In this document: piece after piece, positions 1 through 64,000 of the stretch
Numbering within the stretch: the first letter of the stretch is position 1
Layout: the number at the start of each line of letters is the position of its first letter
Source: Ideonella livida
GTDB taxonomy: Bacteria; Pseudomonadota; Gammaproteobacteria; Burkholderiales; Burkholderiaceae_C
Assembly: GCF_010499455.1 (NCBI RefSeq)
Contig: NZ_JAAGOH010000020.1
Location: 25,905 to 89,904 of the forward strand
Length of the DNA: 64,000 nt
Direction: 5' to 3'
Program-made: the position numbers and the translations under genes
The notes under the pieces: generated by a model
What the model saw: only the letters and a program-made list of their open reading frames with translations
The model's database searches: none
Told to the model about the DNA's origin: nothing

Positions 1-2
1 GC

Positions 3-1166
3 AGCAAGAGCGACATCACCGACGCCGAGTACCAAGACTTTTACAAGCAGATCAGCTACGACCAGGAAGCCCCGCTGGCCTACACCCACAACCGGGTGGA
101 GGGACGCAGCGAATACACCCAGCTGCTCTACATCCCGAAGAAGGCCCCCTACGACCTGTGGAACCGCGACAAGCGCGGTGGCGTCAAGCTCTACGTCAAG
201 CGTGTCTTCATCATGGATGACGCCGAGGCGCTGATGCCGACCTACCTGCGCTTCGTCAAGGGCGTCATCGACTCGGCCGACCTGCCGCTCAACGTCAGCC
301 GTGAGCTGCTGCAGGAGAGCCGGGACGTGAAGGCGATCCGCGAGGGCTCGACCAAGCGGGTGCTCAGCATGCTGGAGGGCCTGGCCCACAGCGACGATGC
401 CGCCGACAAGGACAAGTACCTTGCGTTCTGGCGCGAGTTCGGGGCCGTGCTCAAGGAGGGCCTGGGCGAGGACCATGCCAACCAGGAGCGGCTGGCCAAG
501 CTGCTGCGCTTTGCCTCCACCCATGCCGACGAGGGTGTGGGCCTGGCCGATTACGTGGGCCGCATGAAGGAGGGCCAGGAGGCCATCTACTACATCACCG
601 CCGACACCCTGGCCGCGGCCAAGAGCAGCCCGCAGCTGGAGGTCTTCCGCAAGAAGGGCATCGAGGTGCTGCTGCTGAGCGACCGGGTGGACGAGTGGAT
701 GCTCAGCCACCTCTACGAGTTTGACGGCCACAGTCTGCAGAGCGTGGCCAAGGGCTCGGTGGACCTGGGCAAGCTCCAGGACGAGGAGGAGAAGCAGAAG
801 GCCGAAGCCGCCGCCGAGGCCTTCAAGCCGGTGCTGGAGCGGCTGAAGACTGTCTTGCAGGCCCGCGCCAAGGACGTGCGCGTGACCTCCCGGCTGGTGG
901 ATTCGCCCGCTTGCCTGGTGGTGGAGGATGGGGCGATGAGCGCCCATCTGGCGCGCCTGCTCAAGCAGGCCGGTCAGGCGGCCCCGGCCGCCCAGCCCAT
1001 CCTCGAGGTCAACCCCGAGCATGCGTTGGTCAAGCGCCTGGAGTCTGACCCGCGCTTTGAGGACCTGGCCCAGATCCTCTTCGACCAGGCGGTGCTGGCC
1101 GATGGCGGGCAGCTGGAGAACCCGGCCGAGCACGTCCAGCGCGTCACGCGTCTGCTCTGCGCCTGA
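3..1166 (+). CDS. htpG: HSP90 chaperone HtpG, 3' part
   Basis: Cytosolic ATP-dependent HSP90-family chaperone. The frame is open from the left edge and gives 387 residues ending in a stop. They cover the middle and C-terminal dimerisation domains: the text around DPLAY-type and HNRVEGR residues, then [29 protein letters not shown] and PEHALVKRL is typical of HtpG. The family is usually about 620-640 residues, so roughly 240 N-terminal residues with the ATP site lie outside the window. The GTG at 96 is internal, not a start. Identification is secure; the truncation is only the window edge. Confidence 0.97.
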
Positions 1167-1450
1167 GCGCTCTGCCAGCCTGGCCGGCGAACCGGCGGCG
1201 GAGCGGATTCCCGGCGGCTGTGCCTCGCTGATCGATGGCCCGCGCGCCGGTGCGTGCCGCGCCGGGCCTGCTGCACAATCGCTGCACGGGCGGCGGTGCT
1301 TGAGACGCTGCTGCCCGTCCCGTTCCTGGTGGTGCCAGGCGTGGCGCCGGCGCTTCCGGGGCCCGCGGCCGGCGTTCCCAGGCCTCCAACGCCCCGCCAG
1401 CCGGCGGCCCGTCCGCGGCGGGCGCGGCAGGTGGAACCGCCCAGCGCCCC

Positions 1451-2905
1451 ATGGCCAAGACCTGCATCGTGCATGTCGGCATGCACAAGACCGGAACCTC
1501 GTCGATCCAGCAGACGCTGTTCCGCAACGCCAGCCTACAGGGGCTGCACTACGTCGACTTGGATACGCCCAACGCCAGCTACCCCATGCTGCTGGCCTTT
1601 GCGGAGCGTCTGGAGGGCCTGCCCTACTACGGCCGCCTGGGTACACCGCTGTCGGAGTTGGAGGTGCTGCGCCAGCGGATGCGCGACACGCTGGTCAAGG
1701 AATTGTCCAAGCCGTTCGAGCGCTTCCTGATCTCCGGCGAGGAGATCTCCAAGATGTCGGAAACCGAGGTGCGGGCCATGGCCGACCTGCTGCGCAGTTG
1801 CGTGGACGAGGTGCGGGTCGTGGCCTATGTGCGCGACGTCAAGGGCTACATGGAGAGCGCCCTGCAACAGCGCCTCAAAGGGGGTAGCCTGGACCTCGGG
1901 CGTCGCATGCGGGTCCTCTATCCCGACTACCGTGATCGGTTCCAGAAGTTCGAGACGGTCTTCGGCCCGGACCGGGTCAGCCTCTGGCCCTTCCGGCCCG
2001 ATGCCTTCCCCGAGCGCTGCGTGGTCCGAGACCTGGCCGCCCGTCTGGACTTCCGCTTGGACCTGGGGACCATTGTCCGCAGCAACGAGAGCATGTCGGC
2101 CGAGGCCGCTGCGCTGCTCTACTTGGTGCGCAAGTGGCTTCCGCCGCTGCCCAAGGGGCAGGACAGCCTGGCCGGTGAGCGCAAGCTGGTGCGCGCCATC
2201 TCTCATCTGCCCGGGCGCAAGCTGCGGCTTGCCCCGCAGACCGTGCTGGAGACGGCAACGCCGCAGGCGGATGACCTGGCCTGGATCGCTGCGCGCGTTG
2301 GCCAGGAGCTTTTGCTGCCCGGGGTGGCTGGCGAAGGCGACCTGCGCGATGAGGAGGATCTGGTGGCCTTGGCGCGCTCCTGCGTGCCGTGGCTGGCCGG
2401 CCAGCTGGGTGAACCGCTGGCCACTGACATGAGCGTCGAGGATCTGGCCTGGTGCCTGGCGCGGCTGCGCAACCTCCACTGTCCCCAGGCACTGACGACC
2501 CGCGATGCCCTGCAGGCACATCTGCAGCAGCAGGAGTTGGACCGGCTCCAACGCCGCCAGGCCCGCAAGGCCCGGCAGGCGGCGCTGCAAACGCCGGTGC
2601 GCCGTGGCGGTCGCCGGAAAGCCGTCGAGGCGGCGGGCGTTCCCGCCACCCCCGAGCCCCCGGCAGCGCCGGGCGAGCGCGTGAGTGAGCTGCTGCAGCA
2701 GTTGCGCGCCGACTTCGCCAAGCCGCCCCGGACCCCGGCCGAGGAGCGCGCGGCGCGGCAGGCCGAGCGCGAGCACAAGCAGGCCCTTCGGGCGCAACGT
2801 GAAGCCTCCCGCGCAGGTCGCCAGGCTTTGCGGGATGTCCGCAAGGCCGAGCGCAAGGCCCAGCGGCAGACCTCGCCGGCGGGTGACGACGCCGGCGGCG
2901 CCTGA
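1451..2905 (+). CDS. sulfotransferase-like P-loop protein with basic tail
   Basis: Predicted 484-residue protein. Residues 5-17 carry the PAPS-binding 5'-phosphosulfate loop (VGMHKTGTSS), and VVAYVRDVKGYMES near residue 120 resembles the 3'-phosphate-binding strand with its Arg and Ser. This supports a sulfotransferase fold; the acceptor is unknown. About 100 C-terminal residues are Arg/Ala/Gln-rich, highly basic and likely helical, which the fold does not explain. The 284-bp gap after htpG shows no clear promoter or terminator. A second sulfotransferase with a different loop (LHRSGTS) lies at the other end of the window. Confidence 0.75.
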   Translation: MAKTCIVHVGMHKTGTSSIQQTLFRNASLQGLHYVDLDTPNASYPMLLAFAERLEGLPYYGRLGTPLSELEVLRQRMRDTLVKELSKPFERFLISGEEISKMSETEVRAMADLLRSCVDEVRVVAYVRDVKGYMESALQQRLKGGSLDLGRRMRVLYPDYRDRFQKFETVFGPDRVSLWPFRPDAFPERCVVRDLAARLDFRLDLGTIVRSNESMSAEAAALLYLVRKWLPPLPKGQDSLAGERKLVRAISHLPGRKLRLAPQTVLETATPQADDLAWIAARVGQELLLPGVAGEGDLRDEEDLVALARSCVPWLAGQLGEPLATDMSVEDLAWCLARLRNLHCPQALTTRDALQAHLQQQELDRLQRRQARKARQAALQTPVRRGGRRKAVEAAGVPATPEPPAAPGERVSELLQQLRADFAKPPRTPAEERAARQAEREHKQALRAQREASRAGRQALRDVRKAERKAQRQTSPAGDDAGGA

Positions 2906-2948
2906 GGCTTCGGCGACCTCTCGACGCCCAGGGCAACCCGGGGGGGGG

Positions 2949-4034
2949 TCAGGGGGCCATGCGCTCCACCTGCTCCCACAGCTCCGTGGCCTGTTGCGCC
3001 CAGTAGCCGGGCGAGCCGAACCAGGGAAAGGCCCGCGGGAAGGCCGGATCGTGCCAGCGACGGGCGATCCAGGCGCTGTGGTGCAGCATCCGCAGCGTGC
3101 GCAGGGGCTCGATCAGGCGGAGTTCGGTCAGGTCCAGGTCGCGCACGCTCTGGTAAGCCTCCACCAGCCGGTCCAAGGCCGTGCCCGCGCTGTCCCGGTC
3201 GCCCGGCAGCAGCATCCAGAGGTCCTGGATGGCCGGACCCGTCAGGCAGTCGTCCAGGTCCACGAAGTGCGGGCCCGCCTGCTCGCCCTCCTCGCGCCAC
3301 AGCACATTGCCGGGGTGGCAGTCGCCGTGCAGGCGCAGCTGGCGCAAGCCGCCGGAGGCCGAGGACACCTCGTCAAACACCGCCTGCGCCGCTTCGAGTG
3401 CGGCCTGGCTCGCACGCAGCCAGCCGGCATCCAGCTCCGGGCGCACCAGGCCCTGGTCCAGCAAGGCTTGGCGGGCAGCGGTGCCGAGCGTCTGCACCGT
3501 CAGCCGGGGGCGGTGCTGGAAGGGCTCGCGGGCCCCGACCCGATGCAGGCGCGCCAGCAGCCGGCCGGTCCAGGCCAGGGTGCGCTCGTCTTCCAGGTCA
3601 GGGGGGCGGCCGGCACGCCGCCGGCTCACCGCGAAGCGCCAGCTGGGGCCCTCGGGCAGTTGGACATGGCCCAGCGTGCCCTGTTGGCCATCGCGGCACA
3701 CGCCTGCGGCGGCATCCTCCGCGGGCAGCACGAGCGGTGGCACCACGGGCACCTCCTCGGCGGCCAGCGCCAGGGCGAAGCGATGCTCCTCCCGCAGCTG
3801 CGCATCGCTCCAGCGTTCCGGCCGGTAGAACTTGACGACGACGACTTCGCCCTCGTCCAGGTGAACCTGCCAGACACGGTTTTCATAGGAGTTGAGCTGC
3901 AGCAGCCGGCCATCCGGGTGGAAGCCGGCATGCCACAGCGTGTCCAGCACCACCTGGGGGTCCAGGGCGGCAAAGGGCGCCACAGACGTCGGGTGGGCGT
4001 CCTGTGCGGAACGGGGAAAAGGGGTGTCGGGCAT
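2949..4034 (-). CDS. srkA: SrkA/YihE-like stress response kinase
   Basis: 361-residue aminoglycoside-phosphotransferase-fold kinase resembling E. coli SrkA (YihE), a Ser/Thr kinase that protects stressed cells. Visible features are VVVKFYRPERW near residue 60 (nucleotide-binding Lys), the catalytic loop HGDCHPGNVLW and the metal-binding HFVDLDDCLTGP. The open frame extends upstream, but the ATG at 4034 is preferred because the homologous region begins soon after it. It follows the GNAT gene on the same strand after 52 bp, so the two probably share a transcript. Length is close to the family's (about 330). The physiological substrate cannot be read from sequence. Confidence 0.88.
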   Translation of the reverse strand: MPDTPFPRSAQDAHPTSVAPFAALDPQVVLDTLWHAGFHPDGRLLQLNSYENRVWQVHLDEGEVVVVKFYRPERWSDAQLREEHRFALALAAEEVPVVPPLVLPAEDAAAGVCRDGQQGTLGHVQLPEGPSWRFAVSRRRAGRPPDLEDERTLAWTGRLLARLHRVGAREPFQHRPRLTVQTLGTAARQALLDQGLVRPELDAGWLRASQAALEAAQAVFDEVSSASGGLRQLRLHGDCHPGNVLWREEGEQAGPHFVDLDDCLTGPAIQDLWMLLPGDRDSAGTALDRLVEAYQSVRDLDLTELRLIEPLRTLRMLHHSAWIARRWHDPAFPRAFPWFGSPGYWAQQATELWEQVERMAP

Positions 4035-4086
4035 GGCGGCATGGTAGCGAGCTGCCCGTCGTGCACGCGCCCGGCGTGCGCTCGCT

Positions 4087-4758
4087 TCACTCGAGACGGT
4101 CGCGTCGCACCTTCTCCACCTGCTGGCGCACGTCGGTGAACAGGCCCAGCAGCGCATCCACCCGCTTGGCCCCCAGCTTCACCTGGTAGTCCAGCTCGGC
4201 GGCCTGGTCCTCAACCAGCGCCTCCAGGTGCGAACCCAGCGTCATCGGCGGCAGCCGAAGCTTGGCTTCGGCTTCCGAGCCTTCGCGCACGACCTGGGCG
4301 CCCGCGTTGCGGGCGATGCGCAGCATGGCCGCGTTCTCGCTCAGTGCGTGGATCACCAGGGTGTCGACCTGCCGGTTGCGGGCATGCAGCATGGCATGGC
4401 CGAACAGCCGCGCCCCATAGCCCCGGCCGCGTGCGGCCGGCACCACGGACACACCGAACTCCGCGGCCGGCGCCTCCTCCGGCAGCGGCTGCAGGTAGGC
4501 CAGGTGGGCCATGGCAATGATTTCCAGCTTCCGGTTGAAGATGCCGAATACCTCGTCCCGGTCAAAGCTGATCATGTCCACGTAGCGGGCGACCTGCGCG
4601 TCAGAGGCGCTGTAGCCGAATCGCAGGTAGCGGTCATGGGGCGCCAGCGCCATCAGGTGCGACAGGATGCGGCCGCGGTGGCGCTCGACCAGACTGCGGA
4701 TGGGAATCCACCGGAAGGTCGGCGGCGTCTTGGTCTCGGGGGCGGCGGCTTCGGTCAT
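4087..4758 (-). CDS. GNAT family N-acetyltransferase
   Basis: 223-residue GCN5-related acetyltransferase. The acetyl-CoA pyrophosphate loop R/Q-x-x-G-x-G/A appears as ARGRGYGARLF in the centre, after the strand FGVSVVPA. The N-terminal part (RFGYSASDAQVARYV) resembles GNAT domains of the kind fused to acyl-CoA synthetase-like proteins, but no such fusion is present. The start at 4758 is chosen over 4791 because GGAGG lies 8 nt upstream. The C-terminal 50 residues look helical. The acceptor is unknown. It is the first gene of a pair with the SrkA-like kinase and has a strong inverted repeat 60-85 bp upstream. Confidence 0.85.
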   Translation of the reverse strand: MTEAAAPETKTPPTFRWIPIRSLVERHRGRILSHLMALAPHDRYLRFGYSASDAQVARYVDMISFDRDEVFGIFNRKLEIIAMAHLAYLQPLPEEAPAAEFGVSVVPAARGRGYGARLFGHAMLHARNRQVDTLVIHALSENAAMLRIARNAGAQVVREGSEAEAKLRLPPMTLGSHLEALVEDQAAELDYQVKLGAKRVDALLGLFTDVRQQVEKVRRDRLE

Positions 4759-4817
4759 GGCGGTGCCTCCAGGGCGGAGGAAGGACGGCACAGTCCGTGC
4801 CGCGGGATGAGGATTGA

Positions 4818-4843
4818 GGGTTAACCCTTACAGCATTGTAAGG
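4818..4843. promoter_or_regulatory. double inverted repeat upstream of GNAT-srkA
   Basis: A perfect palindrome GGGTTAACCC (4818-4827) runs into a perfect 7-bp inverted repeat CCTTACA-GCAT-TGTAAGG (4826-4843). It stands out in a GC-rich genome and lies 60-85 bp upstream of the GNAT start. A transcription-factor operator is the likeliest reading; the factor is not identified. The rest of 4759-4898 shows nothing else. Confidence 0.5.
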
Positions 4844-4898
4844 AAGGCTGATCGAAGCCGCAGGGCGTGAATGTGGGGGGATGGGCCGGGATGGGGCC

Positions 4899-4928
4899 TG
4901 TTCTCCTGCAGAGCGGGCCGTGTATACT
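4899..4928 (+). promoter_or_regulatory. likely rplM-rpsI promoter
   Basis: A good -10 hexamer TATACT (4923-4928) is preceded by a weak -35 candidate TGTTCT (4899-4904) at 18-bp spacing. It is the best sigma-70-like -10 upstream of rplM. It would give a leader of about 160 nt before the rplM ATG at 5096. Confidence 0.5.
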
Positions 4929-4934
4929 CCGACG

Positions 4935-5095
4935 TTTCCCGTTGTTGGCGGGGAGTGGTGCATGCTGGCTCAGGCTGGCTTAAGAGGGTGCACCCGGCGA
5001 GGCCGCATGCCCGGATTCCATCCGGGGGACAAGCGGTTCCAAAGGGGCACTTCGCGCTGCAGACAGCCGACATTCTCATTGCAAGAGTTCTGCTC
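4935..5095 (+). promoter_or_regulatory. long 5' leader of rplM with hairpin
   Basis: The non-coding stretch between the putative promoter and rplM contains a perfect 7-bp hairpin, CCCGGAT-TCC-ATCCGGG (5010-5026). Ribosomal-protein leaders often carry autogenous control structures bound by an encoded protein. No described L13 leader was recognised, so the regulatory role is inference. Confidence 0.35.
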
Positions 5096-5524
5096 ATGAA
5101 GACCTTCAGCGCCAAGCCGGCCGAGGTGACGCACGAGTGGTTTGTGATTGACGCCACCGATAAGGTGCTCGGACGTGTCGCCAGCGAAGTGGCACTCCGT
5201 CTGCGCGGCAAGCACAAGGCCATTTACACCCCGCACGTGGATACCGGCGACTACATCGTCGTGGTCAATGCCGACAAGATCCGTGTCACTGGCAACAAGG
5301 CCAACGACAAGATCTACTACCGTCACTCTGGCTTCCCGGGCGGCATCTACGCCACGAAGTTCAAGGACATGCAAGCCAAGCACCCCGGCCGCGCGCTGGA
5401 GAAGGCCGTCAAGGGCATGCTGCCCAAGGGCCCGCTGGGTTATGCCATGGTCAAGAAGCTGAAGGTGTACGCCGGTGCCGAGCATCCGCACACCGCCCAG
5501 CAGCCCAAGGCGCTGGAAATCTGA
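5096..5524 (+). CDS. rplM: 50S ribosomal protein L13
   Basis: 142-residue large-subunit ribosomal protein, the normal bacterial length. It starts [11 protein letters not shown] and contains the conserved stretches [34 protein letters not shown] and [11 protein letters not shown]. The open frame extends upstream, but the ATG at 5096 matches the family start exactly. rpsI follows after 10 bp, the near-universal L13-S9 operon. The sequence before the ATG (GCAAGAG) is only a weak ribosome-binding site, which fits possible translational control through the long leader. Confidence 0.98.
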
Positions 5525-5534
5525 GGAGCGCTGA

Positions 5535-5927
5535 ATGATCGGTAACTGGAACTATGGCACCGGCCGTCGCAAGTCGTCTGTCGCCCGCGTCTTCCTGAAG
5601 AAGGGCACTGGCCAGATCGTCGTCAACGGCAAGCCGGTGGACAAGTACTTCGGCCGCCAGACCTCCATCATGGTGGTCAAGCAGCCGCTGGTGCTGACCG
5701 AGAACGTCGAAGCTTTCGACGTGCAGGTCAATGTGCACGGTGGCGGTGAGTCCGGCCAAGCCGGCGCCGTCCGTCACGGCATCACCCGTGCCCTGATCGA
5801 CTACGACGCAGCCCTGAAGCCGGCCCTGAGCCAGGCAGGCTACGTGACCCGCGATGCCCGTGAGGTCGAGCGTAAGAAGGTCGGTCTGCACGGTGCTCGT
5901 CGCCGTAAGCAGTTCAGCAAGCGCTGA
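5535..5927 (+). CDS. rpsI: 30S ribosomal protein S9
   Basis: 130-residue small-subunit protein at the decoding site. It begins [19 protein letters not shown], the form seen in betaproteobacteria, and ends with the basic tail [11 protein letters not shown] that reaches the P-site tRNA. GAGGAG lies upstream of the ATG. It is the second gene of the rplM-rpsI operon and is followed by a strong hairpin terminator. Confidence 0.98.
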
Positions 5928-5965
5928 TCGCTGCTGCCAGGGCTCAAGGCCCTGGCGACACCTTG

Positions 5966-5991
5966 CAAAGGGCCGCTTCTGCGGCCCTTTG
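5966..5991 (+). terminator. hairpin terminator after rpsI
   Basis: A perfect 11-bp stem CAAAGGGCCGC / GCGGCCCTTTG with a TTCT loop lies 38 bp after the rpsI stop. The only T-run forms part of the stem, so it may be a weaker intrinsic terminator or a bidirectional structure. Confidence 0.75.
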
Positions 5992-6070
5992 TCATGGGGA
6001 CGCCGCCTCAGGGGTTGGGTCAGAATCGACGGTCCACCCTTGCCCCTCTTCTTTCAGAAAGGCCCGGCCG

Positions 6071-6778
6071 ATGCGCTGGAAGCTGTTTCGCCGTCGGCTG
6101 TCGATCTCCGCACCACGCATGATCGTGCGCAGCCATCTGCCCTGGCCGTTGCGCTGGGCGGCGCTGGCGGTCATGCTGGGCTTTTCCGGCGCGCTCGCGC
6201 TCTGGGCTTTTGAGTTCGGCAAGGACATCGCGGGCGTGGACCGTGGCAGCCGGGAGGAAGTGGTGCGCTTGCACGAGGAGCTCTCGCGTCTTCGCGATGA
6301 CCGGGACCGGGCGCAGTCCATTGCCAACACGGCAGAGAGCCTGCTCAAGACGGAGCGTGCCTCACAGGAAAAGCTGGCCGAGCAACTGCGTCAGGTGGAG
6401 GCCGACAACCTTGCCCTGAAAGCCGATCTGGGCTTTTTTGAACGCCTGCTGCCGGCGGCGGGCAAACCCGGGGGACTGCAACTGCGCGGGGTGCAGGTTC
6501 AGGCGGATGGCGCCGGGCTGCGCTACCAGGTCCTGGTGACGCAGGCGGCCAAGGCGGCTCCATTTGCCGGAAGGCTGGAACTGCAGCTCAGTGGAACGCA
6601 GCAGGGGCGCCCCTGGAGCCTGACCCCGGCCGAGGCGGCCAGGACCCTGCAGGTGAAGTCTTACGCACGCCTGGAGGGCCACGTCAGCCTACCTGCGCAG
6701 ACGGTGGTTAAACTGGTGCAGATCGCCGTGCGCGACGGCGCCGGTGCAGTGGTGGCCACCGAATCGGTGCGGCTTTGA
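6071..6778 (+). CDS. DUF6776-like coiled-coil membrane protein
   Basis: 235-residue protein of unknown function. It has a short basic N-terminus (MRWKLFRRRL), one membrane segment at about residues 28-50, then a coiled coil of roughly 70 residues rich in Glu/Arg/Leu (EEVVRLHEELSRLRDD onward) and a small globular C-terminal domain. The topology suggests an inner-membrane anchor with a periplasmic body. It is directly upstream of a bactofilin gene (95-bp gap), a common arrangement in Burkholderiales, so a role in envelope organisation is plausible but unproved. The ATG at 6071 is chosen because earlier in-frame starts fall in the rpsI terminator region. Confidence 0.7.
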   Translation: MRWKLFRRRLSISAPRMIVRSHLPWPLRWAALAVMLGFSGALALWAFEFGKDIAGVDRGSREEVVRLHEELSRLRDDRDRAQSIANTAESLLKTERASQEKLAEQLRQVEADNLALKADLGFFERLLPAAGKPGGLQLRGVQVQADGAGLRYQVLVTQAAKAAPFAGRLELQLSGTQQGRPWSLTPAEAARTLQVKSYARLEGHVSLPAQTVVKLVQIAVRDGAGAVVATESVRL

Positions 6779-6873
6779 CGCACGGGCCACGCCCGGCACC
6801 GTGCGGCGACGGGCGAATGACGTTGGGGCCCGCGGCGCATGACCGGGGCAAGGCAAGACACAGGAGAGCGGCC

Positions 6874-7302
6874 ATGTGGTTTGGTAAGCGCAGGAAGCAA
6901 CCGCCCATCCGAAGCCTGATCGGCGAAGGCACCGTGGTGCGCGGTGAGGTGCAGTTTGAGGACGGCCTGCGGGTTGATGGCGAGATCGAGGGCGACATCG
7001 TCGCTACTGGCGCGGCCAGCCTGCTGGTGATCAGCGAGAATGCCCGCATCCGTGGCAAGGTCAGTGCCGGCCATGTGATCATCAACGGTGAAGTGTCCGG
7101 ACCGGTGGAGGCGCTGGAGCTCCTGGAGCTCCAACCCAAGGCCCGGGTGGTGGGGGATGTGCACTACGGTGCGCTTGAAATGCACCAGGGCGCCACGATC
7201 CAGGGGGCCTTGTGCCCCCGGTCTGCCGGGCAGGAGACGCCGGCCCTGCTGGAGAACGGCGCCAAGCCGGTCCTCAAACTGGCGGCGTCCAACGAGGCCT
7301 GA
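6874..7302 (+). CDS. bactofilin family cytoskeletal protein
   Basis: 142-residue bactofilin, a polymerising beta-helical scaffold protein, usually attached to the inner face of the membrane. The central domain (about residues 15-115) shows the repeated hydrophobic/Gly pattern of the right-handed beta helix: [53 protein letters not shown] lies upstream of the ATG at 6874. Ends are short and disordered. Bactofilins localise cell-wall enzymes or polarity proteins; the coiled-coil membrane protein immediately upstream is a natural partner candidate. Confidence 0.92.
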
Positions 7303-7339
7303 ACACCGGGCCGGTTTGAACAAACTTGGAAGGAACGAC

Positions 7340-7720
7340 ATGAACGCAGTGGCCGAAACCCTGGCTCCCGAAACCGGCACCGAGGGGATGCCCGCTCCGC
7401 TGATCTTCACCGATGCCGCCGCCGCCAAGGTGGCTGATCTGGTGGCCGAGGAAGGTAACCCTGACCTGAAGCTGCGCGTGTTCGTGCAGGGCGGCGGTTG
7501 CTCGGGCTTCCAGTACGGTTTCACCTTCGATGAGATCGCCAACGAGGACGACACCCAAATGTCCAAGAACGGCGTCACGCTGCTGATCGATGCCATGAGC
7601 CTGCAGTACCTGGTGGGGGCGGAGATCGACTACAAGGAAGACCTGAACGGCTCGCAGTTCGTCATCAAGAACCCGAACGCCACCACCACCTGTGGTTGCG
7701 GCTCGAGCTTCTCCGCCTGA
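7340..7720 (+). CDS. erpA: iron-sulfur cluster insertion protein ErpA
   Basis: 126-residue A-type Fe-S carrier that delivers clusters to apoproteins, including those of the isoprenoid pathway. The three cluster-binding cysteines are C54 ([10 protein letters not shown]) and C118/C120 ([10 protein letters not shown]). About 18 N-terminal residues precede the domain. AAGGAA lies upstream of the ATG. Length and motifs match ErpA rather than IscA. A good terminator follows. Confidence 0.97.
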
Positions 7721-7778
7721 TGCGCACTGCGGTTTGAGGCAGGCGCGGGCCGGTTCCCGTCTGCTTACGCCGAACAAG

Positions 7779-7801
7779 AGGCCGCCTGAGGGCGGCCTTT
7801 T
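7779..7801 (+). terminator. intrinsic terminator after erpA
   Basis: An 8-bp stem AGGCCGCC / GGCGGCCT with a TGAG loop runs into TTTT. It sits between the convergent erpA and anmK genes and is best oriented for erpA. Confidence 0.85.
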
Positions 7802-7835
7802 GCATGGCGCTCTTGTCGCCGGTCCGACGCCGGGC

Positions 7836-8984
7836 TCAGGCCGGCGTGAGGCTGCCCAGCAGGCGGGGGCCACGCGCCCCGGTGACTTCCGGCAAGCTGG
7901 CCGGCACGCGCCGGCACAGGGCACTGGCCAGCCAGGCGAAGGCGGCGGCCTCCACCTGCAGTGGCGGCAGGCCTTGGCTGTCGGTGCTGCGCACCGGCAG
8001 GCCGGGCAGGGCCCGGCGCAGCCGCGCCATCAGGTCATCGTTGAGGGCGCCGCCGCCGCACACCAGCAACTGCGCGCAGTGAGGCGCCTCGCGCCGCAGG
8101 GCCTGGGCCGCGGCCTGCGCGCTCAGCTCGGCCAGGGTGGCCTGCACATCCTGCGGGACCAGTGTCAGGCCGTCCAGACGGGCCGCCAGCCAGCCCTCGT
8201 GGAACAGGTCACGGCCGGTGCTCTTGGGCGGCCGCCGTGCGAAGAAGGGCTCAGCCAGACAGCGCGCCAGCAGCGTGGCATGGACCTGCCCGCCGGCCGA
8301 CCAACGGCCCGCGGCGTCATAGGCAGTGCCCAGGTGGCGTTGGCACCAGCCGTCGAGCAGGGCGTTGGCCGGGCCGCAGTCAAACCCTGTGACCGGGCCG
8401 TCTGGCGCGGTGCTGTGGGCCGCCGCCGGCGGCAGCAGGGTCAGGTTGGCGATGCCACCCAGGTTGAGCACCGCACGGTGTTCCGTCGCCCGGCCAAAGA
8501 CCAGGGCATGGAAAGCGGGCACCAGCGGTGCGCCTTGTCCGCCGGCGGCCAAGTCCCGAGGGCGGAAGTCGTGGGCCACGTCGATGCCGGTCAGCTCCGC
8601 CAGCAGGGCCGGTTGGTTGAGTTGCAGTGTGTAGCCCAGCCCATCGAACTCCCCAGGGCGATGGCGCACCGTCTGGCCATGGCTGCCGATGGCCCGGATC
8701 TCCCGGGCGGGCAGACCAGCCCGCGCCAGCAGTTCGTCCACCACCTGCGCCTGCAGCCGGGTCAGGGCGTTGGCGGCCAGGGCAGCATGGTGCAGCTCAT
8801 CGGCGCCCGGGCTGTTGAGCGCCAGCAGCGTGGCGCGCAGGGCCTCCGGCATGGGTCGGTGGGCATGGGTGAGCACCTGCAAGCCGCCGGTCGCGGGAAG
8901 GCGGGCCAGGACGCCGTCCACCCCGTCCAGCGAGGTGCCCGACATCAGGCCGATGAACAGCTCGCGCGGGTCTGGCGTAGTCAC
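7836..8984 (-). CDS. anmK: anhydro-N-acetylmuramic acid kinase
   Basis: 382-residue kinase that opens and phosphorylates 1,6-anhydro-MurNAc to MurNAc-6-P during cell-wall recycling. The N-terminus LFIGLMSGTSLDGVDGVL is the family signature, and GSHGQTVRH, LNLGGIANLTLL and GFDCGPANALLD (acetate-and-sugar-kinase fold phosphate motifs) follow in order. The start is a GTG at 8984 that overlaps the stop of the upstream M23 peptidase gene by 4 bp, so the two are translationally coupled. Both products deal with peptidoglycan turnover. A longer upstream reading frame lies over the peptidase gene and is rejected. Confidence 0.95.
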   Translation of the reverse strand: MTTPDPRELFIGLMSGTSLDGVDGVLARLPATGGLQVLTHAHRPMPEALRATLLALNSPGADELHHAALAANALTRLQAQVVDELLARAGLPAREIRAIGSHGQTVRHRPGEFDGLGYTLQLNQPALLAELTGIDVAHDFRPRDLAAGGQGAPLVPAFHALVFGRATEHRAVLNLGGIANLTLLPPAAAHSTAPDGPVTGFDCGPANALLDGWCQRHLGTAYDAAGRWSAGGQVHATLLARCLAEPFFARRPPKSTGRDLFHEGWLAARLDGLTLVPQDVQATLAELSAQAAAQALRREAPHCAQLLVCGGGALNDDLMARLRRALPGLPVRSTDSQGLPPLQVEAAAFAWLASALCRRVPASLPEVTGARGPRLLGSLTPA

Positions 8985-10366
8985 TCGAAGCGGGTGGCGC
9001 CGCCGTCCACCTGTGCGGCCAGGGCCAGTTCGGCCTGGCGCTGGCGTGCCAGATCCTGGAACCGGTTCTTCTGGGAGGCCTCGAGTTTCAGCGTCTCGGA
9101 CTGCCGGGCAAATTTCAGCGGGTCCTGATGCTTGCCGTTCACCCGCACCTCGAAGTGCAGATGGGGGCCCGTGGCCCAACCGGTGGCGCCGACCGCGCCC
9201 ACCCGTTGGCCCTGGTCCACGCGTTGCCCCTTCTTCACGTCGATTCGGCTCAGGTGGGCATAGAGGGTGGTGCGTTGGTTGCCGTGGTCCACCATGACCA
9301 CGTTGCCGTAGCCGCCTTGCTGTCCGGAAAAGCTCACGACGCCCTGGCCCACGCTGCGTACCGGCGTGCCGGTGGGAGCGCCGTAGTCGGTGCCCAGATG
9401 GGCCCGCCAGGTCTGCAGGATGGGGTGGAAGCGCATGGCAAAGCCCGAGGTGACCCGGGTGAACTCCATGGGGCTGGCCAGGAAGGTGCGCCGTTTGCTT
9501 TCGCCCTGCAGGTCGTAGTAGGCGCCGCGGTTGCCCTCGCCAAACCAGACGGCCTGCACTTGGCGGCCCTTGTTGACGAACTCGGCAGCCAGCACGCGGC
9601 CGGCGCCCTGGGCCCAGGGCGCCGGTTCACCATCGGCGCTCAGGCTCTCGTAGACCACGCTGAAACGGTCGCCCTTGCGCAGCTCCCGATGGAAGTCGAT
9701 GTCCGCGGCGAACAGCTCGGCCAGTTGCGAGGCCACCTTGTCGGGCAGTCCCGAAGCGTCGGTGGCGGCAAAGAGCGAGCTCTGGATGGTGCCGCTGCCC
9801 AGCCGCACGCTGGCCTGCAGGGTGCCAGTGGACAACTCGCGGTGCCAACTGCCGTCGGTCTCCCGATGGAGCTGCAGGCGTTCGAAGCGGTCTGGCGTGT
9901 CGGTCAGCGGCGCGCGCACCACCAGGCTGTGTGGCTGGCCGTGCCGATCCACCTCAGCCTGCACCAGGCGGCCGGCGCGGCCTTCGGCCAGGCGCCGGAG
10001 GTCCTCGTCGCGGCGCAGCGTGGCGATGGCCTGCGGGTCGGTCACCCCCAGGCGGCGCAGCAGGCCGTCCAGGCTGTCCTGGCTGCGGGTGACCTCGGTG
10101 CGAAACAGCCGCAGGCTGCTGCTGGCCAGGGCCTCAAGCTGGGGTTCGGCCGCCTCAGGGGCCACGGCTTCCACCACCAGCCGCTGAGGCAGCTCGGCGG
10201 CGTCAGGGGCCAGCGGGGCGATGCCGAAGGCAGTGATGCCGTAGCCGGCCAGCAAGGCCAAGCCGGCGGCGCTGACCTGGCGGCGGTGACGGCTCAGCCA
10301 GTCTTGCAGCCGGGCGAGGGAATGTCCGGGAGTGGAGATGTCTTGCACAGGTCCCAACGATGTCAT
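8981..10366 (-). CDS. M23 family murein endopeptidase, membrane-anchored
   Basis: 461-residue LytM-type zinc peptidase likely to cut peptidoglycan cross-links or activate amidases. One membrane segment lies at about residues 33-50 after a basic N-terminus. A long periplasmic region follows (OapA/LysM-like, with KGDRFSVVYE), then the peptidase domain at about 320-425 with HLGTDYGAPTGTPV and GPHLHFEVRVNG supplying the zinc ligands H, D and H. The ATG at 10366 is preferred over upstream in-frame starts because GGGTGA precedes it and the membrane segment follows directly. It is divergent from tyrS and coupled to anmK. Confidence 0.93.
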   Translation of the reverse strand: MTSLGPVQDISTPGHSLARLQDWLSRHRRQVSAAGLALLAGYGITAFGIAPLAPDAAELPQRLVVEAVAPEAAEPQLEALASSSLRLFRTEVTRSQDSLDGLLRRLGVTDPQAIATLRRDEDLRRLAEGRAGRLVQAEVDRHGQPHSLVVRAPLTDTPDRFERLQLHRETDGSWHRELSTGTLQASVRLGSGTIQSSLFAATDASGLPDKVASQLAELFAADIDFHRELRKGDRFSVVYESLSADGEPAPWAQGAGRVLAAEFVNKGRQVQAVWFGEGNRGAYYDLQGESKRRTFLASPMEFTRVTSGFAMRFHPILQTWRAHLGTDYGAPTGTPVRSVGQGVVSFSGQQGGYGNVVMVDHGNQRTTLYAHLSRIDVKKGQRVDQGQRVGAVGATGWATGPHLHFEVRVNGKHQDPLKFARQSETLKLEASQKNRFQDLARQRQAELALAAQVDGGATRFE

Positions 10367-10628
10367 GGTCACCCGGGTCGCGCAGGCGCCCGGGCGGGAA
10401 TGGATCGAAAGGGGCCTTGCTGCCGTCACCGTGGGTCCGGGTGCGCCAGGGGTGGCCCGTAGAATCGGCCGCCGCCGGTTCTTGTGACCGGTATGCAACG
10501 ACCGGCGCGAGCCCCTTGCAGGGCACCAGGCCCTCCCGGGCGCGCGCTGGCTGAGTATAGCCACCTGATCCGGCTCCGCCGACCGGGTCTGCCCTGTCCG
10601 TCGCGCGCCTTGCAGCGCCTTGCCCGCC

Positions 10629-11885
10629 ATGTCTGACACCCCTGCCGCCACCGCCTCTTCAGCTGCCACCCCGGCTGCCGCCCTCAGTGACCGTGTGCAG
10701 GAGGCGCTGGCTGTCAGCCTGCGGGGCTGTGCCGAACTGCTGCCCCAGTCGGACTGGGTGAAGAAGCTGCAGCGCAGCGAAGCCACCGGCCAGCCGCTGC
10801 GCATCAAGCTGGGCCTGGATCCGACCGCGCCCGACATCCACCTGGGCCACACGGTGGTGCTCAACAAGATGCGCCAGCTCCAGGACCTGGGCCACCGCGT
10901 GATCTTCTTGATTGGTGACTTCACCTCCTTGATCGGCGACCCATCGGGCCGCAACAGCACCCGCCCGCCGCTCACCAAGGAGCAGATCGAGGTCAACGCG
11001 CAGACCTACTACAAGCAGGCCAGCCTGGTGCTCGATCCGGGCAAGACCGAGATCCGCTACAACTCCGAGTGGTGTGATCCGCTGGGCGCGCGCGGCATGA
11101 TCCAGCTGGCGGCCAAGTACACCCTGGCCCGCCTGCTGGAGCGCGACGACTTCACCAAGCGCTTCCAGGCCAACGCGCCCATCTCGATGCACGAGCTGCT
11201 GTACCCGCTGATGCAGGGCTACGACTCGGTGGCCTTGAAGAGCGACCTGGAACTGGGCGGCACCGACCAGAAGTTCAACCTGCTGGTGGGCCGCGCCCTG
11301 CAAGCTGAGTACGGCCAGGAGGCCCAGTGCGTGCTGACCATGCCGCTGCTGGAGGGGCTGGATGGCATCGAGAAGATGTCCAAGTCCAAGAACAATTACG
11401 TGGGCATCACCGAGGCGCCCAACAGCATGTTCGCCAAGATCCTGTCCATCAGCGACGAGCAGATGTGGAAGTGGTTCACACTGCTGTCCTTCCGCAGCGA
11501 ACGCGAGATCGAGGCCCTCAAGGCCGAGGTGGTGGCGGGCCGCAACCCCAAGGACGCCAAGGTGCTGCTGGCCAAGGAGATCACGGCCCGCTTCCACGAT
11601 GCCGCCGCGGCCGACACCGCCGAGCAGGATTTCAACAACCGCGCCAAGGGCGGCATCCCGGAGGACATCCCCGAGGTGAGCCTGTCGGGTGCGCCCCTGG
11701 CGATTGGTGCCCTGCTGAAGGCCGCCAACCTGGTGCCCAGCACCAGCGAAGGCCTGCGCATGGTGGAGCAGGGCGGTGTGCGCCTGGATGGCACGGTGCT
11801 GTCGGACAAGGGCCTCAAGATCAACGCCGGCACCTTTGTGCTGCAGGTGGGCAAGCGCAAGTTCGCCCGCGTCACCCTGGCTTGA
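10629..11885 (+). CDS. tyrS: tyrosyl-tRNA synthetase
   Basis: 418-residue class I aminoacyl-tRNA synthetase that charges tRNA-Tyr. The HIGH-type motif is HLGH at 71-74 and KMSKS is at about 248-252. The tyrosine pocket ([12 protein letters not shown]) and a C-terminal S4-like RNA-binding domain ([14 protein letters not shown]) are present. This is the TyrRS form with KMSKS and an N-terminal extension seen in many proteobacteria. The ATG at 10629 is preferred over a TTG three codons earlier. It is followed after 16 bp by an FKBP-type isomerase. Confidence 0.97.
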
Positions 11886-11901
11886 GGCAAGGAGCCGGCA
11901 C

Positions 11902-12408
11902 ATGGCCATGCGCATGACCAAGCCCCTGTTTGTCCTGACGCTGTGCGTGGCGGTGGGCATGATCGCCTTTGGCGGCTGGTCCATCCGCCAGATGCCCAAG
12001 GCGGGGGCGCCGGCGCCGGCGGCTTCCGGCCCGGTGGTGGACCTGCTGGCCCAGGCCCGCCAGGCCCCCGGTGCCCAGGTGTTGCCCAGCGGGGTGGTGG
12101 TGGAGGTGCTGCAGGCCGGACAAGGCCGCAAGCCCCGCGCCACCGACACCGTCAAGGTGCACTACCGGGGGGTGATGGCCGATGGCACCGAGTTCGACAG
12201 TTCCTACCGGCGTGGCCAGCCGGCCGAGTTTCCGCTCGACAAGGTCATTGCCTGCTGGACCCAGGGCCTGCAGGAGCTGTCGGCGGGCGCCAAGGCCCGC
12301 CTGACCTGCCCGGCAGCCACCGCCTATGGCGAGCGCGGTGCGGGCGGATTGATTCCGCCGGGCGCGGTGCTGCAGTTCGAGGTGGAGCTGCTGGGCCTGA
12401 TCTTCTGA
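11902..12408 (+). CDS. FKBP-type peptidyl-prolyl isomerase, membrane-anchored or secreted
   Basis: 168-residue protein with an N-terminal hydrophobic segment (residues 8-25, signal or anchor) and one FKBP domain at about 65-168: VKVHYRGVMADGTEFDSSY, FPLDKVIACWTQGLQ, YGERGAGGLIPPGAVLQFEVELLGL. It should assist folding of periplasmic proteins. AAGGAG precedes the ATG. The 16-bp gap after tyrS suggests co-transcription. The cysteines at the pocket edge (IACWTQG, RLTCPAA) replace residues more often seen as Pro/Val. Confidence 0.9.
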   Translation: MAMRMTKPLFVLTLCVAVGMIAFGGWSIRQMPKAGAPAPAASGPVVDLLAQARQAPGAQVLPSGVVVEVLQAGQGRKPRATDTVKVHYRGVMADGTEFDSSYRRGQPAEFPLDKVIACWTQGLQELSAGAKARLTCPAATAYGERGAGGLIPPGAVLQFEVELLGLIF

Positions 12409-12418
12409 GGCCCGGGTT

Positions 12419-13498
12419 TCAGCGCGCCACGGCCGGGCCCCGCGCCGCTCCCGCCGGGGTCGGCCGCGCCAACTCCAGCGCCCGCTGGGTGTCGGCCACG
12501 GCGGCAGCCCAGTGTGGCTCGCCGGCCAGCCGCTGCTGCGCCCGGGACAGCGCCTGTTCCGCCGCCTCGAGTTCACCGGCTTGCAGATGGCACCAGGCCA
12601 GGTTGTTCCAGGCCACGGCCGAATCCTGACGCGCCACCAGCCCTTTGAAGGCCTGTGCGGCGGCCGGCCAGTCCTGGCGCGCGGCCAGCGCGTTGCCCCA
12701 GCCCAGCCAAAAACTTGCCACGTCGGGATGGCGTTCCTGGGCGGCTGCCCAGGCCTGTAGCACCGCGGGCGCCTCACTGCCCAGGGCCTGTTCCAGCCCC
12801 AGCACATCCGCCAGCAGGCGTTCCGGCTCGGTGTGCCGCGGCAGCGTGCCAGGGCGGCACGCCCGCAGGGCCCAGTGGCCGCTGCGGGCCCAGGTGTGCT
12901 CCAGCGTCGACAAGGGCCAGTGGGCGTCCGGGGTATCGCCGCTGTGCAGTCGCACGGTCTGGGCCTGCAGGTCATAACCGGTGAGCACGGCGTAGTGCCA
13001 GCGGGTCCACCAAGACAGCGAGAGATTGAGCAGCACGGCCACCGGCTGGCCATGGGCCAGCTCGTCCAAGGCGTCCGACAGGGCATGGGGTGCCGGTCGC
13101 AGGCGCCCGGCCAGCAGGCCTTCACGGCGCAGCGTGGCCAGCATCTCGGCTTGCAGACTGCCCTGGCGGCCGGGCAGGTAGGTCCGGGCGGTCAGTCGGG
13201 ACAAGGGGGCCGGCTGGCCCGCGTGGCCCAGCAGCATCGCCAGGCTGGCGGGCCCGCAAAGCAGGTCGCCCTGGGCCACAAAGGGCACGTCGCGCACCTC
13301 GGCGCGGGTTGGCCGCGCGGCCTCGGGGTCTCGCTGCAGGGCCTGGGTCAGCGGGGGCGTGAGCGTGCGCGAGAGCGGGGCGCAGCCCGCCAGCCCGCCG
13401 CCAAGCCCGCCTATCAGGGGCAAGGCGCCCAGCCCGCCCCAGCGGCGCAGCCGACCCAGGCAGGCGCGGCGCGTCAGCGGCTGCCGGGGCGTGGGCAT
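12419..13498 (-). CDS. PA2778-type cysteine peptidase lipoprotein with TPR region
   Basis: 359-residue predicted lipoprotein. The lipobox LAGC places lipidated Cys at 39, and TRRACLG at 9-15 resembles a twin-arginine motif. A C39-like papain-fold domain follows with the probable nucleophile C81 in GDLLCGPASLAMLL and His in RWHYAVLTGYD. The C-terminal 130 residues form TPR-like helices (FWLGWGNALAARQDWPAAAQAF, AWNNLAWCHLQAGELEAAEQAL). It matches proteins annotated as PA2778 family, always found beside PA2779 family proteins, as here (14-bp gap, downstream member). The substrate is not established. Confidence 0.82.
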   Translation of the reverse strand: MPTPRQPLTRRACLGRLRRWGGLGALPLIGGLGGGLAGCAPLSRTLTPPLTQALQRDPEAARPTRAEVRDVPFVAQGDLLCGPASLAMLLGHAGQPAPLSRLTARTYLPGRQGSLQAEMLATLRREGLLAGRLRPAPHALSDALDELAHGQPVAVLLNLSLSWWTRWHYAVLTGYDLQAQTVRLHSGDTPDAHWPLSTLEHTWARSGHWALRACRPGTLPRHTEPERLLADVLGLEQALGSEAPAVLQAWAAAQERHPDVASFWLGWGNALAARQDWPAAAQAFKGLVARQDSAVAWNNLAWCHLQAGELEAAEQALSRAQQRLAGEPHWAAAVADTQRALELARPTPAGAARGPAVAR

Positions 13499-13512
13499 GC
13501 GGCGGGCTGCCG

Positions 13513-13908
13513 TCAGCGGATGGAGCGGGTGAAGGGGAAGACCTTGGTGAAGCCCAGGATATCGGTGGTCAGCAGGACGAGGAAGACGAACACGGCCGTG
13601 CCGATGAGGTCGCCGGCGCCGGCCGGGTCCTGGTCAATGCGTGCCAGCACCTGCTGGGCCTCGGCCTCGCTCAGGGCGGCCACCCGGGCCTGGGCTTCGT
13701 CCAGGTCCACGCCACGGGCCTGCAGCGCCTGGGCCACCTCCGCACGCATCAGGGTGGCCTGCAGACGCGCCGGCGCGCTGTCGGCAGCGGTTTCAGCCGC
13801 CAGGGCGGGGGCGGTGCCGATCAGGGCGGCCTGGGCAGGCTGCATCAGGCCGGCAAAACTCAGGCAGGCTGAGAGGCTCCAGGCCAGCAGTCGGGGGGAA
13901 CGGCGCAT
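13513..13908 (-). CDS. PA2779-type small membrane protein
   Basis: 131-residue protein with a signal peptide (about 1-27, ending AQAA), a middle helical part with repeated alanines and a conserved-looking VDLDEAQARVAALSEAEAQ stretch, and a hydrophobic segment (AVFVFLVLLTTDILGF) close to the C-terminus. This matches PA2779 family proteins. It is translated just before the cysteine-peptidase lipoprotein. The peptidase partner suggests that it could be a substrate or a scaffold; this is inference from neighbourhood. Confidence 0.8.
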   Translation of the reverse strand: MRRSPRLLAWSLSACLSFAGLMQPAQAALIGTAPALAAETAADSAPARLQATLMRAEVAQALQARGVDLDEAQARVAALSEAEAQQVLARIDQDPAGAGDLIGTAVFVFLVLLTTDILGFTKVFPFTRSIR

Positions 13909-14043
13909 GGGAGATCTCCTTGTGTGGGATGGGCTGGGCCGCCGTGGCGGCCGGTCGTGTCAGGCCCGATGGTAGAAGCAAGTGCGGGGCCGGTACCCAC
14001 CTGCAAGCTGGGGGGCACCCGTCAGCGGGCGGACAATCGGCGC

Positions 14044-14943
14044 ATGGAAGTGGCAAGTTACCTCAAGGTGTCGGTGGCGGTCGCCGTGGCCACCATCGGC
14101 CTGAAGACCGGCGCCTGGTGGCTCACCGATTCGGTCAGCCTGCTGTCCGATGCGCTGGAGTCGCTGGTCAACCTGGCCGGGGCGATGTTCGCGCTGGCCA
14201 TGGTGACCCTGGCGGCCCAGCCGCCGGACGAGGACCATCCCTACGGCCACCACAAGGCGGAGTACTTCTCCAGCGGCTTCGAGGGGGTGCTGATCCTCGC
14301 GGCGGCGCTGGGCATCATCGCGGCGGCTGTGGACCGCTGGTGGCATCCCCAGCCGCTGGAGCAGCTGGGCTGGGGCATGGCGCTGTCGCTGTTCAGCTCC
14401 GGCCTGAACGGTGCGCTGGCGCTGGCGATGCTGCGCAAGGCGCGCCAGCATCACTCGATGGCCTTGGAGGCCGACGCCCGCCACCTGATCACCGACGTGT
14501 GGACGTCGGCCGGGGTGCTGCTGGGCCTCCTGGCGGTGCAGATCACCGACTGGCTATGGCTGGATCCAGTGGCGGCCATCCTGGTGGCGCTCAACATCCT
14601 GCGCGAGGGCGTCTCCCTGGTGCGGCGTTCCGCGGACGGGCTGATGGACCAGGCCCTGGAGCCGGAGCACCAGCAGGCCATCGACCGGGTGCTGGAGAAC
14701 TTTGAGGACCCGATGATCCGTTTTGACCATCGGGTGTCCCGGCGGGCCGGGGCGCGCCGCCATGTGGACCTGCACATGCATGTGCCGGCCGACTGGACGC
14801 TGCGGCAGGCCGCGGCGGCGCGCGGCGCGGTGGAGCTGGCGCTGATGGAGGCCGTGCCGGGCCTGCGCGCCACGCTGCAGCTGTTACCAATGGATGTGGA
14901 GGCGCACGATCCCCAGACGCGCCGCCCGGAGGAATACACATGA
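14044..14943 (+). CDS. cation diffusion facilitator (CDF) transporter
   Basis: 299-residue inner-membrane metal/proton antiporter. Six membrane helices are expected across residues 5-205. Metal-site motifs are SDALES in helix 2 and HLITDVWTS (HxxxD) in helix 5. The cytoplasmic C-terminal domain contains [22 protein letters not shown]. The HPYGHHKAE motif between helices 2 and 3 is typical of FieF-like proteins, but Zn/Fe/Mn selectivity cannot be read. The ATG of dtd overlaps its stop by 4 bp. Confidence 0.93.
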
Positions 14944-15398
14944 TCGCGTTGATCCAGCGGGTGGCCCGGGCCCGCGTCGAAGTGGCCGGCGAGGTGGTGG
15001 GCGCCATCGACCGCGGCCTGCTGGTGCTGGTGTGCGCCGAGCCGGCGGACACGCCCCTGGCCGCGCGCCGGTTGGTGGACAAGCTGCTGAAGCTGCGGGT
15101 CTTCGCCGACGGGGCCGGCAAGATGAACCGCAGCGTGACCGATCTGGACGGCGCTGGCACCGCGGGTGGGCTGCTGCTGGTCTCGCAGTTCACGCTGGCG
15201 GCCGACACCTCGGGCGGCAACCGCCCCAGTTTCACCGGGGCGGCGCCGTCCGCAATTGGTCGCGCGCTCTACGAGGAGGTGCTGGCACAGGCCCGGTCCC
15301 GCCATCCGCAGGTGGCCGCCGGCGTCTTCGGGGCCGACATGCAGGTGCATCTGGTCAATGACGGGCCGGTCACCCTGCCGATGCGCGTCACGGGCTGA
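14940..15398 (+). CDS. dtd: D-aminoacyl-tRNA deacylase
   Basis: 152-residue DTD that removes D-amino acids mischarged on tRNA. It begins [15 protein letters not shown], has the catalytic [21 protein letters not shown] region (S-Q-F-T-L) and the cross-subunit NDGPVTLPM, the Gly-cisPro-like block. Length is standard (about 145-150). Its start overlaps the CDF gene stop (ATGA), so the two are coupled although functionally unrelated. Confidence 0.97.
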
Positions 15399-15420
15399 GT
15401 CTGTCAAGCGGGCGGCCATG

Positions 15421-15445
15421 AAAAAGGCGCCCCTGTAGGGCGCCT
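15421..15445 (-). terminator. intrinsic terminator, minus-strand orientation
   Basis: An 8-bp stem AGGCGCCC / GGGCGCCT with a 5-nt loop is followed by a run of five T on the minus strand (15421-15425 read as A on plus). It should end the Bug-protein transcript, and the stem may also slow transcription from dtd. Confidence 0.8.
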
Positions 15446-15498
15446 GGTCTGGGGGCGGCGGGTTGAGCCCACCGCCGGTGCGCAGGGTCTGCGCCGGA

Positions 15499-16482
15499 TC
15501 AGTCGGCGTACTGGCCGGCAGCCTTGATGGCCGGGCCCCACTTGTTGATCTCGGCCTCGACGAACTTCTTGTGTTCGGCGCCGCCCACGCGGCCGTCGGT
15601 CACGATGACTGCGCCCAGGGCTTCCTGGCGCTTTTGGAAGTCGGTGTCCTTGAGGGCGGTGCGCAGGGCGGCGTTGACCTTGTCCAGCACCGCCTTGGGC
15701 GTGCCCTTGGGGGCGTACAGGCCGTGCCAGATGCTGACGTTGAAGCCCTTGAGGCCGGATTCATCCAGCGTCGGCAGCTTGGCCAGCGCCGGGGTGCTCA
15801 GCTTCTTGGTGGTGGTCACCGCGAAGGCCTTGACCTTGCCCGACTCGATCTGGCTGGTGGTGTTGGTGGTCTGGTCGCACATGATGTCCACCTGGCCGCC
15901 CAGCAGGTCGGTCATGGCGGGGGCGGTGCCCTTGTAGGGCACGGTGGTCATGTCGATCTTCAGGCTCTGCTGGAACAGCAGGCCGCACAGGTGCGAGGCC
16001 GAACCCAGACCGGCGTTGGCCAGGTTGATCTTGCCCTGGTTGGCCGACAGCCACTTGGAGAGTTCGGCGTAGTTGGCCGCCGGCAGCGTGGTGCGGCCGA
16101 TCAGGGTCATGGGCACCTCGTTGATCAGGCCCAGGTACTCGAAGTCGTCCAGCGTCTTGTATTGCAGCGAGCGGTACAGGGCCGGCGAAGTGGCCATGCC
16201 GATGTGGTGCAGCAACAGGGTGTAGCCATCGGGCGCGGCCTTGGCCACCTTGGTGGCGCCCAGGGTGCCACCGGCGCCCCCCACGTTCTCGATGACGATG
16301 GTGCCGCCCAGCGGCTTGCGCAGGGCCTCGGCCAGGTCGCGTGCCACCTTGTCGGTGGGGCCGCCGGCGGTGAAGGGCACGATGATGGTGACCGGCTTTT
16401 CCGGGTACTCGGCCAGGGCGGGCAGGGCTGAGGCCAGCAGGACGGCGGCGGCCGCGGCGCTGAGGGTGAAACGGCGATTCAT
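15499..16482 (-). CDS. Bug/TctC family periplasmic solute-binding protein
   Basis: 327-residue periplasmic receptor of the tripartite tricarboxylate transporter class. A signal peptide covers residues 1-24. The mature start YPEKPVTIIVPFTAGGPTD, then ENVGGAGGTLG and DGYTLLLHH, are hallmark Bug motifs. The ligand is probably a carboxylate, but the actual one is unknown. No TctA/TctB membrane genes are nearby; such orphan Bug genes are abundant in Burkholderiales. A good terminator follows it. Confidence 0.92.
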   Translation of the reverse strand: MNRRFTLSAAAAAVLLASALPALAEYPEKPVTIIVPFTAGGPTDKVARDLAEALRKPLGGTIVIENVGGAGGTLGATKVAKAAPDGYTLLLHHIGMATSPALYRSLQYKTLDDFEYLGLINEVPMTLIGRTTLPAANYAELSKWLSANQGKINLANAGLGSASHLCGLLFQQSLKIDMTTVPYKGTAPAMTDLLGGQVDIMCDQTTNTTSQIESGKVKAFAVTTTKKLSTPALAKLPTLDESGLKGFNVSIWHGLYAPKGTPKAVLDKVNAALRTALKDTDFQKRQEALGAVIVTDGRVGGAEHKKFVEAEINKWGPAIKAAGQYAD

Positions 16483-16696
16483 CAGGTGGTTTCCTTCCGG
16501 GATGGGCCGCAGGGGTTGTGGATCTCGGTATGGTGACCCTGCGGACGGCCTGTGGTCAGGGTGCTGTGGATGCTAGGGGCGGCGGGGCGCCGCGGTCATC
16601 GCGGGAACTACGTAAGGCGTGGCGGCTGACCCTAAGATGCGCGACATCCTCGACGAACCACAAGCCGCACCGGCGCCTGCCGGTCGACGCCGCGCC

Positions 16697-17053
16697 ATGA
16701 GCCGCATCCTCCGATTCGACCCGCCTGACACCCTGCCCGAGCGCGACCAGCCCCGCCTGGAGCGGCGCGAGGTGGGGGCCCCCGTGCGGCAGACCTGGAC
16801 CCTCTACGAGCCGGCAGGCGAGGGCCTGTGCGCCGGCATCTGGACCTGTGAGCCGGGCCGCTGGCGCATCGTCTTCGGCCCGCATGAGCATGAGTACTTC
16901 ATGGTGCTGGAAGGGCGTGTCCGCCTGCACGACGCCCAGGGCGGCGTGACCGAGGCCGGTCCGGGCCAGGCACTGGTGATCCCCGCGGGATTCGAGGGCT
17001 CCTTCGAGGTGCTGGAGCGGGTGCGCAAGCACTTTGTGGTCGTCAGACGCTGA
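16697..17053 (+). CDS. cupin domain protein (Cupin_3/DUF861-like)
   Basis: 118-residue single-domain cupin. The pattern GIWTCEPGRWRI, HEHEYFMVLEGRVRLHD and IPAGFEGSFEVLERVRKHFVVV matches the EutQ-like small cupins. The His/Glu residues in HEHEYF could bind a metal. Function unknown; many are sugar or amine-binding. In-frame starts exist at 16619 (GTG) and 16637, but the ATG at 16697 begins the recognisable domain (MSRILRFDP). Confidence 0.8.
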   Translation: MSRILRFDPPDTLPERDQPRLERREVGAPVRQTWTLYEPAGEGLCAGIWTCEPGRWRIVFGPHEHEYFMVLEGRVRLHDAQGGVTEAGPGQALVIPAGFEGSFEVLERVRKHFVVVRR

Positions 17054-17173
17054 GCGGGTGGCGGGGCGCCTGGCCCCATACTTGCGTCTTCGCCCCGACC
17101 CCGGCTTCAGACCGCACGGGCTGCGCCGTGAGGAGGGCCCTGCGTCCCTTGCCTGCCCCACGCCCCGCCCACG

Positions 17174-18538
17174 ATGCTCCAGCCTGATACGCCTGCCGTC
17201 ACACCTGCGGCACCCGACGCCCTCCGCGCCCTGCCGCCCGACGATCCCCAGCGCGAGCGCCTGCACAACGAGGTCCATGCCCGACCGCCGGCCCGCATCC
17301 GATTGCCGGCGCTGGTGGTCTATGTGGCGGTGCTCAACGAAGGCATCAGCCGCGATCAGGAATGTGCCCACCTGCAGCGCCTGCCCGGCCAGGCCGGCCT
17401 GCAGCCCGAAGACCTGGCTGGCAGCTTCCTGCGCCTGCGCGGTGAGGGCTACACCCTCAAGTGGGAGCGCCACACCGAGTTCTCGCGCTACTCCCTGGTC
17501 CAGCCTCTGCCGGCCGGTGCCGGCTTGGGCGCCGAGCAGCCACCGCTGTTGCCCGGGTTGGTCTTGCCCGCCGACTGGTTCGCCACGCTACCCGGCCGCA
17601 CCGTGGCCGCGGTCAAGCTGGTGTTGGTGGAGCAGGACCTCACGGATCCGCAGGCCGCGCTGGCGCTGGGCCAGCGCTGGCTGGGCGGGCGCACCGTGGT
17701 GGCCTCCCACCTGGGGCACAACGGGCACTCCATCGCCGTGACCAACTTCCGCCTGCAGCCCAACGGCTTTGAACGCATGCTGGTCATGGCCGCCCCTGGC
17801 ACCAGCGAGACCCGCGCCGGCCGTATATCCGCCCGGCTGCTGGAGCTGGAAACCTACCGCCTGATGGCCCTGCGCGGTCTGCCGGCGGCCAAGACCCTGG
17901 CGCCTGAGCTGGCCGCGGCCGAGGCGGACCTGGCCGACACCATCGCCCAGCTGGAACGCCGCCATGCGTCGGAGCAGGACCTGCTCGACCGGCTCATCCA
18001 TGTCGCTGCCGGCGTTGAGCGCGCCAACGCCCAGCACCAGTACCGCTTCTCGGCCACCCAGGCCTATGCCGAGTTGGTGCGCCAGCGCACTGCCGAGCTG
18101 CGTGAGAAGGCGATTCCCGGCACCCAAACCATCGGCGAGTTCATGCAGCGCCGGCTCAGTCCCGCCATTGCCACTGTGGCGGCCACGGAGCGCCGCCTGG
18201 CCAGCCTGTCGCAGCGCATCGAGCGCGCCAGTGCCTTGTTGCGTACCCGCGTGGACATTGCCACCGAAACCCAGAACCAACAGCTGTTGGCCAAGCTCAC
18301 CCAGGGCCAGGCCTTGCAGCTGCAGCTGCAGAGCACGGTGGAGGGCCTGTCCATTGCGGCCATCTCCTACTACATGGTCAGCCTGCTGCTCTATGGCGCC
18401 AAGGCGGCCAAGGGCCTGGGCCTTCCGCTCAACCCGGAGATGACCGCAGGCGCGATGATTCCCTTTGTACTCTGGGGGGTATGGAAGACCACCCAGCGCA
18501 TCCACGCCAAACTCCATGCCCGGGGCGACGCCCACTGA
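17174..18538 (+). CDS. DUF3422 family membrane protein
   Basis: 454-residue protein matching the DUF3422 family: RERLHNEVHARPPARIRLPA near residue 30, LKWERHTEFSRY near 100, and ETYRLMALRGLPAAK near 235. Two hydrophobic segments near the C-terminus (AAISYYMVSLLLYGAK and MIPFVLWGVWKTT) suggest membrane anchoring after a long cytoplasmic, partly coiled-coil region. Function is not known. It stands alone, 120 bp after the cupin gene and on the same strand as the TehA-like gene. Confidence 0.88.
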   Translation: MLQPDTPAVTPAAPDALRALPPDDPQRERLHNEVHARPPARIRLPALVVYVAVLNEGISRDQECAHLQRLPGQAGLQPEDLAGSFLRLRGEGYTLKWERHTEFSRYSLVQPLPAGAGLGAEQPPLLPGLVLPADWFATLPGRTVAAVKLVLVEQDLTDPQAALALGQRWLGGRTVVASHLGHNGHSIAVTNFRLQPNGFERMLVMAAPGTSETRAGRISARLLELETYRLMALRGLPAAKTLAPELAAAEADLADTIAQLERRHASEQDLLDRLIHVAAGVERANAQHQYRFSATQAYAELVRQRTAELREKAIPGTQTIGEFMQRRLSPAIATVAATERRLASLSQRIERASALLRTRVDIATETQNQQLLAKLTQGQALQLQLQSTVEGLSIAAISYYMVSLLLYGAKAAKGLGLPLNPEMTAGAMIPFVLWGVWKTTQRIHAKLHARGDAH

Positions 18539-18634
18539 GGTCGCGGGTGCCCGCGCACGGTGGAAGCCGTGCGCGTGGTGACGGCACCGTGGCGTGCCCC
18601 AAGAATCTGTACGACAGTGGAGAGGAGGTCTGTG

Positions 18635-19642
18635 ATGGCGACGGTGGATGCCAAGTTGAAGTACCTATTTCCCGGCTGGTTTGCCGTGGTGATGGGCCTG
18701 AGCGGACTGTCGCTGGCTTGGCACCGCGCGGCGCCGCTGATGGGCGAGATGGCCACAGGCTTCGCGCTGGTGATCGGGGCGCTGGCGGCGGCGGTGCTGG
18801 TGGTGCTGGCCGTGGCGGCACTGCTGCGCTGGCGGCGTCATCCCGAGGCCTGGGCCGAGGACCTGAAGCACCCGGTGCGCCACACTTTTGTGGCGGCCAT
18901 CCCGATTGCGCTGCTGCTGGTGGCCACGGTAGGCACGGCGCTGCTGGGGCCGGGGCCGGTGCAGCGCGCGCTGTGGTGGGCCGGCTCGCTGGGCCAGTTC
19001 GGCGTGACCTGGTGGGTGCTGCGGCGCTGGTGGCTGGGCCACAAGGCCGGCGGGCTGGTGTGGGCTTCGGTCACGCCGGCGCTGTTCATCCCCATTGTGG
19101 GCAATGTGCTGGCCCCGCTGGCCGGCGTGCCCCTGGGGCATGCCGAGTGGGCGGCGGCGCAGTTCGGCCTGGGCCTGATGTTCTGGCCGGTGGTGCTGGT
19201 GCTGCTGGTGGTACGCCTGGCGGTGCAGGGCAGCTGGCCGGACCGTTTGGCGCCCACCGCCTTCATCGTCATCGCGCCGCCGGCGGTGGTGGGCCTGTCG
19301 GCCCTGCAGTTGGGCGCACCGCTTCTGGTGGGCTGGGGGCTGTGGGGCATGGCGCTGTTCAGCCTGTTGTGGGCGGGGGCCCAGGCCGGGCGTATCCGCA
19401 CGCTGCCGTTCTCGCTGCCGCACTGGGGCATGAGCTTCCCGCTGGCGGCGCTGGCGGCGTTGACGCTGCGTCTGGCCACCCCGGGTCAAGGCCTGCTGGC
19501 GGTGGTGGCCCCGCTGCTGCTGGCGCTGGCTTCCCTGGTGATCGTCACGCTGTGTGCGGGTACGGTGCGTGGCCTGCGCGACGGCAGCCTGCTGGCGCCG
19601 GAGCCGGTGGCGGCCATCGTGCCGGTGTCCGCGCCGGGGTGA
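18635..19642 (+). CDS. SLAC1/TehA-like anion channel
   Basis: 335-residue polytopic protein with about ten hydrophobic segments. The N-terminal YLFPGWFAVVMGLSGLSLAW is characteristic of the SLAC1/TehA family, which includes C4-dicarboxylate transporters and tellurite-resistance proteins. GGAGG at 7-11 nt before the ATG at 18635 fixes the start; a longer in-frame start at 18560 is rejected. The permeating anion cannot be inferred. It converges with the CorA gene. Confidence 0.87.
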   Translation: MATVDAKLKYLFPGWFAVVMGLSGLSLAWHRAAPLMGEMATGFALVIGALAAAVLVVLAVAALLRWRRHPEAWAEDLKHPVRHTFVAAIPIALLLVATVGTALLGPGPVQRALWWAGSLGQFGVTWWVLRRWWLGHKAGGLVWASVTPALFIPIVGNVLAPLAGVPLGHAEWAAAQFGLGLMFWPVVLVLLVVRLAVQGSWPDRLAPTAFIVIAPPAVVGLSALQLGAPLLVGWGLWGMALFSLLWAGAQAGRIRTLPFSLPHWGMSFPLAALAALTLRLATPGQGLLAVVAPLLLALASLVIVTLCAGTVRGLRDGSLLAPEPVAAIVPVSAPG

Positions 19643-19659
19643 TGGCTGTACGCGGGCCG

Positions 19660-20763
19660 CTACTTGCGCAGGCGGCCGCCCAGGTAGCGCTTGCGCCTGA
19701 AGAACCAGCCCAGGATGCTGGCCACCAGCACCATGGCGCCCAGGGCGAACCAGAAGCCCGTGCGCGAGTGGATCAGCGGCAGGCCATCGAAGTTCATGCC
19801 GAAGATGCCGGTGATGAGGTTGAGCGGCAGGAAGATGGCGGTGAGCACCGTGAGCGTGCGCATGATGTCGTTGGTGCGGTGCCCCAGCAGGCTGAAGTGC
19901 ATTTGCACCGCCGCTTCGACGCTCTGCTCCAGCCGGCGCACATGGCTGAGCACGCGCTCGATGTGCTCCAGCACGTCGCGTGAGCGCACCCGCAGCAGCT
20001 CGCGTTCGCGCCTGGCGCCGGCCTCGGTTTCCGCGGGCCATTCTTCCAGGGCGTCGATCCACTCCTGCACGGCGCTGCGCTGGTCTTCGCCGCTGTCCTC
20101 CAGCAGATGCAGCTTGTCGCGGGCGGCCAGCAGCATCTGCCAGTCGTCGAAGCGGCTGCGCGGATTCAGCAGCTCGGCCTGCAGCGTGCCCAGGTGGCGG
20201 GTGAGCAGGCGGCGCAGCTCCAGGTAGCTGTCCACCATGTGGTTGACCATGCGCAGCATCAGGTCCGCCGGCCCGCTGGGCAGGCGGGCGCTGCCCCGCA
20301 GGTCGCCCTCCCGGGCCTGTTGCCCCAGCCGCTGGGCAAAGTGCTCGCGCACCTGGCAGTCAGCGGGGTGCACGGTCAGCAACACCCGGTCAAAGACCAC
20401 AAAGCCCACCGGGCTGGTGTCGATGGCCTCCAGGGCGGCGCGGGCGGTGCCCAGGCTGCCGTGCTGCTCGTCCAGGAACAGCTCGCGTCCCCCGGCCCCG
20501 ACAAGCAGGCGGCGGAAGATCAGCATGTCGTACCAGCTGGTGTCCTCGTAATGCGAGGGCAGCTGGTGGTTGAGCAGGTCGGAGACGTGCAGGTCCACCA
20601 AGCCGCCGGTGCCCCAGCGCAACAGGGCGTCCTGGACGGTGCCGCGTTGCACCTCGAAGGGGCGTCGCGCGATGCCGATCCAGAGGAAGCCCTGCGCCGG
20701 CAAGGCGTCGGGCAGACCGTCGAGCTCGCTGAATTGCTCCGGTGTGACGTGGAAGATGCGCAC
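19660..20763 (-). CDS. CorA family divalent cation transporter
   Basis: 367-residue CorA/ZntB-type protein. A large N-terminal cytoplasmic domain with long helices leads to two C-terminal membrane segments, the first followed by the selectivity signature GMN in ITGIFGMNFDG. The last segment is followed by the basic tail FFRRKRYLGGRLRK. It transports Mg, Co or, if ZntB-like, Zn; the sequence seen here does not decide. hemB lies 22 bp upstream on the same strand, so both may be one transcript. Confidence 0.93.
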   Translation of the reverse strand: MRIFHVTPEQFSELDGLPDALPAQGFLWIGIARRPFEVQRGTVQDALLRWGTGGLVDLHVSDLLNHQLPSHYEDTSWYDMLIFRRLLVGAGGRELFLDEQHGSLGTARAALEAIDTSPVGFVVFDRVLLTVHPADCQVREHFAQRLGQQAREGDLRGSARLPSGPADLMLRMVNHMVDSYLELRRLLTRHLGTLQAELLNPRSRFDDWQMLLAARDKLHLLEDSGEDQRSAVQEWIDALEEWPAETEAGARRERELLRVRSRDVLEHIERVLSHVRRLEQSVEAAVQMHFSLLGHRTNDIMRTLTVLTAIFLPLNLITGIFGMNFDGLPLIHSRTGFWFALGAMVLVASILGWFFRRKRYLGGRLRK

Positions 20764-20785
20764 CGCGCGTGTCGCCGTCCGGGCC

Positions 20786-21877
<1,092 letters not shown>

Positions 21878-21943
21878 CTATGGTACAGAGCCGAAAGACG
21901 GTGTTACAGTCCGTGCCGGGCGATACCCGCGAGGGTTGACCCC

Positions 21944-22030
21944 CCTGCTTTTCCTCCCTGAGCAGGCGCCTTTACGTGATGACAGCGTCAAGGCTTTTCA
22001 GCCCCAGCCCATTGGCTGGGGCTCTTTCTT
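21944..22030 (+). ncRNA. candidate small RNA or hemJ-upstream terminator element
   Basis: Between hemB and the HemJ-like gene lies a hairpin CCTGCT / AGCAGG (21944-21949, 21961-21966) exposing an 11-nt pyrimidine loop TTTCCTCCCTG, complementary to Shine-Dalgarno sequences. An intrinsic terminator follows: AGCCCCAGCC / GGCTGGGGCT (22000-22023, 4-nt loop) running into CTTTCTTTT. No protein gene ends there, so the terminator needs another transcript. A short antisense-type sRNA is the simplest reading. No convincing promoter was found, and the 5' end is unknown. Confidence 0.4.
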
Positions 22031-22053
22031 TTCAGGCCCCCATAATCCGGCGC

Positions 22054-22494
22054 ATGAGCAATGCGTACCTTTGGGTCAAGGCCTTCCACATCGTCTTCGT
22101 TGCGGCCTGGTTCGCGGGGCTGTTCTACCTGCCGCGCATCCTGGTGAACCTGGCCATGGTGCCGGCCGGCAGTGATGCCGAGCGCGACCGCCTGCTGCTG
22201 ATGGGGCGCAAGCTCCACCGCTTCTCGCACATCCTCATGGGCGTGGCCCTGCTGCTGGGCGGCGTGCTTTGGCTGGGGTACGGTGTGGGCCGTGGTCCGG
22301 GGAACGGATGGATGCATGCCAAGCTCACGCTGGTGGTGCTCACCATCGCCTACCAGGTGGTGTGCGGCCGTCACCTGCGCCGTTTCGCCCAGGGGCAGGT
22401 GCCGCATACCCACACCTGGTACCGGGTCTTCAACGAGGTGACGGTGCTGATGTTCGCCGCCATCGTGGTGCTGGTGGTCGTCAAGCCCTTCTGA
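22054..22494 (+). CDS. hemJ: HemJ/CopD-like membrane protein, probable protoporphyrinogen oxidase
   Basis: 146-residue protein with four membrane helices. YLWVKAFHIVFVAAWFAGLFYLPRI near the start and a conserved His in the third part (GWMHAKLTLVVLTIAYQ) match HemJ, the haem-binding oxygen-independent protoporphyrinogen oxidase, and the related CopD-like family. Position beside hemB supports haem synthesis. The ATG at 22054 has no ribosome-binding site, but CATAAT ends 8 nt before it, suggesting a leaderless mRNA. The assignment to HemJ rather than generic CopD is moderately sure. Confidence 0.75.
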   Translation: MSNAYLWVKAFHIVFVAAWFAGLFYLPRILVNLAMVPAGSDAERDRLLLMGRKLHRFSHILMGVALLLGGVLWLGYGVGRGPGNGWMHAKLTLVVLTIAYQVVCGRHLRRFAQGQVPHTHTWYRVFNEVTVLMFAAIVVLVVVKPF

Positions 22495-22516
22495 GGGCCC
22501 GTCCCCTTCGCCCGTC

Positions 22517-23764
22517 ATGAGCAGGACCCGGCGCTCCTCCGCCAAGGCTCCGCCGGACGCGGCCCCGGGATCGGTCACCGGGGCGGAGGGGCAGCCGCCG
22601 CGCGGGCATCGCAGTTCCGCCCTGCCGCTGGCCTGGGCGCTGGCGGCCCTGGTGGCGTATGCCAGCCTCTATCCCTTCGTCGGCTGGCGCTGGCCGGCGG
22701 GACTGTCCCCCGAGGCGCTGCTCGTCCTGCCGTTGCCGCCCTGGCGTGTGCCCTTCGACATGGTGGCCAATGGCCTGGGCTACGTGCCGCTGGGCCTGCT
22801 GGTGTGCCTGGCCGGTCTGCGGCAGGGCTTGTCCTGGCCTCTGGCCTGGGGGCTGGCCATCTTGGCACCGGGGGCCTGGTCGTACCTGATGGAATGCCTG
22901 CAGCACCTGCTGCCGGGCCGGTTCCCTTCGCGGCTGGATTGGCTGCTCAACCTGGGTGGGGCGGCCGTCGGTGGGATGCTGGGCTGCCTGCTGCGCGGCA
23001 GCCGCTGGCTGGCCCGCTGGCAGCGCTGGCGCCAGGCCTGGCTGGTCGAGCGCAGTGCCGGCGCTCTGGTGCTGCTGGCCTTGTGGCCGCTGGCCTTGCT
23101 CTTTCCCACGGCCCTGCCGTTTGGTCTGGGGGTGGAAGGGGTGCGCCTGCAGGATGCGCTGGTGGATCTGCTGCTGGACGTGCCGTGGGCGCAGTCGGGT
23201 CTGGAGTGGGTGCTGGCCTGGTCCCTGGGCGAGGCGCCCTTGGGCGCGGGCAGCGAGCTGTCGGCCGCGGTCCTCGGCCTGCTGGCGCCCTGCTGCATCG
23301 CCCACGCCGTGCTGCGCGGGCCTGGCCACCGTGCGGTTGCGGTGCCGGTGGTGATGGGGGTGGGCGGGTTGGCGGCCACGGCGTCGGCGGGCTTGAACTT
23401 TGGCGCGGTGCATGCCCTGGCTTGGGTGACGCCCCTGCTGCTGGCGGCCGGCGGCTTGGCCGCCCTGGCCGGTCTGGCCTGTGCGCTGGCGCCGCAGCGG
23501 CTCAACGCCGCGCTGGGCATGGTGGGCGTGGCCTTGTTGCTGCAGTTGGTGCTGCAGGCCCCCGCCGATCCCTATCTGGCGGCCAGCCTGCAAGGCTGGG
23601 AGATGTCGCGCTGGGCGCGCTTCCACGGCTTGGCCCAGTGGCTGGGCTGGGGTTGGCCTTTGGCCGCCCTGTGCTGGCTGGGTTGGCGGGTGGCCCTGCC
23701 GCAGCAGGCAGTGGATGGCGCGTCCGCCGGCACCGTGCCCGCGGGCCGGCGCGCCCGCGGCTGA
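22517..23764 (+). CDS. VanZ family membrane protein
   Basis: 415-residue polytopic protein. The VanZ-like domain is at about residues 40-165: FDMVANGLGYVPLGLL followed by MECLQHLLPGRFPSRLDWLLNLGG, with the conserved Glu and the Asp/Asn pair. The remainder is about seven more hydrophobic segments without a recognised domain, so it is much longer than classical VanZ (about 160). It begins 22 bp after the HemJ-like gene. Function of the family outside teicoplanin resistance is unclear. Confidence 0.82.
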   Translation: MSRTRRSSAKAPPDAAPGSVTGAEGQPPRGHRSSALPLAWALAALVAYASLYPFVGWRWPAGLSPEALLVLPLPPWRVPFDMVANGLGYVPLGLLVCLAGLRQGLSWPLAWGLAILAPGAWSYLMECLQHLLPGRFPSRLDWLLNLGGAAVGGMLGCLLRGSRWLARWQRWRQAWLVERSAGALVLLALWPLALLFPTALPFGLGVEGVRLQDALVDLLLDVPWAQSGLEWVLAWSLGEAPLGAGSELSAAVLGLLAPCCIAHAVLRGPGHRAVAVPVVMGVGGLAATASAGLNFGAVHALAWVTPLLLAAGGLAALAGLACALAPQRLNAALGMVGVALLLQLVLQAPADPYLAASLQGWEMSRWARFHGLAQWLGWGWPLAALCWLGWRVALPQQAVDGASAGTVPAGRRARG

Positions 23765-23838
23765 CGCCCCGGGTCGGTGCCGCTGGCTGCCCGCCCCCGG
23801 GGCACCCGGGCGGGTGGCCCGCTGCCTACAATTCGGGC

Positions 23839-24165
23839 ATGAGCTATTACCGCCACCACATCTTCTTCTGCCTCAACCAGCGCGACAACGGCCAGGCCTG
23901 CTGCGCGCAGCAGGGGGCCCAGGCGGCATTCGACCATTGCAAGGCCCAGGTCAAGGCGGCCGGTCTGGCGGGGCCGGGCGGAGTACGTGTCAACAAGGCC
24001 GGCTGCCTGGACCGCTGCGCCGGCGCGCCGGTGGCGGTGGTCTATCCCGAAGGCACCTGGTACACCTTCGTCGACACCGCCGACATCGACGAGATCGTCG
24101 AGTCCCACCTGCGGGGCGGTCGTCCGGTGGAGCGCCTGAAGCTGGCGCCGGAGGTGGGCCGTTGA
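23839..24165 (+). CDS. thioredoxin-fold [2Fe-2S] ferredoxin
   Basis: 108-residue ferredoxin of the thioredoxin-like class. Candidate cluster ligands are C11 (FFCLNQR), C21/C22 (GQACCAQ), C56 and C60 (NKAGCLDRCAGAP), followed by VVYPEGTWYTFVD, typical of the group. The electron partner is unknown. TACAAT ends 7 nt before the ATG and no ribosome-binding site is seen, so the mRNA may be leaderless. The next gene starts on TTG overlapping its stop. Confidence 0.87.
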   Translation: MSYYRHHIFFCLNQRDNGQACCAQQGAQAAFDHCKAQVKAAGLAGPGGVRVNKAGCLDRCAGAPVAVVYPEGTWYTFVDTADIDEIVESHLRGGRPVERLKLAPEVGR

Positions 24166-24791
24166 ACGCCAATACCCAACGCCTGGTGCTGGACGGCCCG
24201 GTCGGCGCCCTGTCCGTGGCCGTGGATGAGCCCCATCCGGCGCCCGCAGCCGGCCTGCGCGGCGTGGCCGTGATCTGCCATCCCCACCCCCTGCACGGCG
24301 GCACCATGGACAACAAGGTGGCCCAGACGCTGGCGCGAGCCTTCCTGGCCCTGGGCTACCGCGCGGTGCGCTTCAACTTCCGTGGCGTCGGGGACTCCCA
24401 GGGCCAGTGGGATGGTGGCCGTGGCGAAGTGGACGATGCCTTGGCGGTGATCGCCGCGCAGCGCCTGCCGGGCTTGCCGCTGGCGCTGGCCGGCTTCTCC
24501 TTTGGGGCCTACGTGGCCAGCCAGGCCGGTGCCCGGCTGCCGCCCGAGGCCGCCGCCGAACGCCTGGTGCTCATCGGGCCGGCCACCGTCAATTTCGAGG
24601 TGGCGGCGGTGCCGGCCGACACCGTGGTGGTGCATGGCGAGGCCGACGAGGTCGTGCCGCTGCAGGCCACCCTCGATTGGGCCCGGCCCCAGCATCTGCC
24701 GGTGGTGGTGGTGCCCGGTGTCGGCCACTTCTTCCACGGCCAGCTGTCGCTGCTCAAGTCCATCGTCACCCGGGCCTGGCACCCTGCCTGA
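24162..24791 (+). CDS. alpha/beta hydrolase
   Basis: 209-residue alpha/beta hydrolase of the small dienelactone-hydrolase-like type. It has VICHPHPLHGGTMDNKV (oxyanion loop), the nucleophile elbow GFSFG (Ser), HGEADEVVPL (acid) and VPGVGHFFHG (His). The start is a TTG at 24162 overlapping the ferredoxin stop (TTGA), with GGAGGT 6 nt upstream, a strong case for a rare start codon. The substrate is unknown. Coupling to the ferredoxin is conserved-looking but unexplained. Confidence 0.85.
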   Translation: MNANTQRLVLDGPVGALSVAVDEPHPAPAAGLRGVAVICHPHPLHGGTMDNKVAQTLARAFLALGYRAVRFNFRGVGDSQGQWDGGRGEVDDALAVIAAQRLPGLPLALAGFSFGAYVASQAGARLPPEAAAERLVLIGPATVNFEVAAVPADTVVVHGEADEVVPLQATLDWARPQHLPVVVVPGVGHFFHGQLSLLKSIVTRAWHPA

Positions 24792-24898
24792 GGCAGGCGG
24801 AACCCCCGGGGGGCCTGAAGGGTCGAAGGCTGGCGTCGCGCGGCCCGGCCCCGACCTCTCCCGCAACCCCTGCCCGTGGGCAGGCACCTGAGACCTGA

Positions 24899-26056
24899 AT
24901 GATCCGTTTCGCTTCCCTGCTGCTGGGCGTCAGCCTGGCCCTGGCCGCCCCGCTGGCCCGGGCCCAGGCCCCCCAGCCTCCCGAGATCGCCGCGCGCGGT
25001 TATCTGCTGGTGGACATGACCGCCAACCAAGTGCTGGCAGAGCGCAACGCCGACACGCCGGCTGAGCCCGCGTCGCTGACCAAGCTCATGACCGCCTACT
25101 TGGTGTTCCAGGCGATCAAGGACCGCAAACTCACGCTGGAGCAGACCCTGCCGGTCTCCGAGCGTGCCTGGGCCGAGCGCAAGTATGGCGGCTCGCTGAT
25201 GTTCATCGACCCCAAGATGACCCCCACCGTGGACGAACTGCTCAAGGGCATGATCGTGCAGAGCGGCAACGATGCCTCGGTGGCCCTGGCCGAGGGCGTG
25301 GGCGGCACCGTCGAGAACTTCGTGGCGCTGATGAACCGCCAGGCCCAGGCCTGGGGGCTCAAGGCCACCAGCTTCCGCAACCCGACCGGACTGACCGAGG
25401 CGGGCCACCGCAGCACGGCCCGCGAGCTGGCCTTCATCGCCCAGCGCATCATCCGGGACTTTCCAGAGCGCTACGCCTACTACGCGATGCCGGAATGGAC
25501 CTTCAACCGCATCCGCCAGGACAACCGCAACCTGCTGCTGCGCCGCGACCCCACCGTCGACGGCATGAAGACCGGCTACACCGAGGCCGCCGGCTACTGC
25601 CTCATCTCCTCCGCTCAGCGTGACTTTCCCAACGGCAAGCGCCGCCTGCTCTCGGTGGTGATGGGGGCCGACTCCATGCAGGCCCGCGCCAACGAGAGCC
25701 AGAAGCTGCTGAACTGGGGCTACACCGCCTATGACGCGGTTCGTCTGTTCGAGGCCGGCAAGCCCGTGGCCACCGTGCCCGTCTGGAAGGGCAGCGCCCC
25801 TGAGGCCCGCCTGGGGGCCGAGGGCGCGCTCTTCGTGGCCGTGCCGCGCGGCGAAGGCGAGCGCCTGCAGACCAAGATCGAGCGCACCGACCCGCTGGTG
25901 GCCCCGCTGGCCAAGGGCCAGCGCGTGGGCACCCTCAAGGTCAGCACCGCCTCTGGCACCGCCGTGGCCACCGTGCCCCTGGTGGTGCAGGAGGAGGTGC
26001 CGCAGGCCGGCTTCCTGGGCCGTGCCTGGGACGCCCTGCGTCTGTGGATCAAGTGA
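24899..26056 (+). CDS. dacA: D-alanyl-D-alanine carboxypeptidase (PBP5/6 type)
   Basis: 385-residue periplasmic penicillin-binding protein that trims pentapeptide side chains of peptidoglycan. A signal peptide spans 1-23. Active-site motifs are SLTK at 59-62, SGN at 122-124 and KTG at 224-226. A C-terminal beta domain and a final amphipathic helix (RAWDALRLWIK) that can bind the inner membrane follow. Length and layout match DacA/DacC. It stands at the head of the dacA-(dat)-ybeD-lipB-lipA string. Confidence 0.96.
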   Translation: MIRFASLLLGVSLALAAPLARAQAPQPPEIAARGYLLVDMTANQVLAERNADTPAEPASLTKLMTAYLVFQAIKDRKLTLEQTLPVSERAWAERKYGGSLMFIDPKMTPTVDELLKGMIVQSGNDASVALAEGVGGTVENFVALMNRQAQAWGLKATSFRNPTGLTEAGHRSTARELAFIAQRIIRDFPERYAYYAMPEWTFNRIRQDNRNLLLRRDPTVDGMKTGYTEAAGYCLISSAQRDFPNGKRRLLSVVMGADSMQARANESQKLLNWGYTAYDAVRLFEAGKPVATVPVWKGSAPEARLGAEGALFVAVPRGEGERLQTKIERTDPLVAPLAKGQRVGTLKVSTASGTAVATVPLVVQEEVPQAGFLGRAWDALRLWIK

Positions 26057-26084
26057 CGCCCAGGCCCTGAACCGGAGCACCCCG

Positions 26085-26263
26085 ATGACGACCGACCCGA
26101 CCCTGCCCGACCGCGAAGGCTGGCAGCGTCGGACTTGCGCACCGCCGACAAGTTGCTGCTCAGCTCGGCGGGCAAGGAGGTGCTGGCCGTCACCCGGGTG
26201 GAGGGCGAGCCGCTGGGCCATGGCGCCCTGCGCGGCCAGCCCGGCCCGGTTTACGCCCGCCTT
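26085..26263 (+). pseudogene. remnant of D-amino acid aminotransferase gene
   Basis: In many Burkholderiales a D-amino acid aminotransferase gene lies between dacA and ybeD. Here only debris remains. An ATG at 26085 opens MTTDPTLPDREGW. In a different frame, 26132-26263 reads DLRTADKLLLSSAGKEVLAV..., then a Gly-rich stretch and PGPVYARL, closely resembling the C-terminal part of PLP fold-type IV aminotransferases (SS-x-KEV-x-PV and PGPV). The pieces are out of frame, the central 200 or more codons are absent and the last residues are lost. No intact copy is in the window. Recognition rests on memory of the family, not alignment. Confidence 0.65.
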
Positions 26264-26295
26264 TCCTTTCCCCCTTCCGCCCCCATCTGCTTGCC

Positions 26296-26571
26296 ATGCG
26301 TGACATTCCTCCCGAGCAAAGCCTCATCGAATACCCCAGCGTCTTCCCCATCAAGGTCATGGGGGCGCAGGTCGAGGGTTTCGTTGAGGCCCTGGTGACC
26401 GTGGCCCGGCACTTTGACCCCCAGTTCGACCCTGCCACCGTCGAGACGCGGCCCAGCAGCACCGGCAAGTACCTGGGGGTGACGCTGAACATCACCGCCA
26501 CCAGCCGCGAGCAGCTAGACGAGCTCTACCGCACGCTGACCTCCCACCCGATGGTCAAGATCGTGCTGTGA
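26296..26571 (+). CDS. ybeD: YbeD/DUF493 family protein
   Basis: 91-residue ferredoxin-like-fold protein of the UPF0250 family. It has [15 protein letters not shown] near the N-terminus and [23 protein letters not shown]...HPMVKIVL at the end. It is usually found beside lipB, where a regulatory role in lipoate metabolism has been suspected. The possible GTG start of lipB overlaps its stop by 4 bp. Confidence 0.94.
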
Positions 26572-26579
26572 GTCCTGCC

Positions 26580-27314
26580 ATGAACGTTTCACCGTCCGCG
26601 GCTGAGGCGGACCCGGCAGGCCTGCCACCGGCCGAGGCCGGCCCGGCGGGCTTCATCCTGCGCCGCTGGGGTGTGGTGGAGTACGCCCGCACCTTCGCTG
26701 CGATGCAGGCCTTCACCGCCGCCCGCAGCCCGCAGACGCCTGACGAGCTCTGGCTCGTCACCCACCCGCCGGTCTTCACCCAGGGCGTGGCGGGACGGCC
26801 CGAGCACCTGCTGGCCCCCGGAGATATCCCGGTGGTGCCCAGCAACCGGGGCGGGCAGGTCACCTACCACGGGCCCGGGCAGGTGGTGGTCTACCCCCTG
26901 GTCGACCTGCGGCGCCTGGGCATCTACGTCAAGGAATACGTCTTCCGGCTGGAAGCTGCCGTGATCCAGACGCTGGAGGCCGTGGGCGTGGTGGGCTTTC
27001 GGGTGGAGAGCGCGCCGGGCATCTACGTGAACCTGGCCGACCCCTTCCAGGCGGGCTTGCCCGCCGGGCCACGCCAGGATCCCTTCGCCGGTCTGGGCAA
27101 GGTGGCACAGCTGGGCATCAAGGTCTCCGGGCACTGCACGTACCACGGCGTCTCGCTCAACGTCGCCATGGACCTGAAACCCTTTCTGCGCATCAACCCC
27201 TGCGGCTACGCCGGGCTGGCCACGGTGGACCTCGCTACACTGGGCGCCCCGTCGGACCCCGAGGCCGTGGCCGAGCGCCTGGCCGAGCGCCTGGCGCACC
27301 ACCTCTCGCGCTGA
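26580..27314 (+). CDS. lipB: octanoyl-[ACP]:protein octanoyltransferase
   Basis: Transfers octanoate from acyl carrier protein to lipoyl domains. The family block [20 protein letters not shown], then catalytic K181 and C186 in [13 protein letters not shown], are present. An insertion (residues about 145-170, Pro/Gly-rich) before the catalytic lysine is seen in related Burkholderiales. The start could be the GTG at 26568, which overlaps the ybeD stop, or the ATG at 26580, which has a weak GTGAG at 7 nt; the ATG is preferred. 244 residues from the ATG. Confidence 0.96.
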
Positions 27315-27390
27315 TCCGCCGCGCGTCTGCCGGGCGGTCAGGCCCAGGCCGGCCGCCCCTCCTGCATCCCTCTCCCCATCTGGCACCGTC

Positions 27391-28374
27391 ATGGCCACTT
27401 CCAACGTCACCCACGAAGCCAAGTCCGCCGCGGAGTACGACGCCACCGCCAAGCAGAAGGCGCAGGCCAAGACCGCCCGCATCCCCATCAAGATCGTGCC
27501 CGCGGAGACGCTCAAGAAGCCGGACTGGATCCGGGTCAAGGCCGGCAGCCCGACCACCCGTTTCTACGAGATCAAGCAGATCCTGCGTGAGCACAAGCTG
27601 CACACCGTCTGCGAGGAAGCCAGCTGCCCCAACATCGGCGAATGTTTCGGCCACGGCACCGCCACCTTCATGATCATGGGGGACAAGTGCACCCGCCGCT
27701 GCCCCTTCTGTGACGTGGGTCATGGCCGCCCCGACCCGCTGGACGTGGACGAGCCCGGCAACCTGGCCAAGACCATCGCCGCGCTCAAGCTCAAGTACGT
27801 GGTCATCACCAGCGTGGACCGCGACGACCTGCGCGATGGCGGTGCCGGCCACTATGCCGAATGCATCCGCCAGGTGCGCGAGCAGTCGCCGGCCACGCGC
27901 ATCGAGGTGCTGGTGCCCGACTTCCGGGGCCGCCTGGACAAGGCGCTGGACATCCTCAAGGCGGCGCCGCCGGACGTGATGAACCATAACCTGGAGACCG
28001 TGCCGCGCCTGTACAAGGAAGCGCGTCCGGGGGCTGACTACCAATTCAGCCTGACCCTGCTGCAACGCTTCAAGCAGGAAGTGCCCGGTGTGCCCACCAA
28101 GAGCGGTCTGATGGTGGGCCTGGGGGAGACCGATGAGGAAATCCTCGAGGTCATGCGCGACATGCGCGCCCACGACATCGACATGCTGACCATCGGCCAG
28201 TACCTGGCGCCCAGCGGCCACCACCTGCCGGTGCGCCGTTATGTGCACCCCGACACCTTCAAGATGTTCGAGGAGCAGGCCAAGGCCATGGGCTTCACCC
28301 ACGCCGCGGTGGGGGCCATGGTGCGTTCAAGCTACCACGCCGACCAGCAGGCCGCCGGCGCCGGCGTGGTCTGA
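27391..28374 (+). CDS. lipA: lipoyl synthase
   Basis: 327-residue radical-SAM enzyme that inserts two sulfurs into the octanoyl group. The auxiliary cluster cysteines are C74, C79 and C85 ([12 protein letters not shown]) and the radical-SAM cysteines C100, C104 and C107 (CTRRCPFC). The C-terminal RSSYHA serine motif is present. It follows lipB by 76 bp and completes the lipoate pair. Confidence 0.97.
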
Positions 28375-28384
28375 CCGGCGACAC

Positions 28385-28410
28385 CCTGCCCCGTCGCGCG
28401 GCGGGGCAGG
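28385..28410. terminator. hairpin between convergent lipA and TlpA-like gene
   Basis: A 9-bp stem CCTGCCCCG / CGGGGCAGG with an 8-nt loop lies in the 40-bp convergent gap. There is no T-run on either side, so it may act with Rho or simply block read-through. Confidence 0.4.
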
Positions 28411-28414
28411 CGAC

Positions 28415-28912
28415 TCAGGCCGCCAGCAGCTCGCCGATGAGCTGATGCAGCGCAGCAAAGTCCGGAGCGCCCACATAGCGCTTGACGATGCGGCCGCGCT
28501 TGTCGATCAGCAGCGAGGTCGGGGTCAGGCGGATGTCACCAAAGGCCTTGGCCACGCCGCCGTCGTGGTCCAGGGCCACCGTGAAGGGCAACTGGCGCGA
28601 CTTGACGAAGTTGGCCACGAAGTCCGGCGGGTCGTAGCTCATGGCCACCGCCACGGTCTCGTAGCCCTGGGCCTGGAACTTCTGGAAAGTGCTCACCAGG
28701 TGCGGCATCTCGCCCACACAGGTGGTGCAGCTGGTGGCCCAGAAGTTGACCAGCACCACCTTGCCCTGCAGCGCGGACAGCCCGGTGACGCCGCCATCCA
28801 GGCGGGTGAAGCGCACGTCCGGCGCGGTGTCGGCGCCGGAGCAGGCTCCCAGCCCCGCGCAGGCGGCGGCCAGTCCGGCCGTCCAGCCCAGGTGTTGACG
28901 ACGGTTGAGCAT
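28415..28912 (-). CDS. TlpA/ResA-like thiol-disulfide lipoprotein
   Basis: 165-residue thioredoxin-fold protein facing the periplasm. The lipobox LGAC gives lipidated C24. The redox motif is C62-T-T-C65 in NFWATSCTTCVGEMP, and the cis-Pro region is RLTPTSLLIDKRG. It probably reduces disulfides in periplasmic proteins such as apocytochromes, or acts as a peroxiredoxin-like thiol protein. GAAGGAA precedes the ATG at 28912. No cytochrome-maturation genes are adjacent. Confidence 0.9.
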   Translation of the reverse strand: MLNRRQHLGWTAGLAAACAGLGACSGADTAPDVRFTRLDGGVTGLSALQGKVVLVNFWATSCTTCVGEMPHLVSTFQKFQAQGYETVAVAMSYDPPDFVANFVKSRQLPFTVALDHDGGVAKAFGDIRLTPTSLLIDKRGRIVKRYVGAPDFAALHQLIGELLAA

Positions 28913-29119
28913 GGCGGAATTCCTTCGGTGGCGGCCGAGGCCGCGAACAACTGCAAACAACAGCACGGAATTGTCCGTCATCGGCGTTCCGCCCGGGTCA
29001 ACACGGGTCAACGCGGGTTGGTGCCGAGCCGACCCCACGGGCTGATCCCGCGGTCCATGCTGCGGCCCGCCGATTTGCGGCATCATCCGCGCTGTCTTGG
29101 TGCAGGTAGGTAGTTTGGA

Positions 29120-29560
29120 ATGCCTGGTTTCTTGATCGTCGCGCACGCGCCGCTGGCCACGGCCATGAAGGCCACGGCGATGCACGCCTTTCCGGATGCG
29201 GCCGGGCAGGTGCAGGCCTTGGACGTGGAGCCCCACTGGTCTCCCGACGAGGTGGAGCTGCGCGCGCGCGGGCTGCTGAGCCTGGGCGACACACTCATCC
29301 TGACCGACGTCTTTGGCGCCACGCCCTGCAATGGCGCCCAGCGCCTGTGCGAGGGGCCGTCCGTCCGCCTGGTGGCGGGCCTCAACGTGCCCATGCTCTG
29401 GCGGGTGCTCTGCTACGCGGGCGAGCCGCTGGATGCGCTGGTGGGCCGTGCGGTGGCCGGCGGCACCCAGGGGGTTCTGCAGGCGGCATCCCAGCGGCCC
29501 CAGAACCAGCCGATACACTCAGCCCGCCATGATCAAGACCACGCTCGTCATCAGCAATAA
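29120..29560 (+). CDS. PTS EIIA component, mannose/fructose type
   Basis: 146-residue EIIA-Man-like domain that receives phosphate from HPr. Phosphorylatable H9 is in FLIVAHAPLA, and LTDVFGATPCNGAQRL is the conserved core. In betaproteobacteria this soluble protein, with HPr and Enzyme I, often forms a relay lacking any membrane permease and serves regulation. The C-terminus overlaps the HPr gene by 32 bp in another frame. Confidence 0.9.
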   Translation: MPGFLIVAHAPLATAMKATAMHAFPDAAGQVQALDVEPHWSPDEVELRARGLLSLGDTLILTDVFGATPCNGAQRLCEGPSVRLVAGLNVPMLWRVLCYAGEPLDALVGRAVAGGTQGVLQAASQRPQNQPIHSARHDQDHARHQQ

Positions 29561-29798
29561 GCTCGGGCTGCACGCCCGGGCTTCGGCCAAACTCACCAAG
29601 CTCGCGGGCAGCTTCAAGTCCGAGGTTTTCCTCACCCGCAACGCCCGCCGCGTCAATGCCAAGAGCATCATGGGCGTGATGATGCTGGCCGCCGGCCTGG
29701 GCAGCGAGGTCGAGATGGAAGTCGAGGGCCCCGACGAGGCTCCGGCCACCGAGGCGCTGGTGGCGCTGGTCAACGACAAGTTCGGCGAAGGGCAGTGA
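29529..29798 (+). CDS. ptsH: phosphocarrier protein HPr
   Basis: 89-residue HPr. Catalytic H15 is in KLGLHARAS, and regulatory S46 is in NAKSIMGVMML, so HPr kinase could act on it, although no hprK is in the window. The start is inside the EIIA gene (32-bp overlap). TACACT ends 10 nt before the ATG and no ribosome-binding site is evident, so a separate leaderless transcript is possible. Confidence 0.96.
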   Translation: MIKTTLVISNKLGLHARASAKLTKLAGSFKSEVFLTRNARRVNAKSIMGVMMLAAGLGSEVEMEVEGPDEAPATEALVALVNDKFGEGQ

Positions 29799-29819
29799 GG
29801 CGCCGCCGGCGCTCCGCGG

Positions 29820-30665
29820 TCAACCCAGGAAGTGCCGGCGATAGCGCGCCGGCAGGTCAGCCATGTCCATCATGATGGGCAGGTCCGCGGTGTTGAACTG
29901 CGGGTCCCAGGCCGGGGCGCCCAGCAGCCGGGCGCCACAGCGCAGGTAACCTTTGATCAACGGCGGGGCCTCCACCGCATGGTCCGGGGCCAGGGCGTCC
30001 ACCGGCAGCGGCAGGTGCGGCGTGACCCGCCAGACCGGATCGGCCAGGTGGGTGGCGCTGAGCTGCCGCCACAGGCCCGCTGCCTGGCGTCCGCCGTCGC
30101 GCAGGCTCACGCTGGCGCAGCCGATCATGGTGTCCAGGCCGTTGTCGTGCATGAAGCGCGCCAGCGCGGACCACAGCAGCAGGATCACGCCGCCGTCCCG
30201 GTGCGCCGGATGCACGCAGGATCGGCCCAGTTCCACCAGGCGCGGCAGGCGTGTGGCCAGGGCGGACAGGTCGAATTCCTGGGCGGAATAGAAGCCGCCG
30301 GCCCGCTGCGCCGCCTGCGGGGTGAGCAGGCGGTAGGTGCCCACCACCGCCGCCGGGCTGCCGTCGGCCGGCAGGTGGCGCACCAGCAGGTGCTCGCAGT
30401 GGGCGTCAAAGGCGTCCACGTCATGGCCGGGCAGTGCCCGGTCGTCGATCTCAGCGCCCATCTCCCCGGCGAACACGGCATGGCGCAGGCGCTGGGCCTC
30501 GCGCACCTCGTCCTGGTGCCGGGCCCAGCTGAACTGGTAGGGCTGCGGACCGGCGCCGGCCCGGGCCGTGGCGCCCCCGTTGACGGGGTGCGGCCAAGCC
30601 GGCGCAGGCGAGGCCGTCCGGCTCTCGGGCGTGAGGACGTCGTCGGTGGGCGGGGTGCGGTTCAT
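29820..30665 (-). CDS. OlsB-like N-acyltransferase (GNAT fold)
   Basis: 281-residue protein related to ornithine-ACP N-acyltransferase/hemolysin-type acyltransferases: YQFSWARHQDEVREAQRLRHAVF, AHCEHLLV, GTYRLLTPQAA, RLVELGRSCVHPAHR, LIKGYLRCGARLLGAPAWDPQFN, all typical of the family. OlsB makes lyso-ornithine lipid from 3-hydroxyacyl-ACP; no olsA is adjacent, so the final product is open. The N-terminal 60 residues are Pro/Ala-rich. The ATG at 30665 is the likely start; one at 30701 is possible. It is antiparallel to, and sits between, ptsH and ptsI. Confidence 0.82.
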   Translation of the reverse strand: MNRTPPTDDVLTPESRTASPAPAWPHPVNGGATARAGAGPQPYQFSWARHQDEVREAQRLRHAVFAGEMGAEIDDRALPGHDVDAFDAHCEHLLVRHLPADGSPAAVVGTYRLLTPQAAQRAGGFYSAQEFDLSALATRLPRLVELGRSCVHPAHRDGGVILLLWSALARFMHDNGLDTMIGCASVSLRDGGRQAAGLWRQLSATHLADPVWRVTPHLPLPVDALAPDHAVEAPPLIKGYLRCGARLLGAPAWDPQFNTADLPIMMDMADLPARYRRHFLG

Positions 30666-30804
30666 GGCGGCGATGTTGGTCAGCGGCCGTGTCAGCCCCA
30701 TGAACCGGGCCTGACGGGGCCGTGACAGCTGCAGGGCCGCTGGCGCCGGCGCCCGGGATTTCGTCAAGGCGCACCGGGTGGGGGCGCTGCTACATTCCCA
30801 GCGC

Positions 30805-32547
30805 ATGAGCATCCAGGTTTTCGGTCTTCCGGTCTCTCGTGGTGTGGCCATCGGCCGCGCGGTGCTGGTGGCGTCCAGCCGGGTGGACGTGGCCCACTAC
30901 TACGTGGAGGCGCAGGCCGTCGAGCACGAGGTCGAGCGGCTGCGGCATGCCCGCGACGCCGTGGCCCAGGAGCTCATGCTGCTCAAGGAGGAGGTGCCCG
31001 AGGATGCGCACGCCGAGTTGGTGGCGCTGCTGGACGTGCACCTCATGCTGTTGCACGACGACTCCCTGGCCGAGGCCACCAAGCAATGGGTGCGCGAGCG
31101 CCACTACAACGCTGAGTGGGCCATTGCCGCGCAGCTGGAGGTGGTGGCGCGGCAGTTCGACGAGATGGAGGACGAGTACCTGCGCGAGCGCAAGGCCGAC
31201 GTCGAGCAGGTGGCCGAGCGCCTGCTGCTGGCCCTGGGCCGCGCCGCCGCCCTGCAGCCTGAAGCCCTCAAGCCGCGCGACTTCGCCGGTGAGGACCCGC
31301 TGGTGCTGGTGGCCAACGACATCTCGCCGGCGGACATGCTGCAGTTCAAGCGCAGCGTGTTCACCGGTTTTGTCACCGACGTCGGCGGGCGCACTTCGCA
31401 CACGGCCATCGTGGCCCGGTCCATGGACATCCCGGCGGTGGTGGGCGCCCGTGAGGCCAGCCGCCTGGTGCGGCAGGACGACTGGCTGGTGATCGACGGC
31501 GATGCCGGTGTGCTCATCGTCAACCCTTCGCCCATCGTGCTGGAGGAGTACCGCTTCCGCCAGCGCCAGTGCGAGCTGGAGCGTGCCCGCCTGGACCGCC
31601 TGCGCCACACCCCCTGCGTCACCCTGGACGGCCAGGCGGTGGAGCTGCTGGCCAACATCGAGCTGCCCGCCGATGCCCCCACGGCGCTGGCCTCCGGGGC
31701 GGTGGGGGTGGGCCTGTTCCGCACCGAGTTCATGTTCATGAACCGCGAGGGCCGCCTGCCCGATGAGGAGGAGCAGTTCGAGGGCTACCGGCAGGCGGTG
31801 GCGGGCCTCAAGGGCCTGCCGGTGACCATCCGCACAGTGGACATCGGTGCGGACAAGCCGCTGGACCGGATGAACGTCCACGAGCTGCGCCATGAGCACC
31901 TGCTCAATCCGGCGCTGGGCCTGCGGGCCATCCGCTGGAGCCTGTCGGAGCCGGAGATGTTTGCCCGGCAGCTGCGCGCGGTGCTGCGTGCCGCGGCCCT
32001 GGGCAAGGTCCGCCTGCTCATTCCGATGCTGGCGCATGTCGAGGAGATCCTGCGGGTCAAGGCGGCCATCGCCGAGGCGCAGGAGAGCCTGGCCCGCCAG
32101 GGCTTGGCCCATGGCCGCGTGGAGCTGGGCGCCATGATCGAGGTGCCGGCGGCCGCGCTGATGATGCCGGTCTTCCTGCGCCACTTCGACTTCGTCTCCA
32201 TCGGCACCAACGACCTGATCCAGTACACCCTGGCCATCGACCGGGCCGACGAGACCGTCTCGCACCTGTACGACGCCTGGCACCCGGTGGTGCTGCAACT
32301 GGTGCATCAGGTCATCACCCAGGCCCAGCAGGCCGGCAAGCCGGTGTGTGTGTGCGGTGAGATGGCGGGAGACCCCGACTTCACCGAGCTGCTGCTGGCC
32401 ATGGGCCTGCGCAGCTTCTCCATGCACCCGTCGCAGATCAGCCTGATCAAGCAGCGCGTGCTGCGCACCGACACCCGCACCCTGCGGGCCCGGCTGGCCG
32501 CCACCCTGGCCAGCGACCGTCCGCAGGACACCTGGGCCGGCGGCTGA
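30805..32547 (+). CDS. ptsI: PTS Enzyme I (phosphoenolpyruvate-protein phosphotransferase)
   Basis: 580-residue Enzyme I that passes phosphate from PEP to HPr. Phosphorylated H199 lies in VGGRTSHTAIVARSM. The PEP-binding barrel has VGLFRTEFMFMNR, GANKPL-type GADKPLDR, IGTNDLIQYTLAIDR and the catalytic Cys in VCVCGEMAGDP. Length is standard. TGC-TACATT, an extended -10, ends 9 nt before the ATG and no ribosome-binding site is seen. It is separated from ptsH by the opposite-strand acyltransferase gene. Confidence 0.97.
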   Translation: MSIQVFGLPVSRGVAIGRAVLVASSRVDVAHYYVEAQAVEHEVERLRHARDAVAQELMLLKEEVPEDAHAELVALLDVHLMLLHDDSLAEATKQWVRERHYNAEWAIAAQLEVVARQFDEMEDEYLRERKADVEQVAERLLLALGRAAALQPEALKPRDFAGEDPLVLVANDISPADMLQFKRSVFTGFVTDVGGRTSHTAIVARSMDIPAVVGAREASRLVRQDDWLVIDGDAGVLIVNPSPIVLEEYRFRQRQCELERARLDRLRHTPCVTLDGQAVELLANIELPADAPTALASGAVGVGLFRTEFMFMNREGRLPDEEEQFEGYRQAVAGLKGLPVTIRTVDIGADKPLDRMNVHELRHEHLLNPALGLRAIRWSLSEPEMFARQLRAVLRAAALGKVRLLIPMLAHVEEILRVKAAIAEAQESLARQGLAHGRVELGAMIEVPAAALMMPVFLRHFDFVSIGTNDLIQYTLAIDRADETVSHLYDAWHPVVLQLVHQVITQAQQAGKPVCVCGEMAGDPDFTELLLAMGLRSFSMHPSQISLIKQRVLRTDTRTLRARLAATLASDRPQDTWAGG

Positions 32548-32567
32548 GGCCGGCGGCGGCCGGGCTT

Positions 32568-33887
32568 TCAGCCGGGCAGTGCCCGGCCGGCGTGCAGGCG
32601 GTGCAGCACCGCCTGAACCGCCGCATTGGGTCGGCCCGGCAGGCTCCAGCCCCCGCGCACCGGGGCGCGCGGTGCCGCCGCGGCCCGCAGGCAACTGGCC
32701 ACCACCTGCGTCACCGTGGGGCGCCGTGGCCACCGCGGCAGCCCCAGGGGAGCCTGCAGGCCTTGCAGCCGCCAGGCGTTGTCGAACTGGTCATAGGCCT
32801 GGGGCCAGGCCCACTGCGGCACGCCGGCGGCCAGGCCCTGTGCGCAGGCGCCGATCCCTCCATGGTGCAGGAAGGCCTGGGCCTGGGGCAGCAGCCAGGC
32901 CAGCGGGGCCGAGGCAGTCTGCCGTTCGGTGGGGGCCAAGGGCCGGGACGGGCCCGGACCCAAGTGCAGCACCCGCCAGGTCACGCCCCCCTCGCCCTGG
33001 GCCAGCCGGTGCGCTGCCGCCGCATAGACCGCCGGCGCGGCGGTGGCCGCCGAGCCCGGGTAGCACACCAGGCGCGGGCCGCCGGGTGCCTCCCACCATG
33101 CCTGCAGCGCCGGGTCGGGCGCCCCACCGGCCTCGTAGAGCGGAAAGCCCAGGCACGCCACCGGCATCGGCCAGTCGTCGGGCAGGGACTGCCCGGGCGG
33201 GGCGAAGTCCGCGGGAAACAGGCCCAGCACCTGCCGGGGCGACATCAAGCCCGTGGCGAACAGCGGCCGGGGCAGTGGCGGCAGGCCGAGCTGCCGGCGC
33301 CAGCCGTCGAGGCGGGCGCCGGCCATGGGCTCCAGCTTGTGGTGGTCCAGCCAGCGCCAGGCCAGGCGGCGCAGTGCATCGGGCGCCCAGGCCGGTACGG
33401 CATGGCCTTGCAGGAAGAACGGGTGCCGGGCCGAGCGCAGGCCCGCCGGGGCGGTGTGGGCGGTGGTCAGCCGCAGGTTGAGCGACTCCAGCACCAGCCG
33501 GGCGCCGGCCACCAGGGGCGAGGCCAGCACCTGCAGCGGCGGTTCGCCGGCCGGCGGCGCCAGGCGCTGCAGGGCGGCCACGGTGGGGCCGATCGCCGGT
33601 ACCGCCAGGTGGCGCCACAGCACCCCAAAGCCCCCCAGCGGGTGCCACAGGCCGGGGTGTTGAGCGCAGCGTGTCATGGTGGCGGCGTCGACCACCGCCT
33701 CAAAGGGCACACCCTGCGCCTGCACCTCCTCGCGGTGCAGTTCTCCGCCCAGGAAAAGCACCGCGTGCCCCTGCTCGGCCAGGGCGCGGGCCACGGCCAG
33801 AAAGGGGTGCAGGTCGCCGGCACTGCCCAGGGTGGCCACCACATGGGTGGGCCGGCGGCCGGTTGCCGGTGGCTTCACAGGGCTCAC
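32568..33887 (-). CDS. UGT-like glycosyltransferase (GT1 type)
   Basis: 439-residue GT-B enzyme. The N-terminus HVVATLGSAGDLHPFLAVARAL is the acceptor-side start of UGT/MGT enzymes, and QAFLHHGGIGACAQGLAAGVPQ followed by AYDQFDNAWRL is the nucleotide-sugar signature. Such enzymes glycosylate lipids, sterols or small molecules. The start is a GTG at 33887 overlapping the upstream gene's stop (GTGA); a GTG at 33890 is an alternative. It is the last gene of the seven-gene minus-strand cassette with P450 and acyl-CoA ligase. Donor and acceptor are unknown. Confidence 0.85.
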   Translation of the reverse strand: MSPVKPPATGRRPTHVVATLGSAGDLHPFLAVARALAEQGHAVLFLGGELHREEVQAQGVPFEAVVDAATMTRCAQHPGLWHPLGGFGVLWRHLAVPAIGPTVAALQRLAPPAGEPPLQVLASPLVAGARLVLESLNLRLTTAHTAPAGLRSARHPFFLQGHAVPAWAPDALRRLAWRWLDHHKLEPMAGARLDGWRRQLGLPPLPRPLFATGLMSPRQVLGLFPADFAPPGQSLPDDWPMPVACLGFPLYEAGGAPDPALQAWWEAPGGPRLVCYPGSAATAAPAVYAAAAHRLAQGEGGVTWRVLHLGPGPSRPLAPTERQTASAPLAWLLPQAQAFLHHGGIGACAQGLAAGVPQWAWPQAYDQFDNAWRLQGLQAPLGLPRWPRRPTVTQVVASCLRAAAAPRAPVRGGWSLPGRPNAAVQAVLHRLHAGRALPG

Positions 33888-35158
33888 CACGGCACGGGAC
33901 CGAAGTGCTGGAACTGGCGGAAGTCGGTGACGGCAGGCCGGTGGCCGCAGCGCTGCGCCAGGGTCTGCGGGCCGGCGGTGAGCCGGAAGTAGTCCAGGCT
34001 GTCCGGCCCGCCGGGCAGGTCGGCCGCCATGAGGTACTGGAAGTGGCAGCGGTACTTGTCGGCCTTGATCCGGGCGTAGGCCGCCGGGCTGAAGCGCTGG
34101 GCAAAGCGGGCGTTGAGCACCCGGGGTGAGGTGTGCGGTGGCCGTGCCCAGGGGTGGCGGGGCGGGCCTTGCAGTGGCATGCAGCAGCCGTCCACCGGTG
34201 AGCTCAGGTCCACCCAGTGCAGGCCGTCGGCCGGACCCAGGGCGGCCAGGCGGTCCAGGTCGGCGCGAAAGGCGGCCGCCTCGGGCTGGTAACTCATGAT
34301 GGGCGTGCAGTGGCCCAGGGTCAGGAAGGACAGCGGCGGGCGGGGCTGCCCGGCGGGCCAGCGGGCCAGGGCGCGGGCCACCACGATGACGGCCATCATG
34401 GCGCCGGAGCTGTGGCCCACCACCAGCAGTTCGTCGACCGCGCGATGGGGGTCGGCCTGGGCCTGCCAGTGGTCCAGCAGCACGCCGGCCAGACGGTCCA
34501 GGCGCTCGTCGAGGTCGGGCATGCGCCCGCGCATGTGGTCCACCATGCAGGCGGTGCTGCGCATCATCCAGCCGCTGAAGCTGCGCCGTTCGGCCCACTC
34601 GGCCGCACCGGCCAGGGCAGGCAGGCCCAGCGCGGCCAGCGCCAGGCCCCAGCCCAGCGCGCCCTGCCAGGCCAGGTGGGCGGCGCCGGCCAGCACGCCC
34701 GCACTGCCCAGCGCCAGCAGCAGCAGGGCCAGGCCGGGAAAGGCCATGAACATGAACTGCGGCCAGGAGCTGCGCGCCAGCTTCCAGAGCACGCCGCCGC
34801 GCCACAAGGCCCAGCTGGCGTAGGCGATGCGGCCCATCAGGCCCCAGCGGCCACGCGGCCAGTGGGCGCGCACCACGTCGTCCCAACGCAGCAGGTCGAA
34901 CTGGGTGTCGGTGGCGGGGGCGTCGGGGCCGGCCTGCCAGCGCACCGTCCAGCCCATGGCCTGCGGGCCGCGCTTACGCCGCGGTCCGACCTCCAGTGTC
35001 CAGCCCTCCAGCGCAGCCTGGGACCGGCCCTCGGCCTGGTAGAGCTGGTGGTAGTGGTTGGGCCCTTGCGGGTCGAAGCCGCTGACGTAGAGGACCTGGC
35101 GGCGGCGCACCGGGCCTGATTCGGGCGCGGCGGCGGGCGGGCGGGAGGGTTCGGCCAT
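33884..35158 (-). CDS. membrane alpha/beta-hydrolase-like protein A
   Basis: 424-residue protein, family name not recognised. The order is: FDPQGPNHYHQLYQAE (27-42), WDDVVRAHWP (92-101), two or three membrane segments (about 138-185), RGRMPDLDERLD, the nucleophile elbow GHSSG with Ser250, LGHCTPIMSYQP (282-292) and HWVDLSSPVDG. The elbow and the following helix indicate an esterase/lipase-like fold anchored in the membrane. It is clearly paralogous to the product at 37004-38212, sharing each of these blocks. It starts 4 bp after the small membrane gene and overlaps the glycosyltransferase gene. Confidence 0.75.
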   Translation of the reverse strand: MAEPSRPPAAAPESGPVRRRQVLYVSGFDPQGPNHYHQLYQAEGRSQAALEGWTLEVGPRRKRGPQAMGWTVRWQAGPDAPATDTQFDLLRWDDVVRAHWPRGRWGLMGRIAYASWALWRGGVLWKLARSSWPQFMFMAFPGLALLLLALGSAGVLAGAAHLAWQGALGWGLALAALGLPALAGAAEWAERRSFSGWMMRSTACMVDHMRGRMPDLDERLDRLAGVLLDHWQAQADPHRAVDELLVVGHSSGAMMAVIVVARALARWPAGQPRPPLSFLTLGHCTPIMSYQPEAAAFRADLDRLAALGPADGLHWVDLSSPVDGCCMPLQGPPRHPWARPPHTSPRVLNARFAQRFSPAAYARIKADKYRCHFQYLMAADLPGGPDSLDYFRLTAGPQTLAQRCGHRPAVTDFRQFQHFGPVPW

Positions 35159-35162
35159 GGGG

Positions 35163-35510
35163 TCAGAAGATGGTCTGCTTGTGCAGGCCTTTGGCCAGCA
35201 CCAGGTCTACCAGGGGTTGCTCGCGCTTGTTGGCGCGGCGGCAGTGGTCCTTCTGGAACAGGTCGGTCAGGCGGATCACCCAGCGGGCCCACCAGCGGCG
35301 CTCGCGCTCACGCCAGGCGTGGGAGGACACCGACTCCCAGGCGTAGCCGTTGAACAGCGTGGCGTTGACGAAGTGGTCCAGGGCCCGCACGCCGGCGCGC
35401 CCGCGCTCGGTGCGGCCGAAGAACCCCACCGCCACCAGCAGCAGGTAGCCCGCCACCGCCAGGGGCACGATCGCCGTCATCAACACGAAACCGGCCAGCC
35501 GTTCCTTCAT
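35163..35510 (-). CDS. small membrane protein of P450 cassette
   Basis: 115-residue protein of unknown function. One or one-and-a-half hydrophobic segments near the N-terminus (about residues 6-32) precede a basic, aromatic-rich cytoplasmic-looking tail (WRERERRWWARWVIRL, KDHCRRANKREQ). The ATG at 35510 is chosen over a GTG at 35528 because GAGGA precedes it. It sits between the P450 gene (48 bp) and hydrolase A (4 bp), so a role in the same pathway or complex is likely. Confidence 0.65.
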   Translation of the reverse strand: MKERLAGFVLMTAIVPLAVAGYLLLVAVGFFGRTERGRAGVRALDHFVNATLFNGYAWESVSSHAWRERERRWWARWVIRLTDLFQKDHCRRANKREQPLVDLVLAKGLHKQTIF

Positions 35511-35558
35511 CCTTGTCCTCAAACTCACTGCGCAGGTGCCGCGTGCGGCGGCGTGGCC

Positions 35559-37007
35559 TCAGGCCCGTTGGTGCACCTTCAGGGCAATGCCATTTTCCGC
35601 GCGGATGGTCAGCCGGCCCACGGGCTCGGGCACATGGCCGGGCACCGGGGCCAGGCGCACATGCAGCGCGACGGTGGACAGCACCAGCGCCGCCTCCTGC
35701 AGGGCGAAGGCCGCGCCGATGCACACCCGAGGCCCCATGCCAAAGGGCAGGTAGGCCTTGCGCAGCGACTCCTTGGTGCTCAGGGGCTGCTGGTCTTCCT
35801 CGTGGGCGTAGCGGTCGGGGTCGAAGGCGTCGGGACGGGCCCACAGCTCGCGGTGACGCTGGATCAGCCAGGGCGAAATGACCACCGAGGCGCCGGCCTT
35901 GACCGTCTTGTCGCGCATGGGGCAGGTGCTGGCGGACTCGCGCGCCAGAAAGCCCACGGGCGGGAACAGGCGCAGGGTCTCCCGGAAGACGTTGCGCGAG
36001 AGCGCCAGCTCCTTGAGCTGGCCGGGGTCGTCACCCAGGCCGGGCAGGTGCCGCGCGGCCTCGGCGTGCAGACGCTCTTGCACGTCCGGGGCGTTGGCGA
36101 TGAGGTGCAGGGCCCAGGACATGGCGCTGGCCGAGGTTTCGTGGCCGGCCAGGAAGAGCATGGCCACCTGGTCCACCAGCTCCTCGAAGCTGAAGCCTTG
36201 GCCGGTCTTCGCGTCGCGCACCATCAGGAGGGTGGCCAGGATGTCCCCGCCTTCCTCCGTGGGCGCCGGTGTGCCCGCGGCGGTGGCCTGGTGGAGCGCG
36301 GCCTGGTAGGCGTCGTGGCGCGGGCGGATCAGGCCTTCGATGAGGGCCCGGATCTCGGCGGCGGCCTGCCGGCTGCGGCGGATCTGGCCCCAGGGCCGCA
36401 GCCAGCGCAGGCCGAAGAACGCCGGCATCATCACCCGCGGGGCGGTCTCCTGGTAGCGCTCGAAGGCGCGGAAGACCTGCAGGGCCTCGGCGCTTTCCAG
36501 CGGGCGCGAGAGGATGGTGCGCAGGATGATGTCGGCCGCCACATGGGTCATCTCGACCTCCATGTCGTGCACCCCGCCCTCGGGCACGGCCTTCAGGCGG
36601 GCGACCATGGCGTCGGCCGCGTCGCGCATGCGGCCGAACACCAACTTGACCCGCGCCGCCTCGAAGGAGGGGTTCATCAGCTCGCGCTGGCGCCGCCAGG
36701 TCTCGCCGTTGGTGGTGAAGATGCTGTCGCCCAGCAGCGGGCGCAGGGCCTCGCCCAGCATGGCGTGCTTGGGAAAGGCGTCGGCCTGCTCCATCACCTG
36801 GCGCACCAGGGGCGGCTCGTTGACCATGTAGACGTCCACCCCGGGCAGGTGGACTTCACCCATCTTCATGCGGTAGCTGCGCTCGTAGAGGCTGTCCAGC
36901 CAAGAGCGGCGCTTGCGCAGGAACATGGCCAGCAGGCTGGGCCGTTTGGCCGCGGGCTGGGGGTAGTGGGGGCAGAAGTGCTGGGCCGGGGGCTGCTTGG
37001 CGGTCAT
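35559..37007 (-). CDS. cytochrome P450
   Basis: 482-residue haem monooxygenase. The I-helix oxygen motif AGHETS is at 287-292, ExxR at 343-346 (ETLR), and the haem-binding loop FGMGPRVCIG at 422-431 with thiolate C429. The text WRRQRELMNPSF and the I-helix resemble CYP4/CYP102-like fatty-acid hydroxylases more than small-molecule camphor-type enzymes, but no subfamily is claimed. No ferredoxin or reductase gene is adjacent. Its ATG overlaps the stop of hydrolase B by 4 bp. Confidence 0.95.
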   Translation of the reverse strand: MTAKQPPAQHFCPHYPQPAAKRPSLLAMFLRKRRSWLDSLYERSYRMKMGEVHLPGVDVYMVNEPPLVRQVMEQADAFPKHAMLGEALRPLLGDSIFTTNGETWRRQRELMNPSFEAARVKLVFGRMRDAADAMVARLKAVPEGGVHDMEVEMTHVAADIILRTILSRPLESAEALQVFRAFERYQETAPRVMMPAFFGLRWLRPWGQIRRSRQAAAEIRALIEGLIRPRHDAYQAALHQATAAGTPAPTEEGGDILATLLMVRDAKTGQGFSFEELVDQVAMLFLAGHETSASAMSWALHLIANAPDVQERLHAEAARHLPGLGDDPGQLKELALSRNVFRETLRLFPPVGFLARESASTCPMRDKTVKAGASVVISPWLIQRHRELWARPDAFDPDRYAHEEDQQPLSTKESLRKAYLPFGMGPRVCIGAAFALQEAALVLSTVALHVRLAPVPGHVPEPVGRLTIRAENGIALKVHQRA

Positions 37008-38212
37008 GCGGGGGCGGACGAATCCGGGGCGGGGTGGGGGCTGGGCCGGGCGTCGCCGGAGGCGGTGGCCGTCCAGGGCCGTGCCATCTGGGTGGCCAGC
37101 GTGTCGGGGCCGGCGGTCAGGGCCACGGCATCGTAGAAACCCACCCGAGGTGTGGATTTGAGGTATTGCATGTGCAGCTCATGGCGGCGGCGCAGCAGGC
37201 GCTGGTACTGGGCCGCGTCCATGGCCTGGTGAAAGCGCGGCGAGCGTTGCTGCAGGCGCGGGGTGGCGGGTCCACCCCAGGGCGTGACCCGGGCAAAGGC
37301 GGCCCAGTCTGAAGGGGCGCTCACGTCCAGCCAGTGCAGGCCGGGGTGGGCGGCCAGCCGGTCCAGGGCGGCGCGGTAGGCGCCGGCGGCCGGCTGGTAG
37401 GCCAGGATGGGGGTGCAGTGGGCCAGGGTCAGCAGGCCCAACTGCGGGCCTTCGCGGCCCAGCCAGGGGGCCAGGCGCAGAGCGCGGTCCAGCATGTCGG
37501 TGGCCAGTATGGCGCCGGTGCTGTGGGCCACCACCAGCAGCTCGCGCACACCGGCCTCGCGGGCCTGTTCGGCATCGGCCACCAGCTCACGGGCGAAGGC
37601 GTCCAGGCGGGCTTCCAGGTCGGGTAGCCGGCCGCGGGCCTGGGCGAAGGTGAAGCCATACAGGCGCAGCAGCCATTCGGCGTCCAGCAGGCGCACCAGG
37701 CCGCGCCACGGCAGCAGGGCCGTGGCCAGGCCGGCCAGGGCACCCAGGCTGGCCGAGGCCGCCCCGCTGGCCGTGGCCGCCCAGGCCCCCAGGCCGGCAC
37801 CGGCGCCCAACGCGGCGCAGGCCACGCCAAAGGGAAAGACCGCCAGCCAGAAGGCGGCCGGGGCAGCGCGCCGCACCCGGGCGAAGGTGCCGTCGGTGCC
37901 GGCGCGGCCGTAGACCTGCAGGTAGTCGCGCAGGGCGCGGCCCAGCGGGCCCGGCCAGTGGGCCTGCACCACGTCGTGCCAGCTGAAGACGCCGTAACGG
38001 GTGCGGCAAGAGGCCTGGCCCGGGGCCTGCCAGGCCACCTCCCAGCGGTGCAGGTGGCCGATTTGCTGGCGCTGGGTGCCGACGGTCACCGTCTCCCCGG
38101 CCGGGCTGGCCGTGCGGCCCTGCACCGCCTGGCGGTAGAGGCGGTGGTAGTGGGCGGCGCTCTTGGGATCGAAACCGCCGATGAAGTAGACGTGCCGGAA
38201 CGCAGCGGACAT
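37004..38212 (-). CDS. membrane alpha/beta-hydrolase-like protein B
   Basis: 402-residue paralogue of protein A. Shared blocks in the same order are GGFDPKSAAHYHRLY (12-26), WHDVVQAHWP (78-87), a membrane region (about 119-170), RGRLPDLEARLD, nucleophile elbow AHSTG with Ser231, LAHCTPILAYQP and HWLDVSAPSDW, then LTAGPDTLATQ. The start may be the ATG at 38212 or at 38221. It lies 65 bp after the MBL-fold gene and is coupled to the P450 (ATGA overlap). The conserved HYHxLY and HCTPI-x-x-YQP motifs are not from any family recognised here. Confidence 0.75.
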   Translation of the reverse strand: MSAAFRHVYFIGGFDPKSAAHYHRLYRQAVQGRTASPAGETVTVGTQRQQIGHLHRWEVAWQAPGQASCRTRYGVFSWHDVVQAHWPGPLGRALRDYLQVYGRAGTDGTFARVRRAAPAAFWLAVFPFGVACAALGAGAGLGAWAATASGAASASLGALAGLATALLPWRGLVRLLDAEWLLRLYGFTFAQARGRLPDLEARLDAFARELVADAEQAREAGVRELLVVAHSTGAILATDMLDRALRLAPWLGREGPQLGLLTLAHCTPILAYQPAAGAYRAALDRLAAHPGLHWLDVSAPSDWAAFARVTPWGGPATPRLQQRSPRFHQAMDAAQYQRLLRRRHELHMQYLKSTPRVGFYDAVALTAGPDTLATQMARPWTATASGDARPSPHPAPDSSAPA

Positions 38213-38277
38213 GGCACGCATTGTGGCCGGGGCCGCACCGCCGACTTGGGGAGGTCGTGGCGTCGCCGGTGCGGCCT

Positions 38278-39237
38278 TCAATCGGGCAGCCGCACCCAGT
38301 CCCCGCCGTCAGTCCGCAGCAGTCCCTGGTCCCCCAGCGCCTGCACCAGGCCCCGGGCCCAGGCCTGGCGGGCGGCGGAGCCGGCATGGCCCAGCTGGGC
38401 GGCCATGGCGATGAACAGCGGGGTGCGGTCCAGGTAGGCCAGCAGTTCGGCACGGGGTTCGGCCCGTACCTCCATCAGGTGGTACATGGCCAGGGCCCGG
38501 GCCGCGTGCTGGGTGTGGCGGGCGGGGTCGCGGCTGAAGGCGTCCAGCCGGGCCCGGCTGGCGGCCAGGGCAGCGCCCGCGTCTTCAAAGACCGGGCCGT
38601 GACCCGGGATGACCAGGCGGGGCGAGAGGGTGGCGATGAGGTCCAGGGTGGCCCGGGTGGCGGCGAAGCCCGGTCGGTCCTCCAGCTCGGGAAAGATGAT
38701 GGCCAACCGGTCCTGCCACAGTGCGTCGCCGGCGATCAGCGTGCGGGTCTGGGGCTCGAAGAGCATGAGCGCGTCGGGGTCGTGGCCCGGCGCCGCCCAC
38801 ACCTGCCAGCGTGCTGTGCCCAGGGGCAGCACGTCGCCCGCGGCCAGCGCGCCCTGCACCGTAAAGCGGGCGCAGGCCTGGCCGGTGGCCCGGTAGCTCA
38901 GCCGGGCCTCATCCCAGGTCGTGGCCGCGGCATGGTGGCCGGCGGGCACCCAGGTCTGCGGCGCGGGCTGGCCCTCGGCCTGGGCCGCCTGCTGCAGGAC
39001 GGCATTGCCCCCGCAGTGGTCGGAATGCAGGTGGGTGTTGACCAGGCGTGCGGGCAGCCCGCCGCCCAGGGCGTGGCGGATGAGGGCCAGGCTCATGTCG
39101 GCATGGCGCACGTGGCCGGTGTCCACCACGGTGGCAGGCGCCGGCCCGCAGGCGGGCGCCACGATGTGGTTGGCCGAGAGCCAGTCGCGCTCCAGGACCT
39201 GCAGGCCCAGGTCGGCCAGGACGGCGCTTGCCGACAT
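38278..39237 (-). CDS. MBL-fold metallo-hydrolase 1
   Basis: 319-residue metallo-beta-lactamase-fold enzyme. The dinuclear metal motif HxHxDH is at 69-74 (HLHSDH), with further ligands in APGHDPDALMLF, LIAGDALW and VIPGHGPVF. A C-terminal helical region (about 240-319) may help recognise substrates, as in hydroxyacyl-thioester hydrolases. It lies 6 bp after the acyl-CoA ligase, so thioesterase or lactonase action on its product is an attractive guess. Confidence 0.88.
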   Translation of the reverse strand: MSASAVLADLGLQVLERDWLSANHIVAPACGPAPATVVDTGHVRHADMSLALIRHALGGGLPARLVNTHLHSDHCGGNAVLQQAAQAEGQPAPQTWVPAGHHAAATTWDEARLSYRATGQACARFTVQGALAAGDVLPLGTARWQVWAAPGHDPDALMLFEPQTRTLIAGDALWQDRLAIIFPELEDRPGFAATRATLDLIATLSPRLVIPGHGPVFEDAGAALAASRARLDAFSRDPARHTQHAARALAMYHLMEVRAEPRAELLAYLDRTPLFIAMAAQLGHAGSAARQAWARGLVQALGDQGLLRTDGGDWVRLPD

Positions 39238-39243
39238 GGATGC

Positions 39244-40977
39244 TCAGCCCTTGGCCGCCGGACCCTGGCGCAGCTCGCGCCGCAGGATCTTGCCCACGTT
39301 GGACTTGGGCAGCTCGTCGCGGAACTCGATGTACTTGGGCCGCTTGTAGGCGGTGAAGTTGTCGTGGCAGTAGGCCTTGACCTGCTCTTCGTCCAGGCTG
39401 GGGTCCTGGCGCACGATGTAGAGCTTGACCGCCTCGCCGGAGCGGGCGTCGGGCACGCCGATGGCCGCACTCTCCAACACGCCGGGCAGCAGGTTGATGA
39501 CCTGCTCGATCTCGGTGGGGTACACGTTGAAGCCCGAGACCAGGATCATGTCCTTCTTGCGGTCGACGATGCGCACCTGGCCCTTCTCGTCCATGATGCC
39601 CACGTCGCCGCTCTTGAAGTAGCCGTCGGCGGTGGTGACCCGGGCGGTCTCGTCGGGGCGCTGCCAGTAGCCCTTCATCACCTGCGGGCCGCGGATGCAG
39701 ATTTCGCCGGGCTGGCCCAGCGGCACCTCGGCGCCGTCGTCGTCGCGGATGCTGATGGACGTCGACGGGATGGGCAGGCCGATGGTGCCGGTGAAGCCCA
39801 TGTGGTCCAGCCGGTTGCTGGTGGCCACGGGTGACGTTTCGGACAGGCCGTAGCCTTCCACCACCGGGCAGCCGGTGACCTGGAGCCATTTCTCGGCCGT
39901 GGCCTGCTGCACCGCCATGCCGCCGCCGTTGGAGACCACCAGCTCGGAGAAGTCCAGGCGGGCGAAGTCGGCGTCGTGGGCCAGGGCGTTGAACAGGGTG
40001 TTGACCGCCGGGAACATGTTGATCTTGTGGCGGCCCAGGGTCTTGACCAGGCCCGGGATGTCGCGCGGGTTGGGGATGAGCAGGTTCAGCATGCCCAGGC
40101 GCGCGCCCATCATGTAGCAGATGGTCAGCGCGAAGATGTGATAGAGCGGCAGGGCGCAGACCACGGTGAGCTGCTTGTTGCCCACCTTCTCCAGCACGGG
40201 CTTGAACCAGGCCTCGGTCTGCAGGATGTTGGCCACCACGTTGCGGTGGGTGAGCATGGCACCCTTGCTCACACCGGTGGTGCCGCCGGTGTACTGCAGG
40301 AAGGCCAGGTCCTCGCCGGTGAGCGCCGGGGCCTTCAGCCGTAGGCTGCCGCCTTCGGCCACGGCCTGGTTGAAGCGGGTGACGGTGCGGCCCTGGTCCA
40401 GCGGCAGGCGGAACTCGGGCACCATCTTCTTGAGGTGGCGCACCGCGAAGTTGATGAAGGAGCCCTTCCAGAAGCCGAGCTGGTCGCCCATGGCCGCCAG
40501 CACCACATGGCGCAGGGCGGGCACCCGGTCGATGACCTCCTCCAGCGTGGCGGCAAAGTTCTCCAGCACGATGATGGCGCTGGCGCCGGAGTCCTTGAGC
40601 TGGTGCTCCAGTTCACGCGGGGTGTAGAGCGGGTTGACGTTGACCACCACGCAGCCGGCGCGCAGCACGGCCGGGATGGCCACCAGGTACTGCGGCAGGT
40701 TGGGCATCATCACCGCCACGCGGTCGCCCTTGCCCAGGCCCTTGGCCTGCAGCCAGGCGGCCAGGGCCAGGCTCTGTTCGTCGACGTCGCGAAAGCTCAG
40801 CCGCGCCCCCATGCACTCGCCGGCCGGGCGGCTGCCGTGGCGGCGCCAGGCGTCCTCCAGCAGCGCCACCAGGTGGGGGCTGGCGTCGGGGTCGATGGTG
40901 GCGGGCACATGCGCGGGGTAGTGCGCCAGCCAGGGTTGGTCAGCAGGGAGGGCAGGGCGTTCGACAGGGGCGTTCAC
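39244..40977 (-). CDS. long-chain acyl-CoA ligase, FadD-like
   Basis: 577-residue adenylate-forming enzyme. The ATP-binding P-loop YTGGTTGVSKGAMLTH, the core VEGYGLSETSP, the YFKSGDVGIMDEKGQ hinge aspartate, and the C-terminal lysine in LPKSNVGKILRRELR are all present, so it is catalytically complete. It should activate a fatty or similar carboxylic acid to the CoA thioester. The start is a GTG at 40977; a longer upstream frame is rejected as it covers non-coding DNA. It heads the P450/glycosyltransferase cassette. Confidence 0.93.
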   Translation of the reverse strand: MNAPVERPALPADQPWLAHYPAHVPATIDPDASPHLVALLEDAWRRHGSRPAGECMGARLSFRDVDEQSLALAAWLQAKGLGKGDRVAVMMPNLPQYLVAIPAVLRAGCVVVNVNPLYTPRELEHQLKDSGASAIIVLENFAATLEEVIDRVPALRHVVLAAMGDQLGFWKGSFINFAVRHLKKMVPEFRLPLDQGRTVTRFNQAVAEGGSLRLKAPALTGEDLAFLQYTGGTTGVSKGAMLTHRNVVANILQTEAWFKPVLEKVGNKQLTVVCALPLYHIFALTICYMMGARLGMLNLLIPNPRDIPGLVKTLGRHKINMFPAVNTLFNALAHDADFARLDFSELVVSNGGGMAVQQATAEKWLQVTGCPVVEGYGLSETSPVATSNRLDHMGFTGTIGLPIPSTSISIRDDDGAEVPLGQPGEICIRGPQVMKGYWQRPDETARVTTADGYFKSGDVGIMDEKGQVRIVDRKKDMILVSGFNVYPTEIEQVINLLPGVLESAAIGVPDARSGEAVKLYIVRQDPSLDEEQVKAYCHDNFTAYKRPKYIEFRDELPKSNVGKILRRELRQGPAAKG

Positions 40978-41096
40978 GGCGGGGTCCGGCGGGGTCGGTC
41001 GGCGGGCTGTGGCCCGCGGCGCCGGCGGTGGCCGGCGTGGCGGGGCAGACCCGGATGGTGAGGCCTCGCAGCCTGCCGGCGCCCCCGGGCTTGTCC

Positions 41097-41112
41097 TGTC
41101 AATCGGGTGACA
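41097..41112 (-). promoter_or_regulatory. TGTCA-N6-TGACA repeat with -35-like TTGACA before acyl-CoA ligase
   Basis: In the 230-bp gap upstream of the ligase gene, a 5-bp inverted repeat TGTCA-N6-TGACA (41097-41112) contains a consensus -35, TTGACA, on the minus strand (41097-41102). No good -10 follows at 16-18 bp, so an activator-dependent promoter for the cassette is only suggested. The rest of the gap is featureless GC-rich sequence. Confidence 0.3.
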
Positions 41113-41207
41113 TTTGGCGGTGGGCTTCGGGCTTCCCCGGGGGCCGGGCTGTCCCCGGGCGGACAGGGACGCCGGGCAGCACCCGGGCCGGGGCGCCCGC
41201 GTCCGCC

Positions 41208-42320
41208 TCAGGCGCCGGGGGCCGCCGGGCCCGGGCCCCAGCGCAGCACGCCGTCTGCGCCTTCCAGCGGGGTCAGCAGCCCCTGGTGCCACAGGCGGTG
41301 GGCATGGGCGATGGCCTCGCCCAGGGCAAAGCGGGTCTGGTGCAGGTCCAGCGGGCGGCGGAACAGCAGGGGCATCAGGTCGGCGGCGCTGTGGGGCTCA
41401 CGGGCGCAGGCGGCCTGCACCTCGGCCAGGCGCTCGGCATGGTGGGCGTGCAGGGCGTCCACGCGGGCCTGCAGGCCGGTGAAGGGCAGACCGTGCGAGG
41501 GCAGCACCAGGGTGGCCCGGTCCCCGGCGTCGGGGCCCACGCGACGGGTGATCTCGTCCAGCGAGTCCAGGTACTGGCCCAGGGGGTCGGCCTCGGGCTC
41601 TAGGTCGATGACGCTGACGTTGGTGGAGATGCGTGGCAGCACCATGTCGCCGCTGATGAGCACACCCAGCGCCGGGCAGTGCAGGCTCATGTGCTCGGGG
41701 GCATGGCCATAGCCGGCGATGCAGAACCAGTCGTGCGCGCCCATGCGCACCCGCAGGTCGTCCTGCAGCCGGCGGTAGCGTCCGGGCACGGCAGGCACCA
41801 TCGCCGCGTAGTCGTTGGGCTTGTGGCGGATGCTCTCCAGCACCGCGGGGTCGGCCACGCCGTGGCGGGCGAAGAAGGCCGCGGTGCGCTCCCCCCCGAA
41901 GCCCCCGGGCTGCACCCGGGCGTTGCGCGCCACGTACCAGTCGGTGGCGCTGATCCACAGCCGGCATTCGGCCTGTGGCCGGTGCCAGCGTTCGCACAGC
42001 CAGTCGGCCAGGCCCAGGTGGTCGGGGTGCATGTGGGTGTTGATCACCCGCAGCACCGGCCGGCCCTGCAGCCCGGTGGCGAAGACCTGCTCCCAGGCCG
42101 CCCGGGTCTCGTCGTTGGCGATGCCGGTGTCCACCACGGCCCAGCCGGGCGTGCCGTCCTCGGCCACGTCGGCCAGCAGCCAGAGGTTGATGTGGTCCAG
42201 TGCAAAAGGCAGGCGCATGCGCACCCAGCCCACGCCGGGGGCCACGGCCAGCACCTGGCCGGGTTCGGGGCGCTGCTCGTCCAGGGGGTGGTGCAGCGGG
42301 GGAGGCGTGGTGGGGGTCAT
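41208..42320 (-). CDS. MBL-fold metallo-hydrolase 2
   Basis: 370-residue MBL-fold enzyme. The metal motif HMHPDH is at 96-101, with SLHCPALGVLISGDMVLP and LVLPSHGLPFTG supplying later ligands. It differs clearly from MBL hydrolase 1 and resembles the larger group with a C-terminal winged-helix-like domain (LGEAIAHAHRLWHQGLL). It lies upstream of the acyl-CoA ligase but is separated by 230 bp, so it may or may not belong to the cassette. Confidence 0.87.
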   Translation of the reverse strand: MTPTTPPPLHHPLDEQRPEPGQVLAVAPGVGWVRMRLPFALDHINLWLLADVAEDGTPGWAVVDTGIANDETRAAWEQVFATGLQGRPVLRVINTHMHPDHLGLADWLCERWHRPQAECRLWISATDWYVARNARVQPGGFGGERTAAFFARHGVADPAVLESIRHKPNDYAAMVPAVPGRYRRLQDDLRVRMGAHDWFCIAGYGHAPEHMSLHCPALGVLISGDMVLPRISTNVSVIDLEPEADPLGQYLDSLDEITRRVGPDAGDRATLVLPSHGLPFTGLQARVDALHAHHAERLAEVQAACAREPHSAADLMPLLFRRPLDLHQTRFALGEAIAHAHRLWHQGLLTPLEGADGVLRWGPGPAAPGA

Positions 42321-42478
42321 CGTGGGGGAGCGGTGGGCCCCGGCAGGCCGGTGGCGGGTGGGACGCCCGATGGTGGCGGGCGTGGCGCGCCACAGTCTGT
42401 CACGCCGGTGACGGTGGCGGGCGCAGCCCCTGTGCAGCCCTGCAGGGGCGATGGGCAGCGGCGCAGCGGTGCAGCGCC

Positions 42479-43903
42479 TCAGGCTGCCGGCAGCGGCAGT
42501 TCGGCGCGCAGCACCAGACCCCGTCCGCCGGGGCCGGCCTCCAGCTGCAGCCGGCCGCGGTGCGCCCAGGCCCGCTCCTGCAGACCGGCCAGGCCGCGGC
42601 CCTGGCGCAGGGCTTGGTGCATGTCGGGCAGGCCGCGGCCGTCGTCGGCCACCTCCCAGCGCAGGTGTGGCGTCTGCGTGGGGCCGGTCAGCGACAGGCG
42701 CAGGCACACCTGCTTGGCGCCGGCGTGCCGGCAGGCATTGGTCAGGGCCTCCTGGCTCATGCGGTACACCGCCAGGGCCAGGTCCTGCGTCACCGGCCGG
42801 GCCAGCGCGGCCGCGGGCCAGGTGACATCCAGACGCAGCTGCGGCCCCTGGGGGTCGGGGGCCACCAGGGTCCAGCGCTGCAGCAGGTCGCGCAGCATGT
42901 CATGCAGGCTGCCCAGGGTGGGCTGACCGGCGGCGGGGTCCAGCGCGGGGTTGTCCGGCCGCAGCCGCCCCAGCAGGCGGCGGACCTCCTGCTGGCCCAG
43001 CGCGCATTCCTCGCGCAGGGCGTCGGCGCGGGTGCGCAGCGGGCCCTCGGTGGGCAGCTGCCGGGCCAGCCAGGTCAGGCCCACCCGCAGGGCGGTCAGG
43101 CGCTGGCCGAACTCGTCGTGCAGGTCGCGCGCCAGGTGGGCGCGCTCATCCTCCTGCAGCGTCAGCAGCTTCTGCGACAGGCGGCGGCGCTGCTCCTCGG
43201 CCCCGTCAAGCTCCTGGGCCACCGCGCGCAGGGCCTGGGCCAGGTCGTCCAGCTCCTGCACCGGCATGGCTGGCAAGCGCGCGACCTGGGCTCGCTGGTC
43301 GCGTTCGGCCAGCTGGGCCACGGCCTGCAGCAGCTGCTGCAAGGGCCGGAAGGCGCGCCGCAACTGCAGGTGCATCACCGCCAGCAACCCGGCCACGGTG
43401 GCGCCCAGGGCGCCCAGCATGCCGGCCAGGTTGCCCAGGGCCTCGCGGCGCTCGGCCTCGTGCGAGGCGGTCAGCTGCAGCGTCCAGGCCTGGCCGTCGG
43501 GCCGGGGCAGGGGCCAGGCCACATGGCGCTCATCGGCGGGTGACAGCCAGCGGCGGTAGGCCGCGTCCAGGGGCGCCAGCGGCCAGGGGGCGGGTTCGGC
43601 CGGCGGCGGGGGCAGCAGGGCCCGGCCCCCGGCGTCATGCAGCTGCAGGCGCAGGTGGCGCAGGCCATGTCCGGCCTGCAGGGCGGCCAGCTGCTGCAGG
43701 GCTGCCGCGTCGTCCAGCCCGGCCAGGGCCTGCACGCTGGCGATCTGGCTGGCCAGGGCCAGTGCGCCCTCCACCTCCTGCTCGATGTCCTCCTGCGTGG
43801 CCCACAAGCCGCTCAGGGCGGCGGCGGCGCAGGTGGCCAGGGCCACCACGGTGGCCCGGCGCATCACCAGCCGGGGCAGTTGCAGTGGGCGCGGCGGGTT
43901 CAC
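42479..43903 (-). CDS. sensor histidine kinase, NarL/UhpB-type (HisKA_3)
   Basis: 474-residue membrane sensor. Two hydrophobic segments (about 17-35 and 165-190) flank a periplasmic domain. A HAMP-like linker follows, then the HisKA_3 box DERAHLARDLHDEFGQRL with the phospho-accepting His, and a HATPase region (EALTNACRHAGAKQ, VADDGRGLPD, GRGLAGLQERAWAHRG). The start is a GTG at 43903 that overlaps the response-regulator stop by 4 bp. Position beside a PQQ alcohol dehydrogenase suggests that it senses alcohol availability or redox state, as in exa/ped loci. Confidence 0.92.
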   Translation of the reverse strand: MNPPRPLQLPRLVMRRATVVALATCAAAALSGLWATQEDIEQEVEGALALASQIASVQALAGLDDAAALQQLAALQAGHGLRHLRLQLHDAGGRALLPPPPAEPAPWPLAPLDAAYRRWLSPADERHVAWPLPRPDGQAWTLQLTASHEAERREALGNLAGMLGALGATVAGLLAVMHLQLRRAFRPLQQLLQAVAQLAERDQRAQVARLPAMPVQELDDLAQALRAVAQELDGAEEQRRRLSQKLLTLQEDERAHLARDLHDEFGQRLTALRVGLTWLARQLPTEGPLRTRADALREECALGQQEVRRLLGRLRPDNPALDPAAGQPTLGSLHDMLRDLLQRWTLVAPDPQGPQLRLDVTWPAAALARPVTQDLALAVYRMSQEALTNACRHAGAKQVCLRLSLTGPTQTPHLRWEVADDGRGLPDMHQALRQGRGLAGLQERAWAHRGRLQLEAGPGGRGLVLRAELPLPAA

Positions 43904-44529
43904 CAGCGCACCAGGCCCTGCTCGGCGGCCAGGCGCATGAGCTTGAAGTCGCTGCGCACCTCGAGTTTCTGGCGCACCAGTGACATGTAGTTGAAGACGG
44001 TCTTCTCGCTCAGGTGCAGGGCTTTGGCAATCTCGCCAATATCCTGGCCGGCGGTGGCCAGGCGGAATATGTCGAATTCCCGCGGGCTGAGCTGCGCCAG
44101 GCGCTGGCCTTCGCCCTCGGGCGCACCGGCCAGGGTGGCGGCCAGCCCGGCCGGAAACACCGTGCGCCCCTGGCCCAGGGCCCGCAGCGCATCCACCATG
44201 TCCTGCGGGTCGCTGTCCTTGGTGAGGTAGCCCTGGGCGCCGGCGCGCAGGGCTTGCAGCGCATAGCCGGGGTGGTCGTGCATGGTGAACACCAGTTGCC
44301 GCAGCCCGGCGCGGCGCTCGCGCAGCCGGCGCAAGGCTTCCAGGCCGCTGTCGCCCTTGAGGTCCAGGTCGACCACGGCAATGTCCACGGCGGTGGTGCG
44401 CAGCAGCTCGCAGGCCTGGGCGGAGGTGCCGGCCTCGGCGGCCACGCGCATGTCGCCCTGGCTGTCGATGAACTGTCGGTAGCCGGCGCGCACCACGGCG
44501 TGGTCGTCCAGCAGCAGGATTTGGAGCAT
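43900..44529 (-). CDS. NarL/LuxR-type response regulator
   Basis: 209-residue two-domain regulator. The receiver domain has the acidic pair DD at 8-9, the phospho-acceptor D54 (VVDLDLKGDSG) and the switch Lys in YLTKDSD. The LuxR-type helix-turn-helix is at about 145-205 (LSPREFDIFRLATAGQDIGEIAKALHLSEKTV). It is divergent from the PQQ dehydrogenase gene and coupled to the sensor kinase gene, so it very probably controls that operon. Confidence 0.95.
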   Translation of the reverse strand: MLQILLLDDHAVVRAGYRQFIDSQGDMRVAAEAGTSAQACELLRTTAVDIAVVDLDLKGDSGLEALRRLRERRAGLRQLVFTMHDHPGYALQALRAGAQGYLTKDSDPQDMVDALRALGQGRTVFPAGLAATLAGAPEGEGQRLAQLSPREFDIFRLATAGQDIGEIAKALHLSEKTVFNYMSLVRQKLEVRSDFKLMRLAAEQGLVRW

Positions 44530-44576
44530 GGGAAAGCGGGTTGTCTCGCCAAGGACAAAGGGTTATCTCGGGGGTT

Positions 44577-44605
44577 TGTGACAACTTGGCGCAAACGCTG
44601 TCACA
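44577..44605. promoter_or_regulatory. inverted repeat in the divergent RR/PQQ-ADH promoter region
   Basis: A perfect repeat TGTGACA-N15-TGTCACA has half-site centres 22 bp apart, two helical turns. It lies 48 bp upstream of the response-regulator start and about 170 bp upstream of the dehydrogenase start. It is a good candidate operator for the adjacent NarL-type regulator. A possible -10, TAGACT, is at 44708-44713. Confidence 0.45.
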
Positions 44606-44776
44606 GGGGTTTTGCCGCAATTCGCATTCCTGAACACGTCGGGTTTGGCGGGAATGTTTCCCTGGTTTTCCGGGCGGGATTCCCAAGGTCGGTTCGGGGG
44701 GGCTTCCTAGACTGCCGCTGCGCCATCCGCCGGGCCGCCGCCCGGCACCGGCCCCACCGATTCCACAGGAGACACC

Positions 44777-46663
44777 ATGCCCACCACCCCCGACACCCGT
44801 CCTTCCCGGCTTCGCCTGCTGGCGCTGGCCGCCGCCATGACCGCGGCCAGTGGCGCCAGCCTGGCCGCCCGCCCGGTCACCTGGGACGACATCGCCCGCG
44901 ATGACCGCACCGGCCAGGACGTGCTGAGTTACGGCCTGGGCCTCAAGGCCCAGCGCCACAGCCCGCTCAAGCAGATCCACGCCGGCAACGTCGACCAGCT
45001 GGTGCCGGCCTGGAGCTTCTCCTTCGGGGGGGAGAAGCAGCGGGGCCAGGAGGCCCAGGCCCTGGTGCACGACGGGGTGATCTACGTCACCGCCTCCTAC
45101 AGCCGCTTCTATGCGCTGGACGCCAAGACCGGCAAGCAGCTTTGGGCCTATGAGCACCGCCTGCCCGACGACATCCGCCCCTGCTGTGATGTGGTCAACC
45201 GCGGCCCGGCCATCTACGGCGACAAGGTCTTCTTCGGCACGCTGGATGCCCGCGTCCTGGCCCTGGACAAGCACACCGGCAAGGTGGTCTGGAGCGAGAA
45301 GTTCGGCGACCACAAGGTGGGCTACACCATGACCGGCGCGCCCTTCATCGTCAAGGAAAAGGGCGGCCGGGTGCTGCTGGTGCATGGCTCCTCGGGCGAT
45401 GAGTTCGGTGTGGTCGGCTGGCTGTTCGCCCGCGACCCGGATACCGGCGAGGAGGTCTGGGCCCGGCCGCTGGTGGAGGGCCATGTGGGCCGCCTGAATG
45501 GCCGCGATGCCGGCCCCACCGGCGACGCCCGGGCCCCGAGCTGGCCGCGCGACAAGGACGGCCAGCTGGTGGAGGCCTGGCGCCACGGCGGTGGCGCCCC
45601 CTGGCAGACCGCCAGCTTCGACCCCGACACCAACACCATCGTCATCGGCGCCGGCAACCCCGCGCCCTGGAACACCTGGAAGCGCACCGCCGAGGGCGAC
45701 GACCCCCGTAACTGGGACAGCCTGTTCACCTCGGGTCAGGCCTATGTGGACGCCAGCACCGGTGAGCTCAAGGGCTTCTACCAGCACACGCCCAACGACG
45801 CCTGGGACTTCTCGGGCAACAACTCGGTGGTGCTGTTCGAGTATCGGGACCCCAAGACCGGCAAGCAGGTCAAGGCCAGCGCGCATGCCGACCGCAACGG
45901 CTTCTTCTACGTGACCGACCGCGAGAAGCTGGCCACCGGCGCGGGCTATCCCAACAAGCCCACCGCGCTGATCAACGCCTGGCCCTTTGTCGACGGCATT
46001 ACCTGGGCCAGCCGCATCGACACCCAGACCGGCAAGCCGGTGGAGACCGGCAACCGCCCGCCGCTGCCGGCCGCCGGCGCCGACCGCGGCAAGGCCGTGT
46101 TCGTCTCCCCGCCCTTCCTGGGCGGCACCAACTGGATGCCCATGTCCTACAGCCCGGACACCGGCCTGTTCTACATCCCCGGCAACCACTGGGCCATGGA
46201 CTACTGGACCGAGAACCTGACCTACAAGGCCGGCTCGGCCTACCTGGGCCAGGGCTTCCGCATCAAGCGCCTGTACGACGACCACGTGGGCATCCTGCGC
46301 GCCATCGACCCCAAGACCGGCAAGGTGGCCTGGGAGCAGAAGGAGAAGTTCCCCCTGTGGGCGGGCACCCTGACCACCGCCGGTGGCCTGCTGGTGACCG
46401 GCACCTCCGACGGCTTCATCAAGATCTTCAACGCCAAGACGGGCAAGGAGCTCTGGAAGTTCCAGACCGGCTCGGGTGTGGTGAGCGTGCCCATCACCTG
46501 GGAGGTGGATGGCGAGCAGTACCTGGGCCTGTCCAGCGGCTACGGCGGTGCCGTGCCGCTGTGGGGCGGTGACATGGCCGACTTGACCAAGCAGGTCACC
46601 CAGGGCGGCAGCTACTGGGTGTTCAAGCTGCCCAAGGCCGCGCAGAAGGTGGCCGCCAAGTGA
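44777..46663 (+). CDS. PQQ-dependent alcohol dehydrogenase, ExaA/PedE-like
   Basis: 628-residue periplasmic quinoprotein that oxidises alcohols and passes electrons to cytochrome c. A signal peptide covers about 1-30. The eight-bladed propeller carries the vicinal disulfide C136-C137 (IRPCCDVVNRG), PQQ-contact region GNPAPWNTW, HTPNDAWDFSGNN, and tryptophan docking motifs such as DAKTGKELWKFQTGSG. It follows ethanol dehydrogenase ExaA almost block for block and lacks a fused cytochrome. Calcium versus lanthanide use was not decided. AGGAGA precedes the ATG. No pqq synthesis genes are in the window. Confidence 0.95.
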   Translation: MPTTPDTRPSRLRLLALAAAMTAASGASLAARPVTWDDIARDDRTGQDVLSYGLGLKAQRHSPLKQIHAGNVDQLVPAWSFSFGGEKQRGQEAQALVHDGVIYVTASYSRFYALDAKTGKQLWAYEHRLPDDIRPCCDVVNRGPAIYGDKVFFGTLDARVLALDKHTGKVVWSEKFGDHKVGYTMTGAPFIVKEKGGRVLLVHGSSGDEFGVVGWLFARDPDTGEEVWARPLVEGHVGRLNGRDAGPTGDARAPSWPRDKDGQLVEAWRHGGGAPWQTASFDPDTNTIVIGAGNPAPWNTWKRTAEGDDPRNWDSLFTSGQAYVDASTGELKGFYQHTPNDAWDFSGNNSVVLFEYRDPKTGKQVKASAHADRNGFFYVTDREKLATGAGYPNKPTALINAWPFVDGITWASRIDTQTGKPVETGNRPPLPAAGADRGKAVFVSPPFLGGTNWMPMSYSPDTGLFYIPGNHWAMDYWTENLTYKAGSAYLGQGFRIKRLYDDHVGILRAIDPKTGKVAWEQKEKFPLWAGTLTTAGGLLVTGTSDGFIKIFNAKTGKELWKFQTGSGVVSVPITWEVDGEQYLGLSSGYGGAVPLWGGDMADLTKQVTQGGSYWVFKLPKAAQKVAAK

Positions 46664-47325
46664 GCCCCGCCGCCCCGCGTCCATCGGGGCGGTCGGCGCC
46701 ACCGGATCCGGCCCGGACCGGCCCGACCCGGTGGCGGCTGACGCTGGCCGGTCTGGCCGCTGCCCTTGCCGTCGGGGTCGGGCCGGCGCAGGCCGCGCCC
46801 GAGGCTGCTGTCCCGGCGGTGCCGGCGGTGCGCATCGTCAACGGCTGCGCCCTCTGGCCCTATGCCCAGTGCCCGGGCGTCGACCTGCGCCATGCCGACC
46901 TGACGGGTCTGGACCTGCGCGGCGCCGACTTCACCGGCGCCCTGCTGGCCCGTGCCCAGCTGCGCTCGGCCAACCTGGCCGGTGCGCGCCTGGACGGCGC
47001 CGACCTGACCGGCGTGCAGGCCTACGCCCTGAATGCGCCCGGCGCCAGCTTCCTGGGGGCGCGTCTGGTCGGCGCCCACCTGGAGCAGGCCCGCCTGTTC
47101 CGTGCGGATTTCAGCGGGGCCGACCTGGACGGCGCCAGCCTGGAGGCCGCCAAGCTCAACCTGGTGTTCTTCGTGGGCGCCAGGCTCACCCAGGCCAATT
47201 TGCAGGAGGCCAAGTTTGTCGGCTCCAACCTCAAGGGCGCAGACCTGCGTGGCAGCCTGCTGCGCTTTGCCATCTTTCCCGAGGCGCACCTGGTGCAGTG
47301 CCTGGGCTGCCCGGAGGGCTGGTGA
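46660..47325 (+). CDS. secreted pentapeptide-repeat protein
   Basis: 221-residue protein, with a hydrophobic signal segment at about 25-45 after a Pro/Arg-rich start. From about residue 74 onward it has continuous A(D/N)LXX repeats (HADLTGLDLRGADFTG, SANLAGARLDGADLTG, RADFSGADLDGASLEA, SNLKGADLRGS), which fold as a right-handed quadrilateral beta helix. The start is a GTG at 46660 overlapping the dehydrogenase stop. A pentapeptide-repeat gene also lies beside the ped alcohol dehydrogenase of Pseudomonas putida, so the association is recurrent; its role is unknown. Cysteines at both ends (VNGCALWPYAQC, CLGC) could form disulfides. Confidence 0.88.
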   Translation: MSPAAPRPSGRSAPPDPARTGPTRWRLTLAGLAAALAVGVGPAQAAPEAAVPAVPAVRIVNGCALWPYAQCPGVDLRHADLTGLDLRGADFTGALLARAQLRSANLAGARLDGADLTGVQAYALNAPGASFLGARLVGAHLEQARLFRADFSGADLDGASLEAAKLNLVFFVGARLTQANLQEAKFVGSNLKGADLRGSLLRFAIFPEAHLVQCLGCPEGW

Positions 47326-47326
47326 G

Positions 47327-47854
47327 ATGCGGCCCTCGCGCGAGGTCCACCGCCGCCGTGCCTCCGCCGTGTGCCGGTGGGGGGGGCTGCTGGCCGCCCT
47401 GTGGGCCGCGGCCATCCCGGGGGCGGCCTGGGCCGACGCCGCCCTGCCGCCCGGGGGGGCGGCATCGGCGCCGGCCTGGGCCGCCCCCAACCCCTACCGG
47501 GGGCAGACGGCGGTGCTGGCCGCGGGCCGCGAGGCCTATCACCAACACTGCGCGCGCTGCCACGGGGTGCAGGCCGAGGCCACCGCCGAGGCCCCCGACC
47601 TGCGCCGCCTCAACGGCTTTTGTCGGCGCCTGGACGACGCCGACCTGCGCCAGCGCTGCCTGGGGGATGTGGACCGGCACTTCCTGCACTCGGTGCTGGA
47701 GGGCAAGGTCCGCGCCGGCGTGGTCTACATGCCGCCCTGGCGCGGCCAGCTCGACGCTGCCACCGTCTGGTCCATCCGCACCTGGCTGGAGGGGCAGCGG
47801 CCGCCACCGCCGCGCACCACCACCACGGTGGAGCGGGCGACGGCCGGGCCCTGA
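47327..47854 (+). CDS. periplasmic c-type cytochrome, probable electron acceptor of PQQ-ADH
   Basis: 175-residue protein with signal peptide (to about residue 37, AWADAA) and one haem site C75-x-x-C78-H79 (CARCHG). The likely axial Met is in VVYMPPWRGQ. Its position after the dehydrogenase and size match ExaB/PedF-type cytochrome c550. The ATG at 47327 is one base after the preceding stop. The C-terminal tail is Pro/Thr-rich. The operon is therefore dehydrogenase, pentapeptide protein, cytochrome. Confidence 0.9.
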   Translation: MRPSREVHRRRASAVCRWGGLLAALWAAAIPGAAWADAALPPGGAASAPAWAAPNPYRGQTAVLAAGREAYHQHCARCHGVQAEATAEAPDLRRLNGFCRRLDDADLRQRCLGDVDRHFLHSVLEGKVRAGVVYMPPWRGQLDAATVWSIRTWLEGQRPPPPRTTTTVERATAGP

Positions 47855-47883
47855 GCGTGCCGGCGCCGGGCGGGGGCGGGCTC

Positions 47884-47907
47884 GCTTAGACTTCCGTGCA
47901 CGTCAAC
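47884..47907. promoter_or_regulatory. possible autoregulatory operator of the MerR/LiuR-like gene
   Basis: ACGTCAAC at 47900-47907 is identical to the right half of the palindrome before aceK, and the full 24-bp register matches that site at 16 positions. It lies 15 bp before the ATG, next to a -10-like TAGACT (47887-47892). The left half is degenerate. Confidence 0.35.
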
Positions 47908-47921
47908 CGATCGCCCGCCCC

Positions 47922-48371
47922 ATGTCCGCCACCCGCACCGCCTCGGCCCGCACGGCCCGCCCGGCCGAATCCGCCCCGGCGCGCAAGGACAGCCGCACCT
48001 TCACCATCACCGAACTCGCCCAGGAGTTCGACATCACCCCACGCGCCATCCGCTTCTATGAGGACGTGGGCCTGCTCACCCCCAGCCGTGTCGGCCGCAA
48101 CCGGGTCTATGCCCAGCGTGACCGCACCCGCCTCAAGCTCACCCTGCGCGGCAAGCGCCTGGGCCTGAGCCTGCAGGAGATCAAGCAGCTGGTGGACATG
48201 TACGACTCGGGCACCGATGCGCGGCCCCAGCTCGAGGCCTTCCAGGTCATCCTGGCCAACCACCGCCAGCAGCTGGAGCAGCAGCTGGAGGACATCCGCG
48301 TCACCCTGGCCGAGATCGCCCAGCACGAGGCACGCTGCCGCGAGTTGCTGGGCCGCAGCACACCGGACTGA
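47922..48371 (+). CDS. MerR-family regulator, LiuR-like
   Basis: 149-residue regulator. The winged helix-turn-helix is at about 26-95 (FTITELAQEFDITPRAIRFYEDVGLL, then RVYAQRDRTRLKLTLRGKRLGLSLQEIKQLV), and a dimerisation coiled coil follows (QQLEQQLEDIRVTLAEIAQHE). No metal-binding cysteine cluster is seen, which argues against metal sensing. The sequence resembles LiuR, the branched-chain amino acid and fatty-acid catabolism regulator of proteobacteria. The ACGT palindrome at aceK may be one of its targets. It stands between two alcohol-oxidation gene groups. Confidence 0.85.
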   Translation: MSATRTASARTARPAESAPARKDSRTFTITELAQEFDITPRAIRFYEDVGLLTPSRVGRNRVYAQRDRTRLKLTLRGKRLGLSLQEIKQLVDMYDSGTDARPQLEAFQVILANHRQQLEQQLEDIRVTLAEIAQHEARCRELLGRSTPD

Positions 48372-48413
48372 GCCGCTGGACGGTCGCGCCGCCGGCATCT
48401 CGCGCTGCGACAT

Positions 48414-48436
48414 GGGCGTCCCGGTCTGAGACGCCC
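48414..48436. promoter_or_regulatory. upstream operator of aldehyde dehydrogenase gene
   Basis: Inverted repeat GGGCGTC-N9-GACGCCC with GTCTGAGAC at its core. It lies 76 bp or more upstream of the -24/-12 promoter, the usual place for a sigma-54 activator site. It matches the site at 52145-52167 at about 18 of 23 positions, so the same protein probably binds both. Confidence 0.6.
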
Positions 48437-48511
48437 GCCGCGGGGACGCATGGGCCACGCCCGTGGCATGGCCGGGTGTGCCGCCCGGGCATCCCAGGGC
48501 CCACGCCCCGC

Positions 48512-48527
48512 CGGCATGGCCCTTGCC
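48512..48527 (+). promoter_or_regulatory. sigma-54 (-24/-12) promoter of aldehyde dehydrogenase gene
   Basis: cGGCATG-N4-TTGCc has the invariant GG and GC at the correct 10-bp spacing. It deviates from consensus at the first and last positions. It lies 90 bp before the ATG at 48618 and downstream of a palindromic operator. Confidence 0.6.
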
Positions 48528-48617
48528 CCGGAGCGGTCACGGGGGACCCAGTCGCGTCTCCCGACATCGACGTCGACGGCGTCGTCGATGCACCACGACC
48601 TTTCGGAGACACCGCCC

Positions 48618-50108
48618 ATGCACACCCCCGCCACCGCCGGCCCGCTGGCCGCTGACGACACCCGCCGCTGGTCCGGCCGCCTCTACGGCGCCGCCGGCTG
48701 GCAGCCCGCCCAGGGCGGCACCGCCGCCGTGACCGAGAAAGCCACCGGCCGCGCCCTGGCCGAGGTGGCCCTGGCCAACGCGGAGGATGTGGACCTGGCT
48801 GCCCGCAGTGCCGCCGCCGCGCAAACCGCCTGGGCCGCCACGCCCTTTGACCAGCGCGCCGCCGTGCTGCGCCGCGCCGAGGCCCTGCTGGCCGAACGCG
48901 CCGAGCGCTTTGCCCACTGGAATGTGCGTGAGGCCGGCTCCATCCCGCCCAAGGCCGCCTGGGAATGGCAGGCCACGCGCGAGCAGCTCAGCATGGCCGC
49001 CGCCCTGCCCATGCTGCCGGTGGGTCAGGTCTTTCCCTCGGCCATGCTCGGCCGGCGCAATGAATGGCGCCGCGTGCCGCTGGGCGTGGTCGGCGTGATC
49101 GCGCCGTGGAACTTTCCGCTGTTGCTGGCCATGCGCTCGGTGGCGCCGGCCCTGGCCCTGGGCAATGCGGTGATCCTCAAGCCCGACCTGCAGACCCCGG
49201 TGGTGGGCGGCCAACTCATTGCTGAGCTGTTCGAGGACGCCGGCCTGCCCGCCGGTGTGCTGCAGGTGCTGCCCGGCGGCCCGGCCACCGGCGATGCGCT
49301 GGTGCGCCACCCGCAGGTGGCCATGATCAGCTTCACCGGCTCCACCGCCGTGGGCCGCAGCATTGGCGCTACCTGCGGCGGCCTGCTCAAGAAGTGCGTG
49401 CTGGAGCTGGGCGGCAACAACGCCCTGATCGTGCTGGACGACGCCGACCTGGACGCCGCCGCCTCCAGCGGCGCCTGGGGCGCCTTCCTGCACCAGGGCC
49501 AGATCTGCATGCAGGCCGGCCGCCACCTGGTGCACCGCAGCGTGGCCGACGCCTATGCCCAGCGCCTGGCCGAACGCGCCGCCCGCCTGGTGGTGGGCGA
49601 CCCGGCCGCCGGCCCGGTGCACCTGGGCCCGCTGGTCAACGAGCGCCAGGCGCAGAAGGTGGCCCAGATCGTGGACGCCGCCGTGGCCGCCGGCGCCCGC
49701 GTCTTGGCCGGCGGCCCGCGCGAGGGCCTGTTTTTCCCCGCCACCGTGCTCACCGGCGTCACCCCGGACATGGCTGCCTTCACCGAAGAGATCTTCGGCC
49801 CGGTGGCGCCCATCACCGTGTTCGACACCGAAGACGAGCTGGTGGCCCTGGTCCACCAGTCGCCCTACGGCCTGGCCGCCGCCATCCACACCCGCCACAC
49901 GCCGCGCGGCGTGGCTCTTGCGCAGCGCCTGCACACCGGCATGGTCCACCTCAACGACCAGACGGTGAACAACGAGTTCCACGTGCCCTTTGGCGGCATG
50001 GGCGCCAGCGGCAACGGCGGGCGTTTTGGCGGCCCGGCCAATGTGGAGGAGTTCACCCAGACCCAGTGGATCAGCGTGATGGAGCAGGGCATCCAGTACC
50101 CGTTCTGA
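48618..50108 (+). CDS. NAD(P)-dependent aldehyde dehydrogenase, benzaldehyde-DH-like
   Basis: 496-residue ALDH that oxidises an aldehyde to its acid. General base E263 (LELGGNNAL) and nucleophile C297 (HQGQICMQAGR) are present, with PWNFPLLLAMRSVAPALALGNAVILKPD and FGPVAPITVF. The GQICMQAGR context and overall text resemble benzaldehyde/vanillin-type dehydrogenases; the real substrate is unknown. The ATG at 48618 is preferred over 48588 because GGAGA precedes it. It converges with the sigma-54 activator gene and has a -24/-12 promoter. Confidence 0.93.
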   Translation: MHTPATAGPLAADDTRRWSGRLYGAAGWQPAQGGTAAVTEKATGRALAEVALANAEDVDLAARSAAAAQTAWAATPFDQRAAVLRRAEALLAERAERFAHWNVREAGSIPPKAAWEWQATREQLSMAAALPMLPVGQVFPSAMLGRRNEWRRVPLGVVGVIAPWNFPLLLAMRSVAPALALGNAVILKPDLQTPVVGGQLIAELFEDAGLPAGVLQVLPGGPATGDALVRHPQVAMISFTGSTAVGRSIGATCGGLLKKCVLELGGNNALIVLDDADLDAAASSGAWGAFLHQGQICMQAGRHLVHRSVADAYAQRLAERAARLVVGDPAAGPVHLGPLVNERQAQKVAQIVDAAVAAGARVLAGGPREGLFFPATVLTGVTPDMAAFTEEIFGPVAPITVFDTEDELVALVHQSPYGLAAAIHTRHTPRGVALAQRLHTGMVHLNDQTVNNEFHVPFGGMGASGNGGRFGGPANVEEFTQTQWISVMEQGIQYPF

Positions 50109-50149
50109 GGGGCTTGGCGTCGTCTGGGCGCAGGCGGATGCCGTGCCCT

Positions 50150-52102
<1,953 letters not shown>

Positions 52103-52144
52103 GGGCCTGGCGGATGGCGGGGTCGTGGCGGGCTGCCTGCGGCC

Positions 52145-52178
52145 GGGCGTCTCAGTCTGGGACGCGGGCCTTGAGACG
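52145..52178. promoter_or_regulatory. upstream operator of the GMC dehydrogenase operon
   Basis: GGGCGTC-N9-GACGCGG (52145-52167) matches the operator before the aldehyde dehydrogenase gene. A perfect repeat CGTCTCA-N17-TGAGACG (52148-52178) overlaps it. It lies about 150 bp upstream of the sigma-54 promoter and 43 bp upstream of the activator's own start, so autoregulation is possible. Confidence 0.6.
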
Positions 52179-52299
52179 GCGGCGGCGGCGGCGCAGTGCC
52201 CAGAGGCTTGGCGCACAAGCAAGTTATGCAATTTAGTGCCTTTGATGCGCCTCAAATACGGTGAAACCCCGTGGTGATAGGGCTGGCCTGCAGGTTTGA

Positions 52300-52333
52300 T
52301 GCACTGTGGTGCAGCCTTGGCATGGGCTTTGCA
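52300..52333 (+). promoter_or_regulatory. sigma-54 (-24/-12) promoter of the GMC operon
   Basis: TGGCATG-GGCT-TTGCA at 52318-52333 is a near-consensus -24/-12 element with exact spacing, 55 bp before the small-subunit ATG. A perfect inverted repeat TGCAC-TGTG-GTGCA (52300-52313) lies immediately upstream and could bind a further factor. Confidence 0.8.
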
Positions 52334-52387
52334 GCTTCTCCAGCCACAGCCGCCCCGCGCGGCCCGATGAGACAGGAGACACCGACC

Positions 52388-52996
52388 ATGGCCGCCATCC
52401 CCAACGCCACGCCCGCCGCCGCCTCGCTGGACGAGGTGATCCACCACCTGAACACCCTCAGCCGCCGCGGCCTGCTGCGCTCGGCCGGTGCATTGCTGGC
52501 CGGCGCCGGGGTGGGGGCGCTCGGCACCACGGCGGCCCGGGCCGCGCTGCCGCCGGGCGTCAAGCACCTGACCGAGGCCGAGGCCGCCGTCTTCGCCCGC
52601 GTGGCCGAGGTCACGCTGCCGGTGGTCGGCACCCGGCTGCGCCCCTGGGCACCCGAGGAGATCCTCACCACGCTGGACGCGGCGCTGCTGGCCGGCATGG
52701 CCCCGCACCTCCTGGCTGGTCTCAAGGGTGGCGTGGCGTACTTCAACGACGGCCCGCGAGGCCGCTTTGGCAAGCCCTTCACCGCGTTGGAGGACGGCCC
52801 CGCCCGCCTGTTCCTGGACGCCTGGGGCGCCAGCGCGGAGCCGCCGCAGCGGGGGCTGGCCATGGGCCTGAAAAAGCTGGTGCAGCTGTCGTACTGGGCG
52901 AACCCGGCCAGCTGGGCGCCGCTGGGCTACGACGGGCCGATGACGCCACGGGTCCAGCTCACCCGCCTGGGCAACGCGCCGCTGCCGCGCGCTTGA
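52388..52996 (+). CDS. Tat-exported small subunit of GMC dehydrogenase (gluconate-DH subunit 3-like)
   Basis: 202-residue protein. A twin-arginine signal (SRRGLLRSAGALLAGAG at about 25-42, then AARAAL) directs folded export. The rest, including LTEAEAAVFARVAEVTLPVVG and FTALEDGPARLFLDAW, resembles the small subunit of gluconate/sorbitol-type membrane dehydrogenases. Such subunits carry the Tat signal for the flavoprotein. AGGAGA precedes the ATG at 52388. The GMC subunit follows after 65 bp. Confidence 0.82.
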   Translation: MAAIPNATPAAASLDEVIHHLNTLSRRGLLRSAGALLAGAGVGALGTTAARAALPPGVKHLTEAEAAVFARVAEVTLPVVGTRLRPWAPEEILTTLDAALLAGMAPHLLAGLKGGVAYFNDGPRGRFGKPFTALEDGPARLFLDAWGASAEPPQRGLAMGLKKLVQLSYWANPASWAPLGYDGPMTPRVQLTRLGNAPLPRA

Positions 52997-53061
52997 ACCC
53001 ACGTTCGAACCCAGGTTTGAACCCGCCCTGATCCGCACCATCACAAGACCGGAGACACGCC

Positions 53062-54657
53062 ATGTCCAACAAGACCATTGCCCTGCGCCAGGCCGACGCC
53101 CGCGCCGCCCAAGCCCACCGCCCCCACGGCCTGAACGTGGTGCAGGCGGCCGACATCACCGCCAACCACCTGGATCTGGAGGCCGACGTGGTGGTGGTGG
53201 GCTCGGGCGCCGGCGGCGCCATCGCCGCGTATGAACTGGCCCGCGCCGGCCAGAAGGTGCTGGTGCTGGAGGCCGGCCCCTATGTGCCCTCAGAGAAGTT
53301 CACCGAAATGCTGGCCGTCTCCATGGGCACGATGTACGCCGACCACGGCGGCCAGACCAATGCCGACGGTGACATCAGCATCCTGCAAGGCGCCTGCGTG
53401 GGCGGCTCCACGGTGGTCAACGCCGCCCTGTGCTTTCGCACGCCCGACTACTACCTGAAGCTCTGGGGCCGGCAGTTCGGCCTGACCAACCTGACGCCCG
53501 CGGTGATGCGCCCCTACTTTGAGAAGGTGGAGAAGAACCTCCACATCCGCCAGGTGCAGCCGCACGAGAGCAGCGCTGGCGCCGAGCTGATCAAGGGGGG
53601 CTTGCGCAAACTGGGCTACCCCGAGGGCAAGGCCCGCCGCAACGTGAAGGACTGTGCGCTGACCGGCGCCTGCTTCAGCGGCTGCACCACCGACCGCAAG
53701 CGCTCCATGCTGGTCACCTACCTGCCCTGGGCCAGCGCCTATGGTGCCCGCATCCATGCCGACACCCGCGTGACCCGCGTGCTGGCCGAGGGCGGCCGTG
53801 CCACCGGCGTGCAGGCCGAGGTGATCGACCCCGCCACCGGCCAGCGCAAGGCCACGGTGAGCGTGAAGGCGCCGCGCGTGGTGCTGGCCGCCGGCCCGGT
53901 GCAGACGCCGCTGCTGCTGCTGGCCAGCGGCCTGGCCAACGGCAGCGGGCAGGTGGGCCGCCACTTTGCCTGCCACCCCACGCTGTCGGTCACGGCGGTG
54001 TTCGACCAGGCGGTGCGCGACTTTCATGGCGCCACCCACTCGCTCTACATGGACCGCCACACCCTGCCCGAGCAAGGGGGCTTTCTGCTGCTCAACGCCA
54101 TCCAGGACCCGGTGGAGGCCAGCTTTCAGGCCGAGCCCGGCACCGGCGCGCCCTACATGGCCTACATGCAGGGCTACGAGAACACCATCCGCCTCATCAG
54201 CCTCATCCACGACAAGAACGTGGGCCGCGTCTCGTGGGAGAACGGTGCCAAGCGCATCGACTACCGGGTGGACGACGAAGACTTCGAGGCCATGAAGAAA
54301 GGCCTGGTGGTGACGGCCAAGGTGCTGTTTGCCAGCGGCGCCAAAAAGCTCTACCTGCCCACCTCCCACACCGCCGTGGTGGAGAGCGTGGGCCAGGTGG
54401 AGGCCGCGGTGGCGGCGCTGAAGAACGAGCCGGCCCGCTACAAGTACACCTCGTTCCACCCGCAAGGCACCTGCCGCATGGGCCGCGACCCGCAGACCAC
54501 CGTGGTCAACCCCTACGGCGAGACCCACGACGTCAAGCAGCTCTACGTGGCCGACGCCAGCCTGCTGCCCACCAGCATCGGCTACAACCCGTCGGAGACG
54601 GTGTACGCCCTGGCCAGCTACATCAGCGACCGCATCGTGGCCGGATTGAAGGGCTGA
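53062..54657 (+). CDS. GMC family FAD-dependent alcohol dehydrogenase
   Basis: 531-residue flavoprotein without its own signal peptide. The FAD-binding GSGAGG is at 47-52, LEAGP follows the second strand, and the catalytic His region is TSFHPQGTCRMG (H466) with NPSETVYALA near the end. C198, C204 and C208 (CALTGACFSGC) resemble the cysteine set of long-chain alcohol oxidases and may hold an Fe-S cluster, as reported for fructose dehydrogenase. It probably rides out with the Tat subunit. No cytochrome c subunit gene is adjacent. Confidence 0.92.
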   Translation: MSNKTIALRQADARAAQAHRPHGLNVVQAADITANHLDLEADVVVVGSGAGGAIAAYELARAGQKVLVLEAGPYVPSEKFTEMLAVSMGTMYADHGGQTNADGDISILQGACVGGSTVVNAALCFRTPDYYLKLWGRQFGLTNLTPAVMRPYFEKVEKNLHIRQVQPHESSAGAELIKGGLRKLGYPEGKARRNVKDCALTGACFSGCTTDRKRSMLVTYLPWASAYGARIHADTRVTRVLAEGGRATGVQAEVIDPATGQRKATVSVKAPRVVLAAGPVQTPLLLLASGLANGSGQVGRHFACHPTLSVTAVFDQAVRDFHGATHSLYMDRHTLPEQGGFLLLNAIQDPVEASFQAEPGTGAPYMAYMQGYENTIRLISLIHDKNVGRVSWENGAKRIDYRVDDEDFEAMKKGLVVTAKVLFASGAKKLYLPTSHTAVVESVGQVEAAVAALKNEPARYKYTSFHPQGTCRMGRDPQTTVVNPYGETHDVKQLYVADASLLPTSIGYNPSETVYALASYISDRIVAGLKG

Positions 54658-54805
54658 GCCGTCCTGCCCAGCCGTGGGTGGCCGGCGGGGCGGACCCGGG
54701 ACAGACCCCGGGGCGGCGGCCGGATGACAGGTGCCTTCAAGGCGGCTTGCCTACACTGCGCCCCCATCGGCCCCGACGGGGCCTCCGCCTTGATGGAAAC
54801 GCCCC

Positions 54806-55525
54806 ATGCCCAACCACGACCTCCACGAGCTGTTCGAGAACAACCGTCGCTGGGCCGACGACACCGAAGCCCGCGAGCCGGGCTTCTTCAGCCGCCTGCT
54901 CAAGCAGCAGACCCCACAGTACCTCTGGATCGGTTGTGCCGACAGTCGGGTACCCGCCAACGAGCTGGTGGACCTGCTGCCCGGGGACCTGTTTGTGCAC
55001 CGCAACGTGGCCAATGTGGTGGCCCACTCTGACCTGAACGCCCTGTCGGTCATCCAGTACGCGGTGGACGCGCTGCGGGTGCGCCACGTCATCGTGGTGG
55101 GCCACAGCAACTGCGGCGGCGTCAAGGCCGCCCTGCAGGACCTGCGCTTGGGCCTGGTGGACAACTGGATCCGCCACGTCAAGGATGTGCGCAACCAGCA
55201 CCGCGACTGGCTGGACACCCTGCCCGAGCCCCTGCGCCTGAACGCCTTGGTGGAGCTGAACGTGCTGGAGCAGGCCCGCAACGTCTGTGAGACCACCGTG
55301 GTGCTGGACGCCTGGGCCCGCGGGCAGGACGTGGTGGTGCACGGCTGGGTCTACGGCCTGCACAACGGCCTGCTGGAAGACCTGCGCCTGACCTGCGCCC
55401 GCCCCGGCGATGTGCCCGAGGCCTATGCGGCGGCCCTGTCCGCGCTGCGCGCCCGCCATGAGCAGCTGGCCGGCGCGGCGGCCGATCCACAGGCCGTCCC
55501 CCCGGCCGCGTCCGCCCAGCCCTGA
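54806..55525 (+). CDS. can: beta-class carbonic anhydrase
   Basis: 239-residue zinc enzyme converting CO2 to bicarbonate in the cytoplasm. Zinc ligands are C44, H100 and C103 (IGCADSRVP and VVGHSNCGGV), and the D46-R48 dyad is present. LFVHRNVANVV is the family block. The Ala/Pro-rich end is dispensable-looking. A -10-like TACACT at 54752-54757 would give a short leader. It stands alone before the aceK operon. Confidence 0.96.
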   Translation: MPNHDLHELFENNRRWADDTEAREPGFFSRLLKQQTPQYLWIGCADSRVPANELVDLLPGDLFVHRNVANVVAHSDLNALSVIQYAVDALRVRHVIVVGHSNCGGVKAALQDLRLGLVDNWIRHVKDVRNQHRDWLDTLPEPLRLNALVELNVLEQARNVCETTVVLDAWARGQDVVVHGWVYGLHNGLLEDLRLTCARPGDVPEAYAAALSALRARHEQLAGAAADPQAVPPAASAQP

Positions 55526-55599
55526 GCCGGAAGCCGGGTGCCGGTCCGGCAGGTCGGGGCCCGGCCGGCGGTCACCTGGCGGCGGCTCCGCCATGTGTG

Positions 55600-55623
55600 G
55601 TTGACGTTTACGTTAACGTCAAC
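55600..55623. promoter_or_regulatory. LiuR-type ACGT palindrome upstream of aceK
   Basis: A perfect 8-bp inverted repeat GTTGACGT / ACGTCAAC with spacer TTACGTTA ends 20 bp before the aceK ATG. ACGT recurs every 6 bp at 55604, 55610 and 55616. Such TTACGT-type palindromes are typical targets of LiuR (MerR family). The MerR protein at 47922 is the obvious candidate. The repeat includes a -35-like TTGACG. Confidence 0.65.
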
Positions 55624-55643
55624 TTTGCCAGTCCTGCGCTACC

Positions 55644-57473
55644 ATGCGCGGCGCCATGTTCACCGCTCCGCTGACCGACCGCCGTGCCGCCGAGATCGCC
55701 CAGGTGCTGCTGGCCGGCTTTGACCGGCACTACCGCCTGTTCCTGGCCACCAGTGCGGCGGCGCAGGGGCGGTTTGAGGCGGAGGACTGGGCGGGGCAGC
55801 AGGCGGCGCAGCGTGAGCGCATCGAGTTCTATGACCTGCGGGTGGACGAGGCGGCCGCACGGCTGCAGGGGGAGTTCGGGGTGGGCGATCAGGACCTGGC
55901 CCTGTGGGCGCAGGTCAAGCTGCACTTCATGGGCCTGCTGACGCATCACCTGCAGCCGGAGCTGGCCGAGACCTTCTTCAACTCCGTCACCACCCAGGTG
56001 CTGGACCACCGCCGCTTCCACAAGGACGTGCTGTTCATGCGGCCGGCCGTCTCCACCGAGTACATCGAGAACGACGAGCCCGAGGCCCGTCCGACCTACC
56101 GGGCTTACTACCCCACGCCCGAGGGGCTGCGCCACACCCTGGACGAGCTGTTGGCCCACTACCAGCTGCGCTGCGATTGGGAAGACCTGCCCCGCGACCT
56201 AGAGCGCCTGCAGCGTGTGGTGGCCGAGCAGCTGGGCGCGGGCCCCTGGCGCGCCAACTGCCAGATCCAGGCCCTGTCGGCGCTGTTCTTCCGCAACAAG
56301 GGCGCCTATGTGGTGGGCAAGCTGGTCAACGGCCATGTGGAGACGCCGTTTGCGCTGGCCATTGTGTACGGCCGGCACCACCGCATCCGGCTGGATGCCG
56401 CGCTCTTTGGCGAGGACGAGCTGCAGCGCCTGTTCAGCTTTGCCCGCGCCTATTTCCAGGTGGCCATGGCGGTGCCGGCGGCGGTGGTGCAGTTCCTGCG
56501 CGCCCTCATGCCACGCAAGCCGCGCAGCGAGCTCTATAGCGCCCTGGGCCTGCACAAGCAGGGCAAGACGCTGTTCTTCCGCGACTTCCAGCACCACCTG
56601 CGCCACAGCAGCGACGCCTTCCGCATCGCCCCGGGCATCAAGGGCCTGGTCATGCTGGTGTTCGACCTGCCCAGCTACCCCTTCGTCTTCAAGCTGATCA
56701 AGGACCGCTTCCCGCCGCAGAAGCCCACCACCCGTGAAGGCGTCAAGGCCAAGTACCAGCTGGTCAAGCAGCACGACCGCGTGGGCCGTATGGCCGACAC
56801 GCTGGAGTTCTCCAACGTGGTGCTGCCGCGCGGGCGCTTCTCGCCCGAGCTGCTGGCCGAGCTGCAGCGCGAGGCGCCCAGCCAGGTGGTCTTGACCGAG
56901 CGCGACGGCCAGCCCCTGGTGCTGCTGCGCCACGTCTACATCGAGCGGCGGCTGGTTCCGCTCAACCTCTACCTGCAGGAGGCCACGCCCGTGCAGCTGG
57001 AGGCCGCCGTGATCGAGTACGGCAACGCCATCAAGGACCTGGTGGCGGCCAACATCTTTCCCGGCGACATGCTGTGGAAGAACTTTGGCGTGGCCCGCCA
57101 CGGCAAGGTGGTGTTCTACGACTACGACGAGATCGAGTACCTGACCGACTGCACCTTCCGCCACGTGCCCGCACCGCGCAACGAGGAGGAAGAGATGTCG
57201 GGCGAGGTCTGGTACGCCGTGCGACCGGGCGACGTGTTCCCGGAGACTTTTGAGCCCTTCTTGCTGGGCCACCCCGGCGTGCGCGAGGCCTTCATGGCCC
57301 ACCACGCTGACCTGCTGGACCCGGCCTTCTGGCAGGCCCACCAGGCGCGCATCCGCGCTGGCCATGTGCACGACATCTTTCCCTACGACCCGGCGCGCCG
57401 CTTCGGCCCGCCGCGGGCTGACGAGGCCCTGCCGCCCCCGCCGCCCCCTGAGCCTTCCCTTCGAACCCCCTGA
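55644..57473 (+). CDS. aceK: isocitrate dehydrogenase kinase/phosphatase
   Basis: 609-residue bifunctional enzyme that phosphorylates and dephosphorylates isocitrate dehydrogenase, setting flux between the TCA cycle and the glyoxylate shunt. LLAGFDRHYRLFL near the start, FMRPAVSTEYIENDEP, IAPGIKGLVMLVFDLPSYPFVFK, and the catalytic NIFPGDMLWKNFGV and VVFYDYDEIEYLTDC blocks are diagnostic. The start is 55644 or the ATG at 55656. The thiolase gene follows after 11 bp, so it appears to lead a fatty-acid degradation operon. Confidence 0.97.
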   Translation: MRGAMFTAPLTDRRAAEIAQVLLAGFDRHYRLFLATSAAAQGRFEAEDWAGQQAAQRERIEFYDLRVDEAAARLQGEFGVGDQDLALWAQVKLHFMGLLTHHLQPELAETFFNSVTTQVLDHRRFHKDVLFMRPAVSTEYIENDEPEARPTYRAYYPTPEGLRHTLDELLAHYQLRCDWEDLPRDLERLQRVVAEQLGAGPWRANCQIQALSALFFRNKGAYVVGKLVNGHVETPFALAIVYGRHHRIRLDAALFGEDELQRLFSFARAYFQVAMAVPAAVVQFLRALMPRKPRSELYSALGLHKQGKTLFFRDFQHHLRHSSDAFRIAPGIKGLVMLVFDLPSYPFVFKLIKDRFPPQKPTTREGVKAKYQLVKQHDRVGRMADTLEFSNVVLPRGRFSPELLAELQREAPSQVVLTERDGQPLVLLRHVYIERRLVPLNLYLQEATPVQLEAAVIEYGNAIKDLVAANIFPGDMLWKNFGVARHGKVVFYDYDEIEYLTDCTFRHVPAPRNEEEEMSGEVWYAVRPGDVFPETFEPFLLGHPGVREAFMAHHADLLDPAFWQAHQARIRAGHVHDIFPYDPARRFGPPRADEALPPPPPPEPSLRTP

Positions 57474-57484
57474 GGAGACCCGCC

Positions 57485-58663
57485 ATGTCCGATCCCGTCG
57501 TCATCGCCTCCGCCGCCCGCACGCCCATCGGCGGCCTGCTGGGCGACTTCGCCAGCCTCAGCGCCTCGGACCTGGGCGCGGTGGCCATCCGGGCCGCCGT
57601 GGAACGTGCCGGTGTGCCGGGTGACGCCGTGGCCGAGGTGCTGATGGGCAACTGCCTGATGGCCGGCCAGGGTCAGGCCCCGGCGCGCCAGGCCGCGCTC
57701 AAGGCCGGCTTGCCGCTGACCGCCGGCGCCGTCACCCTGAGCAAGATGTGCGGCTCCGGCATGCGCGCGGCCATGCTGGCGCACGACATGCTGCGTGCCG
57801 GCACGGCCGAGGTCATGGTGGCCGGTGGCATGGAGAGCATGACCAACGCCCCGCACCTGATGTTCGCCCGCAAGGGCGTCAAGTACGGCGCGGCGCAGAT
57901 GTTTGACCACATGGCCATGGACGGCCTGGAAGACGCCTACGAAAAGGGCAAGGCCATGGGCGTGTTCGCCGAGGCCTGCGTGGACAAGTACGGCTTCAGC
58001 CGTGAGGCGCAGGACGCCTACGCCATCACCTCCACCACCCGCGCCAAGGCCGCCAACGAGGACGGCCGCTTCGACTGGGAGATGGCCCCCGTGACCCTGC
58101 CGGGCAAGGGCGGCGAGACGCTGGTGAAGTTTGACGAGCAGCCCTTCAAGGCCAAGCTCGACAAGATCGCCGGGCTCAAGCCCGCCTTCAAGAAGGACGG
58201 CACCATCACCGCCGCCAACGCCAGCAGCATTTCTGACGGCGCCGCCGCCCTGGTGCTGATGCGCGAATCCACCGCCCGGGCCCTGAACGTCACGCCGCTG
58301 GCGCGCATCGTCAGCCACGCCGTGCACGCGCAAGAGCCGGCCTGGTTCTCCACCGCCCCGGCCGGCGCCATCACCAAAGCCTTGGCCAAGGCCGGCTGGA
58401 CCGCCGGCCAGGTGGACCTGTGGGAGGTCAACGAGGCCTTCGCCGCCGTCACCATGGCCGCCATGGCCGAGTTCCAGCTGCCGCACGAGATCGTCAACGT
58501 CCACGGTGGCGCCTGCGCCCTGGGCCACCCCATCGGCGCCTCAGGCGCGCGCATCCTGGTCACCCTGCTGGGGGCCCTGCGGCACCAGGGCAAGAAGCGC
58601 GGCATGGCCTCGCTGTGCATTGGCGGCGGCGAAGCCACGGCCCTGGCCGTGGAGCTGTATTGA
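57485..58663 (+). CDS. acetyl-CoA C-acetyltransferase (thiolase II)
   Basis: 392-residue thiolase. The acyl-accepting nucleophile is C89 (SKMCGSGM), and H348 and C378 (GHPIGASG and LCIGGGEA) complete the active site. The size and AARTPIGGLLGDF start match the AtoB/PhaA group that makes or cleaves acetoacetyl-CoA. GAGGAG precedes the ATG. It lies between aceK and an SDR gene in one apparent operon, so degradation rather than polyhydroxybutyrate synthesis seems favoured here. Confidence 0.95.
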   Translation: MSDPVVIASAARTPIGGLLGDFASLSASDLGAVAIRAAVERAGVPGDAVAEVLMGNCLMAGQGQAPARQAALKAGLPLTAGAVTLSKMCGSGMRAAMLAHDMLRAGTAEVMVAGGMESMTNAPHLMFARKGVKYGAAQMFDHMAMDGLEDAYEKGKAMGVFAEACVDKYGFSREAQDAYAITSTTRAKAANEDGRFDWEMAPVTLPGKGGETLVKFDEQPFKAKLDKIAGLKPAFKKDGTITAANASSISDGAAALVLMRESTARALNVTPLARIVSHAVHAQEPAWFSTAPAGAITKALAKAGWTAGQVDLWEVNEAFAAVTMAAMAEFQLPHEIVNVHGGACALGHPIGASGARILVTLLGALRHQGKKRGMASLCIGGGEATALAVELY

Positions 58664-58682
58664 CCCGCTGGGCGCTGCCACC

Positions 58683-59396
58683 ATGGATGAACACCTGAAC
58701 CCGGCCACGGCCACCGCCCCCTGGGCCCCGCGCAGCGCGCTGGTGCTGGGCGCCTCGCGCGGCATTGGCTTGGCACTGGTGCGCCAGTACCGGGAGGCCG
58801 GCCTGGCCGTCACCGCCACCGCGCGGGATGAGGCCGGGCTGGCCCGCCTGCAGGCCCTGGGCGCGCGGGCCCTGAAGCTGGACGTGACCCAGACCACCAG
58901 CGCCGCCGGCCTGGCCTGGCAGCTCGATGGCGAGGCCTTTGACGCCGTGTGGTTCGCTGCCGGCGTGTATGGCCCCAACACCCGTGGCCTGCAGGCCCCC
59001 ACCGCGGCCGATTTCGACGCCGTCATGCGCACCAATGTGCTGGGCGCCATGCTGGTGATGCCGCAACTGGTGGACGCGCTGGCCCCCGGCGCCCGGGTGG
59101 CGCTGCTGTCTTCGCGCATGGGCAGCATCGGCGCGCGCACGCACAGTGGCGGCTGGCTCTACCGCGCCTCCAAGGCGGCGCTCAATTCGGTGCTGGCCGA
59201 TCTGGCCCTGGCCTGGCAAGGCCGCGCGCTGTGCGTGGCCGTGCACCCGGGCTGGGTGCGCACCGACATGGGTGGCCCCGAGGCCGATCTGGAGGTGGAC
59301 CACAGCGCCGCCGACCTGCGCGCCCTGCTGGCCGGCCTGGTGCCCGACGCGCATGGCGGCTTTTTTGACCACAGCGGCGCGCGCCTGCCTTGGTGA
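58683..59396 (+). CDS. short-chain dehydrogenase/reductase
   Basis: 237-residue SDR with NAD(P)-binding GASRGIG at 23-29 and catalytic Y160-x3-K164 (LYRASK), Ser in LLSSRMGSIG. The text AVHPGWVRTDMGG is typical of the C-factor-like or YbbO-like subgroup. The substrate is unknown. It starts 19 bp after the thiolase and precedes the acyl-CoA dehydrogenase by 36 bp. Confidence 0.9.
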   Translation: MDEHLNPATATAPWAPRSALVLGASRGIGLALVRQYREAGLAVTATARDEAGLARLQALGARALKLDVTQTTSAAGLAWQLDGEAFDAVWFAAGVYGPNTRGLQAPTAADFDAVMRTNVLGAMLVMPQLVDALAPGARVALLSSRMGSIGARTHSGGWLYRASKAALNSVLADLALAWQGRALCVAVHPGWVRTDMGGPEADLEVDHSAADLRALLAGLVPDAHGGFFDHSGARLPW

Positions 59397-59432
59397 GCCC
59401 CGCTGCCCCATTCCCATTCGCTGGAGACCCCG

Positions 59433-60566
59433 ATGCTGCTGTCTGAAGACCACCGCGCTGTGCAGGACGCCGTGCGCGCCTATGTGCAGGAGCAGATCGC
59501 CCCGCACGCCGCCCGCTGGGACAAGGAGCACCACTTCCCGGCCGAGCAGCTCAAGGGCCTGGCCGCCCTGGGCTGCTACGGCGTGGCCGTGCCCACCGAG
59601 TACGACGGCGCCGGCCTGGACTACCTGGCCCTGAGCCTGATCCTAGAAGAGATCGCCGCCGGCGATGGTGGCACCTCCACCCCGGTCAGCGTCAACAACT
59701 GCCCCGTCTGCTCCATCCTCATGGCCTTCGGCAACGAGGACCAGAAGCAGCGCTTCTTGAAGCCCCTGGCCCGGGGCGACCTGCTCGGCGCCTTCTGCCT
59801 GACCGAGCCGCATGTGGGCTCCGAGGCCGGCGGGCTGAAGACCCGCGCCGTGCGCGAGGGCGACGACTACGTGCTCAACGGCGTCAAGCAGTTCATCACC
59901 AGCGGCAAGCACGGTGACGTCGCCATCGTCATGGCCGTGACCGACCCTGCCGCCGGCAAGAAGGGCATCAGCGCCTTTCTGGTGCCCACCGCCACGCCCG
60001 GCTACGTGGTGGCGCGCGTGGAGGACAAGATGGGCCAGCACAGCTCCGACACCGCGCAGATCGTCTTTGAGAACTGCCGCGTGCCCGCCGCCCACCGCAT
60101 CGGTGATGAAGGCATGGGCCTGAAGATCGCGCTCTCCGGCCTGGAGGGCGGGCGCATTGGCATTGCCAGCCAGAGCATCGGCATGGCCCGTGCGGCCTTT
60201 GAGGCGGCGCTGCAGTACAGCAAGGACCGTGTGGCCTTTGGCCAGCCGATCTTTGAGCACCAGGCCGTGCAGCACAAGCTGGCCGACATGGCCACCCAGA
60301 TCGAAGCCGCGCGGCAGCTGGTCTGGCATGCCGCCGCCCTGAAGGACGCCGGCCAGCCCTGCCTGAAAGAGGCCGCCATGGCCAAGCTCTTTGCCAGCGA
60401 GATGGCCGAGAAGGTCTGCTCGGCCGCCATCCAGGTGCACGGCGGCTACGGCTACCTGAGCGACTTCCCGGTGGAGCGCATCTACCGCGATGTGCGCGTG
60501 TGCCAGATCTACGAGGGCACCTCGGAGGTGCAGAAGATCCTCATCGGGCGCGCCCTGGCGGGTTGA
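59433..60566 (+). CDS. acyl-CoA dehydrogenase
   Basis: 377-residue FAD enzyme that forms the first double bond in acyl-CoA breakdown. FCLTEPHVGSEAGGL and FITSGKHGDVAIV are the flavin-binding signatures, and the catalytic base is E361 in IYEGTSEVQ. This position is that of short/medium-chain enzymes, so isovaleryl-type specificity is less likely. It ends the aceK-led operon; no electron-transfer flavoprotein genes are present in the window. Confidence 0.95.
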   Translation: MLLSEDHRAVQDAVRAYVQEQIAPHAARWDKEHHFPAEQLKGLAALGCYGVAVPTEYDGAGLDYLALSLILEEIAAGDGGTSTPVSVNNCPVCSILMAFGNEDQKQRFLKPLARGDLLGAFCLTEPHVGSEAGGLKTRAVREGDDYVLNGVKQFITSGKHGDVAIVMAVTDPAAGKKGISAFLVPTATPGYVVARVEDKMGQHSSDTAQIVFENCRVPAAHRIGDEGMGLKIALSGLEGGRIGIASQSIGMARAAFEAALQYSKDRVAFGQPIFEHQAVQHKLADMATQIEAARQLVWHAAALKDAGQPCLKEAAMAKLFASEMAEKVCSAAIQVHGGYGYLSDFPVERIYRDVRVCQIYEGTSEVQKILIGRALAG

Positions 60567-60630
60567 GCGGCGCCGCAGCACCGGCCCGCCGGCCGGGTGC
60601 CGTCCCCACCGCTCCCTATACTGGCCCGCC

Positions 60631-61644
60631 ATGAGCAAACAGCAAGCACCGGCCCCCACGGCGGCCGACAGGCAGGAGCGCCGCGCCGCGCGCAAAGGCG
60701 GCATGGGCCAGGTTCGGCGCGATCTGCGCCTGCTGCTGCGCGAGGGCCGGCACGCCGAGTTCACCGCCCGCATGGCCCAGCTGGGCCTGCAGGAGCAGCG
60801 CGACCACCGCTGCCTGCTTCAGCCCCTTCCGCTGCAGGCGGCGGCGCCGCGCATGGTGTTCATCTGCGGCCTGCACCGCAGCGGCACCTCGATGATCGAG
60901 CGCTACCTCACCGCCAAGTTCGAGGCCGCCGCCCTGCGGGCGCCCGGCGTGCCGGAGAACGAGGGGCAGTTCCTCCAGGACGTCTACCCGGTGGAGTTCC
61001 CCTACGGCGGGCCCGGTCTGTTTGCCTTCTCTGCCGGCATGCGGCCGGCCCCGGTGGCCGACGAGGCCCTGGCCCAGCGCCAGCGCGAGCGCCTGCTGGA
61101 ATGCTGGAACGGCTTTGCCACCGAGCCCGCCCCGGTGCTCATCGAGAAGAGCCCGCCCAACATCACCAAGATCGCCTACCTGCGCAGCCTGTTTCCACAG
61201 GCCCGGTTCGTGATCTGGACCCGCGATCCGCGGGCGGTGTCGCTGGCCACGCAGAAATGGTCAGGCACCACGCTGGAACAGCTGATGATGCACTGGCACA
61301 CCGCCTACAGCCTGGCACTGGCCGACCTGGGCCCGGACTGCATGCTCATGTCCTACGAGGCCTTCTGCGAAGACCCGCCGCTGGCCCTGGCCCGGCTGGG
61401 CGACTTCCTGGGCCTGACGCTGCGCCGCAAGCACAACCAGGTGCCCGCCCGCTTCCGCGAGGTGCGCAACTCCAACGGCAAGTACCTGGAGCAGTTTCCG
61501 CCCATGAACTTGCGGCTCAAGCTGGCCGCCTGGGACCTGCTGGGCTACGAGGTGCCCGCCCCACCGGCCGTGGAGGCCGGGGACACCGATGAGGCAGCGC
61601 CTCAGGCGGCGGGAGCCGCCTCCGCCTCGCCCACCGCGGGCTGA
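60631..61644 (+). CDS. sulfotransferase family protein
   Basis: 337-residue P-loop protein. The PAPS-binding loop is at 79-88 (CGLHRSGTSMIE), and FVIWTRDPRAVSLATQKW with the Arg and Ser forms the 3'-phosphate site. EKSPPNITKIAYLRSLFPQAR between them is typical of bacterial sulfotransferase_3-type proteins. The target is unknown. TATACT ends 9 nt before the ATG without a ribosome-binding site, so the mRNA may be leaderless. Its end overlaps the convergent membrane protein gene by 43 bp. Confidence 0.88.
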   Translation: MSKQQAPAPTAADRQERRAARKGGMGQVRRDLRLLLREGRHAEFTARMAQLGLQEQRDHRCLLQPLPLQAAAPRMVFICGLHRSGTSMIERYLTAKFEAAALRAPGVPENEGQFLQDVYPVEFPYGGPGLFAFSAGMRPAPVADEALAQRQRERLLECWNGFATEPAPVLIEKSPPNITKIAYLRSLFPQARFVIWTRDPRAVSLATQKWSGTTLEQLMMHWHTAYSLALADLGPDCMLMSYEAFCEDPPLALARLGDFLGLTLRRKHNQVPARFREVRNSNGKYLEQFPPMNLRLKLAAWDLLGYEVPAPPAVEAGDTDEAAPQAAGAASASPTAG

Positions 61645-62057
61645 ACCACCGGGCTCGCCGCCCCCTCGGGTCGCAGGCCCGCGCCCTGCCCGCCGCAGAC
61701 CAGCCACCACAGCGGGGCGCTCCACCACAGCAGCAGGGGCCGGGCATCACCGGCGCCGCCCTGCTGCAGGTGCAGCGCATGCCAGAGGGCGGCGGCGGCC
61801 ACCACCAGCACGCCGGCGACCAGCATGCCGCGGGCCAGGCCGGGCGCCCAGCGCTGGGCGCGCAGGCTCAGCAGCATGCCCGCCAGCGCGCCGGCCGACT
61901 GCAGTGCCCACGCGGCACCCGCTGGCAGGCCCAGCGCCCGCAGGCCGCGGCCCAGCGGGTCCACGGCAGGCATCACGGCCAGGCCGGCGGCCACGGCCAG
62001 CATGAACGCCAGCCAGAGCAGGCGGTTGCAGCGCAGGGTGAGTTGTTGGGCGGGCAT
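61602..62057 (-). CDS. hypothetical four-helix membrane protein
   Basis: 151-residue protein with four predicted membrane segments (LLWLAFMLAVAAGLAVM, AAWALQSAGALAGMLLSL, GMLVAGVLVVAAAALWHAL, LLLWWSAPLWWLVCGG). No family was recognised. The ATG at 62057 is the last start before the first segment. The 3' end overlaps the sulfotransferase gene on the other strand, which lowers confidence in the exact C-terminus. Confidence 0.6.
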   Translation of the reverse strand: MPAQQLTLRCNRLLWLAFMLAVAAGLAVMPAVDPLGRGLRALGLPAGAAWALQSAGALAGMLLSLRAQRWAPGLARGMLVAGVLVVAAAALWHALHLQQGGAGDARPLLLWWSAPLWWLVCGGQGAGLRPEGAASPVVQPAVGEAEAAPAA

Positions 62058-62159
62058 GGCGGGCTCCGGGGGGGCGGGGGCAGATGCGCACTGTGCCCAG
62101 TCACCACCTCGCGGGCATCGCCCGGATGGGGGAGAGGCCGGCGCACGACGCCGCATGGC

Positions 62160-63086
62160 TCAGCCGGCGGCCGCGCCCGCGGAGGGGGGCCCGCCAAGTG
62201 CCGCGGGCGAGGGCGCGGGGGGCAGGTCTGGCGCCATGTCCTCGTCCAGGTCCTGCAGCAGGGCCAGGGTCGGGTTCTCGCCCAGGTTGAGCAGGCGGGC
62301 GATGTCACGCACATCGTCGGGCAGTGCCGGGTTGTCCCAGCTGGCGGCGGAATGCCGGGCCAGACGCACCGCCAGCAGCACGTTGCGCACCTGGCTGGCC
62401 TCGGCGTGCCGGTCGTCGCTGATCTGCACCAGCAGCGGTGGCAGGCGCCATTGCACCATCAGGGCATGCTGCACCTCGGGCAGGGTGCAGCCCAGCAGCT
62501 CGCGCTGGATGGCGGCGCTGCGCAGCGTGGGGTCGGCCTGCTGGCGCTGCTGCATCTGCAGTGCCAGGACCGGGGCGTGCAGCCACAGCAGCATCTCGGC
62601 AAAGTCGTGCAGCAACGCCGCCTCATGGATGACGGGGGCGTCCTGGTCCATGCGGTGCACCGCGAAGCCCAGTGCAAAGCGGCTGGCGCGGCAGGCGCGG
62701 TGCAGCACCCGCTGCAGGCCGTCCAGGGCCTCGGGCAGGTCGGCCAGGTGCTGCTCTACCGTGGGCTGCGGCCCGAAGTCGCGGAAGAAGGGCGTGATGC
62801 CGGTCATCACCAGCGCCTCGCGCACCGTCTCGGCCTCGCCCAGACGGCGTCCGCGTTGCAACTGGGTGGTGTGGATGAGCAGCTTGAGCGTCATCAGCGG
62901 GTCCACGCCGATCACCTCGGTGAGCATGCGGGCGTCGACTTCGTCCTCGATGGCGCGCAGGCCTTCCAGCGCGCTGGCGGTGCTGGCCATGATGGGCAGG
63001 TCGGCCGGGGCCAGGCGCCGCACCCACCAGCCCAGCCCCGCGGCCAGGGGCGCGGGAACGCGGAAGGGCTTGGGGGTGTCGGGCAT
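62160..63086 (-). CDS. HDOD domain protein
   Basis: 308-residue protein with an HDOD (HD-related output) domain at about 25-260. LPIMASTASALEGLRAIEDEVDARMLTEVIGVDPLMTLKLL is the usual start, and HEAALLHDFAEMLLWLHAP keeps the HD-like residues. The C-terminal part is Ala/Pro-rich. HDOD proteins act in signalling and motility control without known enzyme activity. It is alone in its transcription unit as far as can be seen. Confidence 0.87.
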   Translation of the reverse strand: MPDTPKPFRVPAPLAAGLGWWVRRLAPADLPIMASTASALEGLRAIEDEVDARMLTEVIGVDPLMTLKLLIHTTQLQRGRRLGEAETVREALVMTGITPFFRDFGPQPTVEQHLADLPEALDGLQRVLHRACRASRFALGFAVHRMDQDAPVIHEAALLHDFAEMLLWLHAPVLALQMQQRQQADPTLRSAAIQRELLGCTLPEVQHALMVQWRLPPLLVQISDDRHAEASQVRNVLLAVRLARHSAASWDNPALPDDVRDIARLLNLGENPTLALLQDLDEDMAPDLPPAPSPAALGGPPSAGAAAG

Positions 63087-63171
63087 GGTGGCGGCGGGCG
63101 GTGTCCTCGCCTTATCGGCCCGTGGCGGGCCGGACTTGAGGGGGTCTCGGGTCCGGCCCGTGGGGGGGGGC

Positions 63172-63426
63172 TTACAGGCGTCGCGTGTCCAGATACCCGA
63201 CCAGGCGGCCGTCCACGTAGAGCGCGCCTTCCGGTGCGCCGGCTTCGGCGTGGAATTCCACTTGCGGCGGCGCCAGGGGCGCGGTGCGGGCCGGTGCAGC
63301 GCCCAGGCGGTGGGCGATGCGCAGCAGGTGACGGGCCAGGGCACGCAGGGCGCGGGCGGTGCGGTGGCGCCAGGGGCGGGGGGCGGGCCAGGGGGCGGCC
63401 AGGCCGGCGGGCAGGAGTTCAGGCAT
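63172..63426 (-). CDS. small conserved-looking protein
   Basis: 84-residue protein. A Pro/Arg-rich first half leads to VEFHAEAGAPEGALYVDGRLVGYL, a pattern seen in other Burkholderiales small proteins by memory. Function unknown. GGAG lies 8 nt before the ATG. It follows the 55-residue gene at 63487 by 60 bp, likely in the same transcript. Confidence 0.6.
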   Translation of the reverse strand: MPELLPAGLAAPWPAPRPWRHRTARALRALARHLLRIAHRLGAAPARTAPLAPPQVEFHAEAGAPEGALYVDGRLVGYLDTRRL

Positions 63427-63486
63427 GTCGGTCTCCAGGGGTCGCCCGGGCCTGCGGTCCGGCAGGGCGTCGGGGCGACGGGGCAG

Positions 63487-63654
63487 TCAGGCGGTATCGG
63501 GGGGGTGCCGCCGCTCGCGCAGCTGGCTGTGCAGCTCACGCTGCGCCTGCTGCTGACGGCGTCGGCTGGCGGTGCGGTGCGGGCCGGCGGCGCGCTGGCG
63601 CGCCGGCAAGGCCAGCGGATTGCGCGGCCGGGAGGGGGGCAGGGTGCAGGGCAT
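63487..63654 (-). CDS. very small Arg/Gln-rich protein
   Basis: 55-residue frame starting MPCTLPPSRPRNPLALPARQ and ending LHSQLRERRHPPDTA, with a central ASRRRQQQAQRELHSQ stretch that looks helical and basic. GGAG lies 6 nt before the ATG, and an AT-rich promoter-like patch lies about 130 bp upstream. No family is recognised. The spacing to the next small gene suggests an operon of two. Confidence 0.5.
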   Translation of the reverse strand: MPCTLPPSRPRNPLALPARQRAAGPHRTASRRRQQQAQRELHSQLRERRHPPDTA

Positions 63655-63782
63655 GGAGACTCCGTTTCCCGGGCGGCCGGCGGCCGGACCCGAAGGCGGG
63701 GAGGAGGGGCGGGGGAGCGTCTGCGGCGGTGTGGCCGGCGGGGCAGGCCGTGACGTCAGACGGGCGCAATGATAAACATTCG

Positions 63783-63812
63783 ATTATCTTGCGCAAGTGT
63801 CATTTACAAAAT
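63783..63812 (-). promoter_or_regulatory. AT-rich promoter region of the small-gene pair
   Basis: On the minus strand, GATAAT (63783-63788) is a good -10 with a weak -35 TTTGTA at 16 bp. The perfect palindrome CTTGCGCAAG (63788-63797) overlaps the spacer. The 60-bp patch at about 63763-63825 is the most AT-rich stretch in this part of the window. Confidence 0.4.
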
Positions 63813-63924
63813 GATCAAGATTTGCGGGGCCGGCACGGCGGCGCCGCCGGACGGGTCTGTCCGGTGGCGCCGCGGGCGGCGGGGACGGCCGTGGCGGGCC
63901 CCGGGGGCGACGCCCCAGTCGCCG

Positions 63925-64000
63925 TCAGCGGCGGGGCTTGAGCGGCGTGGTGTGGCGCTGCAGGCTGGCCCAGGCGTCGACCTCGGGGGCCGCGGGCGGC
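63925..64000 (-). CDS. C-terminal end of an unidentified gene
   Basis: A frame open from the right edge reads PPAAPEVDAWASLQRHTTPL then KPRR and a stop (24 residues). The acidic-to-basic tail looks like a real protein end, but it is too short to identify. Confidence 0.4.
   Translation of the reverse strand, partial: PPAAPEVDAWASLQRHTTPLKPRR

What the first reader, a model, noticed from the sequence alone, without database searches (positions are those of the whole stretch)
32568..40977. Seven-gene acyl-activation, P450 and glycosyltransferase cassette
Seen: minus-strand genes for acyl-CoA ligase, MBL-fold hydrolase, membrane hydrolase B, P450, small membrane protein, membrane hydrolase A and UGT-like glycosyltransferase follow with gaps of 6, 65, -4, 48, 4 and -4 bp. 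Known: in yeast sophorolipid synthesis a P450 hydroxylates a fatty acid and UGT enzymes glycosylate the hydroxyl, with an esterase acting later. Inference: this may be a bacterial route to a glycosylated hydroxy-acyl lipid or related metabolite. I know of no described system with two paralogous membrane hydrolases around a P450.
Basis: partly seen in the sequence, partly recalled or inferred. Interest (0 to 1): 0.75.

Follow-up and report, generated by a model that had tools for sequence, protein, structure and literature searches.

The report
P450–lipase module of bacterial capsules
Five neighbouring genes, for two predicted membrane lipases, a P450, a highly conserved small protein and a sugar transferase, recur in related bacteria together with capsule-building genes, sometimes inside the same gene run, and likely remodel the lipid that anchors the capsule to the cell.

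Summary
The seven genes are real and correctly placed, but they are two units. FadD–MBL1 is a generic pair: MBL1 is in 111 of 150 family genomes, and FadD flanks it in 10 of 17 fetched loci without the block. The conserved block is HB–P450–SMP–HA–UGT; its constant core is SMP + P450 + at least one hydrolase. The core tracks the capsule-glycolipid enzymes KpsC/KpsS: 15 of 15 SMP-positive family genomes have a strong KpsC/KpsS-family match, against 11 of 284 others, and so do 3 of 3 SMP-positive genomes from other families. In 10 of these 18 the core lies within 12 kb of kps genes; one has KpsC–SMP–hydrolase–P450–KpsS on one strand, and a Polaromonas plasmid has KpsC–UGT–hydrolase–P450–SMP–hydrolase. 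The hydrolases keep a Ser-Asp-His triad and model as lipase-like membrane proteins. Best reading: an accessory module, not found in my literature searches, that tailors the lipid anchor of Kps-type capsules. The genomic link is strong; the chemistry is inferred, and in this genome kps lies on another contig. The sophorolipid-like reading is only partly supported.

The parts
32568..33887 (-). UGT: GT1/GT28-like glycosyltransferase, 439 aa, GTG start overlapping HA by 4 bp
   Evidence: PF06722 and PF03033 above cut-off; nearest solved chains sterol 3-beta-glucosyltransferase and oleandomycin/rhamnosyl transferases; present near the core in 10 of 18 SMP-positive genomes
33884..35158 (-). HA: predicted membrane alpha/beta-hydrolase, 424 aa, triad S250, D323, H372
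   Evidence: No Pfam hit; AlphaFold model pLDDT 89; VIA-align best rows are lipases and phospholipases; triad columns invariant in the 38 hydrolases aligned; hydrophobic 132-164 and 167-186
35163..35510 (-). SMP: 115-aa protein with one predicted membrane helix, very conserved
   Evidence: 67-90% identical in 15 of 299 family genomes; 1424 relatives at E<=0.001; hydrophobic 4-33; weak matches to phrog_3342 and phrog_34710, function unknown
35559..37007 (-). P450, 482 aa, with AGHET, ETLR and FGMGPRVCIG motifs
   Evidence: PF00067 E 6.9e-66; nearest solved chain 7wzl, then LUT5, CYP4B1 and P450 BM3
37004..38212 (-). HB: paralogue of HA, 402 aa from the ATG at 38212 (TTG at 38281 possible)
   Evidence: 39% identical to HA; same triad; separate old branch in the tree
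38278..39237 (-). MBL1: MBL-fold hydrolase, generic neighbour of FadD, not part of the recurring core
   Evidence: PF00753; found in 111 of 150 family genomes
39244..40977 (-). FadD: long-chain fatty acid–CoA ligase, generic neighbour
   Evidence: PRK07059 908.5 bits, cut-off 869; beside MBL1 in 13 of 20 fetched loci

Best explanation
The recurring core (SMP, P450 and one or two predicted membrane alpha/beta-hydrolases, often with the UGT) is likely an accessory module of KpsC/KpsS-type capsule assembly that would tailor the (lyso)phosphatidylglycerol–Kdo lipid anchor. Shown here: gene content, conserved order, co-occurrence with KpsC/KpsS, location inside the kps gene run in some relatives, invariant hydrolase triads, and a predicted lipase-like fold. 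Established elsewhere: KpsS and KpsC put Kdo on phosphatidylglycerol at the inner membrane. Inferred: (1) the membrane hydrolase removes or exchanges an acyl chain of that anchor, acting as a phospholipase A or transacylase; (2) the P450, perhaps held at the membrane by SMP, hydroxylates an acyl chain; (3) where present, the UGT glycosylates the new hydroxyl or the headgroup. In this window's lineage the block sits behind a generic FadD–MBL1 pair, which could re-activate the released fatty acid.
Confidence: 0.5

Rival explanations
1. One reading: a free or excreted glycosylated hydroxy-fatty-acid lipid, made like sophorolipid or rhamnolipid, with FadD and P450 supplying the hydroxy-acyl part and the UGT the sugar.
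For: P450 with CYP4B1 and BM3 (fatty-acid hydroxylases, recalled) among solved relatives; lipid-type glycosyltransferase; FadD directly upstream in the window and in L006, L007, L009, L010 and L071.
Against: FadD–MBL1 is generic; UGT found in only 10 of 18 SMP-positive genomes; the core sits with KpsC/KpsS.
Confidence: 0.15
2. The core modifies the capsule polymer (for example adds and trims an acyl substituent on the repeat unit) rather than its lipid anchor.
For: Same co-occurrence and neighbourhood with kps genes; kps loci usually carry polymer-specific genes (established knowledge).
Against: The hydrolases carry long hydrophobic segments and resemble lipases and phospholipases; the block lies next to KpsS/KpsC, which build the conserved lipid-linked part, and the core recurs across several families, unlike polymer genes.
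Confidence: 0.15
3. Hitch-hiking: capsule loci collect foreign genes, and the core is an unrelated lipid-metabolism module that happens to be parked there.
For: Carried on a conjugative plasmid near an IS5-family transposase; apart from kps in 8 of 18; hydrolase–P450 pair without kps in Paracoccus.
Against: Nested between KpsC and KpsS on one strand in G816, overlapping KpsS by 4 bp in G039, and co-occurrence kept where the loci are far apart.
Confidence: 0.15

Closest known systems
ABC transporter-dependent (group 2, Kps) capsule glycolipid assembly by KpsS and KpsC
   Same: KpsC/KpsS co-occur with the core in 18 of 18 SMP-positive genomes examined and abut it in several
   Different: P450, SMP, membrane hydrolases and UGT are not described parts of the pathway in the passages read
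Sophorolipid / rhamnolipid biosynthesis
   Same: P450 (sophorolipid) and a GT1-type glycosyltransferase (both); likeness of the UGT to RhlB is recalled, not tested
   Different: Linked to capsule genes; two membrane hydrolases and SMP; UGT not universal; FadD generic
PlaB-type phospholipases and the GPI inositol-deacylase PGAP1/Bst1
   Different: 9-13% identity over about 220 residues; HA has its own membrane insert and gene context; substrate unknown
phrog_3342 / phrog_34710 (phage proteins of unknown function)
   Same: Weak sequence match to SMP (E 4e-7 and 4e-5)
   Different: SMP in its strong form was always found with a P450 and a hydrolase (18 of 18)

Membership tests
Kps-type capsule system (as accessory module) | KpsC/KpsS (PF05159) present in the same genome | tested here: met
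   15 of 15 in the family and 3 of 3 in other families; own genome C13
Kps-type capsule system (as accessory module) | Lies in the kps locus | tested here: inconclusive
   Within 12 kb in 10 of 18; not in the window's genome
Kps-type capsule system (as accessory module) | Export machinery KpsMT, KpsE, KpsD present in the own genome | tested here: inconclusive
   Three Poly_export (KpsD/Wza-type) matches on C6 and C10; KpsMT and KpsE not searched in the own genome
Kps-type capsule system (as accessory module) | Acts on the (lyso)phosphatidylglycerol–Kdo anchor | not testable with these tools
   Needs biochemistry
Alpha/beta-hydrolase superfamily (HA, HB) | GxSxG-type nucleophile with Asp and His | tested here: met
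   Ser and Asp in 38 of 38, His in 37 of 37 rows aligned there; x-residue before Ser varies, Gly before it is Ala in a few (for example window HB AHSTG)
Alpha/beta-hydrolase superfamily (HA, HB) | Lipase/phospholipase-like fold | tested here: inconclusive
Cytochrome P450 | ExxR, I-helix AGxxT and heme-Cys FGxGxRxCxG motifs | tested here: met
   ETLR, AGHET and FGMGPRVCIG in the sequence; PF00067; motif names recalled
Sophorolipid/rhamnolipid-type glycolipid pathway | Glycosyltransferase always present with the P450 | tested here: not met
   UGT near the core in 10 of 18; some stretches are cut by contig ends
Sophorolipid/rhamnolipid-type glycolipid pathway | Dedicated acyl-activation gene | tested here: not met
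   FadD–MBL1 occurs beside genomes' MBL1 without the block and is not beside the block in G181, G039, G053, G058, G064, G080, G081, G113, G128, G185, G277 stretches

The most novel reading that the evidence does not exclude
Some Kps-type capsules carry a new kind of lipid anchor: a P450 and membrane lipases, organised by the conserved SMP, convert the Kdo–phosphatidylglycerol anchor into a hydroxylated, deacylated and often glycosylated form, and HA/HB are dedicated deacylases that create a lyso-type capsule lipid.
Probability: 0.3. Interest if true: 0.82.

Novelty: new variant of a known kind. Interest (0 to 1): 0.62.

Why it matters
The lipid end decides how a Gram-negative capsule is held on the cell. 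Papers write the terminus as (lyso)phosphatidylglycerol, and the passages I read name no enzyme for the deacylation. A genetically marked set of P450, membrane lipase and a tiny conserved membrane protein beside KpsC/KpsS gives candidate enzymes that can be tested by gene removal in environmental bacteria. It also gives a first context to SMP, an unnamed family with 1424 relatives in the protein search.

Tried and rejected
Seven-gene cassette as one unit: rejected. MBL1 is in 111 of 150 family genomes, 104 of them not SMP-positive, and is not found (E<=1e-30) in SMP-positive G039 and G064; FadD lies within the 1.5 kb flank of MBL1 in 13 of 20 fetched loci, 10 of the 17 without a hydrolase gene (only 20 of the 111 were fetched). 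Phage origin of SMP: only weak matches to PHROGs of unknown function, not pursued. Plain Foldseek of HA listed tyrosine phosphatases at E>=0.03 and TM up to about 0.19: not used. Foldseek of SMP: one match at E 5.2. Promoter and terminator scan: 0 and 1 sites, not above shuffles. Literature: KpsC+KpsS+cytochrome P450, 0 papers; six-term search with Ideonella, 0 papers holding five terms; kpsS+P450+capsul, 2 papers, passages seen, both incidental; 7WZL, 0; Polaromonas JS666, 19 papers, listing and abstract starts only; capsule-linker searches, listings only apart from the passages cited. The library misses most subscription papers, so absence there is weak evidence. The HA protein search scored only 8000 candidates, so its 178 relatives are a lower bound.

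Full report
Observation. The seven ORFs are on the minus strand with the stated gaps, given ATG starts at 38212 (HB) and 35510 (SMP). Profiles name FadD (PRK07059), an MBL-fold enzyme, a P450 and a GT1/GT28-like glycosyltransferase; HA, HB and SMP match no Pfam or NCBIfam family. SMP weakly matches two PHROGs of unknown function. The window's genus is probably Ideonella-like: a same-genus genome, G259, has its block on a contig of the same length (201,405 bases) as the Ideonella aquatica record of L006; this is an inference.

Two units, not one. HB–P450–SMP–HA–UGT stand in that order in all six named relatives (L005-L010; L005 and L008 start inside or at HB). FadD–MBL1 precede it in the window, L006, L007, L009, L010 and L071 (G076), but were not found in the 20 kb stretches of G181 (same genus), G039, G053, G058, G064, G080, G081, G113, G128, G185 and G277. 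MBL1 matched in 111 of 150 family genomes at E<=1e-30; 7 of those are SMP-positive, and SMP-positive G039 and G064 had no match. FadD sequence lies in the 1.5 kb flank of 13 of 20 fetched MBL1 loci, 10 of them among the 17 without a hydrolase gene. FadD–MBL1 is therefore an older generic pair behind which the block sits in this lineage.

Core and distribution. HA has relatives in 18 of 299 family genomes. SMP matched in 24 of 299: 15 strongly (67-90% identity), all among those 18, and 9 weakly (E 6e-6 to 5e-4, 29-45% identity), which I left out of all counts. The three HA-only genomes (genus g139) keep FadD–MBL1–HB; two of them end at the contig end just after HB, the third has 17 kb beyond it without P450 or SMP, and none of the three has SMP or PF05159 anywhere. 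Class-wide, 2 of 369 genomes matched SMP at E<=1e-10, both already known, G000 and G128. Order-wide, 5 of 300 did: these two and G720, G816, G850 of three other families; G128 and G000 are in the 15. In all 18 SMP-positive genomes a P450 and at least one hydrolase were found near SMP. In G128 the hydrolase beside the P450 is a fragment and a fuller copy lies 4.6 kb away; in G850 the P450 is 2.7 kb from SMP; in G279 the P450 is cut by a contig end. A second hydrolase is near in 9 of 18 and the UGT in 10 of 18 (in G053 the UGT matches in two pieces); G279's 6.8 kb contig makes its absences uninformative. A tree of 42 hydrolases puts the HA-position proteins together (14 rows, 95/92) apart from HB-position and single ones (26 rows, 94/87, not starred); the duplication is old, and the root is for drawing only.

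Link to capsule genes. Clustering of neighbours exposed genes beside the block that Pfam names Capsule_synth (KpsC/KpsS), Poly_export, GT4 glycosyltransferases and a ManC-type enzyme; a KpsE-like protein scores below the Wzz cut-off. A genome-wide search with PF05159 found 47 of 299 genomes positive. All 15 SMP-positive genomes are among the 26 with a match at E<1e-50: 15 of 15 against 11 of 284; with any match 15 of 15 against 32 of 284; by genus 10 of 10 against 9 of 131. The cut was chosen after the list was seen and the tests ignore relatedness. The three SMP-positive genomes found later in other families were then tested, and all three match PF05159. SMP lies within 12 kb of a PF05159 match in 8 of 15 (0.7-7.7 kb) and in G816 and G850; in the other 8 of 18 the matches are on another contig or 0.57-2.3 Mb away. 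As a control, in the 7 SMP-positive genomes where MBL1 was found, MBL1 is within 12 kb of a PF05159 match in none (positions).

Arrangements. G816: KpsC–SMP–hydrolase–P450–KpsS on one strand. G039: GT4–KpsD-type–GT4–KpsC–KpsS–UGT–hydrolase–P450–SMP–HA on one strand, with 4-bp overlaps at KpsS/UGT, hydrolase/P450 and P450/SMP. G080: KpsC–hydrolase–P450–P450–SMP–UGT; G277: KpsC modules–hydrolase–P450–P450–SMP. In G113, G064, G053 and G279 the block converges on the kps genes. In G850 SMP is followed by KpsS 0.15 kb on, with hydrolase and P450 on the other strand. Polaromonas sp. JS666 plasmid 1, the one plasmid of 72,556 with SMP, carries GT4–KpsC–UGT–hydrolase–P450–SMP–hydrolase in one direction, with no KpsS among the annotated neighbours. 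The single-module KpsC of L070, L072, L073, L074, L080 and of the plasmid is closer to the C-terminal than to the N-terminal module of a two-module KpsC (44-51% against 32-39%). The window's own genome has KpsS and a two-module KpsC on contig C13; none of the ten ORFs scanned there is an export gene, and Poly_export proteins lie on C6 and C10.

Mechanism. KpsS puts the first Kdo on phosphatidylglycerol and KpsC extends it; the terminus is written (lyso)phosphatidylglycerol (passages of PMC10148158 and PMC7694667) or phosphatidylglycerol (passages of PMC12220298 and PMC11041684), and one abstract gives a diacylglycerol phosphate anchor (PMC11800397, listing). Membrane lipases, a P450 and a glycosyltransferase beside exactly these enzymes are most simply read as anchor tailoring; order of steps and substrates are inference. 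Facts that do not fit a capsule-only role: a Paracoccus hydrolase–P450 pair and a Methylorubrum hydrolase–glycosyltransferase pair without kps genes nearby, second P450–hydrolase pairs in G185 and G053, and the g139 genomes. They suggest an older lipid-modifying partnership recruited to capsules together with SMP.

Verdict. A real accessory module of a known kind of system, not found described in the searches named. The genomic link is strong; the chemistry is open.

Noticed in passing
L146 (NC_007949.1, Polaromonas sp. JS666 plasmid 1) 6241-20563: The module follows type I secretion genes and ends at an IS5-family transposase on a conjugative plasmid.
   Followed up: partly
L056-L066: Distant SMP relatives (25-45% identity) share invariant D, N, G, E, S, W and C positions with SMP and resemble phage families of unknown function.
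   Followed up: partly
L156 7986-10537 and L157 7362-9922: Alphaproteobacterial plasmids carry a related hydrolase overlapping a P450 by 4 bp (Paracoccus) or a glycosyltransferase by 4 bp (Methylorubrum), without SMP.
   Followed up: partly
L077, L079, L081: Three g139 genomes keep FadD–MBL1–HB with an intact HB triad but no SMP and no PF05159 match.
   Followed up: partly
L080 5412-7694: A GT4 glycosyltransferase and a single-module KpsC share one 760-aa ORF.
   Followed up: no
L085 (own genome contig C7) 9355-10797: A second P450, 45% identical to the block's P450, with no hydrolase or SMP match in the 20 kb around it.
   Followed up: no
41208-42353: A second MBL-fold gene upstream of FadD (PF00753 and PF21221), 230 bp from it; not examined further.
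   Followed up: no
43900-46663: A response-regulator-like ORF on the minus strand faces a quinoprotein-dehydrogenase-like ORF (44777-46663, plus); read from the translations only.
   Followed up: no
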